The notes beneath the pieces are model-generated. The model was not told the DNA's origin. It did no database searches and saw nothing but the letters and a program-made list of their open reading frames with translations. This document shows, one piece after another, positions 1 through 51,486 of a stretch of 51,486 nucleotides of DNA; position 1 is the stretch's first letter, and the number at the start of each line of letters is the position of its first letter. Source of the stretch: Gammaproteobacteria bacterium (GTDB lineage: Bacteria > Pseudomonadota > Gammaproteobacteria > S012-40); contig JAOUJM010000007.1 in the NCBI GenBank assembly GCA_029883265.1, forward strand, positions 1 through 51,486, written 5' to 3'. The position numbers were made by a program, and so were the translations under genes.

Positions 1-1
1 C

Positions 2-1393
2 GCCGGTCACCGTGATATGTATTTGGATAAAAAAGGTGATGTCGTGCCTGGCTTGTCCATGAATGGGGCTTTAGCGGCAGGTATTCCTGGCGTGCCAGCA
101 GCAATAGTGCATATGGCGAAAAAATACGGTCGTTTGCCATTGGCTAAGTCTTTGGCTCCAGCTATTGAATTGGCCAAAAGTGGCTTTGAAGTAGACGCGC
201 ATTATCAGCGTCTTGCCGGCTTTCGTAAGGATGTATTACAACAATGGAAACATAGTGCAGAGCTATTCTTGCAAGATGGAGAAGTACCAGCACTAGGCCA
301 TGTTATCAAGCAAAAGGACTTAGCCTATACATTGGAATTATTGGCTGAAAAAGGTCGTGCTGGTTTTTATCAAGGCGAGGTAGCGAAAAAACTCGTCAAT
401 ACAGTAAAAAAAGCCGGCGGTATCTGGTCATTAAAAGATCTAAAAAATTATCAGGTTAAAGAACGTAAGCCTGTAACAGGTGAATATCACGGCATTAAAA
501 TCACCACCGCGGCACCACCCTCATCTGGTGGTGTGGCTCTAATGACAATTTTGAACATTCTCGAAGCCTATGATTTAGAAAAGCTGGATGAAATTACACA
601 GCGGCATTTGATTGTCGAAGCCATGCGCCGTGCTTACCGTGATCGAGCTATTTATTTAGGTGATCCTGATTTTGTTAAAGTTCCTGTCAAATCATTAACC
701 AGCCCTTTATATGCTGCTGGTTTACGTGCAGGCATTCGTACAGATAAGGCCACGCCTAGTGCCATGTTACCTGGTGTGGAAAGTGCCAAAGAAAGTTATC
801 ATACCACCCATTTTTCTATATTGGATCAAGACGGAAATCGAGTTTCTGCAACCGTAACTATTAATTTTCCATTTGGCTCGGGATTTGTAGCTGACGGTAC
901 AGGGGTATTGTTGAACGATGAAATGGATGATTTCTCAGCTAAACCCGGGACACCGAATGCTTATGGTTTGGTCGGTGCAGAAGCTAATGCAATCGCCCCT
1001 GGAAAACGCCCCCTATCCAGCATGAGTCCAACCTTTTTATCGGGTCCTCAGGGTGTAGCTGTGCTGGGAACACCCGGAGGGAGTCGCATTATCACAATGG
1101 TGTTGTTGGGCATATTGGATTATGCACGCGGTAATTTACCCGAATCATGGGTAGCTTATGGACGTTTTCATCATCAATATTTGCCTGATGTAATTCAATA
1201 TGAAGAAAATGCTTTAACTTCTGCTGAACTTGACAAGTTAACAGCATTGGGGCATGAGACTAAAAAAGTTGGTTGGCGTTACGGTAATATGCAAGCCATT
1301 CTATGGCGTTCAAGCGATGCTAGCGTACATGCGGCATCAGATCCTCGCGGCGTTGGCTCAGCCAGTGTTTTTAAAATTACTGCTTCAGACTAA
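2..1393 (+). CDS. ggt: gamma-glutamyltransferase, 5'-truncated by the window
   Basis: C-terminal part (463 residues) of a periplasmic gamma-glutamyltranspeptidase, which cleaves the gamma-glutamyl bond of glutathione and transfers the glutamyl group to water or amino acids. The frame is open to the window edge and begins AGHRDMYLD, matching the interior of the family, so the first ATG at 17 is not the real start. The autoprocessing site is visible: the TTHFS motif, whose first Thr (codon 803-805) would be the nucleophile and the N-terminus of a small subunit of about 196 residues. The PGGSRII segment near 1075-1090 matches the conserved Gly-Ser loop near the active site. The family is certain; substrate preference is not visible. 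Confidence 0.93.
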   Translation, partial: AGHRDMYLDKKGDVVPGLSMNGALAAGIPGVPAAIVHMAKKYGRLPLAKSLAPAIELAKSGFEVDAHYQRLAGFRKDVLQQWKHSAELFLQDGEVPALGHVIKQKDLAYTLELLAEKGRAGFYQGEVAKKLVNTVKKAGGIWSLKDLKNYQVKERKPVTGEYHGIKITTAAPPSSGGVALMTILNILEAYDLEKLDEITQRHLIVEAMRRAYRDRAIYLGDPDFVKVPVKSLTSPLYAAGLRAGIRTDKATPSAMLPGVESAKESYHTTHFSILDQDGNRVSATVTINFPFGSGFVADGTGVLLNDEMDDFSAKPGTPNAYGLVGAEANAIAPGKRPLSSMSPTFLSGPQGVAVLGTPGGSRIITMVLLGILDYARGNLPESWVAYGRFHHQYLPDVIQYEENALTSAELDKLTALGHETKKVGWRYGNMQAILWRSSDASVHAASDPRGVGSASVFKITASD

Positions 1394-1777
1394 GGCTGTA
1401 GTTACTGCTCAATTAATACAGTTGTCAATTTTTTCACTAACTTGTCAACCAAACTAATCCCTAAGCGTTTTTCTAGTTATACGCCAATCCACGCATGTTG
1501 AATTGTGAGTGGATTGATTGGTGTTTTACTTATGTATCGGAAGAACAGATAAGCTAGGTGGACAACTTAGGAAATTCGAATTAAAAAAATTGGTTTTGCT
1601 AGTCGCAGTAGTTAACAAAATCATCACAAATTAATATAAATTTTAAAGCAAAAAAATAAATATTTTTTTGCGTTTTTTGCTGCATGAAATTCTTAATTTA
1701 TTGTTTTGTAATTGTAAATTAATCGTAAAATGTTTTTTATTTGCATAGTAAATTCATACATCAGGTTGTATTATTAA

Positions 1778-1850
1778 CTCAGCTACACCTAGTGCTGTAG
1801 TTTATTAAAACTCCTCTGCCCTGGCCGCACACGCCAGGGCTTTTTTTATT
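1778..1850 (+). ncRNA. candidate small RNA ending in an intrinsic terminator
   Basis: Two hairpins in tandem with no ORF: CTACA at about 1783 pairing with TGTAG at about 1796, then the terminator stem at 1818-1840. A possible -10 (TATTAT, 1769-1774) lies just upstream, but no well-spaced -35 was found. Could equally be the end of a long ggt transcript; inference only. Confidence 0.25.
1818..1847 (+). terminator. rho-independent terminator
   Basis: Perfect 8-bp GC-rich stem, GCCCTGGC (1818-1825) with GCCAGGGC (1833-1840), 7-base loop, followed by seven T residues. Confidence 0.85.
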
Positions 1851-1953
1851 TTTGAAAATTCAATTAAGTGATTTTGTTTGCAACTCAGTCCTTTGCTATT
1901 AGTAATTTCACATTCATTTCTATAGACTAAGCTTTATCGATTGAAACAGGTCA

Positions 1954-2652
1954 ATGTGTGTGACAGGCATTTTTATTACAGGAACGGATACTGACGCAGG
2001 CAAAACAGTTATTGCGGCAGCTCTCATTCATTGTATGGCACAAACAGGAAAACGAGTTGTTGGGATGAAGCCTGTGGCATCGGGTGCTGTTCAAACGAAT
2101 AATGGTTTAAATTCCACTGACCTTGAATTATTGCAATCCCAAAGTAATGTGAATTTTCCGTTAGCATTGATTTGTCCCTATATGTTTCAAGCGCCAGTGT
2201 CACCAAATATTGCGGCGGCACAAACTGGTGTAACAATTTCTCTAAACAAAATTAGCGAATGTTATCAGCAAGTGGCATCGTCATGCGATTATGTAGTGGT
2301 AGAAGGCGTCGGTGGCTGGAAGGCGCCATTGAACCATGAGCAGGATGTTTCTGATTTGGTAAGACATTTGAATTTGCCTGTCATATTGGTTGTTGGACTT
2401 CGTTTGGGATGTATAAATCATGCTTTACTAAGTTTGCAATCGATTCGTGCCAGCCAAGTTCCCATTATTGGATGGGTGGCGAATGTGCTTGAACCAGACA
2501 TGCATTCCGCTAATGAAGTTATGACGACCTTGTGCGATCGCTTGTCATTGCCGTTGATTGGGCATATACCCTATTTTTCTCAACTATCCATTGAAAAAAT
2601 TGCTGCACTTTTAAATCTAGATCCAATATTAAATCCAGCCCCATCAAAATAA
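1954..2652 (+). CDS. bioD: dethiobiotin synthase
   Basis: ATP-dependent dethiobiotin synthetase (232 aa, normal size), the penultimate biotin step: it carboxylates 7,8-diaminopelargonic acid and closes the ureido ring. The N-terminal P-loop GTDTDAGKT (Lys17) is the BioD form of Walker A. MKPVASG (substrate Lys region), the NSTDLELL segment and VVEGVGGWKAPL also match the family. The gene stands alone; no bioA, bioF, bioC or bioB is visible, whereas bioD often follows bioC. ATG start with a weak upstream AGGT. No BirA site was recognised. Cytosolic. Confidence 0.92.
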   Translation: MCVTGIFITGTDTDAGKTVIAAALIHCMAQTGKRVVGMKPVASGAVQTNNGLNSTDLELLQSQSNVNFPLALICPYMFQAPVSPNIAAAQTGVTISLNKISECYQQVASSCDYVVVEGVGGWKAPLNHEQDVSDLVRHLNLPVILVVGLRLGCINHALLSLQSIRASQVPIIGWVANVLEPDMHSANEVMTTLCDRLSLPLIGHIPYFSQLSIEKIAALLNLDPILNPAPSK

Positions 2653-2840
2653 GCTTTTTATGTGCTTGATATAAACCAAGTTGTGTCGTCCTCAACAGTT
2701 TTATACTTAAAGTAAAAAGCTAATTTTTCGATATAGTTAATTAACACAGGTGAATAATAAGCACTTTTTTTGAGATGGGATGCTCATTGGAATGACTTAA
2801 ATCACGCCGCTAAGCGGATGATTGTAGTAGAGGTAATCCG

Positions 2841-3221
2841 ATGAATAAGTTTTATGGTATGTCGTGGGTTGAAGCGTTTATGGTATTAGCAGTCCTAGGG
2901 CTGATTTCAATGTTCGCGATTCCCAAGCTCATTGGATTAAATAATGAAGTGCAAATGCGCGCGATGGTACAGGCGCACGAAGCAGTCAAAACCGGTTTTG
3001 CATATGCAATTGCTGATCAACAACGTTTTCCGGAAATACAAGAGCTGGCTAATTACGTCGATGCTGATGAAGTGCATGCGGCGGATGAGGGAGTTAACCT
3101 AACAGTCGATGGTTACCAATTCGTTGTGCGTACCTATATTGGTGAAACCTGTTTGGTTGATGAGTTAACGGCTTCTGAGAGTGACGTCGTTCGTTGTATT
3201 GGTGCAATTTATAACCAATAA
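2841..3221 (+). CDS. type IV pilin-like (pseudopilin) protein
   Basis: 126-residue protein with a class III prepilin signal: a short leader ending in Gly6, then MSWVEAF followed by about 18 hydrophobic residues (to about residue 28). Glu is at mature +5, as in pilins. The +1 residue would be Met instead of Phe, and Trp at +3 is unusual. Two Cys near the C-terminus (in ETCLVD and VRCIGA) could form the D-loop disulfide. SD GAGG lies 7 bases before ATG. No pilus assembly genes are adjacent, so it may be a minor pilin of a remote system. Exact role unknown. Confidence 0.7.
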   Translation: MNKFYGMSWVEAFMVLAVLGLISMFAIPKLIGLNNEVQMRAMVQAHEAVKTGFAYAIADQQRFPEIQELANYVDADEVHAADEGVNLTVDGYQFVVRTYIGETCLVDELTASESDVVRCIGAIYNQ

Positions 3222-3222
3222 A

Positions 3223-3693
3223 TTATTTACTATCTTTACCTTCCTGCTCGTGTGCTTTGCGCGCTCTTTCCTGCAATAAACGCTTTCTAAATAGTACTTC
3301 TTTATAAGGAAAGCGCACGTGTCCAAATCGAATCACTAAGACTGAAAATGCGATAAACAAAATTGCACCCGATACAGCAAGAATGCGCCATTCATCCATG
3401 GCTTTTATGTCGAGAATCAAGTAGCGCGCAAGAGCGACAATTGCAATATATAAGGGAAAGCGCACCGGTAATTGGCCGGATTCAAAGTAATGGCCAACCA
3501 TGGCCAGTACTTCCAAGTAAATAAACATCAATAATAAATCAGCTAAGGTGACTCGCCCTTTTTCGACCATAATTGCCACATCGCTAGAAGCGGCGAGCAC
3601 CGTAGCAAATGCAATGGCGAAGAGACCAAAAGTTTCCAGAGAATTTAGAATGATTTTATGATATTCGGGACTTGGTGTATTTTGATTTGACAT
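3223..3693 (-). CDS. psiE: PsiE family membrane protein (phosphate-starvation-inducible)
   Basis: 156-residue inner-membrane protein of the PsiE family, with about four membrane segments (roughly residues 18-38, 48-70, 80-98, 105-122). Family-like stretches include LADLLLMFIYLEVLAMVGHY and VRFPLYIAIVALARYLILD. The C-terminal tail is basic. Biochemical function is unknown; in E. coli psiE is induced on phosphate starvation. Its stop lies one base from the stop of the convergent pseudopilin gene. A candidate promoter with an overlapping dyad lies at 3729-3769. I see no clear Pho box. Confidence 0.8.
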   Translation of the reverse strand: MSNQNTPSPEYHKIILNSLETFGLFAIAFATVLAASSDVAIMVEKGRVTLADLLLMFIYLEVLAMVGHYFESGQLPVRFPLYIAIVALARYLILDIKAMDEWRILAVSGAILFIAFSVLVIRFGHVRFPYKEVLFRKRLLQERARKAHEQEGKDSK

Positions 3694-3728
3694 GGTGCTT
3701 CACAATTCCAATCATAGATTAAACTTCG

Positions 3729-3757
3729 GTTATGAGATTGAGTATAAGTCTCATAAC
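3729..3757. promoter_or_regulatory. 9-bp inverted repeat, candidate operator of psiE
   Basis: GTTATGAGA (3729-3737) and TCTCATAAC (3749-3757) are perfect inverted copies with an 11-base spacer, about 20 bases centre to centre. The spacer holds the predicted psiE -10, so a bound dimer would block that promoter. The regulator is unknown. Confidence 0.45.
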
Positions 3758-3769
3758 TTGATCAATCAA
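3741..3769 (-). promoter_or_regulatory. candidate sigma-70 promoter of psiE
   Basis: On the minus strand, TTGATT (3769-3764), 17-base spacer, TATACT (3746-3741). Predicted start near 3734, about 40 bases before the psiE ATG. Confidence 0.45.
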
Positions 3770-3914
3770 TCACTTAGATGTAATAAACCAGAAACCATTA
3801 ACGTTTTTATTGAAAAGTTAGGCCGCTAAGACGTCGATACAGGCTTGAGTAAATATTTGATGACCTGGGCTAACGTAATCCGTTTTAGGACTAACTGATA
3901 TGGAGCATGCATAA

Positions 3915-5141
3915 ATGAGTGATAGCAGCCGTGAAATTCACAGTTTGCGCCTTGTTCGTGTGCCTATTTTTTCAAATAAAAATACGGTTAGTGCCTATGC
4001 TTTAAAATTTATTAAAGGACACTATTCAGAACAAAATGGCTTGGATGAAAAAACGGATCTCACGCCATCAGTATTTAAAAAAATTAATGAACAAACCTAT
4101 CCTAAACTTTTTGCCGATACCAAACTTTGGATGCCATTCAGTCGTTATCTGGGCAAAAATGCTCGCTCCTTGCCACTCAATGGCCGTCAACTAATTATCG
4201 AGCTATTACCCGACACACCAAGTGACCGGGAGACTGTTGATCAGGTTACCGAGTTGTCGCGTCTTGGATATCAAATCGCAGCGCCAGGGAAATGGTTTAT
4301 TGATAACTCTAACTCAATTGCCGTATTGGCAAAAATAGCGGTGCTAAATTATGAAGAGATAGTCGAAGATAATATGCTTGCTGCGAGAATTGCAGTGGTT
4401 TCAAGTAAACAGCTGTTGCGTCATGTCAACGATGAAGCAGCGTTTCAATTATTTCAATCTAGTCAATTAACATCGTATACGGGAAGTTTCTATTTGCATC
4501 CGCCGCTACAAGATGCGGAAAGTTTGCCAAAAGAAAAATTACATCGGGTTCAATTATTGGCAAAAATACAAAACCCAAGCGTTGACTTTATTGAAGTGCG
4601 CCAAGCACTCAGTCAGGACCAATCCATTACTAACAGTTTGCTCGAATACATAAACTCTCCTGTGTTCAAGTTGGAGTCGCAGGTTTCGTCTACTCAGCAG
4701 GCGTTAGGATTGTTGGGTTTGAATGTACTGAAACAATGGCTAATGGTTGCTATTGTGGGGGAAATGGTTACCGGAAACCAATATGAACCTTTACGTGTTG
4801 CTTTTATTCGAGCGCGTATGTGTGAATTAATTGCACGTAAGATGGGTTCGAAAAAATCCGGTCGTTATTTTTTAGTGGGGCTACTCTCGGGTTTAGAAAT
4901 GCTATTGGCAGTGCCGACGGAAAAAGCGATTGAATTAATGGGGCTCTCCGACAAAATGAAAGGTTTTCTATTGGATTATGAAGGGGTCATTGGTTCAACC
5001 TTAGGCAGTGTGATTGCATTCGAACAAGGCGACTGGGAGAACGCCAAACATCAAAAAGTAAGCGATGCTACCATGCAAAAGGCTTATCTCAATGCGATCG
5101 TATGGTCGAAAGCAGTTATTGAGCAAATAGAGAAGTCGTGA
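3915..5141 (+). CDS. HDOD protein with degenerate EAL-like N-terminal half
   Basis: 408 residues with the same architecture as the next gene: an EAL-sized N-terminal region (about 1-200) and a C-terminal HDOD domain (about 210-400; from KLHRVQLLAKIQNPSVDFIEV through STQQALGLLGLNVLKQW). The N-terminal half aligns by eye with the neighbour but has lost EAL residues: YALKF replaces YELLYR, IELLPD replaces LEILED, and SFYLHPP replaces GYFLAKP. It probably neither hydrolyses nor binds c-di-GMP in the usual way. Its TGA overlaps the ATG of the next gene, so the two are cotranscribed and may interact. Domain calls are by motif; the signal sensed is unknown. Confidence 0.8.
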   Translation: MSDSSREIHSLRLVRVPIFSNKNTVSAYALKFIKGHYSEQNGLDEKTDLTPSVFKKINEQTYPKLFADTKLWMPFSRYLGKNARSLPLNGRQLIIELLPDTPSDRETVDQVTELSRLGYQIAAPGKWFIDNSNSIAVLAKIAVLNYEEIVEDNMLAARIAVVSSKQLLRHVNDEAAFQLFQSSQLTSYTGSFYLHPPLQDAESLPKEKLHRVQLLAKIQNPSVDFIEVRQALSQDQSITNSLLEYINSPVFKLESQVSSTQQALGLLGLNVLKQWLMVAIVGEMVTGNQYEPLRVAFIRARMCELIARKMGSKKSGRYFLVGLLSGLEMLLAVPTEKAIELMGLSDKMKGFLLDYEGVIGSTLGSVIAFEQGDWENAKHQKVSDATMQKAYLNAIVWSKAVIEQIEKS

Positions 5142-6391
5142 TGTCAAGTCGAAAGAAGAAGTCTGCCTCATCCGACAAAGAAAAATATAATAGCTATGTT
5201 GCTCGTCAGCCGATTTTTGATAGAGAGCTAAAAGTCACTGGCTACGAATTGTTATATCGCACAGGAGATAATAGCAACACCGCTGGTGTTGTCGATGGTG
5301 ATTATGCAACCAGCCAAGTGATGTTGAACTCGTTCATGGAGTTGGATATGACCAAGTACCTGGCTGATACCAAAGGTTTCGTTAATATTACACAATCTTT
5401 TTTGGATGGACAGTTTCCCATTCCATTGCCGAAATCAAAAGTTGTGCTCGAAATATTGGAAGATGTTGAGCCAACGTTAAAAGTAATTCACGCCGTCGAA
5501 GATTATGTTAATCAAGGTTTTGAATTCGCATTAGACGATTTTGTTTTTAATGAAAAATACCACTCACTCTTACGACTTGTGAAGTATGTCAAACTCGATG
5601 TGCAGGCATTGGGTGAACAAGGTTTGCGTCACCAGTTGGCGAAACTGGAACTTTATAATGTAAAACTGATTGCTGAAAAAGTTGAAACCCAGGGTGAACT
5701 TGATATGTGTATGGCCTTGGGTTTTGAATATTTCCAAGGATATTTTCTGGCTAAACCTAACTTGGTGAAAGGGCGAAAACTACCACCCAACAAGGTTCCC
5801 GTTTTACGCTTATTGTCGCGTCTGCAAGACCCTGAAGTTGAATTTGAGGAACTGGACGATTTAGTGCGTCAGGATGCGGCGCTAAGCTATAAATTATTGC
5901 GTTATGCAAACTCTGCTGGTAGTGGCGCGCAAGAAGAAGTCGAATCGGTGCAACATGCCTTAATGATGTTAGGTTTGCAAACCTTGCGTCGTTGGGTGTT
6001 GCTAATTGTGTTGGCGGGGCTCAATGAGAAATCAGATGAATTACTACGAACCGCGTTGTTTCGCGCAAAAATGTGTGAATATTTAGCTAAGTTAAAAAAT
6101 ATCGAACATGAAGATGAATTTTTTACGGTCGGTTTGTTTTCGACACTCGACGCAATGATGGATTTATCAATGAAAGAAATTCTGGAAGCATTACCTCTAG
6201 CCAAAACGGCTAAAAAAGCCTTATTAAAATACGAAGGTGAATTGGGTGAAGTCCTAAGTTGTGTGATTGCCTATGAACACGGTCAATGGGACAAAGTGAG
6301 TTTTAAAAATTTGAAAGTGCGACATATTACCCGCGCATACCTCAAAGCCAGTGCTTGGGCCGATAAATCCTTAGGCTCTATCTCAAGCTAG
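5141..6391 (+). CDS. EAL-HDOD signalling protein (YuxH/CdgJ type)
   Basis: 416 residues: EAL domain (about 15-205) then HDOD domain (about 210-400). Unlike its upstream partner it keeps most EAL catalytic positions: YELLYR (E of the ExLxR motif), NIT (Asn), LEILED (Glu), ALDDF (Asp pair), VKLD (Lys), AEKVET (Glu) and FQGYFLAKP (Gln). c-di-GMP phosphodiesterase activity is therefore possible, though not certain, since some members of this architecture only bind. HDOD domains are scaffold-like relatives of HD domains. A GTG at 5138 also lies in frame, but the ATG at 5141 is preferred. Convergent with the cytochrome gene at 6401. Confidence 0.87.
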   Translation: MSSRKKKSASSDKEKYNSYVARQPIFDRELKVTGYELLYRTGDNSNTAGVVDGDYATSQVMLNSFMELDMTKYLADTKGFVNITQSFLDGQFPIPLPKSKVVLEILEDVEPTLKVIHAVEDYVNQGFEFALDDFVFNEKYHSLLRLVKYVKLDVQALGEQGLRHQLAKLELYNVKLIAEKVETQGELDMCMALGFEYFQGYFLAKPNLVKGRKLPPNKVPVLRLLSRLQDPEVEFEELDDLVRQDAALSYKLLRYANSAGSGAQEEVESVQHALMMLGLQTLRRWVLLIVLAGLNEKSDELLRTALFRAKMCEYLAKLKNIEHEDEFFTVGLFSTLDAMMDLSMKEILEALPLAKTAKKALLKYEGELGEVLSCVIAYEHGQWDKVSFKNLKVRHITRAYLKASAWADKSLGSISS

Positions 6392-6400
6392 ACAAAACAT

Positions 6401-6748
6401 CTATCGCTGTTTGGCGTGATCCTGTAAAAATAAAACAATCCCTTTTAATGTGTTGTCGCTGGGTATGGCGCCACCGATGTTTAGACTGTGCTGACGCATT
6501 CGACTCACCACCGCAGGCCAAGATCGGGCGGTGTGGCCTTCAGGGTTGGGTAAATCATGACATTGAGTGCAATATGAAATAAAGGCCTTGCCATTAACCG
6601 TATCTCGGTCTTTTAGCATGGAAGGCAAAATAGCAATTCGACTGTCAAATTCAGTTGCAGTGGGGTTTTCATCATAGTTCTGTTTATTTGGTGCGGCTGA
6701 TATCGCACTGCTGACGAGTAAGGTCAACAAAATTAGGCGTTGCAGCAT
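6401..6748 (-). CDS. small exported monoheme cytochrome c-like protein
   Basis: 115 residues from the preferred ATG at 6748: hydrophobic signal peptide (about 1-19, ending ISAA), then a single CTQCH heme site at residues 60-64. Downstream Met (in VVSRMRQHS) is a possible sixth ligand. SD AGGGA lies 8 bases upstream of this ATG; in-frame starts at 6757 and 6799 exist, but their leaders are less signal-like. Likely a periplasmic electron carrier or an orphan subunit. No oxidase or reductase gene is adjacent, so its partner is unknown. Confidence 0.75.
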   Translation of the reverse strand: MLQRLILLTLLVSSAISAAPNKQNYDENPTATEFDSRIAILPSMLKDRDTVNGKAFISYCTQCHDLPNPEGHTARSWPAVVSRMRQHSLNIGGAIPSDNTLKGIVLFLQDHAKQR

Positions 6749-6869
6749 AGTTCTCATCCCTGGGTTATTTAAATGTGATTTAAATCTATATGGATTCAAT
6801 ATGACAAATACTGCGCGGCAAGTAAAACACTAAGATTGTTTGCTTGCCTCTCATTCGAAAGGTGGTTTG

Positions 6870-6899
6870 CAAGCAGAAGGCCGGATAGCCTCCTGCTTG
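6870..6899. terminator. hairpin downstream of the RRM gene
   Basis: CAAGCAG (6870-6876) pairs with CTGCTTG (6893-6899), with an inner AGGC/GCCT stem and a 6-base loop. No T run on either side, so terminator function is only suggested by position. Confidence 0.3.
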
Positions 6900-6910
6900 G
6901 CAGGAATTTG

Positions 6911-7180
6911 CTAGCGCGAAGGGCGATTAGGGCGCTCAGTTCGTGGTTTAGCTTCGTTGACTTTAAGGTTGCGACCACCGACATCCTGGCCATCCAGCGA
7001 TTTGATTGCTTGATTTGCTTCATCGCTATTAGGCATGTCGACAAAGCCAAAGCCTTTGGAACGACCAGAAAACTTGTCCATAACAATCTTCACATTCGCC
7101 ACTTCACCAAATTCTGCAAACGCATTGCGAAGTTCGTCTTCTGTTAGACTATAGGCTAGATTGCCAACGTAAATATCCAT
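6911..7180 (-). CDS. RRM-type RNA-binding protein
   Basis: 89-residue single RNA-recognition-motif protein with RNP2 IYVGNL (residues 3-8) and RNP1 KGFGFVDM (about 43-50), both matching consensus, and a short basic tail (PRTERPNRPSR). Such stand-alone RRM proteins are common in gammaproteobacteria and cyanobacteria and are often cold-induced; they bind RNA in the cytosol. SD AGAGAG upstream of ATG. The 5' region contains an 8-bp inverted repeat (7221-7228 with 7252-7259) that could fold in the mRNA leader. Targets unknown. Confidence 0.9.
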   Translation of the reverse strand: MDIYVGNLAYSLTEDELRNAFAEFGEVANVKIVMDKFSGRSKGFGFVDMPNSDEANQAIKSLDGQDVGGRNLKVNEAKPRTERPNRPSR

Positions 7181-7347
7181 AATGTGCTCTCTATTGTTAA
7201 ATGTGTGTTGTCGTCTCTGACACTATTGATCAACCCAACGCACAAATTAAGCAATAGTGAATACCTTCGCATGGTATTGGTTTTGTTATAGCACTTTCAT
7301 GTTTTAATGGAAAGTATCACATTAATTCTGGGGGAAATTATTGTTTC

Positions 7348-7366
7348 AACAAACCAAGGGTTTGTT
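7348..7366. promoter_or_regulatory. inverted repeat between divergent RRM and LysR genes
   Basis: AACAAACC (7348-7355), AAG, GGTTTGTT (7359-7366): perfect 8-bp arms about 75 bases before the LysR start. It may be an autoregulatory site or a hairpin; it does not fit the classic T-N11-A spacing neatly. Confidence 0.35.
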
Positions 7367-7440
7367 CTAAGAAGATTCTTGTATAAATAAATTAAAATGA
7401 CTAATATAGAAATCATATTAATTAACTTATAGTTTTTATT

Positions 7441-8358
7441 GTGCATATTACTTTTCGCCAATTGCAGGTTTTTGAGTCTGTTGCTCGCAACTTAAGTTAT
7501 ACCAAGGCAGCGAAAGAGCTACACTTAAGCCAGCCTGCGGTTTCCATGCAAATCAAACAATTAGAAGATCAAGTCGAGGCTCCATTATTTGAGCAATTGG
7601 GTAAAACCAATTTTTTAACTGAGATTGGTCGTGAGCTCTATCACTACACCCGGCGAATACTCGGTTTGTTAGACGAAGCTGATGAAGTTATTCACGCACT
7701 CAAAGGCTTACAGCGGGGCACGCTAGATGTTGCGGTTGCAACCACGGCCAATGATTTTGCTACCCGACTACTAGCTGCATTTGCTCGCGATCATGAAGAA
7801 ATCAGTTTTCGTTTGGATGTAACCAACCGTGAAAGTCTGATCGCGCATCTAGACAATAATGAAAAAGATTTAGTCATTATGGGACGTCCACCCGAAGGTC
7901 ACGATTTGGTTGCTGAGTCTTTTATGGAAAATCCTTTAGTTGTCATTGCTCCACCTAATCACCCTTTGGTAAAGCAAAAAAATATTCCCTCGGCTCGCTT
8001 GGTTCAGGAAACGTTTGTGGTGCGTGAACAGGCATCGGGTACCCGCCAAGCAATTGAACGCTATTTTGATCAGCATGAAGTCAGCATGAGTACCAGTATG
8101 GAGATGACGAGTAACGAGGCCATTAAACAAGCAGTAGAAGCCGGTTTGGGTTTAGGCATTGTCTCGATTCATACCTTGCGTCTGGAAATGGAAACTCGAC
8201 GTTTAGCAATTCTGGATGTGGAAGACTTTCCTATATTGCGTCATTGGTATATTGTTCATCGAAGTGAAAAGCGTTTGTCTCCGGTGGCTCAAGGATTTAA
8301 AGACTTTGTGCTTAGTCGGGGTAAGGAATTTGCGGGAAATCTTTTAAATTTTAAGTGA
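7441..8358 (+). CDS. LysR-family transcriptional regulator, CbbR-like
   Basis: 305 residues, standard LysR length. N-terminal winged HTH (about 4-63: FRQLQVFESVARNLSYTKAAKELHLSQPAVSMQIKQLE) and a C-terminal periplasmic-binding-type effector domain (about 90-295). Several stretches resemble CbbR, the RuBisCO-operon regulator: LFEQLGK, LTEIGRELYHY, VTNRESLI, IMGRPPEGHDLVAE, MENPLVVIAPPNHPL. No cbb genes are in the window, and CbbR-like proteins also occur in organisms without CO2 fixation. The start is GTG. Transcribed away from the RRM gene; it may act on a remote locus. Confidence 0.88.
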   Translation: MHITFRQLQVFESVARNLSYTKAAKELHLSQPAVSMQIKQLEDQVEAPLFEQLGKTNFLTEIGRELYHYTRRILGLLDEADEVIHALKGLQRGTLDVAVATTANDFATRLLAAFARDHEEISFRLDVTNRESLIAHLDNNEKDLVIMGRPPEGHDLVAESFMENPLVVIAPPNHPLVKQKNIPSARLVQETFVVREQASGTRQAIERYFDQHEVSMSTSMEMTSNEAIKQAVEAGLGLGIVSIHTLRLEMETRRLAILDVEDFPILRHWYIVHRSEKRLSPVAQGFKDFVLSRGKEFAGNLLNFK

Positions 8359-8503
8359 TGTCTCTGAACTCGGGCTATGCTGAATTGTCTCATATGTGAC
8401 TTTATATGTGTCGCCCCTATTAAGTCTGTCCTAATACTGAACCACTAGGATGTGCAAAAAATGCCCATAAGGGTGTATGTTATAAATGTGTGGAGGGAAA
8501 ATA

Positions 8504-8794
8504 ATGCGTATTAAGATGTTTTTAAGTGTGCTAACTTTATGTTTTTCAATGGTTTCTTCTGTTTTTGCAGGGGATGAGCATGAAGTGAGTGGTACCGTTA
8601 ATTCTGTTGATAAATCTGCCCGGACAATCAATATTAGCCATGGCCCGATTAAGACGATGGGTATGTCAGCAATGACTATGAATTTCGCCGTGGCCGATCC
8701 TGCAATGCTTGATGAGATTAAAGCGGGCCAGAAAATTGATTTTGTACTTACAACTGACCGCAAAGGTCGCTTTGTGATTGTCGATTTACAATAA
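8504..8794 (+). CDS. CusF-like periplasmic copper-binding protein
   Basis: 96 residues: signal peptide (about 1-22, ending VFA), then a small OB-fold domain of CusF type. CusF binds Cu(I)/Ag(I) with His36, Met47, Met49 and a Trp44 cation-pi contact. The same spacing is seen here as His46, Met54, Met57, Met59 (ISHGPIKTMGMSAMTM), so the Trp position is Met. SD GGAGG sits 7 bases before this ATG, which fixes the start over the upstream ATG at 8486. No cusCBA or copper ATPase is adjacent. Probable role: a periplasmic copper carrier or buffer. Confidence 0.82.
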   Translation: MRIKMFLSVLTLCFSMVSSVFAGDEHEVSGTVNSVDKSARTINISHGPIKTMGMSAMTMNFAVADPAMLDEIKAGQKIDFVLTTDRKGRFVIVDLQ

Positions 8795-8814
8795 TTCTAC
8801 CAAGTGAATATTTT

Positions 8815-8848
8815 AAAAAGCGCCTCTAAGTATAGAGGCGCTTTTTTT
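8815..8848. terminator. bidirectional intrinsic terminator
   Basis: AGCGCCTCTA (8819-8828) pairs with TAGAGGCGCT (8833-8842) across a 4-base loop, with an A run before and a T run after. It ends the copper-protein transcript on the plus strand and the beta-helix transcript on the minus strand; the T run touches the beta-helix stop codon. Confidence 0.9.
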
Positions 8849-9795
8849 TACTGATTGTTTTCACCAAAATCAGCAATCCCACCCAAGCCATTGCCTATCG
8901 ATTCATTATTTTCGGAACGATTAAAATTAGCGCTTGCCGTATGACCGGGTGCCACACAAGCGGGATTAGAATTTATTCCACAAAAATGGATACCATAACC
9001 TGCGTTATTCATCACTAGGTTGTGCTCGATTTTATTTTCATCACCTTGAACCTGAATGCCATCACTACCACTATTCGTTACAGTATTTGATTCAATTTTA
9101 TTGTTAATAGATAAGGAATCCTGATTTTCTTGGATAATAACAATACCAATACGAGTAGCGCCATCGACTATATTATCTTCGATGCTTGAACTACTGGTTG
9201 GCAAATGGATATGATCTTCATAGTTGCCTTTGAAAATACTTTCCTCAACTTCGGTGCCAGTGGCGCGAAACACTAACAGTCCTCTTGAGCCGGGTACTGT
9301 TGGCTCAAGATTTTCACCTGTGCGCATACGTACGACTTTAACTTTTTCAATTTCACTATTGATTGCCGGTGGGCGCACAAAAATACCAATATCGCGTTTT
9401 GTTGCAATTCCATTTGTATGTTTTAAGCTGAGATTTTTTATACTTACGTCACGGGCAAATATATCTAAAATTATTTCCGCTGCAACATTAGCAGGCGCAA
9501 ATTTTCGCACAGGACCATCAGTCGCAATAATGAATGTTTTGTTCATGCCCGCGCCGGATAAACTCAAACCATCTTTGCCTGCGGGTATGGTTAAGTTTTC
9601 AAAATACTCGCCGGATGCGATCTTTATGCGGTCACCGGCTTGTGCTTGGTTGATTGCTGTTTGGATGGACTTGCAGGGTTGGCTACGGGAACAGTCGCCG
9701 TTTTGTCCGTTTGTATTGACATAAAGTTTTGCGGCAAATGCGGTTTGTCCCATACTAAGCGCAACTAACACAATAAAAAGTTTTTGGTTAAACAT
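8848..9795 (-). CDS. secreted right-handed parallel beta-helix protein
   Basis: 315 residues from the ATG at 9795 (SD AAAGGAG, 7 bases). Signal peptide (about 1-21, ending AFA), then KLYVNTNGQNGDCSRSQPCKSIQTAINQAQAGDRIKIASGEYFENL, the usual entry of NosD/pectate-lyase-like helices, followed by repeated rungs such as IEDNIVDGATRIGIVI, IESNTVTNSGSDGIQV and IEHNLVMNNAGYGIHF. No catalytic set of a known polysaccharide lyase is recognised, so the substrate is unknown. A final Cys pair (HFCGINSNPACVAP) probably forms a disulfide. Second gene of a two-gene unit with the exported protein upstream (17-base gap). Confidence 0.8.
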   Translation of the reverse strand: MFNQKLFIVLVALSMGQTAFAAKLYVNTNGQNGDCSRSQPCKSIQTAINQAQAGDRIKIASGEYFENLTIPAGKDGLSLSGAGMNKTFIIATDGPVRKFAPANVAAEIILDIFARDVSIKNLSLKHTNGIATKRDIGIFVRPPAINSEIEKVKVVRMRTGENLEPTVPGSRGLLVFRATGTEVEESIFKGNYEDHIHLPTSSSSIEDNIVDGATRIGIVIIQENQDSLSINNKIESNTVTNSGSDGIQVQGDENKIEHNLVMNNAGYGIHFCGINSNPACVAPGHTASANFNRSENNESIGNGLGGIADFGENNQ

Positions 9796-9812
9796 TTTTT
9801 GCTCCTTTAAAT

Positions 9813-10508
9813 TTATAATGAGGGCTGCCAATCAAACCAAGTTTCTCGCTTAGCTGGACTTAGACCGTGCGCTAAGCCGTCCTGACAATGAGAAACAATA
9901 CGAATAGTGAAGGGGGCTTTAATCGTTTCACCATCAGGATTAACGATGGCAACGGGAAATAAACCAAGTGTAGGGTTTTTTAGTTTATGAAAAGGGTAAG
10001 CGCCATTGATAACAGAGAAGTCGAGTTTTATTTTTAAATTCGCTGTGCCCATGGCATCCGACCAAGCGCCGTTGGCGACATCAGGTGAGCCTGCATGTGG
10101 CGGCGTTATCGCCAATAAACCTGCCAAATGTTTAGAATGTGCAAGTGGTGTTGCTCCACCATTCGTAATCGGGCTGCCGCCAAAACTGATGAAGTTGACA
10201 TTACCACTTGCATCATGACTTGCATATGAGCCTTTGAGCCGTACCCAAGCTGTATATAACGTTTGTGGGCGGGCATGTCTGATTTTTATTTTTATTTCAG
10301 AACCTGAAGCCTCGCTCTCAATCACCAAACTTGCTTTTGCGTGTGGATAGGTGTCACCGCATTGAGCAATGACTGTGTCACCACTGCCACTAGTAGCATC
10401 CGCTGCATAGCGCACGAAGTTATCTTTTATTTCGTCGTCTGCAATGGCAAAAGGACTCAAGCTTATAGCTAAGCTAAAAGCAGAAAATGTTAAAATTGAT
10501 AATTTCAT
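9813..10508 (-). CDS. exported protein of unknown function, partner of the beta-helix protein
   Basis: 231 residues with a clear signal peptide (about 1-23, ending AIAD). I do not recognise the family. The mature part is rich in beta-type alternation (ASLVIESEASGSEIKIKIRHARPQ) and in Gly, Asn, Ser and His, with two Cys (in AQCGDT and SHCQDG) likely bridged. It contains no membrane segment after the leader. SD AGGGAG before ATG. The beta-helix gene follows 17 bases later on the same strand, so the two are probably cotranscribed and act together outside the cytoplasm. Confidence 0.65.
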   Translation of the reverse strand: MKLSILTFSAFSLAISLSPFAIADDEIKDNFVRYAADATSGSGDTVIAQCGDTYPHAKASLVIESEASGSEIKIKIRHARPQTLYTAWVRLKGSYASHDASGNVNFISFGGSPITNGGATPLAHSKHLAGLLAITPPHAGSPDVANGAWSDAMGTANLKIKLDFSVINGAYPFHKLKNPTLGLFPVAIVNPDGETIKAPFTIRIVSHCQDGLAHGLSPAKRETWFDWQPSL

Positions 10509-10612
10509 TTGAAACTCCCTTTTTTAAGAATGTAGGCCACCCTGCTCATCATCATTTGGGATAGCACAAGGTTTTTCTGTAAGTGATTAAAAATTTAAGT
10601 CAAAAATCACGC

Positions 10613-10637
10613 ACCTGTTGATTAAGTCGCAACAGGT
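10613..10637. promoter_or_regulatory. 8-bp inverted repeat between two minus-strand genes
   Basis: ACCTGTTG (10613-10620) and CAACAGGT (10630-10637) with a 9-base spacer, about 105 bases upstream of the exported-protein start and after the stop of the 10742 gene. It could be an operator for the downstream pair or a weak terminator (minus-strand T stretch a few bases beyond). Confidence 0.35.
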
Positions 10638-10741
10638 CTAAGTCGAGTGAAATTAGGTTTTGTTACAAAGATTTTTTACCAAAGCAAAAAAAATTCGAAA
10701 TCGTTACATAAAAAATTCAAACGTATGAAATTTTTGTTGGG

Positions 10742-11236
10742 CTAGGCAGGTTCGGCTGTTTCTTTGTTGGCTTTGTCTGAAGGTAATTGTTTGGAAAACT
10801 CAATAATTTCTTGCAGTTCTTTTGATGTTGCGAGGATTTTTTGTTTTTCCTCTTCAGTCTTGGCAACATTGCGTTCGATGCGTGAGATTGCTTCACAGAA
10901 AGACTCTTCGGTCCAAACATCAAGTTGCTTGGCGTCGTCGAAGTAATCATCTACAAATTGCTGGGCAAATTGTCTGGCTGGAATATCCTCACCGGCTTCG
11001 TACCGTTGAATCCATTCATTGAGTATGCAAATGTCAATGGTGTCTGAAAGACGAAAAACTTCGGTTACAACTTCACGCCAATCACTTGACTGAGTTTGAA
11101 AAACTGATTGTAAATTCAGTTTTTGCATATTGTCGCGTTTCTCATCTGGTAAATGCCCAATGATATCGAGAACAAGGTTTTCAAAGAAAACTATTGCTGG
11201 CTTGTCCTTGTATCGAGGGTGCTCCAGGATGTCCAT
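10742..11236 (-). CDS. cytosolic protein of unknown function
   Basis: 164 residues, acidic and helical, no signal peptide or membrane segment. I do not recognise the family. It begins MDILEHPRYKDKPAIVFFENLVLDIIGHLP and has a charged C-terminal helix (about 120-158) that could coil. The start is set by an AAGGAG Shine-Dalgarno about 5 bases before the ATG at 11236; a TTG at 11251 would include that SD in the coding region and is rejected. It sits downstream of rpoH but is separated by a terminator, so it is probably transcribed alone. Confidence 0.7.
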   Translation of the reverse strand: MDILEHPRYKDKPAIVFFENLVLDIIGHLPDEKRDNMQKLNLQSVFQTQSSDWREVVTEVFRLSDTIDICILNEWIQRYEAGEDIPARQFAQQFVDDYFDDAKQLDVWTEESFCEAISRIERNVAKTEEEKQKILATSKELQEIIEFSKQLPSDKANKETAEPA

Positions 11237-11301
11237 TACCGCTCCTTCCAAAACACGTAAGTTGTATCTAGTGCATGGTAGAAAGCAGTATTTATGCCAG
11301 T

Positions 11302-11327
11302 AAAAAACCCGCGAGGTTGCGGGTTTT
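11302..11327 (-). terminator. rpoH intrinsic terminator
   Basis: AAAACCCGC (11304-11312) pairs with GCGGGTTTT (11319-11327), 6-base loop. On the minus strand the stem is followed by a T run (complement of 11302-11307). It lies 27 bases after the rpoH stop. Confidence 0.88.
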
Positions 11328-11353
11328 GGTGATTGGGAGGGAGGGTTAGTAAA

Positions 11354-12214
11354 TTATGCGACCAGTTGTTGCCGAAGTTTTGCTATCGCATTTTGTTCCA
11401 GTTGGCGAATACGTTCGGCCGATACCGAATATTTCTCCGCCAATTCCTGCAAGGTGGCTTTGTCTTCACTGAGCCAGCGTTGCTGTAAAATGTCCTGGCT
11501 ACGCTCGTCTAGTAAGTCAAGCGCATTACTTAGTTGGTCACTGTGATGATCCTCACTATCGGATTTTTCCCAGATACTCGCTGGATCCGCTGCTTGCGCT
11601 TGTAAAAAGGCGGAAGGTGCTGGCGCGGTGTAGTGGTCGTCATCATCTTCGTTGCCGTAACCATCAAAAGAGGCATCTTGTTGGCTTAAGCGCATTTCCA
11701 TTTCACGTACTTGCGCGCCACTTACGCCGAGTTTGTCGGCGACGGCATCGACTTCCGCTTGGTTAAACCAACCTAGGCGCTTCTTGTTCTTGCGCAAGTT
11801 AAAGAATAATTTGCGCTGTGCTTTGGTGGTGGCGACTTTAACAATTTTCCAGTTGCGCAGTATGAATTCATGCATTTCGGCACGTATCCAATGCACGGCG
11901 AAAGAAATGAGGCGTACCCCTTGCTCGGGATCAAAACGTTTCACTGCTTTCATCAGGCCTATATTGCCTTCCTGGATTAGATCCGCTTGAGCTAAACCAT
12001 AGCCGCTATAACCACGGGCGATTTGCACCACAAAGCGCAGGTGAGACAGGATCAGCTGGCGTGCAGCATTTAGGTCATCATTTAACTTCAGGCGATATGC
12101 GAGGTCTTTTTCCTCGTCTGCGCTAAGCACGGGAAAGCTATTAGCGCTTTGTATATACGCCTCAAGACTACCTTGCGGGTTCGCAATTGTTGCCGGAAGT
12201 AATTGATTGCTCAA
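11354..12214 (-). CDS. rpoH: heat-shock sigma factor RpoH (sigma-32)
   Basis: 286 residues, standard length. Region 2 includes [43 protein letters not shown] and [22 protein letters not shown]; the RpoH box [16 protein letters not shown] follows; region 4 ends with [27 protein letters not shown] (HTH). It directs core RNA polymerase to heat-shock promoters. The start is TTG (12212-12214), with SD GGAG 8 bases upstream; the nearby ATG GAG is out of frame and quickly stopped. It lies next to ftsXEY, as in many gammaproteobacteria. A CIRCE operator covers its predicted promoter. Confidence 0.96.
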
Positions 12215-12248
12215 TGTTTTATCTCCATGTTCAGGGTTATTTGGGTTA

Positions 12249-12278
12249 ATTTTAGCACTCTAATGTCACGAGTGCCAA
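12249..12278 (-). promoter_or_regulatory. predicted sigma-70 promoter of rpoH
   Basis: On the minus strand, TTGGCA (12278-12273), 18-base spacer, TAAAAT (12254-12249). Predicted transcription start near 12242, about 28 bases before the TTG start codon. Confidence 0.6.
12252..12278. promoter_or_regulatory. CIRCE element (HrcA operator) upstream of rpoH
   Basis: TTAGCACTC (12252-12260), 9-base spacer, GAGTGCCAA (12270-12278). The consensus CIRCE is TTAGCACTC-N9-GAGTGCTAA, so 17 of 18 arm positions match, with exact spacing. It spans the -35 to -10 interval of the predicted rpoH promoter, where HrcA binding would block polymerase. Confidence 0.88.
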
Positions 12279-12352
12279 TCTTACTATCGGTTTGAGCCCT
12301 TTTTTTATTTAGAGTTCACTTATATTGCAAAAGTTTTAGTAATTTGAGTCGC

Positions 12353-13393
12353 TTAAAGCGAGAATTTGGTGATGATATTGCGAGCAGTAACCCAGGCACC
12401 AAATAGACCCAGACTCATTCCAATCGCTAATACTATGCTGATTTCAGACATATTAAGGCCAATTAGGCTGCGTTCATTATTATAGAGACTGAGTAGTCGC
12501 TGCACGGAGGGGTTAATCAAAATCACGGCGAATCCAATAATAACAATCGCACAAATACCCCCAAGAAAGCCATACATCAAACCGGAATAAATAAAAGGCC
12601 GGCTAACATACGCATTGGTCGCACCGACGAGTTTGCTGATACGAATTTCTTCGCTATAGGCCTGGCTCATCAAGCGGATGGTATTTCCAATAATTAATAA
12701 AACACCCATAGCTAGCAGTGCGGAAATCAAATTGGAGCTGCTTTTAAGTATGGATACAATTGCATAAAGTCGTTGCAGCCACAGCATGTCGAGTTGTGCT
12801 AAATGCACTTCCGGCCAGCCTTGGAATTCGGCCTGTAACTTTTCCATATTAGAAAAATCCTGTTGATCGAGTTTGGGGTATACCTCGATGACATAGGGGA
12901 GTGGATTATGCGGTAATTTCAGAAAATCCGGATTGAGGTCGGAATAGTCTTGAAATTCAGCCAATGCTTGTTCGGGGTCGATGACTTTAACGCTATCAAT
13001 GTCTTCACGTTTGACTAGACGATTTTCCAGGCGTTTAACCCAGGTGTTGGTTTTAGTCTCCATGAGGAATAAGGTGATACTGGGACGGTCTTCCACGCCT
13101 TTGCTTAACATCAAGGTGTTTTTGATTAAGACATGTAAACCGAGTGGTAGTGACAAGGCGATGCCAATAACCAGTATGGTCATAATGCTTGCTGATTTAC
13201 TATGGAATACACGCTGCAATGCATATTTAATGGCTTGATGATGCTGCTGAAAATATAAGGCCAGGCTGTTATGTCGCTGCACGCCTTTTTGATTGACGGA
13301 TTTCTGACGAGTGTTTTGATCGGTTTCGTCGGTTTTTTGTTTTGGGTTGCTGCTTATTGGTGTAGCGCCACGACGGCGGTGATGGCGTTTCAT
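12353..13393 (-). CDS. ftsX: cell division protein FtsX
   Basis: 346-residue membrane subunit of the FtsEX complex, which couples ATP hydrolysis by FtsE at the septum to activation of peptidoglycan hydrolases. A basic cytosolic N-terminus (about 1-65) precedes TM1 (about 70-90). A periplasmic domain (about 95-205) is followed by three more TM segments (about 215-235, 265-290, 315-335). The segment EEIRISKLVGATNAYVSRPFIYSG is a family hallmark. The ATG overlaps the ftsE stop by 4 bases, indicating translational coupling. Third gene of ftsY-ftsE-ftsX. Confidence 0.95.
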   Translation of the reverse strand: MKRHHRRRGATPISSNPKQKTDETDQNTRQKSVNQKGVQRHNSLALYFQQHHQAIKYALQRVFHSKSASIMTILVIGIALSLPLGLHVLIKNTLMLSKGVEDRPSITLFLMETKTNTWVKRLENRLVKREDIDSVKVIDPEQALAEFQDYSDLNPDFLKLPHNPLPYVIEVYPKLDQQDFSNMEKLQAEFQGWPEVHLAQLDMLWLQRLYAIVSILKSSSNLISALLAMGVLLIIGNTIRLMSQAYSEEIRISKLVGATNAYVSRPFIYSGLMYGFLGGICAIVIIGFAVILINPSVQRLLSLYNNERSLIGLNMSEISIVLAIGMSLGLFGAWVTARNIITKFSL

Positions 13394-14067
13394 AAGTCAG
13401 GCGCCTCACTTAAAATGCCATCGCGCAAAATCAAACGCCGATAGGGAAATTCACGCACTAGCTCCACATCATGAGTGGCAACTAATGTGGTGACACCTAC
13501 TTGGTTGAAGCGGCGGAAAATATTCATTATGTCCACCGATAGTTCTGGATCAAGGTTACCGGTGGGTTCGTCCGCGAGAATGACGGCAGGTTTGTTGACA
13601 ATTGCCCGTGCAATGCCGACGCGCTGTTGTTCGCCACCTGATAAGGCCAATGGTGTGGATTTTTCCTTATCCAGTAAACTCACTTGATCGAGTGCGGCGC
13701 GCACACGGCGGCGGATATCTTCGCTTTTATAACCCGAAATTAGCAAGGGCAAGGCGACATTTTCAAAAACATTTCGATCGTTTAATAAGGTAGGATTCTG
13801 GAAAATTATGCCAATGCGGCGTCGGAAATAAGGGATTTGCCAATTGCTAATGCCTGATAAGTTTCTGTTTTCAATGATAATACTGCCGCCACTGGGGCGG
13901 TCGATCATGGCGATGAGTTTTAATAAAGTGGATTTACCAGCCCCTGAATGGCCGGTAAGAAATGCCAATTCACCACGTTCCATACTAAAACAAACATCGC
14001 GCAAGGCTTCGTGACCATTTTGGTAGCGTTTACGCACATGGTCGAAATGAATTACGGGCTCTGACAT
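13390..14067 (-). CDS. ftsE: cell division ATP-binding protein FtsE
   Basis: 225-residue ABC ATPase. Walker A GHSGAGKS (about 38-45), Q-loop QNPTLL, signature LSGGEQQR, Walker [12 protein letters not shown] and switch His (VATHD) are all present. It partners FtsX on the inner face of the membrane at the division site. The gene lies 16 bases after ftsY and overlaps ftsX by 4 bases, the standard arrangement. Confidence 0.96.
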
Positions 14068-14083
14068 TTACTCACCTTAAGTC

Positions 14084-15079
14084 TTAAGCCGGTTCTTCGT
14101 CTTTAGCCAATAGCGCGCCAATAAAGTCTTCAGCCACAAATGGACGGAGATCATCGATGCTTTCACCAACGCCGATGAAACGAATGGGTATACCGAGTTG
14201 TTTTGCTAGCGCGAATACCATACCACCTTTGGCTGTGCCATCGAGTTTGCTTAAGCTAATGCCAGTTAAGTTTACCGCTTCGTGGAATTGTTTCGCTTGT
14301 GAGAGGGCATTTTGACCAGTACCGGCGTCCAACACCAACATAATCTCATGCGGTGCATCAGCATCGAGTTTCGACATGACGCGTTTGATTTTTTTAAGCT
14401 CTTCCATAAGATTACTTTGAGTATGCAAGCGACCTGCGGTATCGGCTATGAGTACATCCATGCCACGTGCCTGCGCGGCTTGTAAGGCATCGAAAATCAC
14501 GGCGGCAGAATCTGCGCCACTATGTTGAGCGATCACAGGAACTTGGTTGCGTTCGCCCCAGGTTTGTAACTGTTCGACAGCGGCTGCGCGAAAAGTGTCA
14601 CCTGCAGCTAACATGACTTTTTTACCATCGAGCTGCAGGCGTTTAGCCAGTTTACCGATTGTGGTAGTTTTGCCCACGCCGTTAACCCCGACCATTAAGA
14701 TCACAAATGGTTTTTTACTATCGTCAACAACCAGTGCTTGCTCACTGCGTTCGAGCAAGATTTTCATGTTTGCTTCTATCGCATCGAATAAAGCGCTGCT
14801 ATCTTTGAGTTCTTTGCGATCCAAGCGTGCGGTAATGTCGTCAATTATTGCGGTGGTAGCTTCCATCCCGACATCTGCAGTAAGCAAAAGTGTTTCGATT
14901 TCTTCAATTAAGTCGTCGTCGATTTCCTTGGCGCCGAGTACAAGTGAGGATAAATTCCGAGTAAATTGCTTACGTGTGCGCGCCAGGCCATTTTTCAAGC
15001 GTGACATTAGTCCCTTTGGTTCTTGTGTGTTTTCTGGGGATTCTTGATTATTTTGTTTGTTTTTCTTGAAACCGAACAT
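14084..15079 (-). CDS. ftsY: signal recognition particle receptor FtsY
   Basis: 331 residues from the ATG at 15079 (MFGFKKNKQ, the usual FtsY opening); a longer frame to 15160 lacks family character. A short charged N-terminal region, smaller than in E. coli, precedes the NG domain. GTPase motifs: GVNGVGKTTTIGKLA (P-loop), DTFRAAA, DTAGRL, and SKLDGTAKGG (G4, with Ser in place of the usual Thr). It docks SRP-ribosome complexes at the inner membrane for co-translational insertion. It heads the ftsYEX unit and is divergent from the M16 peptidase gene across 114 bases. Confidence 0.95.
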   Translation of the reverse strand: MFGFKKNKQNNQESPENTQEPKGLMSRLKNGLARTRKQFTRNLSSLVLGAKEIDDDLIEEIETLLLTADVGMEATTAIIDDITARLDRKELKDSSALFDAIEANMKILLERSEQALVVDDSKKPFVILMVGVNGVGKTTTIGKLAKRLQLDGKKVMLAAGDTFRAAAVEQLQTWGERNQVPVIAQHSGADSAAVIFDALQAAQARGMDVLIADTAGRLHTQSNLMEELKKIKRVMSKLDADAPHEIMLVLDAGTGQNALSQAKQFHEAVNLTGISLSKLDGTAKGGMVFALAKQLGIPIRFIGVGESIDDLRPFVAEDFIGALLAKDEEPA

Positions 15080-15193
15080 AACAGCTTGTACTTTCCTGCT
15101 TGGGCCAGGGCGTATCCTAACATTGAGGGCACTATTTGGGCTATGGTTGATCCAAGTCACAAGACAAAAATTGAAAGAGGTGTATACAAGATC

Positions 15194-16615
15194 ATGAGAT
15201 TCATTTTACTGGGCATTTTCAGTATTTTCTGGCTAAACGCGTGTGCGAGCACAGCGGCTATGCAAACTCCTATCAAACCTCAGGCACTCAAGCCCTCGAC
15301 GATCGATCCCAAGGTATACGAGGCTGTGCTTGACAATGGTCTCAAACTTATTATCAAAGAGGATAATCGTGCGCCGGTCATGGTTTCACAAGTTTGGTAT
15401 AAGGTGGGAAGCAGCTACGAGCATAATGGCATTACTGGCGTATCGCATGTGTTAGAACACATGATGTTTAAAGGCACAAAAAAACATCCTCCCGGCGAAT
15501 TTTCACGCATTATTGCCGAAAACGGCGGTCGTGAAAACGCATTTACTGGCAAAGACTACACGGCATATTTTCAGCAAATGGAAAATATGCGCTTACCCAT
15601 TAGCTTTGAATTGGAAGCGGATCGCATGCGCAATGTGGTGTTATTGGACGATGAATTTCAAAAAGAAATCAAAGTAGTCATGGAAGAACGTCGCATGCGT
15701 ACAGAGGATGATCCTCAAGCCATGACCTATGAGCAGTTTAATGCAACTGCCTTTGTTAACAGTCCTTATCATGCACCGATTATTGGTTGGATGAATGATC
15801 TGGAAAACATGACGGTTGATGATTTGGCTGAATGGTACCGTATCTGGTATGCGCCTAATAATGCAACGCTAGTGGTTGTTGGTGACATTAAAGCAGATGA
15901 AGTTTATACCTTAGCGAAAAAATATTTTGCCTCAGTTCCGGCTTCAAACAATATACCTCAAGTGAAGCCGCGTCAGGAAGTGACTCAGCTGGGTGAACGA
16001 AGAATAATAGTCAAAGCACCAGCGCAATTGCCTTATCTCATCATGGGCTACAAAGCGCCTTCGATCGTTAATACGCCAGAAGAATGGGAGCCCTATGCCA
16101 TGGATGTTTTGGCCTATGTTCTAGACGGTGGAAATAGTGCGCGTTTTTCTAAAAACCTAGTGCGAGGATCGCAAGTAGCGGCGGGTGTGAGCACCTCTTA
16201 TGATGCATTTACACCGGGCCAGGAATTAATGATATTCAGTGGCACACCCGGGCAAGGACATGATGTGAAAGCTTTGGAAAAAGCGATTCGTGCTGAATTG
16301 GAAGCAGTAAAATCAGGTACCATTTCCGCGCGTGAGTTGGATCGTATTAAAGCGCAAGTGATGGCAGCAAAAGTTTATGAACTTGACTCGGTATTTTATC
16401 AAGCAATGAGTATTGGAATGTTGGAAACCACGGGAATAGGTTGGCCGACAGGCGAGGCTTATGTTGATCGGATTAAACAAGTGACTGCGGCGCAAGTTCA
16501 GCAAGTTGCGAAAAAATATTTGATTGATGATTATTTAACGGTTGCAATATTAGACCCGCAACCAATTGATAGTAGTCAACCGCGTCGCGCAGCAGGAGGA
16601 CGTCATGGTCGCTAG
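15194..16615 (+). CDS. M16 zinc metallopeptidase, lipoprotein (active subunit)
   Basis: 473 residues from the ATG at 15194. Lipoprotein signal MRFILLGIFSIFWLNAC gives a LNAC lipobox. The inverted zinc motif HVLEH is at residues 85-89, with the distal Glu region VVMEERRMR. Two M16 domains: N-terminal (about 40-240) and C-terminal (about 240-450). An upstream in-frame extension to 15023 overlaps ftsY and is not supported. It overlaps by 11 bases the gene for a second, inactive M16 protein, the usual active/inactive pair found beside ftsY and rsmD in pseudomonads. Probably periplasmic processing peptidase; substrate unknown. Confidence 0.88.
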   Translation: MRFILLGIFSIFWLNACASTAAMQTPIKPQALKPSTIDPKVYEAVLDNGLKLIIKEDNRAPVMVSQVWYKVGSSYEHNGITGVSHVLEHMMFKGTKKHPPGEFSRIIAENGGRENAFTGKDYTAYFQQMENMRLPISFELEADRMRNVVLLDDEFQKEIKVVMEERRMRTEDDPQAMTYEQFNATAFVNSPYHAPIIGWMNDLENMTVDDLAEWYRIWYAPNNATLVVVGDIKADEVYTLAKKYFASVPASNNIPQVKPRQEVTQLGERRIIVKAPAQLPYLIMGYKAPSIVNTPEEWEPYAMDVLAYVLDGGNSARFSKNLVRGSQVAAGVSTSYDAFTPGQELMIFSGTPGQGHDVKALEKAIRAELEAVKSGTISARELDRIKAQVMAAKVYELDSVFYQAMSIGMLETTGIGWPTGEAYVDRIKQVTAAQVQQVAKKYLIDDYLTVAILDPQPIDSSQPRRAAGGRHGR

Positions 16616-17927
16616 AATCCTTGTTTTAAGTTGTTGCTTACTGATGGTGGCACAATTAAATGCCGCTCCAAAAATTCAACAATGGTCAACTGCAAATGGT
16701 GCACAAGTATTATTTGTGCCTGCTATGGATTTACCCATGGTAGACATTCAAGTTGTGTTTGATGCCGGTGCCGCTCGTGATGCTGAGCAATCAGGTTTGG
16801 CATTGTTGACGAATGGTTTAATGTCTGAAGGCACTAAAAAATGGGATTCCAATCAAATCGCTGAACGATTTGAAGGTGTAGGCGCAAACCAAGGTAATTC
16901 GTCACATCGTGATATGTCAGTATTCTCCTTGCGTAGTTTGACTGAAAAGGCATTGTTGGATGTTGCGTTGGAAACATTTGCGAGCATTATTAATGAACCT
17001 ACGTTTCCACAAAAGGCTTTGGACCGTGAGCGCAAGCGCTTGCTGGTTTCATTGTCACAGAAAAAAGAATCGCCTGATGCCTTAAGTAGCGATGCATTTT
17101 ATCAAGCGGTTTATTCCGGCCATGTCTATGAAAATTTTCCTGAAGGCACTGAAGCAAGTGTTCAGCAAATTAAACGCGATGATTTATTAAAGTTTTATAA
17201 TAAATACTATGTCGCTGCGAATGCTGTGATTGCCATTGTCGGTGCGGTGGATAAGACTCAGGCAGATGCAATCGTCAATCAATTGGTTGGTCAGTTGCAG
17301 CAAGGCCGCAAAGCGGAAATGATTAAACCTGTGGATGGATTGACACAGTCACAAGAAGTGAAAATAGATTTTCCATCATCACAAACTCATTTGTTAGTGG
17401 GGCAACCCGGGGTGCGACGCGGCGACCGCGATTATTATGCACTTTATCTTGGTAATCATATCTTTGGTGGCAGCGGTTTGGTTTCCAAGCTAAGTGATGA
17501 GATACGAGAAAAACGTGGTCTGGCTTATAGCTCGTATAGTTATTTCTCACCCATGCGGGCGGAAGGCCCATTTATTATGGGTTTGCAAACCAAAAATTCT
17601 TCGGCCGAGGAAGCGTTAAAAGTTATGCGGGACACCTTGGCTGAATTCGTGAAAAATGGCCCAAGCGAAAAAGAGTTGCTTGCTGCCAAACGCAATTTAA
17701 CTGGAGGTTTTGCGCTACGAATTGCGAGCAACAAAAGTATAGTGCAAAACCTGGCGGCGATCGGGTTCTATGAATTGCCTTTGGATTATCTAGATCGCTA
17801 TATCGAAAATATAAACGCAGTCAGTCTCGCACAAATCAAAGATGCTTATCAGCGGCGAGTGCACCCGGATAAAATGGTGACAATCATCGTCGGTGGTGAC
17901 AATGTCGCACAAGCCGCGAAAAACTAA
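16605..17927 (+). CDS. M16-like protein lacking the zinc motif (partner subunit)
   Basis: 440 residues: signal peptide (about 1-21, ending LNAA), then an M16 fold. The zinc HxxEH is absent: the equivalent segment reads SGLALLTNGLMSEGT. The C-terminal domain keeps LSDEIREKRGLAYSSYSYFSP, the typical conserved R/Y region. This fits a non-catalytic partner forming a heterodimer with the product of the preceding gene. SD AGGAGG lies 5 bases before ATG, inside the end of that gene, so translation is coupled. Exported to the periplasm. Confidence 0.86.
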   Translation: MVARILVLSCCLLMVAQLNAAPKIQQWSTANGAQVLFVPAMDLPMVDIQVVFDAGAARDAEQSGLALLTNGLMSEGTKKWDSNQIAERFEGVGANQGNSSHRDMSVFSLRSLTEKALLDVALETFASIINEPTFPQKALDRERKRLLVSLSQKKESPDALSSDAFYQAVYSGHVYENFPEGTEASVQQIKRDDLLKFYNKYYVAANAVIAIVGAVDKTQADAIVNQLVGQLQQGRKAEMIKPVDGLTQSQEVKIDFPSSQTHLLVGQPGVRRGDRDYYALYLGNHIFGGSGLVSKLSDEIREKRGLAYSSYSYFSPMRAEGPFIMGLQTKNSSAEEALKVMRDTLAEFVKNGPSEKELLAAKRNLTGGFALRIASNKSIVQNLAAIGFYELPLDYLDRYIENINAVSLAQIKDAYQRRVHPDKMVTIIVGGDNVAQAAKN

Positions 17928-18489
17928 TCGAGTTCGACTTATTGGTGGAGATTATCGGGGGCGATTAATATCGTTCCCCGACGCCAAGGGCTTGCGTCCC
18001 AGTGGCGATCGTATACGTGAAACTTTATTCAATTGGTTGCAATTTGAAATTGCGGGGCGATGCTGCTTGGATTTGTTTGCCGGTAGTGGCGTCTTGGGTT
18101 TTGAAGCCTTGTCACGTGGAGCTTCGGCCGTCATTTTTTGTGATACTCAACCAGTAGTCAAACAATCCCTGCTTGGCAATATTCAGCAATTACAATTGCA
18201 GGATCGTGTTCAGGTGATGCAACAAGACGGAATAGCTTTGCTTGCCACGCTTGCGCCGCAGTCGGTGGATTTGATTTTTGTTGATCCGCCGTTTGCTGAA
18301 AATGCGGTTTGTGATTGTTTGCGGCAGATTAAAATTTCAAGCTGTCTATCATCGAATGGGTTAGTCTATGTGGAAATGGATAAATCACAATCCTGTGATT
18401 TTGCGCAACTTGGTTGGCAGTTGCTAAAACAAAAAATCCTGGGTCAGGTATTTGCTGGTTTGCTTGTATTGGAACATGCTAAGGTCTAG
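17902..18489 (+). CDS. rsmD: 16S rRNA (guanine-966-N2)-methyltransferase
   Basis: 195 residues. It carries the RsmD N-terminus RVRLIGGDYRGRLISFPDAKGLRPSGDRIRETLFNWL, SAM motif I LDLFAGSGVLGFEALSRGA and catalytic FVDPPF (a DPPF-type motif IV). It methylates G966 of 16S rRNA during 30S maturation. The ATG at 17902 lies within the last codons of the M16 partner (26-base overlap); a GTG at 17893 is an alternative. Its stop shares a CTAG with the stop of the convergent HDOD gene. The ftsY // M16-M16-rsmD order is conserved in relatives. Confidence 0.94.
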   Translation: MSHKPRKTNRVRLIGGDYRGRLISFPDAKGLRPSGDRIRETLFNWLQFEIAGRCCLDLFAGSGVLGFEALSRGASAVIFCDTQPVVKQSLLGNIQQLQLQDRVQVMQQDGIALLATLAPQSVDLIFVDPPFAENAVCDCLRQIKISSCLSSNGLVYVEMDKSQSCDFAQLGWQLLKQKILGQVFAGLLVLEHAKV

Positions 18490-19778
18490 ATTAACTGGCT
18501 TAGTGCTTTCATTTCTTCATCGATGGCTTTGGGTAAATCTTTCATTAGGTTTTGTGTGATTTTTAAAATGTGAGCATGGGGTAAACGTAATAGCTGACTC
18601 ATTTTGGTTTCATCGATACCTTCATCCATCATATCGATAACAGCATTGGCAAAACTAGTAATGATCAAATACCTTGCGTGCAAACCTTTGATGGGGGCAT
18701 CGTGATGATAACGCGCCACATGAACGAATTCTTTGGGGAAGTTCCAGTTATCCAATAGTGTGCCACCAAATTGAGTATGAAATTTATCGAGTGTCATCCA
18801 TACCGAGTCAGGGTCCGTGCTATCGTCGTCTTTTGGTAATTCTTGAACAACGCGTAATAGCGAAAATTTTCCTATATCGTGTAACAAACCATAAGAAAAT
18901 AAATTGTCTGGATTCGAAAAACCAATTCGTTCGCCTATGTATTTGGCGCACACGGACACCATTAATGAATGTCTCCATAATTCTTCGCGAATTTCTTTAT
19001 AGACCGGGTGTTCGAAACTAAAGAACTCGGCATTATTGACAATCAAAACATAATTAATAATGCGTTTTACGCCTAAACGAATAACCGCTTCGTGTGTGTT
19101 GCGTACCGGATTACCACTGCCCATGCCTGCGGAATTTGCGGCTTTAAGAATCCGCGCAGAAACATTGGGTTCTTTTTCGATGAGTTCCGATACGTCATGC
19201 AAATTGACCTCTTCATCATAGAGCATATTAATCACTTTGCCTAAGAGCTTTGGCGCCGACGGTAGTTGAATTTCCTCTTTCTGTAGTTTTGAGGAAATTT
19301 TTTGAATTAATCTGTTGCGAGCACTTGGGTCATTTTCTGGCAATGTTTCGGCATCAACGGTGAAATTGATTTTCTTTTTATTGACCAGAAGTTTAATAAT
19401 GCGTTTGTGTAAACTATCAGATTCAATTTCTTTTTCAACATGACTGCTAGCGCCGTACTTGGTGCATTTGTCGAATACACTGCTATCTCTTGATGAAGTG
19501 ATCACCATGATGGGCATGCCGGACAAAATTTTGTGGCTTTGTAGTGTTTTTAATAAACTATAGCTGTCTTTGCCGCTGGTGACAGGGTCGATTACTAATA
19601 AAGTAAAACGATGACGACGTAATTGTTCAACGGCTTCTTGTATGTTGTGTGCTTCAGTGGTGCGATATCCGTGCGCGCTAAGCTTATCCAAAGTTAATGC
19701 GCGAGTATCATCATCCTGGTCAATGACCAAAACATGAGGAACATGCTGTATGGGTTTGACTTTACCCTTAGCCGACAT
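18486..19778 (-). CDS. response regulator with HDOD output domain
   Basis: 430 residues: N-terminal receiver domain (about 14-130) and C-terminal HDOD domain (about 165-400). Receiver residues: acidic pocket DDD (22-24), phosphoacceptor Asp64 in LLVIDP and the Thr region VITSS. Unlike many HDOD proteins it keeps an HD-like motif, LLHDIGK. It resembles regulators of motility or c-di-GMP output, but no histidine kinase is adjacent. Third HDOD protein of the window. Convergent with rsmD, overlapping by 4 bases. Confidence 0.85.
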   Translation of the reverse strand: MSAKGKVKPIQHVPHVLVIDQDDDTRALTLDKLSAHGYRTTEAHNIQEAVEQLRRHRFTLLVIDPVTSGKDSYSLLKTLQSHKILSGMPIMVITSSRDSSVFDKCTKYGASSHVEKEIESDSLHKRIIKLLVNKKKINFTVDAETLPENDPSARNRLIQKISSKLQKEEIQLPSAPKLLGKVINMLYDEEVNLHDVSELIEKEPNVSARILKAANSAGMGSGNPVRNTHEAVIRLGVKRIINYVLIVNNAEFFSFEHPVYKEIREELWRHSLMVSVCAKYIGERIGFSNPDNLFSYGLLHDIGKFSLLRVVQELPKDDDSTDPDSVWMTLDKFHTQFGGTLLDNWNFPKEFVHVARYHHDAPIKGLHARYLIITSFANAVIDMMDEGIDETKMSQLLRLPHAHILKITQNLMKDLPKAIDEEMKALSQLI

Positions 19779-19866
19779 GCGCGATTCAATCCTTATTGTT
19801 TTTAGAGTCGATCCAAATAGGAGGACACTAAGTATTTTTCAATTAGTTAGGGTATCGACAAGTAAA

Positions 19867-19908
19867 AAAAATAGCTTTAATGTCTAAAACAAAACAACTG
19901 CTATTTTT
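19867..19908 (-). terminator. weak terminator-like stem after nadC
   Basis: AAAAATAGC (19867-19875) pairs with GCTATTTTT (19900-19908) around a 24-base loop, with T residues following on the minus strand. It includes the nadC stop codon. The long loop makes it doubtful. Confidence 0.3.
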
Positions 19909-20746
19909 GTTTGATTCGCATGGATAAGTCGATGGCATGAATGTGTTTGGTAAGCGCGCCAATCGAGATAAAATCAATGCCAGTTTCGGCAATTTCGGCA
20001 ATGGTATTTACATTAATATTGCCCGATGCTTCGAGTTTGGCACGGCCTGCATTGATTTGAACGGCTTGTTTAAGTGTGGCTATGTCCATGTTGTCGAGTA
20101 ATATGATATCAACCTGGACCTTGAGTGCCTGTTCTAGCTCATCCAGGTTTTCAACTTCAACCTCGATGGGCAATACCGAATTCATTGTGCGGATTTTTTC
20201 GACAGCATTTTTAATGGAATCCGCAGCGATTATATGATTCTCTTTTATTAAAATACCATCATATAAACCGTGGCGATGGTTTTGTCCGCCACCGCAGGTG
20301 ACCGCATATTTTTGTGCATCACGTAAGCCTGGAATCGTTTTGCGGGTATCGAGTATTTTGCAGGTGGTGTGTTGTATTAATTCAACGTATTGGCGCGTGA
20401 CGGTGGCAGTGGCGCTTAAGGTTTGAAGAAAATTAAGCGCGGTTCGTTCGCCCGTCAGCAAGGATTTTGCTCGGCCGTGTAGTTCGCATAAGGCGGTATT
20501 TGCACTAATTGAATCGCCATCGCTTCGATGCCAGAGAATATTTATGGCCGGATCGATCTCTTGAAACACCGCTTCGAACCAGGCTTGTCCTGCCAACACC
20601 ATGGGTTCGCGTGATATGACGCTTGCCACGGCTTGTATGTCGTCGTCTAAAAGCGCTGCAGTAATATCACCACTACCAATATCTTCGGCGATAGCCAATC
20701 GAATTTCCTCAATGGCAAGTTTGGATAGGATGCTTTTGTGAGTCAC
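19901..20746 (-). CDS. nadC: nicotinate-nucleotide pyrophosphorylase (carboxylating)
   Basis: 281-residue quinolinate phosphoribosyltransferase. It makes nicotinate mononucleotide, CO2 and PPi from quinolinate and PRPP in de novo NAD synthesis. Family segments: AIAEDIGSGDITAALL, LTGERTALNFLQTLSATAT, LDTRKTIPGLRDAQKYAVTCGGGQNHRHGLYDGILIKENHI, EVEVENLDELEQAL, and a C-terminal ASGNIN plus ISIGALTKH. The start is GTG with SD AAGG. No nadA or nadB is nearby. Divergent from greB. Confidence 0.96.
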   Translation of the reverse strand: MTHKSILSKLAIEEIRLAIAEDIGSGDITAALLDDDIQAVASVISREPMVLAGQAWFEAVFQEIDPAINILWHRSDGDSISANTALCELHGRAKSLLTGERTALNFLQTLSATATVTRQYVELIQHTTCKILDTRKTIPGLRDAQKYAVTCGGGQNHRHGLYDGILIKENHIIAADSIKNAVEKIRTMNSVLPIEVEVENLDELEQALKVQVDIILLDNMDIATLKQAVQINAGRAKLEASGNINVNTIAEIAETGIDFISIGALTKHIHAIDLSMRIKQK

Positions 20747-20788
20747 TGTGAACCTTGTTCCGAGCAGAAAAATGCTGGCAAGTATAGA

Positions 20789-20807
20789 GGAAAATAGCTG
20801 ATTTTCC
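20789..20807. promoter_or_regulatory. dyad between nadC and greB
   Basis: GGAAAAT (20789-20795), AGCTG, ATTTTCC (20801-20807): perfect 7-bp arms. It is flanked by AGTATA (20781-20786; TATACT on the minus strand) and TATACT (20818-20823), possible -10 boxes of the two divergent genes. No convincing -35 boxes were found. Confidence 0.35.
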
Positions 20808-20852
20808 CAGTATTTTGTATACTGATGAATTCCTAAGACTGAAAGGAAGTTT

Positions 20853-21359
20853 ATGGGTCGTTATCGTCCACCGGCACCGCCAAAGTCAAAATATATTACG
20901 CCGCAAGGATTTGAAAAGCTCAATCAGGAGTTGATTTATTTATGGCGAGTTAAACGCCCTGTGGTGACACAAGCAGTTTCTGAAGCGGCGGCGCAAGGTG
21001 ATCGCTCTGAAAATGCAGAATATATTTATGGCAAAAAACAGTTGCGTGAAATTGATAGTCGTATCCGTTATTTACAAAAACGCCTGGATGATATCGTGGT
21101 GGTGAGCGATCCGCCGAGTGACCCGAACAAGATATTTTTTGGCGCGTGGGTGGTGTTGGAAAACGAGTTAGGTGAAGACGTTTGTTATCGTATTGTTGGT
21201 CCGGATGAAACGGATAGTGGCAAGGGTTGGATTAGTATGGATGCGCCATTAGCAAAAGCCTTGTTTAAAAAAACGATAGATGACGAGATTGAAGTGCAAT
21301 TACCCAAAGGGCATGCAAAATATTGGGTTATGGAAATTCATTATCAGGAACCGGTTTAA
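20853..21359 (+). CDS. greB: transcript cleavage factor GreB
   Basis: 168 residues. An N-terminal coiled coil (about 15-85) carries GDRSENAEYIYGKKQLREIDSRIRYLQKRLD, the GreB rather than GreA signature. The acidic tip includes the D and E of GDRSENAE. A C-terminal FKBP-like domain follows. It stimulates RNA polymerase to cleave backtracked transcripts. SD AAGGAAG before ATG. The ankyrin gene follows 31 bases later on the same strand. Confidence 0.95.
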   Translation: MGRYRPPAPPKSKYITPQGFEKLNQELIYLWRVKRPVVTQAVSEAAAQGDRSENAEYIYGKKQLREIDSRIRYLQKRLDDIVVVSDPPSDPNKIFFGAWVVLENELGEDVCYRIVGPDETDSGKGWISMDAPLAKALFKKTIDDEIEVQLPKGHAKYWVMEIHYQEPV

Positions 21360-21390
21360 GTTTTTCAATCAAGGCACCGTTAAGTGTGCT

Positions 21391-22188
21391 ATGCGCACTA
21401 TTCTTTTTGTTTTGCTCTTTATTGGATTTAGCGGATTCATCATGGGTCCGGTATTGGCGCTTGATGCAAATAATGAATTAATCCAGGCCGCACGTGAAGG
21501 CCGCATGAGCATGATCAAGTCGTCCTTGATTGCGGGCGCCGATGTCAATGCTGCGGATAAACAGGGCAAAACGGCACTCATGGGAGCAGTTAATTTTAAT
21601 AATATACAAATTGTTGATTACCTCTTGGCTGTGGGTGCGGATGTTAATAGTGCCGATAATAAAGGTTACACTGCGTTGATGGATACCGCTCGTACGGGTA
21701 ATACCCCGATATTTTTGAAACTCTATGCCAATGGCGCTCAAATCAACCAAGCGGCAAAAGATGGTGACACCGCTTTAATTCAAGCGACTTACGCCGGACA
21801 TCAGTCCATGGTCGAATTATTATTAAGTCGTGGTGCTGATGTGAGTTTGAAAAAAAGCAATGGCAACACCGCGCTGCACCATGCTGTTTTTTTCGGTAAA
21901 ACTGAATTAGTGCGCTTATTGTTGGCGCGTGGTGCCGATGTGAATAGTGTTGACGAATTAGGCATTACCCCATTAATGAATGCGGCCTTGTTTGGTCACG
22001 CCGAAATTGTGGAGATTTTATTGGCCCAAGGCGCGGATATTCGCAAAGAATCCAAAGCGGGCATGACGGCCCTGGCTAGCGCGCAATCGGCGAATAAAGA
22101 GGATGTTGTTGAATTATTAACGGAAGCAGAAGATGCCTTGAAGAAAGAAGAAGAGGCAGAAGCTCAGCAACAAAATCAGAAAAAATAA
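21391..22188 (+). CDS. exported ankyrin-repeat protein
   Basis: 265 residues from the ATG at 21391. Signal peptide (about 1-24, ending VLALD), then about seven ankyrin repeats (roughly 30-245). These contain recurring units such as GADVNAADKQGKTALM, GADVNSADNKGYTALM and GADVNSVDELGITPLM. A charged, Glu/Gln-rich tail (KKEEEAEAQQQNQ) ends the protein. Periplasmic ankyrin proteins are protein-binding scaffolds; the partner here is unknown. A longer frame to 21280 overlaps greB and is rejected. Confidence 0.85.
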   Translation: MRTILFVLLFIGFSGFIMGPVLALDANNELIQAAREGRMSMIKSSLIAGADVNAADKQGKTALMGAVNFNNIQIVDYLLAVGADVNSADNKGYTALMDTARTGNTPIFLKLYANGAQINQAAKDGDTALIQATYAGHQSMVELLLSRGADVSLKKSNGNTALHHAVFFGKTELVRLLLARGADVNSVDELGITPLMNAALFGHAEIVEILLAQGADIRKESKAGMTALASAQSANKEDVVELLTEAEDALKKEEEAEAQQQNQKK

Positions 22189-22224
22189 TCAGCGCTTTAT
22201 TATTTGTTCGATATAATCACATCT

Positions 22225-22914
22225 ATGTTTTCTATAAATTCAACGCTCACTTGGTCGATTGTCATATGCTTGCTGCTGTTGCTCGGGTTTTATGCCGGTT
22301 TATATTGGAATCGTATTCATTGGCATTCCCGAATCGCCAACAGTATTAGTGGTTGGATACGTATTTATTGTTATGTCTTTCATGGTCTTAAGCATGAAAC
22401 TATTACATTGCCGCAATCCGGCGCGGCAATCGTGGTTTGTAATCATATTTCTGGTCTGGATCCATTGCTTTTAATCGCTACAGTGAATCGTCCATTGCGC
22501 TTTATGATTGCACGTGAGGAATATGAGCGCTTTGGTTTGACTTGGTTATTTGATAAGGCCGGTTGCATTCCTGTGGATCGTGGCTCACGACCGGAACGTG
22601 CAATGAAACATGCGCTTAAAGCTTTGCAGCAAGGCGAAGCGATAGCCATGTTTCCCCATGGAAAGATTATTCCACGCAAAGACACTCGTCATGCCATCAA
22701 AGCAGGCGCGATTCGGCTCGCACAAAAAGCGGATTGCGCTATTATCCCCATGCACTTGTCAGGTGTGGCTGGCAAAGGCTTTACCTTGTTAGCCTTGTTG
22801 CTACCCAGCCGCGCACGCTTGAAAGTTTATCCTAAGTTTAAATGCCCGGATGAATCTTATGAGAAATGTTTGCAAAAACTTGCCGATATACTTAATGGCG
22901 AAAACAATGATTAG
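22225..22914 (+). CDS. 1-acylglycerol-3-phosphate acyltransferase-like protein
   Basis: 229 residues, PlsC family, with an N-terminal membrane segment (about 7-27). The catalytic motif is NHISGLD (His and Asp of H-x4-D). Block II-like PVDRGSRPERAM is present, and block III reads FPHGKI where FPEGT is usual. IIPMHLSG is the fourth block. It would transfer an acyl chain to lysophosphatidate at the inner membrane, or acylate another acceptor. ATG at 22225 is preferred; a TTG at 22204 is possible; no good SD for either. The gene continues the greB-ankyrin direction. Confidence 0.82.
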   Translation: MFSINSTLTWSIVICLLLLLGFYAGLYWNRIHWHSRIANSISGWIRIYCYVFHGLKHETITLPQSGAAIVVCNHISGLDPLLLIATVNRPLRFMIAREEYERFGLTWLFDKAGCIPVDRGSRPERAMKHALKALQQGEAIAMFPHGKIIPRKDTRHAIKAGAIRLAQKADCAIIPMHLSGVAGKGFTLLALLLPSRARLKVYPKFKCPDESYEKCLQKLADILNGENND

Positions 22915-22940
22915 GGTAAATCGGGTCGGGTTAACACAGT

Positions 22941-24452
22941 ATGGAGTTTTTCAATACCTCAGCAATCGTAGTGCTGACCATCATGGGTTGGGCTGCGGGT
23001 ATTCTATTTTTATTCATCGCATTTCTTTTTTTCTACGATATTTTTCAAAGTAAACACGCAGTTCTGCGGAATTTTCCCGTCATCGGTCATATGCGTTATT
23101 TTTTAGAACGCCAAGGTGAATTCTTTCGTCAGTATTTTTTTGCACATGATCGGGAAGAATTACCTTTTAATCGGGCCAGTCGTGCTTGGGTGTATCGCAC
23201 GGCAAAAGGATTGGGTGGGATTATTGGTTTTGGTTCGACTAATGATTTGCGTGAACCCGGTTCTATAATTTTTGTGAGCTCGCCTTATCCTATGTTGGAA
23301 GAGGAATGCACGCCGTCACCGCAGCTTACCATCGGTCCTGAATGTGATTATCCGTTTGTTGCCAAACAAATTTTTAATATATCGGGCATGAGTTATGGCG
23401 CGATTTCCAAACCAGCGGTACGTGCCTTGTCTTCGGGCGCAGCGCAAGCAGGGGTATGGATCAATACCGGAGAGGGTGGTCTTAGCGATTATCATCTCGA
23501 ATCCGATTGCGATCGAATTTTTCAAATTGGTACGGCCAAATACGGTGTTCGTGATGAAGCCGGGCGCTTGGATGATAGTAAGCTAAAAGAAGTTTCGCAG
23601 CATGTTCGCGCATTTGAAATTAAAATTTCTCAAGGCGCAAAGCCCGGACGTGGTGGCGTGCTACCCGCGATTAAAGTTACTGAAGAAATTGCGAAAATTC
23701 GTGGCATTCCCAAAGGTGTGATTTCCAGTAGTCCGAACCGTCATCGTGAAATCAAAACACCAGAAGATTTACTCGACATGATTGTGCGCATCAAAGAGGT
23801 GACAGGACGCCCAGTGGGTTTCAAAACTGTACTATCAAATCAAGTGTTCACAGAAGATTTGTTTAATGCCATTCACCGTCGTGGCATTAGTTGCGCTCCC
23901 GACTTTATAACAATTGACGGTGGTGATGGTGGTACCGGTGCCGCACCGCAAATCTTATCCGATCATGTAGGCTTGCCCTTGCGTGAAAGTTTGCCCATGT
24001 TTGTCGATTGTTTAATTGAGCATGGCTTGCGTGAAAGAATTCGGGTAATTGCATCGGGCAAGTTAATTACTTCTGCAAAAGTCGCCTGGGCTTTATGTGT
24101 GGGAGCGGATTTTGTGGTATCGGCACGTGGTTTTATGTTTTCTCTGGGTTGTATTCAGTCTCAGCAGTGTCACCAAGATACCTGTCCCACTGGCATTACG
24201 ACGCACAATAAACGCTTGCAACGTGGCTTAGTCGTGCTAGACAAAGCCAAACGCGTGGCTAACTATGCGCATTGGGTTAATGTGGAAGTGGATCGTTTGG
24301 CGCATTCTTGTGGTTTAAGCAATGCACGGGAATTTAATCGGGATCATGTGCGCATTGTGAGCAATGCATACACCAGTATTCCTTTATCAATTCTCAAACC
24401 TTACCCCGAAGTTAAACTTAACTTTCTTCCGCATCGGAGGCGGGAAAAATAA
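22941..24452 (+). CDS. membrane-anchored GltB-like FMN-binding protein
   Basis: 503 residues. An N-terminal TM helix (about 8-32) precedes a glutamate-synthase central (FMN) domain from about 80 to 480. Seen: FNISGMSYGAISKPAVRALSSGAAQAG, GEGGLSDYH, KISQGAKPGRGGVLPAIKVTEEIAKIRGIP, TIDGGDGGTGAAP. The cysteine set C-x5-C-x4-CP in GCIQSQQCHQDTCPTGI equals the 3Fe-4S motif of glutamate synthase. It lacks the glutaminase and C-terminal GltB domains. Such proteins are called FMN-binding glutamate synthase family; the real reaction is unknown. Its 3' end overlaps the convergent sensor kinase gene by 35 bases. Confidence 0.85.
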   Translation: MEFFNTSAIVVLTIMGWAAGILFLFIAFLFFYDIFQSKHAVLRNFPVIGHMRYFLERQGEFFRQYFFAHDREELPFNRASRAWVYRTAKGLGGIIGFGSTNDLREPGSIIFVSSPYPMLEEECTPSPQLTIGPECDYPFVAKQIFNISGMSYGAISKPAVRALSSGAAQAGVWINTGEGGLSDYHLESDCDRIFQIGTAKYGVRDEAGRLDDSKLKEVSQHVRAFEIKISQGAKPGRGGVLPAIKVTEEIAKIRGIPKGVISSSPNRHREIKTPEDLLDMIVRIKEVTGRPVGFKTVLSNQVFTEDLFNAIHRRGISCAPDFITIDGGDGGTGAAPQILSDHVGLPLRESLPMFVDCLIEHGLRERIRVIASGKLITSAKVAWALCVGADFVVSARGFMFSLGCIQSQQCHQDTCPTGITTHNKRLQRGLVVLDKAKRVANYAHWVNVEVDRLAHSCGLSNAREFNRDHVRIVSNAYTSIPLSILKPYPEVKLNFLPHRRREK

Positions 24453-25803
24453 CGTCAACTTGTAAACCACCTAAGTTGGCTTCGTTGAGTTTGATGTCCA
24501 GGTTATGCAATTCCGCAATTCGTGTGACGATTGATAAGCCCAAACCGCTGCCGGGTGACTTATTGCCGAGTTGGCGATAGAAACGTTTAAACACTAACTC
24601 CCGTTCGGCTTCAGGAATGCCCGGGCCGCTATCGGAAACGCTTAAAATAATTGAATCATCATCGCGTTGAATATTCACTTCGACAGTACCATTTTCTGGT
24701 GTATAGCGAATCGCATTGTCCACCAAGTTGCGCAATAACACACTAATCGCATCGCTACTGCCTTTGACAAATTTTCCACGAGTGCCCGCTAAACTGATTT
24801 CAATATTTTTATCCAAGGCAATTGGTACTTCGTCGCCAATAACCGTTTCGGCAACAATAAATAAATCAAAACGTCGAATATCTTTAACGCCAGAGTCAGG
24901 ATCAAGCCGCGCCAGTGTTAACAGTTGCTCAACCAAACGGGTCGAACGATCCACACCGCGCACTACTTGGCGTAAGGCTTGTTGTTTTTCATCAGCATCG
25001 ATGGCTTTCAAAGCAACTTCAGCATGAGTTTTTAAAGCTGCTAAAGGCGTGCGTAGCTCATGTGCTGCGTCGGAGGTAAAGCGGCGTTCGGTATCAAAAG
25101 CGGCTTTCATGTGGGAGAACAGCAAATTCAAAGATTTGGTTAAGTCTTTGGCTTCATTGGGTACCACGGTATCGTCGATTGGTTGCAAATTGCTAGGACG
25201 ACGAATGCGCATTTCACTTGCAATGGTCTGTAAGGGTGACATACCACGACCAATGCCTACCCAAATAATCATGGCGAGGAATGGTAAGCTCAGTAATAAG
25301 GGTACGAGTGTGCGCCAGACCACAGCATTGGCTAAGTTGTGGCGAATTTCGGTGAGTTCACCAATTTGTACCCGTAGCATGGCATCTTCGGTTTGCACGG
25401 AGAAAATTCGCCATTCTTCGTTATTCAATAATATATTGCTAAACCCAGTGTCGATATTTGATAGTTTTTTCAAGGGTGCATTTTCGGATCTTAGCGCCAC
25501 CACATTTTGATTAATCCAAACTTGGAAAACCATTTTCTTTTCATACGGGTGGCCGAGTTGCCAAAAGTCTTGAGGAATGGTTTCGCCTTGAGGAGCGTCG
25601 CCACCACCGAGTAAACGCTGTTCTAAAACTTCGTGTAGGGTTAAGGCCAGCAAAACTCGACCGGATGACGCGAGTTGAGTGTCGAGTAGTTTTTCAACCT
25701 CAATACGCGTGTCGAAATAAGTAATGACTGCCGAGAGTAACCATAAACCGAGTACCGCCGGTAATAATAGAATCAATAAGCGACGGCGAATCGAAGGAAC
25801 CAT
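24418..25803 (-). CDS. sensor histidine kinase (QseC/PmrB-like)
   Basis: 461 residues: TM1 (about 8-28), a periplasmic sensor (about 30-163), TM2 (about 168-190), HAMP, HisKA with FTSDAAHELRTPLAAL (His248), and HATPase_c with N-box NLVDNAIRYTP, DSGPGIP and GSGLGLSI. It would autophosphorylate and pass phosphate to the regulator encoded just upstream. The signal is not evident; the periplasmic loop has a short acidic patch but no obvious metal motif. The gap to the regulator gene is 10 bases. Confidence 0.92.
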   Translation of the reverse strand: MVPSIRRRLLILLLPAVLGLWLLSAVITYFDTRIEVEKLLDTQLASSGRVLLALTLHEVLEQRLLGGGDAPQGETIPQDFWQLGHPYEKKMVFQVWINQNVVALRSENAPLKKLSNIDTGFSNILLNNEEWRIFSVQTEDAMLRVQIGELTEIRHNLANAVVWRTLVPLLLSLPFLAMIIWVGIGRGMSPLQTIASEMRIRRPSNLQPIDDTVVPNEAKDLTKSLNLLFSHMKAAFDTERRFTSDAAHELRTPLAALKTHAEVALKAIDADEKQQALRQVVRGVDRSTRLVEQLLTLARLDPDSGVKDIRRFDLFIVAETVIGDEVPIALDKNIEISLAGTRGKFVKGSSDAISVLLRNLVDNAIRYTPENGTVEVNIQRDDDSIILSVSDSGPGIPEAERELVFKRFYRQLGNKSPGSGLGLSIVTRIAELHNLDIKLNEANLGGLQVDVIFPASDAEES

Positions 25804-25813
25804 GGGTGAGGAT

Positions 25814-26479
25814 TTATTCCTTGGGTTTATCGACTATATAACCAACACCCCGAATGGTGCGGATCAATTCAGAGCCGAGTTTTTTTCGTAAATGGTGTAT
25901 GTGAACTTCCACGGTATTGCTTTCAACTTCGTCATTCCAGGCGTATAAGCCTTCTTCTAAGCGACTGCGGGACATGACTTTGCCGCGATTTTCCAATAGC
26001 AGCTGCAGGATAGTGAATTCACGAGGGGAAATGTCAATTGTAGTACCGGATTTATTAACGGTGTGTGAGGCAGGGTCGACCACTAAGTCAATATGGCTAA
26101 TCACTGGAGAGGTGCGACCACCACGACGACGTAATAAAGCACGAATACGCGCACTTAATTCACCGAGGTCAAAAGGCTTGGTTAAATAGTCATCAGCTCC
26201 TGTATCGAGGCCTTTGACGCGGTCATCTACAGTATCACGGGCGGTGAGTATAATTACGGGTAAGTCATTGCCTTCAGCACGAAGCTTTTTTAACACTTCC
26301 AATCCGGAGCGTTTGGGTAAGCCTATGTCCAATACCATGAGTTCGTATTCATTGGTCATTAATGCAGTATCTGCTGCATCACCGTCTTCAACCCAGTCCA
26401 CCGCATAACCTTCTTGGGTCAGTCCGGCTTGGATACCATCGCCTAAGAGCATGTCATCTTCTACAATCAATAAGCGCAT
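25814..26479 (-). CDS. OmpR/PhoB-family response regulator (QseB/PmrA-like)
   Basis: 221 residues: receiver (about 1-115) with acidic pair Glu7/Asp8-Asp9, phosphoacceptor Asp51 in LMVLDIGLPKRSG, Thr in ILTARD and Lys in YLTKPFDLGEL. A winged-helix DNA-binding domain follows (about 128-220; ISPREFTILQLLLENRGKVMSRSRLEEGLYAW, VEVHIHHLRKKLG). It pairs with the kinase that follows. Targets unknown. First gene of the two-gene unit, divergent from clpB. Confidence 0.94.
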   Translation of the reverse strand: MRLLIVEDDMLLGDGIQAGLTQEGYAVDWVEDGDAADTALMTNEYELMVLDIGLPKRSGLEVLKKLRAEGNDLPVIILTARDTVDDRVKGLDTGADDYLTKPFDLGELSARIRALLRRRGGRTSPVISHIDLVVDPASHTVNKSGTTIDISPREFTILQLLLENRGKVMSRSRLEEGLYAWNDEVESNTVEVHIHHLRKKLGSELIRTIRGVGYIVDKPKE

Positions 26480-26829
26480 GGATGTGCTTCCTCGTGTTAT
26501 TGCTAGTATTTTGTGTCGCTTGCTTATTGCCTACAAAATACAAAGCTTGGTTTAGACTACATCGACTTTTCGCTGCTCAAACTTTATGAGAAGTTCGCTA
26601 AGTCATTATTTTTTAGATAAATGCAAGTGTAGCATGGCAATGCTTGTAGGTTAAAAATTGCTACTGTAATTGAGTAAATATTGCTCAATCTGGCTACCAC
26701 CATCTACGTTTAAATCTTGCTCAAAAGTAACCGAATATTTTATAGGGTCTTATCCCCAGGTCAATATTGAAACCACGTTTACATGCCCCCATTTAGGAAG
26801 CAAGTAGATATTCATTGAGGACACCCATC
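26480..26829. other. intergenic region between regulator and clpB
   Basis: 350 bases with no supported ORF. It holds the sigma-32 promoter of clpB at its right end. The left part should contain the promoter of the two-component pair; no clear match was found. Confidence 0.6.
26767..26795 (+). promoter_or_regulatory. sigma-32 (heat-shock) promoter of clpB
   Basis: TTGAAA (26767-26772), 14-base spacer, CCCCATTTA (26787-26795). This matches the RpoH consensus (CTTGAAA, 13-15 bases, CCCCATNT) closely. Predicted start near 26801, giving a leader of about 29 bases. Confidence 0.9.
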
Positions 26830-29403
26830 ATGAGAATGGACAAATTAACCAGTAAGTTTCAAATGGCCTTAGGTGACGCCCAGAGTTTAGCTGTAGGTCG
26901 CGATCACCAATTTATAGAGCCAGTGCATGTTATGAGCGCCTTGCTGGACCAGGACGGCGGTAGTGTTGCCCATTTGCTGGCACAAGCTGCAGTGAATGTA
27001 AATCAGTTGCGCTCTGATTGCTTAGCAGAATTGAGTCGCTTGCCGCGGGTTGAGGGTAATGCCGGTGATGTGCATATTTCCAATGACACCGGACGTTTAT
27101 TAAATGTCTGCGATAAACTAGCGCAGCAACGCAAAGATGCATACATCTCAAGTGAGCTGTTTGTACTAGCAGCCTTGGCTGATAAAGGCACGCTTAGCGA
27201 ATTATTGCGTAAAGCGGGCGCGGCCAAAGGCTCGGTAGAAAAAGCCATTGATGAATTGCGTGGTGGACAAACTGTGGAAAACCCCGATGCTGAAGAGCAA
27301 CGCCGCGCGCTGGAAAAATACACCATCGACTTAACTGAACGGGCGGAGCAAGGCAAGCTCGATCCCGTGATTGGTCGTGATGACGAAATTCGCCGCACGA
27401 TTCAAGTTTTGCAACGTCGCACTAAAAATAATCCTGTGTTGATTGGTGAGCCAGGCGTGGGTAAAACCGCGATCGTCGAAGGTTTAGCGCAACGCATTAT
27501 TAATGGTGAAGTGCCTGAAGGCCTAAAAAACAAACGTCTTTTATCTTTGGATATGGGTTCTTTAATTGCGGGTGCAAAATTTCGTGGTGAGTTTGAAGAA
27601 CGTTTAAAAGCAGTGCTTAAAGATTTGTCAAAACAAGAAGGACAGATCATTCTATTCATCGATGAATTACACACCATGGTCGGCGCAGGTAAAGCCGAGG
27701 GAGCCATGGATGCGGGTAATATGTTGAAACCTGCATTGGCGCGTGGTGAACTACATTGTGTTGGTGCCACCACGTTGGACGAGTATCGCCAGTTTATTGA
27801 AAAAGACGCAGCCTTGGAACGGCGTTTTCAAAAAGTGTTAGTCGATGAGCCTAGTGTGGAAGATACGATTGCAATTCTTCGTGGTTTGAAAGAAAAATAC
27901 GAAGTGCATCACGGTGTGGATATTACCGACCCAGCAATTGTTGCTGCAGCGACCTTATCGCATCGTTATATTAGCGATCGTCAACTACCGGATAAAGCCA
28001 TCGATTTGGTTGACGAAGCGGCCAGTCGAATTCGTATGGAAATCGATTCAAAGCCGGAAGACATGGACCGTTTGGATCGTCGTCTGATTCAATTGAAAAT
28101 TGAACGTGAGGCATTGAAAAAAGAAACCGATGATGCATCGCGTAAACGCCTGGATATGCTACAAACAGAAATCCAAAGTTTGGAACGCCAATATTCTGAT
28201 TTAGAAGAAGTGTGGAAAGCGGAAAAAGCAGCACTTCATGGTTCGCAACTAGTGAAAGAAGAAATGGATCGCGCGCGTCAGGAATTGGAAACGGCGCGAC
28301 GTGCAGGCAATTTGGCGCGTATGTCCGAATTGCAATACGGCAAAATTCCTGAATTGGAAAAACAATTAGAGCAGGCAACGGCTGCGGAAACGAAAGAAAC
28401 TCAGTTATTGCGTAATCGAGTGAGTGATGAGGAAATTGCCGAAGTGGTTTCCAAATGGACGGGTATTCCCATTAGTAAAATGCTCGAAGGTGAAAAAGAA
28501 AAACTACTGCGCATGGAAGATGAATTAAGCCAGCGGGTGGTTGGGCAAGCCGAGGCCGTGCATGTGGTGTCGAATGCGATTCGCCGTTCTCGTGCTGGTT
28601 TATCCGATCCAAATCGACCCAATGGTTCGTTTTTATTTTTAGGGCCGACAGGTGTGGGGAAAACAGAATTGACCAAAGCTTTGGCTGATTTTCTATTTGA
28701 TACGCAAGAAGCCATGGTGCGCATCGATATGTCGGAATTCATGGAAAAACATTCGGTGGCGCGTTTGATCGGTGCGCCTCCAGGTTATGTTGGTTATGAA
28801 GAAGGTGGTTATTTAACAGAAGCGGTGCGACGCAAGCCCTATTCAGTTATTTTGTTAGACGAAGTGGAAAAAGCGCATCCTGATGTGTTTAATATTTTGC
28901 TGCAAGTGTTGGACGATGGGCGTTTGACCGATGGTCACGGACGCACGGTTGATTTTCGAAATACTGTGATTGTCATGACATCAAATCTTGGTTCGCAAAT
29001 TATTCAAGATAAGAGTGATGAAGCGCGTTATGATGAAATGAAAACAGCGGTTATGGATGTCGTCGCGAGTCATTTCCGGCCAGAATTTATCAATCGAATT
29101 GATGATGTGGTGGTGTTTCATGCCTTGGGTCGTGAACAACTACATGCCATTGCCAAAATTCAAATTACTTATTTGCAAGCACGTTTGGCTGAGCGTGAAA
29201 TGCAAATTGAATTAACTGACGAGGCCTTGGATTTGATTTGTGAAGCGGGTTATGACCCTGTTTACGGCGCACGTCCGCTAAAACGTGCGATTCAAAGCGA
29301 AATCGAAAACCCCTTAGCTCAAGCTATTCTCAGTGGTCAATTCGTGCCAGGCGATACCATTAAGGTAAACCGAGAGGGATCACAGCTGAAGTTCACAAAG
29401 TAA
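26830..29403 (+). CDS. clpB: ATP-dependent disaggregase ClpB
   Basis: 857 residues, the usual ClpB length. N-terminal Clp_N domain ([31 protein letters not shown]), first AAA+ with [13 protein letters not shown] and [13 protein letters not shown], a long middle coiled coil (about 405-525) that distinguishes ClpB from ClpA/C, second AAA+ with [15 protein letters not shown], and a C-terminal D2-small domain. Hexameric; with DnaK it pulls proteins out of aggregates. ATG at 26830 with SD GAGG; upstream TTG at 26815 rejected. Driven by a sigma-32 promoter. Confidence 0.97.
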
Positions 29404-29411
29404 AAAAGGTA

Positions 29412-29434
29412 GGCGGTTACCCTAGGTAACCGCC
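29412..29434 (-). terminator. 10-bp hairpin between clpB and the DUF4382 gene
   Basis: GGCGGTTACC (29412-29421) pairs with GGTAACCGCC (29425-29434), 3-base loop. The T run lies on the minus strand (complement of 29402-29407, four bases beyond the stem), so it suits leftward transcription better than clpB. It starts only 8 bases after the clpB stop. Confidence 0.5.
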
Positions 29435-29557
29435 AACTGAAGAGAGGGAGAGTTTTCAATCACCTTTTCATCAAAGGCGGGTTTAGATTAACCCTTATTG
29501 ATAGCATAAACTGTGAAATTCTTTACATTGCCTATGATAATAATGCAGTCAATTATC

Positions 29558-29588
29558 AAATCCAGGGCAACGCTTTTGCCCTGGATTT
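29558..29588. terminator. 13-bp hairpin, probable bidirectional terminator
   Basis: AAATCCAGGGCAA (29558-29570) pairs perfectly with TTGCCCTGGATTT (29576-29588), 5-base loop. It lies just past the stop of the leftward DUF4382 gene and between convergent transcripts. A/T pairs at the stem base supply a short T run in either direction. Confidence 0.65.
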
Positions 29589-29597
29589 GATTAAGCT

Positions 29598-31466
29598 TTA
29601 CTGCATGCGCACATTGAGAGTTTTTGCATTAAAACGTAACTCCGCTTCGTTAAAGTCACCGTTTGCGATGATACTACGGGCGTGTTTGCCGGTAACAATA
29701 AGCTCGTTTAGTTTGGTTAAAAAGCTGCTAGCGTTGACATATACACCATCGTCGTCATGCCCTTTCGTATTGATTGTATATACCCCCTCAGTTGCAAGTT
29801 GAATATTCACTTGTGAGTATACGCTAAGATCTGTGCGGAAACGGCCGTGTGATACCTGGTGAAATTTGCCCAAATCATTTAAGTTGACATTAAAGCCTGT
29901 TTCACTGGTATCTGATATTGCGGCTGTATTTGGATTTTCCCAACTTACACGCAAGGTGCCGTGATAGTCATTGAATATGGCGACGGATTGGGCAAGGAAA
30001 TCAGCCGGCGCACTGCCAAAAGCGCTAACAAAGCCCTTAATTAATAATGGCGTGTTAGTAGCAACAGGATCAAGGCTTAAGTCGCCTAAATCAATTTCAT
30101 ATTCAATTGGATTGGCGTGGGTGGTTTCGTCGGTACCCGTGCCTGAAAAATGGTAAGCCGCAATATCTAATTTGTTAATGCGATTAGCTTTAACCACGAA
30201 AAAATCGGATGGGACTTGTAGTTGATTGTCATCGGCTTTTTGCGCAAGCACTTCACTTAATAACAAACGCACCTGACCATTGCTCGCATCAATTGTTTTA
30301 TCTTCGCTATTTCCGGATGTTTCGCCAGTCACTGCAAGACGCTGACCTACAGAAATATCTGCAATGGTTTTTACTTCGTCTGCTAATGGTTTTTTCACTT
30401 CCGTGGTGTCGGCCAATAGCACTTTAACTTGGCGCTGGAAACTAATATTTCCGTCTTGACGATGCATGCTGACACCTTTGAGTATAAGTTCATTTCCATT
30501 GCGTGATAACACCGACCCTTGGGCTACATCCTTGTTCTCAACCATGAGGTTATTACCAGCAATCACATGTGTCGCAACAAAACGAAGTGGATTGGCTTTG
30601 ATTTGACCTCGGACTACAACCGCTGTGTTGCTGTCTTTGATCGCAAGTTGGCTTAGTCCGGCGCTACCGATGTAATCACTTTGGTCAATACTATATTGAG
30701 TTTCCTCATTGACCTGGACCTTCATTTCACCAAAACGGTTTTCATCTCTTTGCAGGCGATGATAAAACGGACGAATTAAAATCTGAAATTCCTCTGCGGT
30801 TTCGTCGACACCACTGAGCAAGCCGCGTAAGCGATGGGTCCGAGGATGTTTGAATTCCAGATCAGCAACTAGCACTGGGTCAACAATAATTTCGGCATTA
30901 TTACCGTCAACAATTGTTACCGCATTTGAGTTATTCAGATCAAAGTCCAAGGTCATATGGTGGGTTAAACCGCGACTTACACGAAACACCTGGTGACCGT
31001 CAAGGCTAACTTTGAGTTCTAATGTATTAATAATATTTCCGTCGGCATCTTTGATTGATGTGGCCGGTATAGCATTGTCGTTCTGGTCTGACACAAAAAT
31101 TTCTGCATTACTGTAATTTAGTGTCATGCTGGCCGATGTATAACGACCAAACGGTACGCTAGTCACAGTAAAAAATTCAGTCACATCTACATATTGCGCA
31201 AAATCAACACGTGTGTTGACAGGTAGTGTTTCGACGATTGCGCCATTGGCATGTGTTAATCGAATCGACTCCACATCAACGATGTAACTCTGAAAATCAC
31301 CTTCGGCATCGGTTAGCCCGATAATTACATTGGCTGTTTCTACTAGGTTATTCTCGGTCTTTTGTGCTTCTCCGCATGCGCTTAGCATTATGCTTAGGCC
31401 GAATATAACCAATGAAAGCAAAAAAAGTTTTGCTTTGCTACTACTAGAGTCATTCTGCATTATCAT
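29598..31466 (-). CDS. DUF4382-containing lipoprotein
   Basis: 622 residues from the ATG at 31466 (SD GGAG 7 bases upstream). A basic N-terminus, a hydrophobic stretch and the lipobox LSAC (about residues 28-31) mark a lipoprotein. A DUF4382 domain follows (about 45-200: VIIGLTDAEGDFQSYIVDVESIRLTHANG; VDFAQYVDVTEFFTVTSVPFGRYTSASMTL). The rest is beta-rich with DUF5666-like units (GLLSGVDETAEEFQI; VVVRGQI). Probably outer-membrane anchored; function unknown. It lies downstream of the ECF sigma operon in the same direction, 120 bases away. Confidence 0.75.
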   Translation of the reverse strand: MIMQNDSSSSKAKLFLLSLVIFGLSIMLSACGEAQKTENNLVETANVIIGLTDAEGDFQSYIVDVESIRLTHANGAIVETLPVNTRVDFAQYVDVTEFFTVTSVPFGRYTSASMTLNYSNAEIFVSDQNDNAIPATSIKDADGNIINTLELKVSLDGHQVFRVSRGLTHHMTLDFDLNNSNAVTIVDGNNAEIIVDPVLVADLEFKHPRTHRLRGLLSGVDETAEEFQILIRPFYHRLQRDENRFGEMKVQVNEETQYSIDQSDYIGSAGLSQLAIKDSNTAVVVRGQIKANPLRFVATHVIAGNNLMVENKDVAQGSVLSRNGNELILKGVSMHRQDGNISFQRQVKVLLADTTEVKKPLADEVKTIADISVGQRLAVTGETSGNSEDKTIDASNGQVRLLLSEVLAQKADDNQLQVPSDFFVVKANRINKLDIAAYHFSGTGTDETTHANPIEYEIDLGDLSLDPVATNTPLLIKGFVSAFGSAPADFLAQSVAIFNDYHGTLRVSWENPNTAAISDTSETGFNVNLNDLGKFHQVSHGRFRTDLSVYSQVNIQLATEGVYTINTKGHDDDGVYVNASSFLTKLNELIVTGKHARSIIANGDFNEAELRFNAKTLNVRMQ

Positions 31467-31586
31467 TTTTTTCTCCAAAAAATTTCCATTGCTCAGCCTA
31501 AATAACGAGTGCAATGCTTAAGCGTTGACGAAAATATTTTTCGGTTGTTGTAAATCAGATGTCTTGATTAAGCGACAGAAGATGCT

Positions 31587-32501
31587 TTACCAATAATAAT
31601 CAATGCTTAAACCCAAACCTCTAGAAATGATGTTGGGTTCGCTGATTTGTTGACTATAAAAAACAGAGCTACCAAATGAGTCAGTAAAAAAACTGGAAAA
31701 CGATATGTCGTGACTGATCATCTGGCTATTATCAATTGCAGATAAACTTGCACCATAGGTATAGGCGAGATTGAAAATTTTATAACTATAGCCTACATAG
31801 GTTTGCCAATAGTTTTTTTCTAAACCATAACTCAAATCACGCGCTGTAGAAGAAATTATTTGTTTAATGCGGGACGGGTTAAGCAACTTGCTGGGATCTG
31901 CTGAATAAGTATAAACCGTAAAATCAGTGCCAGCATACCAACCTTGATCGCTGTAATAGGCGAGACTCAAGCCGGTACCTACACTATTTAGAATAAATGA
32001 GGATACATCCAAAGCGATTAACGCATTTTGTAGTTGGGCATTATTGACAGCAACGCGAAGAAAAATAGTTCGCGCTTCTTGATTTATGCTGAGAGACCAG
32101 TGGTTATTTTGTAGAACAATGTCGGCTATTAACTTGTGACTGAGAATATCGCTTTGATTGCTCCAATAATCATAAAGCAAGCTATAGTTGATAGGTGCAA
32201 CAGGGTTATTGCCAATGCCAAGTGTATAGCCGCTGGAATTTCCTGAACTTTGTTTGTCGTAAAGTGCGTTTGCTGAAAACAATAGATGTAGGCCATTAGC
32301 CGCCACAAAATCAATATTACTAAACCCATTGAGTAGTTGGTCATCGGTTTGGTTGTTCTGATTAGATTGCATGCCAAGGGAAAGCGCTGTGGTTGAGCCA
32401 GCGAATAACGATTCCGCTTGGATATTTTGCCAGGCTAAACACGCGAGTAACACCGGCCAATATCTAGGGCTATTATTAAAGAAGTAACTAATTCCGCTCA
32501 T
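31587..32501 (-). CDS. putative outer-membrane beta-barrel protein, last gene of the sigma operon
   Basis: 304 residues; N-terminal leader (about 1-29, ending IQAE) then alternating beta strands rich in aromatic, Ser and Asn residues (LSLAYYSDQGWYAGTDFTVYTY; NYWQTYVGYSYKIFNLAYTYGA). It ends SIDYYW, an aromatic C-terminus typical of barrel proteins recognised by BamA. I do not recognise a named family. Its ATG overlaps the stop of the DUF3106 gene by 4 bases, so it belongs to the five-gene sigma operon. Confidence 0.65.
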   Translation of the reverse strand: MSGISYFFNNSPRYWPVLLACLAWQNIQAESLFAGSTTALSLGMQSNQNNQTDDQLLNGFSNIDFVAANGLHLLFSANALYDKQSSGNSSGYTLGIGNNPVAPINYSLLYDYWSNQSDILSHKLIADIVLQNNHWSLSINQEARTIFLRVAVNNAQLQNALIALDVSSFILNSVGTGLSLAYYSDQGWYAGTDFTVYTYSADPSKLLNPSRIKQIISSTARDLSYGLEKNYWQTYVGYSYKIFNLAYTYGASLSAIDNSQMISHDISFSSFFTDSFGSSVFYSQQISEPNIISRGLGLSIDYYW

Positions 32502-32992
32502 TTTTTGGATTTAGGTTTACGTCCCATGGCACCATTATTTTGCCGTATGCGTTTAAGTGCCTGTTTACGTTGTTGGGGCGTCATGCGTTGCCACTTTTGA
32601 CGCAACACTTGACGTCGCTCCATTGGTTGCTGCTTATACCAATTATAGCGTTTTTTGACTTGTTGCTGCTGCTGCGGCGGCATTTGCTTAAATTGTTTAA
32701 ATTGCTTACGAATACCATCACGTTCTTCTTTTTTTAGTGATTTCCACTGTTTGAAGCGTTGTTGGAATTCGCCACGTTCTTCTTTGTTGAGACTACGCCA
32801 ACGTTTTAAGCCATTCAGAATATTATGTTTTTGCTCGGATGAAAGAAATGCCCATTGGTTTTTGACTTGGTTTAGCGCTTTTTTGTCATTTTTATTCAGA
32901 GTGTCCCATTCAATATCGGGTGGCATGAGCGCAAATGCAGGCAAGCTCAGACTCGTGAGTAAGATGAATAATAAAATGACTGCTTTATTCAT
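32498..32992 (-). CDS. DUF3106 exported protein
   Basis: 164 residues: signal peptide (about 1-21, ending AFA), then a highly basic, helical region rich in Arg, Lys, Gln and Trp with repeated W/R/EE units (LKRWRSLNKEERGEFQQRFKQWKSLKKEERDGIRKQF), characteristic of DUF3106. The repeats resemble the LTXXQ/CpxP-type helical repeats. Function unknown. It overlaps the upstream 75-residue gene by 8 bases and the downstream barrel gene by 4. Confidence 0.8.
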   Translation of the reverse strand: MNKAVILLFILLTSLSLPAFALMPPDIEWDTLNKNDKKALNQVKNQWAFLSSEQKHNILNGLKRWRSLNKEERGEFQQRFKQWKSLKKEERDGIRKQFKQFKQMPPQQQQQVKKRYNWYKQQPMERRQVLRQKWQRMTPQQRKQALKRIRQNNGAMGRKPKSKK

Positions 32993-33212
32993 TGTCGTTT
33001 ACCGGTTGCTCAGTCTGTTGCTCGTTGGGCTGACTGGATGCAAAGTCCATGGGATCAACCCATTGGCCATTTTGATCTTCAAAACTGCCCAAAAATTCCA
33101 AAAACTCAATATCCAGTGCTTGTTCATCTTCTTTCTCTTCGGCATAGGCTAAGGGGCTGATCAAGTGAATCAACAGCAACAAAGTCTTAACTCGTCTCCT
33201 TAGCTTGCTCAT
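32985..33212 (-). CDS. small exported acidic protein in the sigma operon
   Basis: 75 residues: basic N-terminus and hydrophobic signal (about 1-24, ending AYA), then a short very acidic, disordered-looking tail (EEKEDEQALDIEFLEFLGSF...). Family not recognised. It overlaps the upstream anti-sigma-like gene by 26 bases and the DUF3106 gene by 8. An acidic periplasmic peptide beside the strongly basic DUF3106 protein suggests an ionic partner, which is inference only. Confidence 0.6.
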   Translation of the reverse strand: MSKLRRRVKTLLLLIHLISPLAYAEEKEDEQALDIEFLEFLGSFEDQNGQWVDPMDFASSQPNEQQTEQPVNDNE

Positions 33213-33540
33213 GTTCTAACCATAAATAAAAGTCTAAATCCTGTAGCAATTCCATGTCTTCATGGGAACTGAGTAATTCCATATCTTCCCAACCACTGGC
33301 GTCAGGCTGTACCTTGGATTCGCTTTGAAACCATAGATTGAAGCTTAGCATTACCACGCCTATAGTGGCAGCCACGCCCAAGGCTGGACGCCAATAATAA
33401 GTTCGACGCCTTTGTTTGTCCACGGCATGCATACGTGCCTGTGCGAGTTGCTGGCGTATGTCTGTATTAACCGCTTGGCTACTCTGATCTAGTAATTGTT
33501 TAGTTTTCTTTAACAATGCATCATTATTCGTTTGGCTCAT
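33187..33540 (-). CDS. single-pass membrane protein, candidate anti-sigma factor
   Basis: 117 residues: cytosolic N-terminus (about 1-50, DALLKKTKQLLDQSSQAVNTDIRQQLAQARMHAV), one TM helix (about 53-70), then a short acidic periplasmic part (WEDMELLSSHEDMELLQDLDFYLWLE). The topology and its position right after an ECF sigma gene (ATG overlapping the sigma stop) suggest an anti-sigma or DUF3619-like protein. No zinc (HxxxCxxC) anti-sigma motif is present. Confidence 0.6.
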   Translation of the reverse strand: MSQTNNDALLKKTKQLLDQSSQAVNTDIRQQLAQARMHAVDKQRRRTYYWRPALGVAATIGVVMLSFNLWFQSESKVQPDASGWEDMELLSSHEDMELLQDLDFYLWLEHEQAKETS

Positions 33541-34178
33541 GGTAGATATCCCTCCATTTGCTCTTTTATTTTGTTCATGGCGCGTGATAAGTGGGTTTTA
33601 ACACTGCCTTCACTACAACCCAAAACCTTGGCGGTTTCCTCAACGCTCAACCCTTCCCAGCTACGCAGCATAAAGGCTTGCTGTTGGCGTAGGGGTAATT
33701 GATGCAATACGATCTCTAGGTGTTGAAAAGCTCGTTGATGTTCCAGTAGCTGGCTAGGATCGTTATTGCTTAAATCGGGTGCGTCGAATTCAAAATCATT
33801 GTCCTGCTCCATATCTTTAACGCCTGGTAACCAACGAATGATTTGGTTGCGGATTTTACTGCGACGATGCCAGTCGAAAATTTTATTTTGAAGGATTCGA
33901 TAGAATAATGGCGGCCATTCTTCTTGAGGATTTGCGGCATATTTATCACAAAGTTTTACCATGGCATCTTGAACAATATCCAATGCATCGTCCTGATTGC
34001 CCGTCGCAATATGGGCCATTTTAAAAGCCTTGAGTTCGATTTCTTTGAGAAATTTGGACAGCGCTTGGTTTTGTATAGTTTCTTGATTTGAAACCAACGA
34101 CTTAGCATCCTTTGTCTGATGTTGGTAAGGACCAAGTGTGCCGTAAATGAGTGGATTTTGCCAGTATATAAAGTTCAT
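33537..34178 (-). CDS. ECF-type RNA polymerase sigma factor
   Basis: 213 residues from ATG 34178. Region 2 (about 45-110: LKAFKMAHIATGNQDDALDIVQDAMVKLCDKY, LFYRILQNKIFDWHRR) and region 4 (about 150-205: LPLRQQQAFMLRSWEGLSVEETAKVLGCSEGSVKTHLSRAMNKIKE) are clear. The true start is uncertain: no SD precedes 34178, a GTG at 34205 is in frame, and a start closer to region 2 is possible. First gene of an overlapping operon with a membrane protein, a small acidic exported protein, a DUF3106 protein and a barrel protein. Confidence 0.88.
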   Translation of the reverse strand: MNFIYWQNPLIYGTLGPYQHQTKDAKSLVSNQETIQNQALSKFLKEIELKAFKMAHIATGNQDDALDIVQDAMVKLCDKYAANPQEEWPPLFYRILQNKIFDWHRRSKIRNQIIRWLPGVKDMEQDNDFEFDAPDLSNNDPSQLLEHQRAFQHLEIVLHQLPLRQQQAFMLRSWEGLSVEETAKVLGCSEGSVKTHLSRAMNKIKEQMEGYLP

Positions 34179-34268
34179 AAAGCTAATAACGCAGTTTACA
34201 CCCACGCGTTGACAATAGTAGCCATGAACAATTTGTGGTTCTATAAAAATAGAAACTTAGCTCGGTTT

Positions 34269-35039
34269 TCAGAAAGAATAAAAAATCCGAGTGCTATAGT
34301 GGATGTCGGTCTTTTGAGTCACATTTTGCGGGGGATGATTATCATGAGCCATTTCCACCGCTAGGCGAATTTTCATGGATCTTCCAATGGAGAAATTAAA
34401 TCCCATATCCTCCAGCAGGCGGAAATCATCTATTTGGTCTAAACGTGGTTGATAATAAGTTGTACTAAGAAAGCTAATGAAATTTCCTAGTTTAAGTTGT
34501 AAAACACCGTATAAATTGGCGCGGAAAAAACGCTCCTCTCGCGCATCGCTGGTGTCTTGGTCGACAGTTAAGCGTTCTATACTGTAAAAACTGCCTGTGC
34601 CAAAAAAGAATGCAAAGCGTTCCTCTACATCGCGTAACTTGAAACGTAGCCCTCCTCCCGCTAACGCGCGCAATTGTAGGCGTGTGAAATGATTGGATTC
34701 TAATTGTGAAAAAATCTCCCAGTCCAACACACTGAGCACGGGTGCGATTCGTCGCACATGAAGAAATGCTTTGTCACGATCAATTTGTTCGAAACTTTTT
34801 CCATAGGCGTAATTTAATGTTAAAAAATGCAAAACATCTTGATTAAACCATTGCAACCGACTGCCCAAACTGCCATGCAAACGTTCGACATTACCTTTAG
34901 CGCCATCAATACTGAAATTAAAATTGCCGCTGAGTCCGGGTTTTGCTGTGCCAAGGTGAAGGTCTTCTAAATTTACAATGGCGTACACCGAAGGTGATAA
35001 AAAAAAGAGGCTGATAATCACAACAAACTGGCGTAACAT
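34269..35039 (-). CDS. putative outer-membrane protein, DUF481-like
   Basis: 256 residues: signal peptide (about 1-20, ending VYA), then beta-barrel-like sequence with repeated aromatic/alternating strands (SRLQWFNQDVLHFLTLNYAYGKSF; ALAGGGLRFKLRDVEERFAFFFGTGSFYSIE; DIHYSTRIFYSF). It ends in Phe as barrel proteins do. It resembles DUF481 (YdiY-type) proteins. Separate from the sigma operon by about 90 bases but in the same direction, so it could be its target. Confidence 0.65.
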   Translation of the reverse strand: MLRQFVVIISLFFLSPSVYAIVNLEDLHLGTAKPGLSGNFNFSIDGAKGNVERLHGSLGSRLQWFNQDVLHFLTLNYAYGKSFEQIDRDKAFLHVRRIAPVLSVLDWEIFSQLESNHFTRLQLRALAGGGLRFKLRDVEERFAFFFGTGSFYSIERLTVDQDTSDAREERFFRANLYGVLQLKLGNFISFLSTTYYQPRLDQIDDFRLLEDMGFNFSIGRSMKIRLAVEMAHDNHPPQNVTQKTDIHYSTRIFYSF

Positions 35040-35134
35040 AAAGACTCCTTGTCAATGTTCGGGACAGAAAAGTGCTGGTTTTCGTACTGATTCGAGCAAG
35101 TATTGTAACATAAACTACCCTAAGGAGCAGCTGA

Positions 35135-35953
35135 GTGAGTGATGGCCAATCTCAACAACCCGATTGGAATCAAATTGCAGGAAAGTTTGATTTATGGTTG
35201 CCGTATATCGAGCCCGTCAATCGGGATTTGATGGCTTCAATTAGTATAAGTGAGAATGATCATGTGCTCGATTTAGCTTGTGGCACGGGCGAGCCGGGTT
35301 TATCGATAGCACAAGCATTTGGTGCTGCAAACATACATGTTACCGCTTGTGATGCGGCACAAGCAATGGTTGATGTCGCTGAGAAAAAAGCAGAACAACT
35401 GGCGCTAAAAAATATGAATTTCATTAGTTGTCCTGCGGAACAACTCATATTTTCGGATCAACAATTTGATAAAATTGTTTGTCGTTTCGGATTAATGTTG
35501 TTTAAGGATCCCGAGAAAGGTCTGACGGAAATAAAACGAGTAATGAAGCCAGGTGCATCTGCCGCTCTCACGGTTTGGAGCCGACCTGAAAAAATGCCAA
35601 GCATGTATTGGTTTTATCAGGCGTTCAAAGCGTTCTTACCCGAAGAACAATTGCCACCCTTGAAGGTGGTCACCTCGCTTGGAGTAGGTCACGCACTTGA
35701 AAATTTATTTGCCGCAGTGGGTTTTAGTCACGTAAATATTGAGCGACGTAACTTTGATTTTTGTTTCAATAATGTTGAAGCGCTGTGGGATTTGACCTTG
35801 CGATCCGACGTCATGCAAGCACAATTCGATGCGATTGACGAAAAAAAGAAACAAATTGTAAAGCAGTCGGTGTTTGATCAAAGTGCGGAATTTTTCACTC
35901 AGAATGGATTGGTTATGCCGACTGAGTATATTTTAGTTAATGCAGTCAAGTAA
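35135..35953 (+). CDS. class I SAM-dependent methyltransferase (UbiE-like)
   Basis: 272 residues: motif I VLDLACGTGEPGLSIAQAFG (about 45-64), acidic loop TACDAA, CRFGLMLF and LTEIKRVMKPGASAALTVW (motif post-II/III). It resembles Methyltransf_11/UbiE proteins, but the substrate is not evident. The start is GTG (35135), with SD AAGGAG 7 bases upstream. The next gene on the same strand starts 19 bases after its stop. Cytosolic. Confidence 0.85.
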   Translation: MSDGQSQQPDWNQIAGKFDLWLPYIEPVNRDLMASISISENDHVLDLACGTGEPGLSIAQAFGAANIHVTACDAAQAMVDVAEKKAEQLALKNMNFISCPAEQLIFSDQQFDKIVCRFGLMLFKDPEKGLTEIKRVMKPGASAALTVWSRPEKMPSMYWFYQAFKAFLPEEQLPPLKVVTSLGVGHALENLFAAVGFSHVNIERRNFDFCFNNVEALWDLTLRSDVMQAQFDAIDEKKKQIVKQSVFDQSAEFFTQNGLVMPTEYILVNAVK

Positions 35954-35972
35954 TTGGTTAATGGTGGTTGAG

Positions 35973-36449
35973 ATGAAAGTAAAAAAGACTATATATGCGA
36001 TTGTTGTGAGTTTGCTATTTGCTTCAAGTGTTAGTGCTAAAGAGGTTGATATTAAACTGGATTCGAGCAAGGCATACGCCGGTGCAGGTTTCTCCGTTAA
36101 TAGTGGCAGCAACAGCAATGCAACTTTGTCAGCAATTGGGGTACAGTTATTTGCTGGCTATGATTTGGATATGGAATTCTTTGAAAATACTAAGACTATT
36201 GCCGAAGTGGGTTATGCCTTTAGTGATGCTCGCAACGGGCTAGGTTTAACGGGTTTGCAAAGTTATGCTTATAATAAAAATGTAAATTTGCAGGGCCGAT
36301 TGGGTTTGGATTTGAGTGGCAATATTGGAATCGTTATTGGGCTTGGTGCGCAAATAAAATTGAGTGAGCGTATGGATTTTCGTACGGAATTTCTAATACG
36401 CGATAATATTTCTGCACTACAAGGTAGTGTTCTTTACTATATCGATTAA
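35973..36449 (+). CDS. small outer-membrane beta-barrel-like protein
   Basis: 158 residues from ATG 35973: signal peptide (about 1-22, ending VSA), then alternating beta strands with Gly and aromatic residues (AYAGAGFSVNSGS; GVQLFAGYDLDMEFFE; VNLQGRLGLDLSGNIGIVIGLGAQIKL). It looks like an 8-stranded barrel (OmpA/OmpW size). Starts at 35961 and 35940 are also in frame but precede the signal peptide. Stop overlaps the stop of the convergent SDR gene. Function unknown. Confidence 0.65.
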   Translation: MKVKKTIYAIVVSLLFASSVSAKEVDIKLDSSKAYAGAGFSVNSGSNSNATLSAIGVQLFAGYDLDMEFFENTKTIAEVGYAFSDARNGLGLTGLQSYAYNKNVNLQGRLGLDLSGNIGIVIGLGAQIKLSERMDFRTEFLIRDNISALQGSVLYYID

Positions 36450-37270
36450 AGTCGACCAAGAAGTTTGTCTAGCGTTTTATGCGGCAGCAATCGTTTGAGA
36501 TTAGCAAATAAATAGGTTGGCACTGTTACATAATATCGGACTTTGGGTTTGCGGCTTTCAAGTGCATGAATCAGTCGTTTGAGTACTGCTTCAGGCGGTA
36601 GGGTGAAAGCGGTTGCTGGTCCCTCTTTGCTCAAGCGAGCTTCAACAGCATCATAGTAAGCTTTATGAAAACTATTTTCCTTGTCGATGTTTTTTTTGTA
36701 CATAGCAAATGCATTTTCACGAAAACGACTGCTAATAGGGCCGGGTTCTATAAGGCTGAGTTTTATATTTGTGTCTGCCAACTCCAGGCGTAAGGTGTCT
36801 GTTAAGCCTTCTAACGCAAATTTTGTTGCGACGTATGCACCTCGGTATTTAAATGCAGCAAATCCTAACACTGAACTATTTTGAATGATACGACCAAAGC
36901 CCTGATTCCGCATGACAGGAATGATGTATCGAGTGAGTTCATGAGTGCCAAATACATTAGTTTCAAAATTAGCCTTTAACGTTTGCCGGCTTAAGTCCTC
37001 TACAGCGCCCGGTTGACCATAAGCGCCATTATTAAATAAGGCATAAAGCTGTTGGTCCGTGCGCTCGACGATTTCACTGACGGCTGTTTCAATCGACTGA
37101 CTGCTATTTAAATCGAGCTGCAAAGACTCGAAGCCTTGTTGTAGCAACACCTTGACATCAGATTTTTTTCGTGCCGTCGCAAAAACACGATAACCGCGAT
37201 TACGCAAGGCTGATGCGCAACATAGGCCAATGCCCGATGAACAGCCAGTGATTAAAATATTCTTTTTCAA
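36446..37270 (-). CDS. short-chain dehydrogenase/reductase
   Basis: 274 residues, classical SDR: NAD(P)-binding TGCSSGIG (about 8-15), LFNNGAYG in the NNAG position, Ser in NSSVLG, YVATK (Tyr and Lys catalytic) and PGPISS. It resembles the retinol/YqjQ-like SDRs (family of DltE/YdfG relatives). The start appears to be TTG (37268-37270); no ATG lies near the N-terminal GXGXXG. Substrate unknown. Confidence 0.88.
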   Translation of the reverse strand: MKKNILITGCSSGIGLCCASALRNRGYRVFATARKKSDVKVLLQQGFESLQLDLNSSQSIETAVSEIVERTDQQLYALFNNGAYGQPGAVEDLSRQTLKANFETNVFGTHELTRYIIPVMRNQGFGRIIQNSSVLGFAAFKYRGAYVATKFALEGLTDTLRLELADTNIKLSLIEPGPISSRFRENAFAMYKKNIDKENSFHKAYYDAVEARLSKEGPATAFTLPPEAVLKRLIHALESRKPKVRYYVTVPTYLFANLKRLLPHKTLDKLLGRL

Positions 37271-37403
37271 TAGGTGCTCGCGCTACATGCTAAGTATGGA
37301 GCAAGTATAGGGAAAAAGTGATTCAATTGAAATAAAGGTTTACATGTAATATGTTTATGCTTTAATCAATTTTATAAACAGCGTTAAGGGAGAACATAAA
37401 ACA

Positions 37404-37913
37404 ATGAATGTTAAAATAAAACTGAGTATTCTTATCTTGTTACTGATTTTTCAATCTCAGCTTTATGCCGCTGAGGAGAAATTTGCTGCGGGATATCAAG
37501 GAACGTTTCCAGCTACCGGCATTAGCGGGAAAATGAAAATTAGTAACGTCATCACTGCACAGGCAATGATTGGTTTTTGGGGTACGCTTAATACTTATGC
37601 GGCGAGAGGATTGTATCGCTTTCAAGAAGATAAATTTTGGAACGCATATGGATACGGCATGCTTGGATTTTGGAGTTATCGCGCAACTGTCTATGATTTT
37701 TCGACATTTTCTAACCAAGAAAAAACGCAATTCGTTCTGGGCTTTGGTGGTGGTGCTGGAATCGAATATAACTGGCAAGCCGTTGCGCCAGACTTGCCCC
37801 CGATTTGGTTTAATCTTGAGCTCGGCTTTGGTAGTATTAAGTTTAATGATTTGAACTACAATGTTAGTGGTGTACTTATTGGTGGCGGTGCTCATTACCG
37901 TTTTGATCTTTAA
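37404..37913 (+). CDS. small exported outer-membrane-like protein
   Basis: 169 residues: signal peptide (about 1-22, ending LYA), then Gly- and aromatic-rich beta strands (GYQGTFPATGISGKMKIS; WNAYGYGMLGFWSY; LEFG-type LNLELGFGSIKF) ending GGGAHYRFDL. Likely an 8-stranded barrel or lipid-binding outer-membrane protein. AAGGGAG lies upstream of the ATG. No family recognised; stands alone between divergent and convergent neighbours. Confidence 0.65.
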   Translation: MNVKIKLSILILLLIFQSQLYAAEEKFAAGYQGTFPATGISGKMKISNVITAQAMIGFWGTLNTYAARGLYRFQEDKFWNAYGYGMLGFWSYRATVYDFSTFSNQEKTQFVLGFGGGAGIEYNWQAVAPDLPPIWFNLELGFGSIKFNDLNYNVSGVLIGGGAHYRFDL

Positions 37914-37925
37914 GCTTGCAAATTG

Positions 37926-37951
37926 GCTGGCTTAGTTTGGTCTAAGCCAGC
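37926..37951. terminator. hairpin between convergent genes
   Basis: GCTGGCTTAG (37926-37935) pairs with CTAAGCCAGC (37942-37951), 6-base loop. It includes the stop of the DUF1614 gene. No strong T run on either side, so it may be a weak terminator or an RNA-stabilising end. Confidence 0.4.
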
Positions 37952-38610
37952 AACACTGCTATAAAACCTGTTAAAAAAATTCCATCGAATGTTCCAGCGC
38001 CACCAATTGAAGCGAGCGGTGTGCCCATATTGCGAATGTCTTTCAAGCGCAATAAATCAGCACCGATTAAAACACCTAAGGTTCCGCACACATAAGCAAG
38101 CGCAGCGCTTTTTTCTGGTAATAAAAATAAACCCAATAGTGCAGCGCACAACGGTGCAATTAAGAATGGCATCCCTATGCCGAGGCCAGCGATGGGTCGA
38201 CTAAAGCTATAACACACCAAGCTGCAAAGTCCGATGGCAATAATGCTGGTAATGAAGGGCAAATCCGCGCTAAACAATAAATAAAAACTAAAACTCACAG
38301 GTATAACGCACCCGCCAACATTAGCTGCAATTAATGTTTTGCCAGCAAATGGTTTGGGTGGAACACGTAGTAAGCCACGTAAATAGAACGGCAACGGGAC
38401 TGCTTGCGAAGCATTAGCTTCAATTGAGAATAAAGGTAAGTTGATTACACTTCCAAGCAGTGAGCAGACTAATAATAATATTGCCGAGTCCTGTGACAAA
38501 CCGAGCTTATAGAATGCAATTGTAAAAGCGCCAACCTGAATTACAGCGAGTAAAACTGATAATAATAATACTAAGATAAATAAATGCCAAGGAGAAATAT
38601 GTCGACGCAT
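37942..38610 (-). CDS. DUF1614 integral membrane protein
   Basis: 222 residues with about six or seven membrane helices (roughly 10-32, 40-58, 88-110, 115-135, 140-165, 170-190, 200-220). Features of DUF1614: INLPLFSIEAN near the start, AANVGGCVIPVSFS, and SIGGAGTFDGIFLTGFIAVLLA at the end. Function unknown; a transporter-like topology. It starts 3 bases after the PRPP synthetase gene, so it is the last gene of the three-gene operon and may move a substrate or product of that pathway. Confidence 0.8.
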   Translation of the reverse strand: MRRHISPWHLFILVLLLSVLLAVIQVGAFTIAFYKLGLSQDSAILLLVCSLLGSVINLPLFSIEANASQAVPLPFYLRGLLRVPPKPFAGKTLIAANVGGCVIPVSFSFYLLFSADLPFITSIIAIGLCSLVCYSFSRPIAGLGIGMPFLIAPLCAALLGLFLLPEKSAALAYVCGTLGVLIGADLLRLKDIRNMGTPLASIGGAGTFDGIFLTGFIAVLLA

Positions 38611-38613
38611 GGA

Positions 38614-39495
38614 CTATTCCATGGCCTGAATGGCGGACGCAAGTAAAGGTGCTAGTTCGACGCGATTACTATGGTGGCTGATGCTGTCTGTGCTCCAGAT
38701 ATTTTGAATCCCTGATTGTTGTAAAAAATCTTCTGCATCTTGACTAAACAAACCATGCGTGACAATTGCATTCACTTGTGCAGCATGCCGTTGCACGAGT
38801 TGTTGGCTGGCTTTGCACAATGTGCGCCCGGTGCTGGCCATGTCATCAATGAGAATAATTGTTTTCTGACTGAAATCTCTATCAGGTAACTGTATGCGAA
38901 CTTGCTTGTCACCTTCCCGTATTTTTTGGCAGACAGCAAAATCAAAATTTATTTGTTGAGCTACTTGTGACACCCATTGCTCTGATTCACTATCAGGGCC
39001 GATCAATAAGGCATGATCGAATTGGCGCGCGAGAAAATCAGCAATTAAATCTGCTGCGCTTAGACTAATGGCATTCTTCAATGGTATTGCTTGGTTTAAA
39101 TGATTGATGCGATGCAAATGTGGGTCGACTGTAATTACGTCATCAAAATGTTGTGCAAGCAATGCACCGATAATTTGTTGGCTGATGGCTTGGCCGGGTT
39201 TCATTGCCGCATCTTGGCGCATATAGGCAAGATAAGGTGCAACTAAACTTAAACGTTTTGCACCCAATTGGCGTGCTGTTTGGGCGGTAAAAAACAATTC
39301 GATCAGTTTGTTGTTGGGATGGTCGAGACTGCGTAAAATGATGACATGCTCAGGTAATTCAGTGGGCAGGCTGACTAAACTTTCTTCGTCAGGAAAATGA
39401 TGTACGTCAATTCGTTGCCAGTCACACCCCAAGGTCGTTGCCAAGCGATGAGCTTGTGCTTCGTATTCAGGAAAACCGAGTAATAAAATGCTCAT
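38614..39495 (-). CDS. ribose-phosphate pyrophosphokinase (PRPP synthetase), short form
   Basis: 293 residues, shorter than housekeeping Prs (about 315). Seen: the PRPP loop VILIDD-like TIILIDDMASTGRTL (about 210-224), the metal/ATP site in TVDPHLHR, and SLVAPYLAYMRQDAAMKPGQAISQQIIG in the ATP-binding flexible region. The DPH form resembles archaeal and class II/III enzymes. It would make PRPP from ribose 5-phosphate and ATP, though a ribose-1,5-bisphosphate-related activity is conceivable given the neighbour. It starts one base after the phosphorylase stop. Probably a second PRPP synthetase beside a remote prs. Confidence 0.85.
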   Translation of the reverse strand: MSILLLGFPEYEAQAHRLATTLGCDWQRIDVHHFPDEESLVSLPTELPEHVIILRSLDHPNNKLIELFFTAQTARQLGAKRLSLVAPYLAYMRQDAAMKPGQAISQQIIGALLAQHFDDVITVDPHLHRINHLNQAIPLKNAISLSAADLIADFLARQFDHALLIGPDSESEQWVSQVAQQINFDFAVCQKIREGDKQVRIQLPDRDFSQKTIILIDDMASTGRTLCKASQQLVQRHAAQVNAIVTHGLFSQDAEDFLQQSGIQNIWSTDSISHHSNRVELAPLLASAIQAME

Positions 39496-39496
39496 G

Positions 39497-41035
39497 CTAA
39501 AACGCTACGAATGATATCGGTATCTCATCTACATCACCAATTGTATATCCGGTGGCTTGTTTGCATAGATTCTTGGCAAAATTAAAATCTGAAGGGAACT
39601 CGGCATAAATATGATAAAGCACTTCACCTTTTTTTACCGGATCTCCAAGTTTTTTTACTAAATCGACACCGGCGTGCTTGTCCATGGGAGCACCGGCCAT
39701 GCGGGCAATCTTGGCCATTTGCAGATTATTTACATCAATTACGAAACCGGATTGCTTTGCAAGGACTTCATGGCTTAAGTGTCCAGGGGTTAGTTTGGGA
39801 TCGTCAACTCGACCTTGCGCATTGATTATTGATTCCATTTTTGCAATTGCGCGCCCCGAATCTAAAATATCACGCGCAATAGCAAAACCTTGGCCGCCGC
39901 GCACGTCAGGATCAAATTCGATAATACGTCCGGCAAGTTGCAAAGCTTTTTGCCGCAAATCACTTGGTGCATCAGGATTGTTTTCTAAGACTTGTAAAAC
40001 ATCACGCGCTTCCAGCGCCGGTCCTATGCCGCGTCCAATAGGTTGTCGGCCATCGGTAATAACCACTTCTAAATGTAAATTTAACTGATCACCCACGTAT
40101 TCAAAAAGTTTACGCAAGGCTAACGCCTGACGCATATGCCTGACTTTTGCAGTAGGTCCAACGGGAATATCAATTAATAAATGTGAAGAGCCTGCGGCAA
40201 TTTTTTTTGATAAAATGGATGCTACCATTTGGCCTTGGGAATCAATTCCAAGTGGACGCTCTACCGAAATCAATAAATCATCTACGGGCGCTAAGTGTGC
40301 GGTACCACCCCAGGCAACACAGCCGCGTTCGTGATGCACAATCTCATAAAGTTTTTCCGGTTCGAGATTAACATTTGCTAATAACTCCATGGTGTCTGCT
40401 GTGCCTGCTGGTGAAGTAATTGCGCGACTCGATGTTTTCGGCATTAACATGCCATGGGCCGCGACGATGGGCACGATTAACATGGAGGTGCGATTACCAG
40501 GGATACCGCCAATGCAATGTTTGTCGACAACCACAGACTCTTGCCAGTCCAATCGATCGCCGGATTCAACCATAGCGCGAGTTAAATAAAGAATTTCATC
40601 TCGATCCAAGCTGGTTTGACCTGCGGCAACTAAGAATGCTGCCATTTCCATTTTGGAGTAGCGGCTTTCGCTAATGTCCTTGGCGATATTCGTGAAGTCG
40701 TGTTGTGACAAGCGTTCACCATTAATTTTACGCCGCACTGCGTCCATGGACTCGGGGGGTTCTGCATGGGCAACTTTGACCATGCAGCCCTGGTCGATGC
40801 CGAATTGAGTAAATGCTTGTTGCGATAAGCCAAGTTCACTTGGTGTAACAATCATGCTGTCGTCCACCACGTTTAACACCGCCAAAATACGATTGCCATT
40901 AGCACTAATTTCTATTTTCGAAAGTGCTTGGAATCCTTCAGCGCGATACAGCTCACAATCGCGATGCAAATAAGCAACGTTTTCGTGATAGGTATCGATC
41001 CCAATCGGGCGAAGACTTAAGTAGTCGTTAGGCAT
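39497..41035 (-). CDS. AMP phosphorylase / thymidine phosphorylase family protein
   Basis: 512 residues, about 70 longer than bacterial DeoA because of an N-terminal domain (about 1-95), as in archaeal AMP phosphorylase. The core has [25 protein letters not shown] and [18 protein letters not shown], close to the thymidine/pyrimidine phosphorylase signature but with the archaeal-type SSRAITS opening. It would phosphorolyse AMP (or another NMP) to base and ribose 1,5-bisphosphate, or a nucleoside. First gene of the operon with a PRPP synthetase-like enzyme and a DUF1614 protein. Substrate needs assay. Confidence 0.88.
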
Positions 41036-41123
41036 AATTCATCATAACAAATTCTTGTTTGATGAAACATTGAAAAATTCTATGAGTCGTTTGCTTGCAA
41101 ACAAATAAATGTTTAGATCACGT

Positions 41124-42752
41124 TTATGTTTTGTATTGACTGGTCATTGCATTTAATTGTTGCGATAGCATTGTCAGGCTATCACTAATGCTTTTCGTAT
41201 TGGTGGTTTCTTCGCGGGTTTTATCAGCATGTGCGCGGATATCTACGGTTTTTTCGTCGATCTCATGGGCAACAGCACTTTGTTGTTCGGTGGCACTGGC
41301 GATTTGAGTATTCATGACATGAATTTTATCAATCAACTCGGATATTTTATTTAGCACACTATCCGTTTCACGCGCTTGTTCAGCGGTGCTTTGAGTGTGT
41401 TCCACGCCTTTTTCCATTGCGCTTACGGCATTTTCTGCACCTTTTTGCAATTCTTCAATCATTGCTTGAATTTCGTGAGTGGCGTCGCGAGTGCGATTAG
41501 CTAATGTACGAACCTCATCCGCGACTACTGCGAAGCCGCGTCCTTGTTCACCTGCGCGTGCAGCTTCGATGGCCGCATTTAGCGCAAGTAAATTGGTTTG
41601 TTCAGAAATACCTTGGATGACATCAAGTACACCACCAATTTTTTCAGATTCCATGGCTAATTTTTGGATGACTCCGGAAATGCTATTGACCTCTGTGGAT
41701 AAATGCAGCATGGCCTCAACAGTGGTTTTTACAACGGTTAGTCCTGTTTGAGTTGCGGTATTGGCCTCGCGAGTTATATTTTCTGCCGCCGTTGCGTTTT
41801 CGGATACTTCGGCAATACTCGCAGACATTTGAGTAATTGCGGTTGCAACCTGTGTCGTCGCATTTTGCTGAGAGGCAACGGCTTCATCAACTTTTCCTGA
41901 CATTAAACCCATTTGTGAAGCCGTTTGACTGAGTTCACTACCCGAGGTCTTAATGGCGCCCATCATTTCCAGCATACGTGCCATAAATGCATTAAAAGCC
42001 AGACAAAGCTCGCCAATTTCATCTTTACTACGTATGGCTAAGCGTTGTGTCAGGTCTGCATTGCCACTAGCCATTTGTATCAGTGATTCATTCACTTTTA
42101 CAATGCTTGATGTAATACTTTGTGCGACTAGTTGTGAAGCGACTAGTAAAAGTATAATCACAACAACAGCTAATCCTAAGCCAAGATAAATCGCTCTTGC
42201 CGCAGAGCTATCGGCGGTTTGTAGCGTGTTAACGAATTGAATGTGCATGCTTTCACGAAAGCCTGTGAAGGCTGATTTAGTGGCTTCCAAATTAGATTGC
42301 ATTTCAGGTACTCGTTTAGACATGATGTCAGCATCAGCATTACCATTAATCATTGCTTGGGAAATTTCCATAGAGACAGAAAAATAACTTTCCAGTAAAT
42401 CAGTAAGCGTCATCAGATATTCGTCAAATTCTTTTTGTAATCCTCGAATATTGTGTAAGTTTTCACTAATTCCATCTTTAATAACGGTGGCATCTTCTAA
42501 CATATCTTCTTCTGCGCTCGACACGGCAAGCTGAAAGGTTTCTTGTAATCGAGTGAGTTGCACTAAACTGGCGTCGGAGTATTGAAGAACTGGAAACAAA
42601 ACTTTCTCGATATCATGCAAGCGCTGTTTATTATCCGATGCGATATTCATATTGACAAACAAATAAGCGCTAAAACCGATAATACCGACTGCGGCACTAC
42701 CAAGAATTTTATAGCGTATTGAGAATGTACCAAGGTACTTTAACAATTTCAT
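41124..42752 (-). CDS. methyl-accepting chemotaxis protein
   Basis: 542 residues from ATG 42752. TM1 (about 12-32), a helical periplasmic sensor (about 33-187), TM2 (about 190-212), HAMP (about 213-265), and a long cytosolic coiled-coil signalling domain with the hairpin [37 protein letters not shown], which binds CheA/CheW. The ligand is unknown. It may bind its signal through the PBP-like protein encoded upstream (42863) on the same strand, though a terminator separates them. An in-frame ORF to 42851 has no better start. Confidence 0.92.
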
Positions 42753-42805
42753 CTTGAATCCCAAGTTGTTCAATAGGATATATCGGTTTTGGGTGTTTAA
42801 AGTTG

Positions 42806-42843
42806 AAAAAAAAGCCACTAAAACCTGAGTATTAGTGGCTTTT
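42806..42843 (-). terminator. terminator of the PBP/porin operon
   Basis: AAAGCCACTAA (42811-42821) pairs with TTAGTGGCTTT (42832-42842), with A residues at 42806-42810 giving a T run on the minus strand. It lies 20 bases past the stop of the 42863 gene. Confidence 0.85.
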
Positions 42844-42862
42844 GAAATCAAATATTGTTTGT

Positions 42863-43291
42863 TTAATTAATTGTAAATACGGCTTTCACTTTGGAGGTTG
42901 CCGCGCCTGCTGGAATATAAGCAATCGCATTCTTGTTTTTTGCTACCCATTCAACCGCTTCTGCTACATCGTTAAACTCTTTTGGCGGAACACCGCGACC
43001 GGAAAAAATCATGGTAGACCAATAGGACTTAAGTTGAGCATCACTTTTTCTTACGACTTTACTGTAAAAAGTAGAACGCTCTTTTGTTCCAACCCTTAAG
43101 TCCAAAGGCTGAGCTTTGGCACCACCGGGAAAACGTTTGAGTTTGCCAAGAAATAGCCGTTTAACTTCAGTTTTACTCAATTTGTTTATGGGATTGTTAG
43201 CATTAACAATGACGGCGACTTCAGCCAGACTGGAGGCGCTAAAAAACATAATGCTGAGAAAAATAGGTATTAACAATATTAATTTTTTCAT
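42863..43291 (-). CDS. short PBP-like (phosphate-binding type) periplasmic protein
   Basis: 142 residues: signal peptide (about 1-23, ending LAE), then a domain like the first half of phosphate ABC transporter binding proteins ([68 protein letters not shown]). It is only half the size of PstS, as in many stand-alone members. SD AGGAGG 6 bases upstream. Second gene after the porin; it may bind an oxyanion and feed the nearby chemotaxis receptor. Ligand unknown. Confidence 0.8.
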
Positions 43292-43302
43292 TATTGCCTC
43301 CT

Positions 43303-44334
43303 TTAGAAAACCACATCCATGGCGGCGCTAATCACACTAAACGCTTCTTCAGCTTCCATGCCTTCCTCAGCCACCGGACTCACTTGAGTAAAGTCAAATT
43401 TCAATGTGGCACCGGGATTGATTTGATATTTAAGACCAAATGTCATGGAAGTATTGCTTTCTTCTGCGTCGCGGCTGGCATAAGTGAAGTGGGGCATCAT
43501 GGAGCCAATACTATAACCAAGCGTTGCATAAAGCGCTTTAATATCAGACTCCGCAACGTCTGCTGCCGATGATGCTGCATATTCACTCATAATCAAAGCG
43601 CCGGCCATATTGATTTTGGCGCCGAATGAAAGTGTGGATACATTGTTGCTATTGATTTCTGAAGGCCCTAAATCCCCGGCGACACCTTCGGGCATATGCA
43701 TGTTATAACCAAGTTTTAACTTGAACGCATCCGTGCCTAGATCGAAGGCTGCCCCCATCATTTTCGATAACGTACCATTACCGCCTTCCAAATAACTTTC
43801 ACCCAAATAGGCATTAACAGAATATTCCAAATCACCTGCAAAACCGGTATAGACGGCACTACCACCGACAAACGATTCTAAAGACATATTGGGTCCACCT
43901 TCAGCATCGAAGGTATAAAGTTCTTGAGGAGGACGTATCCACGGATAACTAATACCAATATCAATCGTGTCGGATACTAATAAATTTGGGTATTTGATTT
44001 TACCACCGTTGAGATTGAGGCCAGAGCCGATATTCCATGAGGCATAAGCCCAGTCGAGAACCATCTCAAAAGCACCACCCTCAGCTCCCGATGCCCATAA
44101 CTGGCCTGCAACCGACATGTTGTCGGTGATATCGCTGGCGATATTAACGCCGAAGTGGGTATCACCGGTATTTCCGTTTTTATCAATTCGTTCCAGATAT
44201 AAATCGTCACCTAAATTTAATGCACCACCAGCACGTAAAAATCCACTGACTTTGGTATCACCTGCGAAACTGCTCCCTACGCAAGAAAAAAACATTACTA
44301 GGCATAGGCCTATCGTCTTTTTCGATTTTGACAT
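43303..44334 (-). CDS. outer-membrane porin-like protein
   Basis: 343 residues: signal peptide (about 1-24, ending SFAG), then alternating beta strands with acidic loops (VSGFLRAGGALNLGDDLYLERI; MSVAGQLWASGAEGG; VLDWAYASWNIGSGLNLNGGKIKYP) and a C-terminal Phe (AAMDVVF). A general-porin-like beta-barrel of about 16 strands. Its gene precedes the PBP-like gene by 11 bases, so porin and binding protein are coexpressed. SD AGGAG 8 bases upstream of ATG. Confidence 0.82.
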   Translation of the reverse strand: MSKSKKTIGLCLVMFFSCVGSSFAGDTKVSGFLRAGGALNLGDDLYLERIDKNGNTGDTHFGVNIASDITDNMSVAGQLWASGAEGGAFEMVLDWAYASWNIGSGLNLNGGKIKYPNLLVSDTIDIGISYPWIRPPQELYTFDAEGGPNMSLESFVGGSAVYTGFAGDLEYSVNAYLGESYLEGGNGTLSKMMGAAFDLGTDAFKLKLGYNMHMPEGVAGDLGPSEINSNNVSTLSFGAKINMAGALIMSEYAASSAADVAESDIKALYATLGYSIGSMMPHFTYASRDAEESNTSMTFGLKYQINPGATLKFDFTQVSPVAEEGMEAEEAFSVISAAMDVVF

Positions 44335-44498
44335 TTTGTACGCTCCTGATTTTGTTGAGAATCACTCTGGTTGAGCAATAAATAGGCCGGGTACTATTCT
44401 TCGATTTTTTGAGTTTGCTTAATTGGCTTGGATTATTTGTTTAGTCGTATCGAATATTGAGACAGTGATCCAATTTGTAACACCCAAGGTTCTGAACT

Positions 44499-44550
44499 TT
44501 ATGTTTAACATTTCTGTTCTATACTGAAAATCACGGGGTGTTAAACATAA
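44499..44550. promoter_or_regulatory. paired TGTTWAACA sites upstream of the TonB-C lipoprotein
   Basis: A perfect 12-bp inverted repeat, TTATGTTTAACA (44499-44510) and TGTTAAACATAA (44539-44550), spaced by 28 bases. Each arm also contains an odd palindrome, TGTTTAACA or TGTTAAACA, 37 bases centre to centre. A TATACT box lies between them at 44520-44525. Looks like two operator copies flanking a promoter; the regulator is unknown. Confidence 0.45.
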
Positions 44551-44584
44551 TTAAATAAGTTAATGAAACGTGGGGTGCGTCCTG

Positions 44585-45100
44585 ATGAAACTCAGGTCTT
44601 TAATTATCGTGTGCCTAGGCACAGTCTTGCTCAACGCATGTGCAATTTCCGGTTCTGAAAAACAAGTTACGGTTAGTAGTTGCACAGGTATCAATTATGA
44701 TGATTTGGTAGAATCCTGTTACCGTGAAAAAGTGCATAAGAAAATAAGCGCGCATTGGCGTTTGGTTCAAGCGAAGTTGATCGCGACGGATCGACCGAAA
44801 AATTATCAAGTACGAGCACGTGTGGCAATAAAAAACAATGGCCATATAGCAAAAATACATTTCGAAAAAGTAACGGCAAACCGACAACTCAATCGTAGTG
44901 TCATTGAAGCATTACATGCCGCTAGCCCATTACCGGTGCCACCAGAACCTTATTTTTCCAAGGGTGGATTTAATCAAATGTTTTTTCAATTTGTTGAGCA
45001 TGATATTCCACCCGTCATTAGCCAAGAGGAAATAGCGGAAATGCGCGCATGGATTGGTGGAAGTTTGGCCAAGATTAGTGGGGAAAAATCCGTGCGTTAA
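44585..45100 (+). CDS. lipoprotein with TonB/TolA C-terminal-like domain
   Basis: 171 residues from ATG 44585: signal and lipobox LLNAC (about 16-20), a linker, then a TonB_C/TolA-like domain (about 60-150: HWRLVQAKLIATDRPKNYQVRARVAIKNNGHIAKIHFEKVTANRQLNRSVIEALHAASPLPVPPEPYF). TolA/TonB C-terminal domains bind TolB or TonB-box peptides; a free-standing lipoprotein form may act in envelope integrity. A candidate operator pair lies just upstream. Confidence 0.72.
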   Translation: MKLRSLIIVCLGTVLLNACAISGSEKQVTVSSCTGINYDDLVESCYREKVHKKISAHWRLVQAKLIATDRPKNYQVRARVAIKNNGHIAKIHFEKVTANRQLNRSVIEALHAASPLPVPPEPYFSKGGFNQMFFQFVEHDIPPVISQEEIAEMRAWIGGSLAKISGEKSVR

Positions 45101-45284
45101 ATCATAAAATCTAGCATAATACGCCCCACGCAAAACGTACTGAGTGAGGTGAAAACTCACTTCAGATTAAAAAAACAATTTCAATCCAGGCATAAAGTTA
45201 AAATAACTAGCAAGCTAAGCTGTTGATGTTCTGGCAGGTTAGTTGCAAAACCTTAGTGGGCCTGTCAAAAAAGAAGCGAACCTG

Positions 45285-45851
45285 ATGGTGAAAAACGACA
45301 ATATTTTTTTTATAGGTTTTACAGTTCTAATCTTACTTTTTTCACAGAATAGTCTGGCAGTTGTTGATCGTGTTGCAGTTGAACGATTAATTCAGTGGTC
45401 AGTCATGGAGTTAGAAGAAGCACGAAAGCAATTAAACAAGACCATTGTTGAGTGTGAGCGACAACGACATATTGATGTGGTTGCAGTTTTGGAAGAATTA
45501 CCTGTCGCTGATGAGCGTCAGATTAAAGAAGCCATTCATTTCATCAGTCGGCAAAACTATGTAGATTGTGTCGCTGAAGCTGAAAAAAAGGTTTTATGGA
45601 AAGCCGAAGCATTGACTGCGCATATAGATAATGCTCGTGTAAATGGCATTTTGGTGCAGCCGGAGATATTGGATGCCCCTATAAAGGCACGGCAAAAATT
45701 GGTAGGTATTTCAGCAAAGTTTCAAATGGAAAAAGCCTATTATCGCGCCATGCCATTCCATTTCCGCAAAAAATTAGAGTCGATAGACGCATTACACGTG
45801 GGCACTTTCGATGATAAAAAACTTTGGCAGCAGTTAAGTTTTAACGAATAA
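45285..45851 (+). CDS. exported helical protein of unknown function
   Basis: 188 residues from ATG 45285: N-terminal signal (about 1-25, ending SLAVV), then amphipathic helices (VAVERLIQWSVMELEEARKQLNKTIVECERQRHIDVVAVLEEL; YVDCVAEAEKKVLWKAEALTAHI). Two Cys may bridge. No family recognised; the periplasmic location is inferred from the leader only. It stands apart, 184 bases after the lipoprotein gene. Confidence 0.6.
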   Translation: MVKNDNIFFIGFTVLILLFSQNSLAVVDRVAVERLIQWSVMELEEARKQLNKTIVECERQRHIDVVAVLEELPVADERQIKEAIHFISRQNYVDCVAEAEKKVLWKAEALTAHIDNARVNGILVQPEILDAPIKARQKLVGISAKFQMEKAYYRAMPFHFRKKLESIDALHVGTFDDKKLWQQLSFNE

Positions 45852-45854
45852 TAT

Positions 45855-46805
45855 CTAATTTTCAAAATTATAAAAATTTTTTGCGTTTTGGTATTGGAGT
45901 TTGCTGCGTGTTGGCGGAGGTAAATCGCTCAACCAACGCAGATGATAATCCATTAGTTTATCGTAATAGTTCCAGCCATCGTCCGCTTGATCCCAGGATT
46001 GCGTACGAGTTACACGCCACACCGGGTCTGTTCCAATCATAAAACGATGATCAAATTTTAAGATGAGCTCCCGCCAATCGAGTTTCAATTTTCCCTGCGC
46101 ATTTGTTAGACCATCATAACGCCACGGATCGCGAGCTGATAAGTCTATCCAAACGTTTTCACAGGTGTTTAAAATTTTTTCAATATGTGGAGCTAGCAAG
46201 TTTCCTCCTGCATGAGCAAATTGAATACGAATCTCCGGATGTTGCTGGCAAATACCTATGAATATTGTTTCGTTAGAGGCATCGACATGTATTAAGGTTG
46301 GTGCATGGTATTCGTAAGCGAGTTGCATCAGTTTTCTAAAAACCAGGTTATCTGTTTTTGGCGGAAATCCCGCCATAAAATGAATTTCGCCAATGCCAAG
46401 ATAGCTTTTATTTTTCAAGCCTTGCTCTGCGAGTTTCCAGGTTTGTTCGTTTTTATACCAATCCTGTTTTCCAAGTTCATGAGTGTATGGGCTGAATAAA
46501 GGGAAGAATAATTTTCTGTCTAATTCGCTGAGTTGCAGCGCTAATGCAGTTGGTGTGCTAGCTAACACCGCAAACTCAACCGCATGTTTTTTCAAAATTC
46601 TAATGACATCTTGCGGTGTCGTAATTTCAGCCTGATCCCAATTGTAATGAATGTGGCTGTCTATGATTTGTTGCTCTGATGCCCACGTATTGCAGAAAAA
46701 AATCAAAAGCACTGCCATAGAGCAACAACGATACTTCGTATATTGATTTGTTGTTGCCAATAGATTACCAAGCTGCTTAAGCGTGGTGAATACAATTATG
46801 TTCAT
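45855..46805 (-). CDS. exported amidohydrolase-2 family metal-dependent hydrolase
   Basis: 316 residues from ATG 46805: N-terminal hydrophobic leader ending about residue 43 (NTWAS), then an amidohydrolase/TIM-barrel: metal-site DSHIHY, LIHVDAS, FAHAGG (His ligand), IGTDP (Asp) as in the amidohydrolase-2 family. Substrate not predictable. ATG at 46805 lacks a good SD; alternatives are TTG 46823 and ATG 46718. Stop lies 4 bases from the convergent exported protein's stop. Confidence 0.72.
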   Translation of the reverse strand: MNIIVFTTLKQLGNLLATTNQYTKYRCCSMAVLLIFFCNTWASEQQIIDSHIHYNWDQAEITTPQDVIRILKKHAVEFAVLASTPTALALQLSELDRKLFFPLFSPYTHELGKQDWYKNEQTWKLAEQGLKNKSYLGIGEIHFMAGFPPKTDNLVFRKLMQLAYEYHAPTLIHVDASNETIFIGICQQHPEIRIQFAHAGGNLLAPHIEKILNTCENVWIDLSARDPWRYDGLTNAQGKLKLDWRELILKFDHRFMIGTDPVWRVTRTQSWDQADDGWNYYDKLMDYHLRWLSDLPPPTRSKLQYQNAKNFYNFEN

Positions 46806-47129
46806 AGCTAGATCATAGAACAAAAAAATACAAGCATGAAGTGCTTTATGTTTTTGTCGGTGGCGAAATCATTTGCCGTATCGACTCACAAGTATGATCA
46901 AACCGAAAAATTAAGTTTGTGTTCTTGAATACCTAAATGGATAGATAATGATTTGCAATCAAGTTGTTATTTTCAAAGATATTTAAGTATAGCGATTTCT
47001 TATTGAAAGAATTAACTTGCTTGTGCCATCAAAGGCATAAAGCGAGTTAATTGCTTTTTAGGCTTGTCAGTCATAGAATAAATTATTATATTTGTAAGGG
47101 ATTAACAATTAGAAGCTGAGGAGTTTTTG
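46806..47129. other. intergenic region of 324 bases
   Basis: No supported ORF on either strand. It contains the divergent start regions of the amidohydrolase and the lipoprotein hydrolase. I see no clear dyad, repeat or terminator. Confidence 0.5.
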
Positions 47130-47975
47130 ATGCGTTATTTGATTGTCTTGCTAGGTATTTTGTTGGTTGGCTGCGCTTCGGTTGATGATAATACTCCACA
47201 GGGGGCAACTAGCTATGTATATAATTCTAAAGCGGAGTCAGGCTCTGGTGAATTTAATGCTTTGGAAAAATTACAAACAAATTCTGACAATGGGGTCGGT
47301 GTGGTACTAATCCATGGACGTGGTGGTAATCCCGATGCAGCGGTGGTGCGACAGTTACGTCACGATCTTTATGATAGGGGTTATTCAACCGTATCCATTC
47401 AAGCACCGGTACCTAGTAGTTTCGTGGAAGGTGATTCTGCTAATCAACCGCCGTTTGATGAATATGAAAATGATGTTAATGGCAACAACTTGGTATTTCC
47501 TGAAACCTATGCTCGCATACGTACGGCGATTAATCGTTTAGCGCAACACAATGTAAATAAGATAGTGCTCATTGGCTTTAGCATGGGCTCACGTATGGTG
47601 GTGGCGCATGTCGCTTTAGGCCAAGTTGATGAGCTAGAAATTATTGGCCTAATTGGGGTAGGTATGCGAGGTGATGGTGCTGGGGTCCTTGGTTCAACAT
47701 CGGTAATGGATGAGGTGGGCGCATTGGCTATTCCTGTATTGGATTTGTATGGCGACAAGGATTTTAATGCGGTCAATACTTATAATGACCGATATCAAGC
47801 GTATATTGCTGGGGGTGGTGATAGTAATGACTACACTCAATCCATTTTGAATTGCCCAGAGTTAAGCGCGAATTATACTCAAAATGATTGCCACAAATTA
47901 CGAGGTGGTTTAAAAGGTACAGCATCTGCCCCTTTAGAGACAGATGTATCCAATTGGATCAGTGGATTATTGTAA
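47130..47975 (+). CDS. lipoprotein alpha/beta hydrolase (DUF3530-like)
   Basis: 281 residues: signal and lipobox LLVGC (about 11-15), then an alpha/beta-hydrolase: oxyanion-region GVVLIHGRGGNPDAAV, nucleophile elbow GFSMGS (Ser), IPVLDLYGDKD with the acid region. It resembles DUF3530 family lipoproteins. SD GAGGAG 6 bases before the ATG. Probably periplasmic face of the outer membrane; substrate (lipid, polymer or ester) unknown. Followed by an intrinsic terminator, so transcribed alone. Confidence 0.8.
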   Translation: MRYLIVLLGILLVGCASVDDNTPQGATSYVYNSKAESGSGEFNALEKLQTNSDNGVGVVLIHGRGGNPDAAVVRQLRHDLYDRGYSTVSIQAPVPSSFVEGDSANQPPFDEYENDVNGNNLVFPETYARIRTAINRLAQHNVNKIVLIGFSMGSRMVVAHVALGQVDELEIIGLIGVGMRGDGAGVLGSTSVMDEVGALAIPVLDLYGDKDFNAVNTYNDRYQAYIAGGGDSNDYTQSILNCPELSANYTQNDCHKLRGGLKGTASAPLETDVSNWISGLL

Positions 47976-47996
47976 TAGTTTATTCGTTTCTAGTAG

Positions 47997-48032
47997 AAAA
48001 AAAGGCGAGGTTTGTTTGCACTCGCCTTTTTT
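47997..48032 (+). terminator. intrinsic terminator after the hydrolase gene
   Basis: AAAAGGCGAG (48000-48009) pairs with CTCGCCTTTT (48021-48030), followed by more T. Classical plus-strand terminator 21 bases after the stop. Confidence 0.88.
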
Positions 48033-48240
48033 GTTGCTGGAATTTGATAGCATGAGAAAGATTCAGTTGTTTCTGTGGTAGCGGAAACCAATTGCCACAT
48101 TTGTTAATAGCTGTTCAGCCAAGATCTTCATGGATAAAATATTTAAGTTGTAATAGTAACTTGCGTGAATAGAAATTGATGCTTTTTATTGGCATTAAAC
48201 TCGCAACACCTATCATACCAGGGTTGCGAAGCAAAACGAC

Positions 48241-48672
48241 ATGCAAGAAATCACGCTGATTAAAATTGAAATGACCATGGCATTATTCTTTTATGCCAGC
48301 GCCATTACCTTAGGTGTCTTCCATCGACGTTGGGGCTTACCGCGTTGGACGCATTTTAGTTGTGGCCTTATTGGTTTTAGTTTGGATATGTGGGCAACGT
48401 GGGAGATGGAGCAGTTACGTCATAATGGTTGGAATATGGACGCCGGTGGTAGTATTTTATTTGCTCACACTTGGGTATCACTGTTGGCGATAATTCTATT
48501 TCTAACAATGTTTGGCTTGGGAGTGGGGCGCAAAATAAAATATCACCGTATTCTATCACTCTATATATTTCTACCTGTTTGGTTATTTTCCTATGGTAGC
48601 GGATTGTTTTTAGTGGCAACCCAAGATCAATATCTAGTGAGTAATACATCAGCAACGCAAGTAAAACCTTAA
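48241..48672 (+). CDS. small integral membrane protein
   Basis: 143 residues with about four membrane helices (roughly 8-28, 40-58, 78-98, 108-128). It contains several His/Trp (RRWGLPRWTHFS; WDMWATWEMEQLRHNGWN; LFAHTWVSLLAIIL), reminiscent of DUF420/cytochrome-associated membrane proteins, but I do not firmly recognise a family. ATG start; no clear SD. Isolated gene. Confidence 0.6.
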   Translation: MQEITLIKIEMTMALFFYASAITLGVFHRRWGLPRWTHFSCGLIGFSLDMWATWEMEQLRHNGWNMDAGGSILFAHTWVSLLAIILFLTMFGLGVGRKIKYHRILSLYIFLPVWLFSYGSGLFLVATQDQYLVSNTSATQVKP

Positions 48673-48764
48673 GTAGTATAAACTCAATCAGTGTATAATT
48701 TCTGCTCTCATTTAATCAAAGTTTGTGTCAAAATATACGTTGTTTAAATTGATTGAGAACAAAA

Positions 48765-49190
48765 ATGACAATTGAATGGTCAAGCACAATTGATGACAGA
48801 GTAAATTGGACCGAGCTTACGCATTTAATTGAAATAGCACCGTTGATTAAACGTCCTCCGGAAATGGTGGAAACAATTTTTCGCAATAGCAATGTGCTGT
48901 GCTTCGCATATGATGAACAAAAACTAATTGGTGCAGGACGTGCGCTGAGTGATGGAATTGCTCGGGCTATAATTTTTGATGTGGTAGTGCAGCCATCTTA
49001 TCAAGGTCGAGGTATCGGCAGCCAAATTATACAAAACTTGATAGATCAAACCGACGCGGGAGTCACCATGTTATATGCTGCGCCCGGTAAAGAAGGTTTT
49101 TATCAGCGTTTTGGTTTTCGTAAAATGAAAACAGCAATGGCCATTTTCAAAACTGAAGATGAAGATCTTAAAAGTCGATTCCTCGATTAA
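48765..49190 (+). CDS. GNAT-family N-acetyltransferase
   Basis: 141 residues from ATG 48765: motif A VVVQPSYQGRGIGSQIIQNLI (Q/RxxGxG acetyl-CoA loop) and motif B YAAPGKEGFYQRFGFRKM. Small cytosolic acetyltransferase; substrate unknown. A TTG 12 bases upstream is in frame but less likely. Ends 18 bases before the convergent ABC transporter stop. Confidence 0.85.
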   Translation: MTIEWSSTIDDRVNWTELTHLIEIAPLIKRPPEMVETIFRNSNVLCFAYDEQKLIGAGRALSDGIARAIIFDVVVQPSYQGRGIGSQIIQNLIDQTDAGVTMLYAAPGKEGFYQRFGFRKMKTAMAIFKTEDEDLKSRFLD

Positions 49191-49208
49191 TTGATTTTTG
49201 ATGGTGGT

Positions 49209-51002
49209 TTACTCTTCAGTTTCACTTCGTTCCTTCTGTTGCAATGCCCACATGTTGGCATAGACTTTTCCTAAGCTTAGCAGTTGCTGGTGCGATCCCT
49301 GTTCAACAACACAGCCATTGTCCATAACTAAAATCTGATCAGCATCGACAATCGTGGATAGGCGGTGGGCAATGACAAGCGTGGTGTGATTGGTGGCAAT
49401 TTCACGCAAAGCCCGAAGAATGACTTGTTCAGATTTTGAATCCAGGGCAGAGGTGGCTTCGTCGAAAATAAGTATTTTTGGATTTTTCAAAATAGTGCGG
49501 GCAATGGCGACTCGTTGTTTTTCACCGCCCGATAGTTTTAAGCCGCGTTCACCGACCAGGGTCTCATATCCTTCGGGTAGTTTTTCAATAAATGCATCTA
49601 TATGTGCACTTTGTGCCGCAGCTTCGATTTCTGTTTTTGTCACGTTTGGTTTGGCATATGCAATATTGTATTCAATGGTGTCGTTAAATAAAACAGTATC
49701 TTGCGGTACAATGCCGATTTCAGCGCGCAAACTTTTTTGATTAACATCTCGAATGTCCTGTCCATCAATTAGGATCGCGCCTTGAGTTACATCATAAAAA
49801 CGATAAAGTAAACGAGATAAGGTGGATTTCCCCGCGCCGCTGTGACCGACAACGGCAAGTTTTTGCCCCGGTTCAATTGTGAAACTCAAATTTTTAAGAA
49901 TTATTCGAGAGGGTTCATAAGAAAAATCGACTTTTCTGAATTCAATTTTACCCTGTGTTAAATGAAGTGGTGGAGCATTGGGTTGATCTTGAATTTCTTG
50001 ATGCTCATGCAAAAGCGCAAACATTTTTTCCATATCAGCCAAAGAATATTTTATTTCTCGATAGACAAATCCAAGAAATCCCAAGGGCATATATAGTTGC
50101 AACAAAAAGGCATTGACTAAAACCAAGTCACCCATGGTCATGTCACCACTGACAACTTGCTGTGATGCCAATACCATTAACAAGGTCATGCCAATGGCAA
50201 TTATTGCGCCTTGGCCAAAGTTGAGTACTGAAAGCGCATACTGATTTTTTATTGCAGCGAATTCCCACTGCTGCATCTTGTCGTCGTAACGGTTCGCTTC
50301 AAAATCTTCATTGGAAAAATATTTTACAGTTTCATAATTTAACAAGCTATCGATCGCGCGGGTGTTGGCCTTAGAGTCAAGATTGTTCATAGTGCGACGG
50401 TAGTGCATGCGTTGTTCTGTAACGATAAGAGTGAAGGTTATATAAAAAACGATTGTGCTTAGCGTAATGATGGCAAACCAAACGTCATAGTTGACTAACA
50501 GAATGCCCGTCACGAGAAGTATTTCTGCTAGCGTAGGCAAAATATTAAATAACATGAAGTTAAGTAAAAAACTAATGCCGCGAGTACCTCGCTCTATATC
50601 ACGAGATACACCGCCGGTTTGTCGCGCTAAATGAAAACGCAGCGAAAGCGCATGTAAGTGTCGAAAAACCTGTAGCGCCACTCGTCGTATCGCCCGTTGT
50701 GTTACTTTTGCAAATATAACATCGCGCAATTCAGAAAATAAAGCATTTGCAAGACGTAAACCACCATAAGCCAATAGCAATCCCAACGGAAGAATCAAAA
50801 AACTAACCTGCGTTGCATCGAGCTTGTCGACAATATCTTTCAATATGAGAGGTACGCAAACACTAGCAACTTTTGCAATGCCAAGGCATAACATGGCAAA
50901 CACAACTCGAGAGCGATACTCCCAAAGATAAGGCAATAGACTCCTAATAACGCGCCAATCGGTGGAATTTCCGTCGGGATTTCTGTTCACAGTTGCGACC
51001 AT
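49209..51002 (-). CDS. ABC exporter, Atm1/HMT1-like half-transporter
   Basis: 597 residues: N-terminal ABC-transporter membrane domain (about 20-310, six TM) and C-terminal ATPase with Walker [10 protein letters not shown] (about 385-393), signature LSGGEKQR, Walker B ILIFDEATSALD, and H-loop IAHRLST. The fused TMD-NBD half and sequence features ([38 protein letters not shown]) resemble ATM1/HMT1 exporters of glutathione-linked compounds. ATG start. Substrate to be tested. Confidence 0.88.
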   Translation of the reverse strand: MVATVNRNPDGNSTDWRVIRSLLPYLWEYRSRVVFAMLCLGIAKVASVCVPLILKDIVDKLDATQVSFLILPLGLLLAYGGLRLANALFSELRDVIFAKVTQRAIRRVALQVFRHLHALSLRFHLARQTGGVSRDIERGTRGISFLLNFMLFNILPTLAEILLVTGILLVNYDVWFAIITLSTIVFYITFTLIVTEQRMHYRRTMNNLDSKANTRAIDSLLNYETVKYFSNEDFEANRYDDKMQQWEFAAIKNQYALSVLNFGQGAIIAIGMTLLMVLASQQVVSGDMTMGDLVLVNAFLLQLYMPLGFLGFVYREIKYSLADMEKMFALLHEHQEIQDQPNAPPLHLTQGKIEFRKVDFSYEPSRIILKNLSFTIEPGQKLAVVGHSGAGKSTLSRLLYRFYDVTQGAILIDGQDIRDVNQKSLRAEIGIVPQDTVLFNDTIEYNIAYAKPNVTKTEIEAAAQSAHIDAFIEKLPEGYETLVGERGLKLSGGEKQRVAIARTILKNPKILIFDEATSALDSKSEQVILRALREIATNHTTLVIAHRLSTIVDADQILVMDNGCVVEQGSHQQLLSLGKVYANMWALQQKERSETEE

Positions 51003-51425
51003 GGGGGGATTGCCTACTAATTAAGTGACCGATTAGTTTAATTTAGATGTGCTTGTAACACTAGCATATTTTTAAATTGGGTTTAGATGAGGGTAATTTG
51101 GTTCATGGCGACCTTGTTGGTGTAGAAAATCTGGAATCGTTTTTTTAATTGGAATTGCCGCATTAAAATATGCTGATGTAGGAGTGTATATTTTTGCTAA
51201 CTGGGAAAATAGAATTGAGCTTGAAACTCGTTTTAGAAGAATAGATGAACTGGCCAAAATTATACTCTTAAAATTAAATTTAGCTGTCGCTAATCTGTGA
51301 AGCATGTCCCGATTTATCGCTTGCGTTATTGTTAATGTGAAGTTCATAGCACCAGTCCTGAGCAGTCACACAACGTATTTCAGCTCTTTTGCGCTAGAAT
51401 CAGTCCATTGCTTAGGAGATGTTAT
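51003..51425. other. intergenic region of 423 bases
   Basis: No well-supported gene. A minus ORF (51072-51347) lacks a recognisable SD or family. A plus-strand frame at 51097-51299 ends RIELETRFRRIDELAKI... but has no ATG. Divergent starts of the exporter and the receiver gene at the two ends. Confidence 0.5.
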
Positions 51426-51486
51426 ATGACTAGACTAAATATTTTAATTGTTGATGATTCTGAAACAATGCGTGGAATTTTGCGCC
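51426..51486 (+). CDS. CheY-like response regulator, start only (3'-truncated)
   Basis: The first 20 residues are visible: ATG at 51426, SD AGGAG 8 bases upstream, then MTRLNILIVDDSETMRGILR, the typical N-terminus of a receiver domain with the Asp-Asp metal-binding pair at 10-11. Rest of the gene lies outside the window; it could be a CheY, PilG/PilH or multi-domain regulator. Confidence 0.85.
   Translation, partial: MTRLNILIVDDSETMRGILR

Follow-up and report, generated by a model that had tools for sequence, protein, structure and literature searches.

Textbook accounts of the heat-shock response draw on E. coli, in which no HrcA stands above sigma-32. The window (the whole stretch of 51,486 nt analysed here) carries a CIRCE-like palindrome between ftsX and rpoH, raising the question of whether the repressor HrcA controls transcription of the sigma-32 gene in this organism, and how widely such an arrangement might be found among its relatives.

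A Predicted CIRCE Operator at the rpoH Promoter

On the + strand, positions 12252–12278 read TTAGCACTC-TAATGTCAC-GAGTGCCAA, with one mismatch to the CIRCE consensus TTAGCACTC-N9-GAGTGCTAA. Direct motif matching confirmed the preliminary description on this point, which had placed a CIRCE, matching at 17 of 18 arm positions and with exact spacing, near rpoH. It is the only match with three or fewer mismatches in the 51 kb of the window (dinucleotide shuffles gave 0.02), and by a uniform-base estimate about 0.004 sites with at most one mismatch would be expected in the entire 5.27 Mb genome. The features of the locus, and of the clpB locus discussed below, are collected in Table 1.

Table 1. Positions of genes, promoter elements and the predicted operator in the window
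Feature	Position	Strand	Basis or remark
rpoH (sigma-32), 286 aa, TTG start	11354..12214	-	TIGR02392 above cut-off
Ribosome-binding site GGAG	12223..12226	-	Direct reading
Extended -10, TG-C-TAAAAT	12249..12257	-	TAA inside CIRCE, last AAT outside
CIRCE operator (HrcA site, predicted)	12252..12278	.	17/18 arm positions, N9 spacer; kept upstream of rpoH in relatives
-35-like hexamer TTGGCA, within CIRCE arm	12273..12278	-	Sequence reading and promoter scan
Candidate sigma-E promoter TGAACTC-N16-TCAAA	12291..12318	-	Consensus match only; predicted start just before CIRCE
Second, overlapping candidate sigma-E promoter AAAACTT-N17-TCTAA	12309..12337	-	Consensus match only
ftsX, gene upstream of rpoH	12353..13393	-	Order ftsY-ftsE-ftsX-rpoH
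Sigma-32-type promoter ATTGAAA-N14-CCCCATTT before clpB	26766..26794	+	Consensus match, best in window
clpB	26833..29403	+	TIGR03346 above cut-off

The gene identified as rpoH matches its family model at the equivalog level (NCBIfam TIGR02392, 396.7 bits, cut-off 323.1), and its product groups with those of gammaproteobacterial genomes. The gap between CIRCE and rpoH is 37 bp. Control of ftsX was ruled out, as the site lies about 75 bp beyond the ftsX stop codon and points at rpoH. No Rfam family matched the rpoH leader, and on that basis an RNA thermometer, or any other RNA of a known family, was rejected there. Directly downstream of rpoH is an ORF of 169 aa (10742–11251, - strand) without a Pfam match.

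A sigma-70-type promoter is interleaved with the palindrome: on the - strand, TTGGCA (12278–12273) is followed after an 18-bp spacer by TAAAAT (12254–12249), with a TG one base ahead of the -10. The operator had been described as sitting between these hexamers; the hexamers and their spacing stand, but the -35 and the first half of the -10 fall within the arms of the operator, so it is not between them. This was the only sigma-70-type match (10/12, with the TG) in a promoter scan of 12180–12480. Shuffled sequences yield 1.1 such matches per region, which puts the match alone at chance level, and the call of a vegetative promoter rests on its conservation (see below).

HrcA and the Other CIRCE Sites of the Genome

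The search for hrcA that had been proposed returned one HrcA in the 5.27-Mb draft assembly (98.9% complete), an equivalog-level match to TIGR00331 (329.2 bits, cut-off 197.2) that also matches PF01628 (1.8e-65). A check for further CIRCE sites had been proposed as well: just three with up to three mismatches occur in the 5.27 Mb, namely those before groES (perfect), rpoH (one mismatch) and hrcA (three mismatches). About 1.8 sites with three mismatches are expected genome-wide by chance, but the hrcA site counts because it lies just before hrcA and has a promoter layout, TTGGCA-N18-TAnnAT, that is the same as that of rpoH.

Conservation of the rpoH Operator among Relatives

If the palindrome is an HrcA operator, it might be expected upstream of rpoH in related genomes, as the preliminary description had proposed to check. 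Loci were gathered from 30 related genomes (including that of the window) and 80 named genome records; 108 had enough upstream sequence, and CIRCE was scored in the roughly 260 bp before rpoH, allowing up to three mismatches. The site was present at 68 of the 108 loci, nearly all of them beta- or gammaproteobacterial, and was perfect at 42. Mismatches over the loci fell into two distinct humps, and none of 2180 shuffled sequences came within three mismatches. The CIRCE-bearing loci include Burkholderiales, Rhodocyclaceae, Nitrosomonas, Xanthomonadales (Dyella, Rhodanobacter), Methylocaldum and many uncultured gammaproteobacteria, while the Vibrio, Shewanella, Aeromonas, Haemophilus and enterobacterial genomes examined have neither CIRCE at rpoH nor hrcA.

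The presence of the site tracks that of hrcA, as determined by profile search: 60 genomes have both, 35 have neither, eight have CIRCE only and five have hrcA only (Fisher test, 1.9e-15, with kinship ignored). A kinship-corrected pair test, in which about two of six usable pairs agreed and none opposed, was underpowered and not significant. The eight CIRCE-bearing genomes in which no hrcA was detected come from draft or MAG assemblies, and several of these are incomplete. Of the three outcomes that the preliminary description had named as refuting, the two examined here, a genome lacking hrcA and a site not conserved in relatives, did not occur. Conversely, no recognisable rpoH CIRCE was seen in the hrcA-bearing L072, L079, L125 and G025, and weak variants were seen in L059 and L088; of three genomes added later (G015, G018 and G025), none has an rpoH CIRCE and G025 has hrcA. 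The operator, hrcA, the promoter-like elements, their conservation and their co-occurrence are directly supported observations, and from them an HrcA operator across the rpoH promoter would seem to be common to most related proteobacteria that retain HrcA.

These data also bear on whether the palindrome could be a chance or relic sequence with no function. Its one departure from the consensus would fit such an origin, but the minute number of sites expected genome-wide, the presence of hrcA, and the retention of both position and sequence in relatives make it very improbable, and a chance palindrome was dropped on the basis of the genome-wide expectation and the conservation.

Several relatives show variations on the site. 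Seven (L018, L020, L021, L022, L023, L025 and L042) have two tandem CIRCE-like sites before rpoH, about 29–32 bp apart, compared to one in the window; these might possibly allow cooperative binding of HrcA. In five Xanthomonadaceae-like genomes (L033, L059, L071, L083 and L088) the rpoH arms drift to GCAGTC/GACTGC, and the mostly symmetric nature of the changes suggests that HrcA and its operator changed together. Pseudoalteromonas luteoviolacea (L068) has a perfect CIRCE at 1920 before rpoH and a single, very divergent HrcA match (46.6 bits); the other sampled members of its group are without CIRCE and hrcA.

Candidate Sigma-E Promoters and Their Overlap with CIRCE

The 68 rpoH sites were aligned on CIRCE and the conservation of their flanks was read. 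Immediately after the right arm, (A/T)AT completes a -10 hexamer, and AT occurs at this position in 50 of the 68 rpoH sites; among 14 hrcA sites, oriented towards hrcA and counted by hand, 2 have it. On the other side, GGAACTT is found 16–10 bp before the left arm, and the first three bases of the CIRCE spacer favour T-A/C-A. Flank and arm together spell GGAACTT-N16-TC(T)(A/C)A, the form of sigma-E promoter known from P3 of E. coli rpoH, with a 16-bp spacer, whose -10 (TC(T/C)AA-like) is built from the CIRCE arm and the first spacer bases. GAAC stands precisely at this offset in 33 of the 68 and one base off in eight more, compared to 0–2 at unrelated offsets, and was not seen at hrcA CIRCE sites. 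At 41 of the 68 loci a sigma-E -35 is placed so that its -10 falls within CIRCE; at the remaining 27 it was not found.

In the window itself GGAACTT is absent at the interleaved offset, and an interleaved sigma-E promoter was ruled out there. Two overlapping candidates lie 13–59 bp upstream of CIRCE instead (Table 1), each scoring 10/12 against GGAACTT-N15..17-TCNNA in the 138-bp gap; shuffled sequences score 10 or more in about 2% of 300-bp regions, and such matches do not by themselves show use. The same displaced layout is present in L040 and L105, and many relatives have sigma-E-like promoters at rpoH, whether CIRCE is there or not. The genome encodes RpoE (TIGR02939, 332.6 bits, cut-off 236.15). 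The window also carries a gene for an ECF-type sigma factor (33537–34205, - strand) with a weak match to the RpoE model.

A broader reading is that in most CIRCE-bearing beta- and gammaproteobacterial relatives one operator covers both the sigma-E and the vegetative promoters of rpoH, the window being a rearranged case with its sigma-E promoter just upstream. This would extend occlusion of the vegetative promoter rather than contradict it, and we hold it to be an evenly balanced proposition: the anchored GGAACTT profile and the position of GAAC argue for it, set against the loci that lack the -35, the absence of the interleaved form in the window, and the status of the window's own sigma-E candidates as consensus matches only.

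Predicted Regulation of rpoH and the Sigma-32 Regulon

We consider it likely that 12252–12278 functions as an HrcA operator through which rpoH transcription is shut down by covering of the promoter, and HrcA probably represses rpoH in this organism. In the absence of stress, spare GroEL would keep HrcA active, and HrcA would bind the operator. Maintenance of HrcA activity by GroEL is established for HrcA elsewhere. Because the -35 and half of the -10 of the vegetative rpoH promoter lie in the operator arms, HrcA bound there would keep RNA polymerase off this promoter, and transcripts from the upstream sigma-E-like candidates would start at the operator or run into it. On heat shock, titration of GroEL would inactivate HrcA, releasing rpoH, groESL and hrcA together, and sigma-32 would then drive groESL, grpE(-dnaK) and clpB. 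Rising GroEL would restore HrcA and close the loop. Binding, repression, the link to GroEL and the kinetics are inferred, the first three from what is known of HrcA in other bacteria.

The preliminary description had noted a sigma-32 promoter at clpB and predicted a two-tier cascade, from HrcA to RpoH and on to ClpB and others. The clpB promoter was found as described, and grpE (directly after hrcA) and groES also have sigma-32-like promoters: CTTGCAA-N14-CCCCATAT and CTTGACT-N12/13-CCCCTATT, respectively, the latter adjoining CIRCE. The elements of the predicted cascade are therefore present in sequence, with groESL at both tiers. Release from HrcA and activation by sigma-32 would together form a coherent feed-forward loop at groESL, and grpE-dnaK and clpB would be reached mainly via sigma-32.

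The further proposal that HrcA is the master repressor of the sigma-32 regulon goes too far. Repression of groESL by HrcA would also be direct, sigma-E-like promoters lie upstream of rpoH as well and a sigma-E input is likely, and sigma-32 is also controlled after transcription. In E. coli, translation, binding by chaperones and proteolysis (FtsH) largely set its level, and if sigma-32 is governed in the same way here, transcriptional repression may be of modest effect. It is possible, if somewhat doubtful, that HrcA only trims basal rpoH transcription, the operator being a fine-tuner and not a switch, with heat induction running via sigma-E promoters and the translation and stability of sigma-32. 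The largely post-transcriptional control in E. coli is consistent with this, as are the sigma-E-like promoters at rpoH in many relatives, the two candidates in the window, and the enterobacteria and vibrios searched, which manage without hrcA and CIRCE. Against it, the operator is near-perfect across beta- and gammaproteobacterial groups and, in most relatives that carry CIRCE, it covers the sigma-E -10, so that HrcA would gate sigma-E initiation too.

Comparison with Known Systems

The rpoH region of E. coli has the order ftsYEX-rpoH and a sigma-E-dependent promoter, P3 (GAACTT-N16-TCTGA). The window has the same gene order and candidate sigma-E promoters upstream, and the enterobacterial loci examined share the motif; the enterobacterial genomes searched differ in lacking hrcA and a CIRCE at rpoH. 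A 2003 survey by Permina and Gelfand (doi 10.1159/000077248) reportedly covers HrcA/CIRCE regulons in beta-, gamma- and epsilon-proteobacteria, and may already list rpoH sites; the regulator, operator and bacterial classes are those of the present case.

The preliminary description had regarded rpoH as an unusual location for CIRCE. It is instead the usual state in the hrcA-bearing beta- and gammaproteobacterial loci examined, and a CIRCE upstream of rpoH was predicted computationally in Geobacter sulfurreducens in 2004 (PMC545781, Table 8), so the site in the window belongs to a known arrangement. As in the genome of the window, groESL and hrcA of that species also carry CIRCE. Its rpoH site is listed at -51 from the rpoH start (the gap being 37 bp in the window), is perfect, and belongs to a deltaproteobacterium; the passages on it describe neither overlap with promoter hexamers nor a sigma-E element. 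The adjoining sigma-32-type promoter and CIRCE at groESL resemble the joint control by RpoH and HrcA of groESL in Agrobacterium tumefaciens, as cited in PMC11764788. By its title, the Agrobacterium work concerns differential and independent roles of RpoH and HrcA, whereas in the present genome rpoH itself would be a further target of HrcA. In the literature searched, no report was found on the breadth of the rpoH CIRCE arrangement or on its overlap with sigma-E promoters, which is not proof of novelty.

If HrcA acts on rpoH in most beta- and gammaproteobacteria that have hrcA, then control by repressor and control by sigma factor would be layers within a single circuit rather than alternatives, and E. 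coli would have a simplified derivative of this wiring; judging from the loci compared, it is the E. coli system, which lacks HrcA, that appears to be exceptional. The fullest version of this view could as readily prove wrong as right: in most beta- and gammaproteobacteria that kept HrcA, CIRCE would overlap the sigma-E -10 and both vegetative hexamers, HrcA would veto both inputs, the E. coli lineage would have lost HrcA and CIRCE while keeping the sigma-E promoter, and in the window that promoter would have been displaced upstream. If true, the overlap of sigma-E promoter and CIRCE would mean that envelope stress, chaperonin supply and sigma-32 are connected through a single segment of about 45 bp.

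Elsewhere in the window, two adjacent and mutually similar ORFs (3915–6391, + strand) appear by eye, from their translations, to resemble EAL/HDOD-type signalling proteins.
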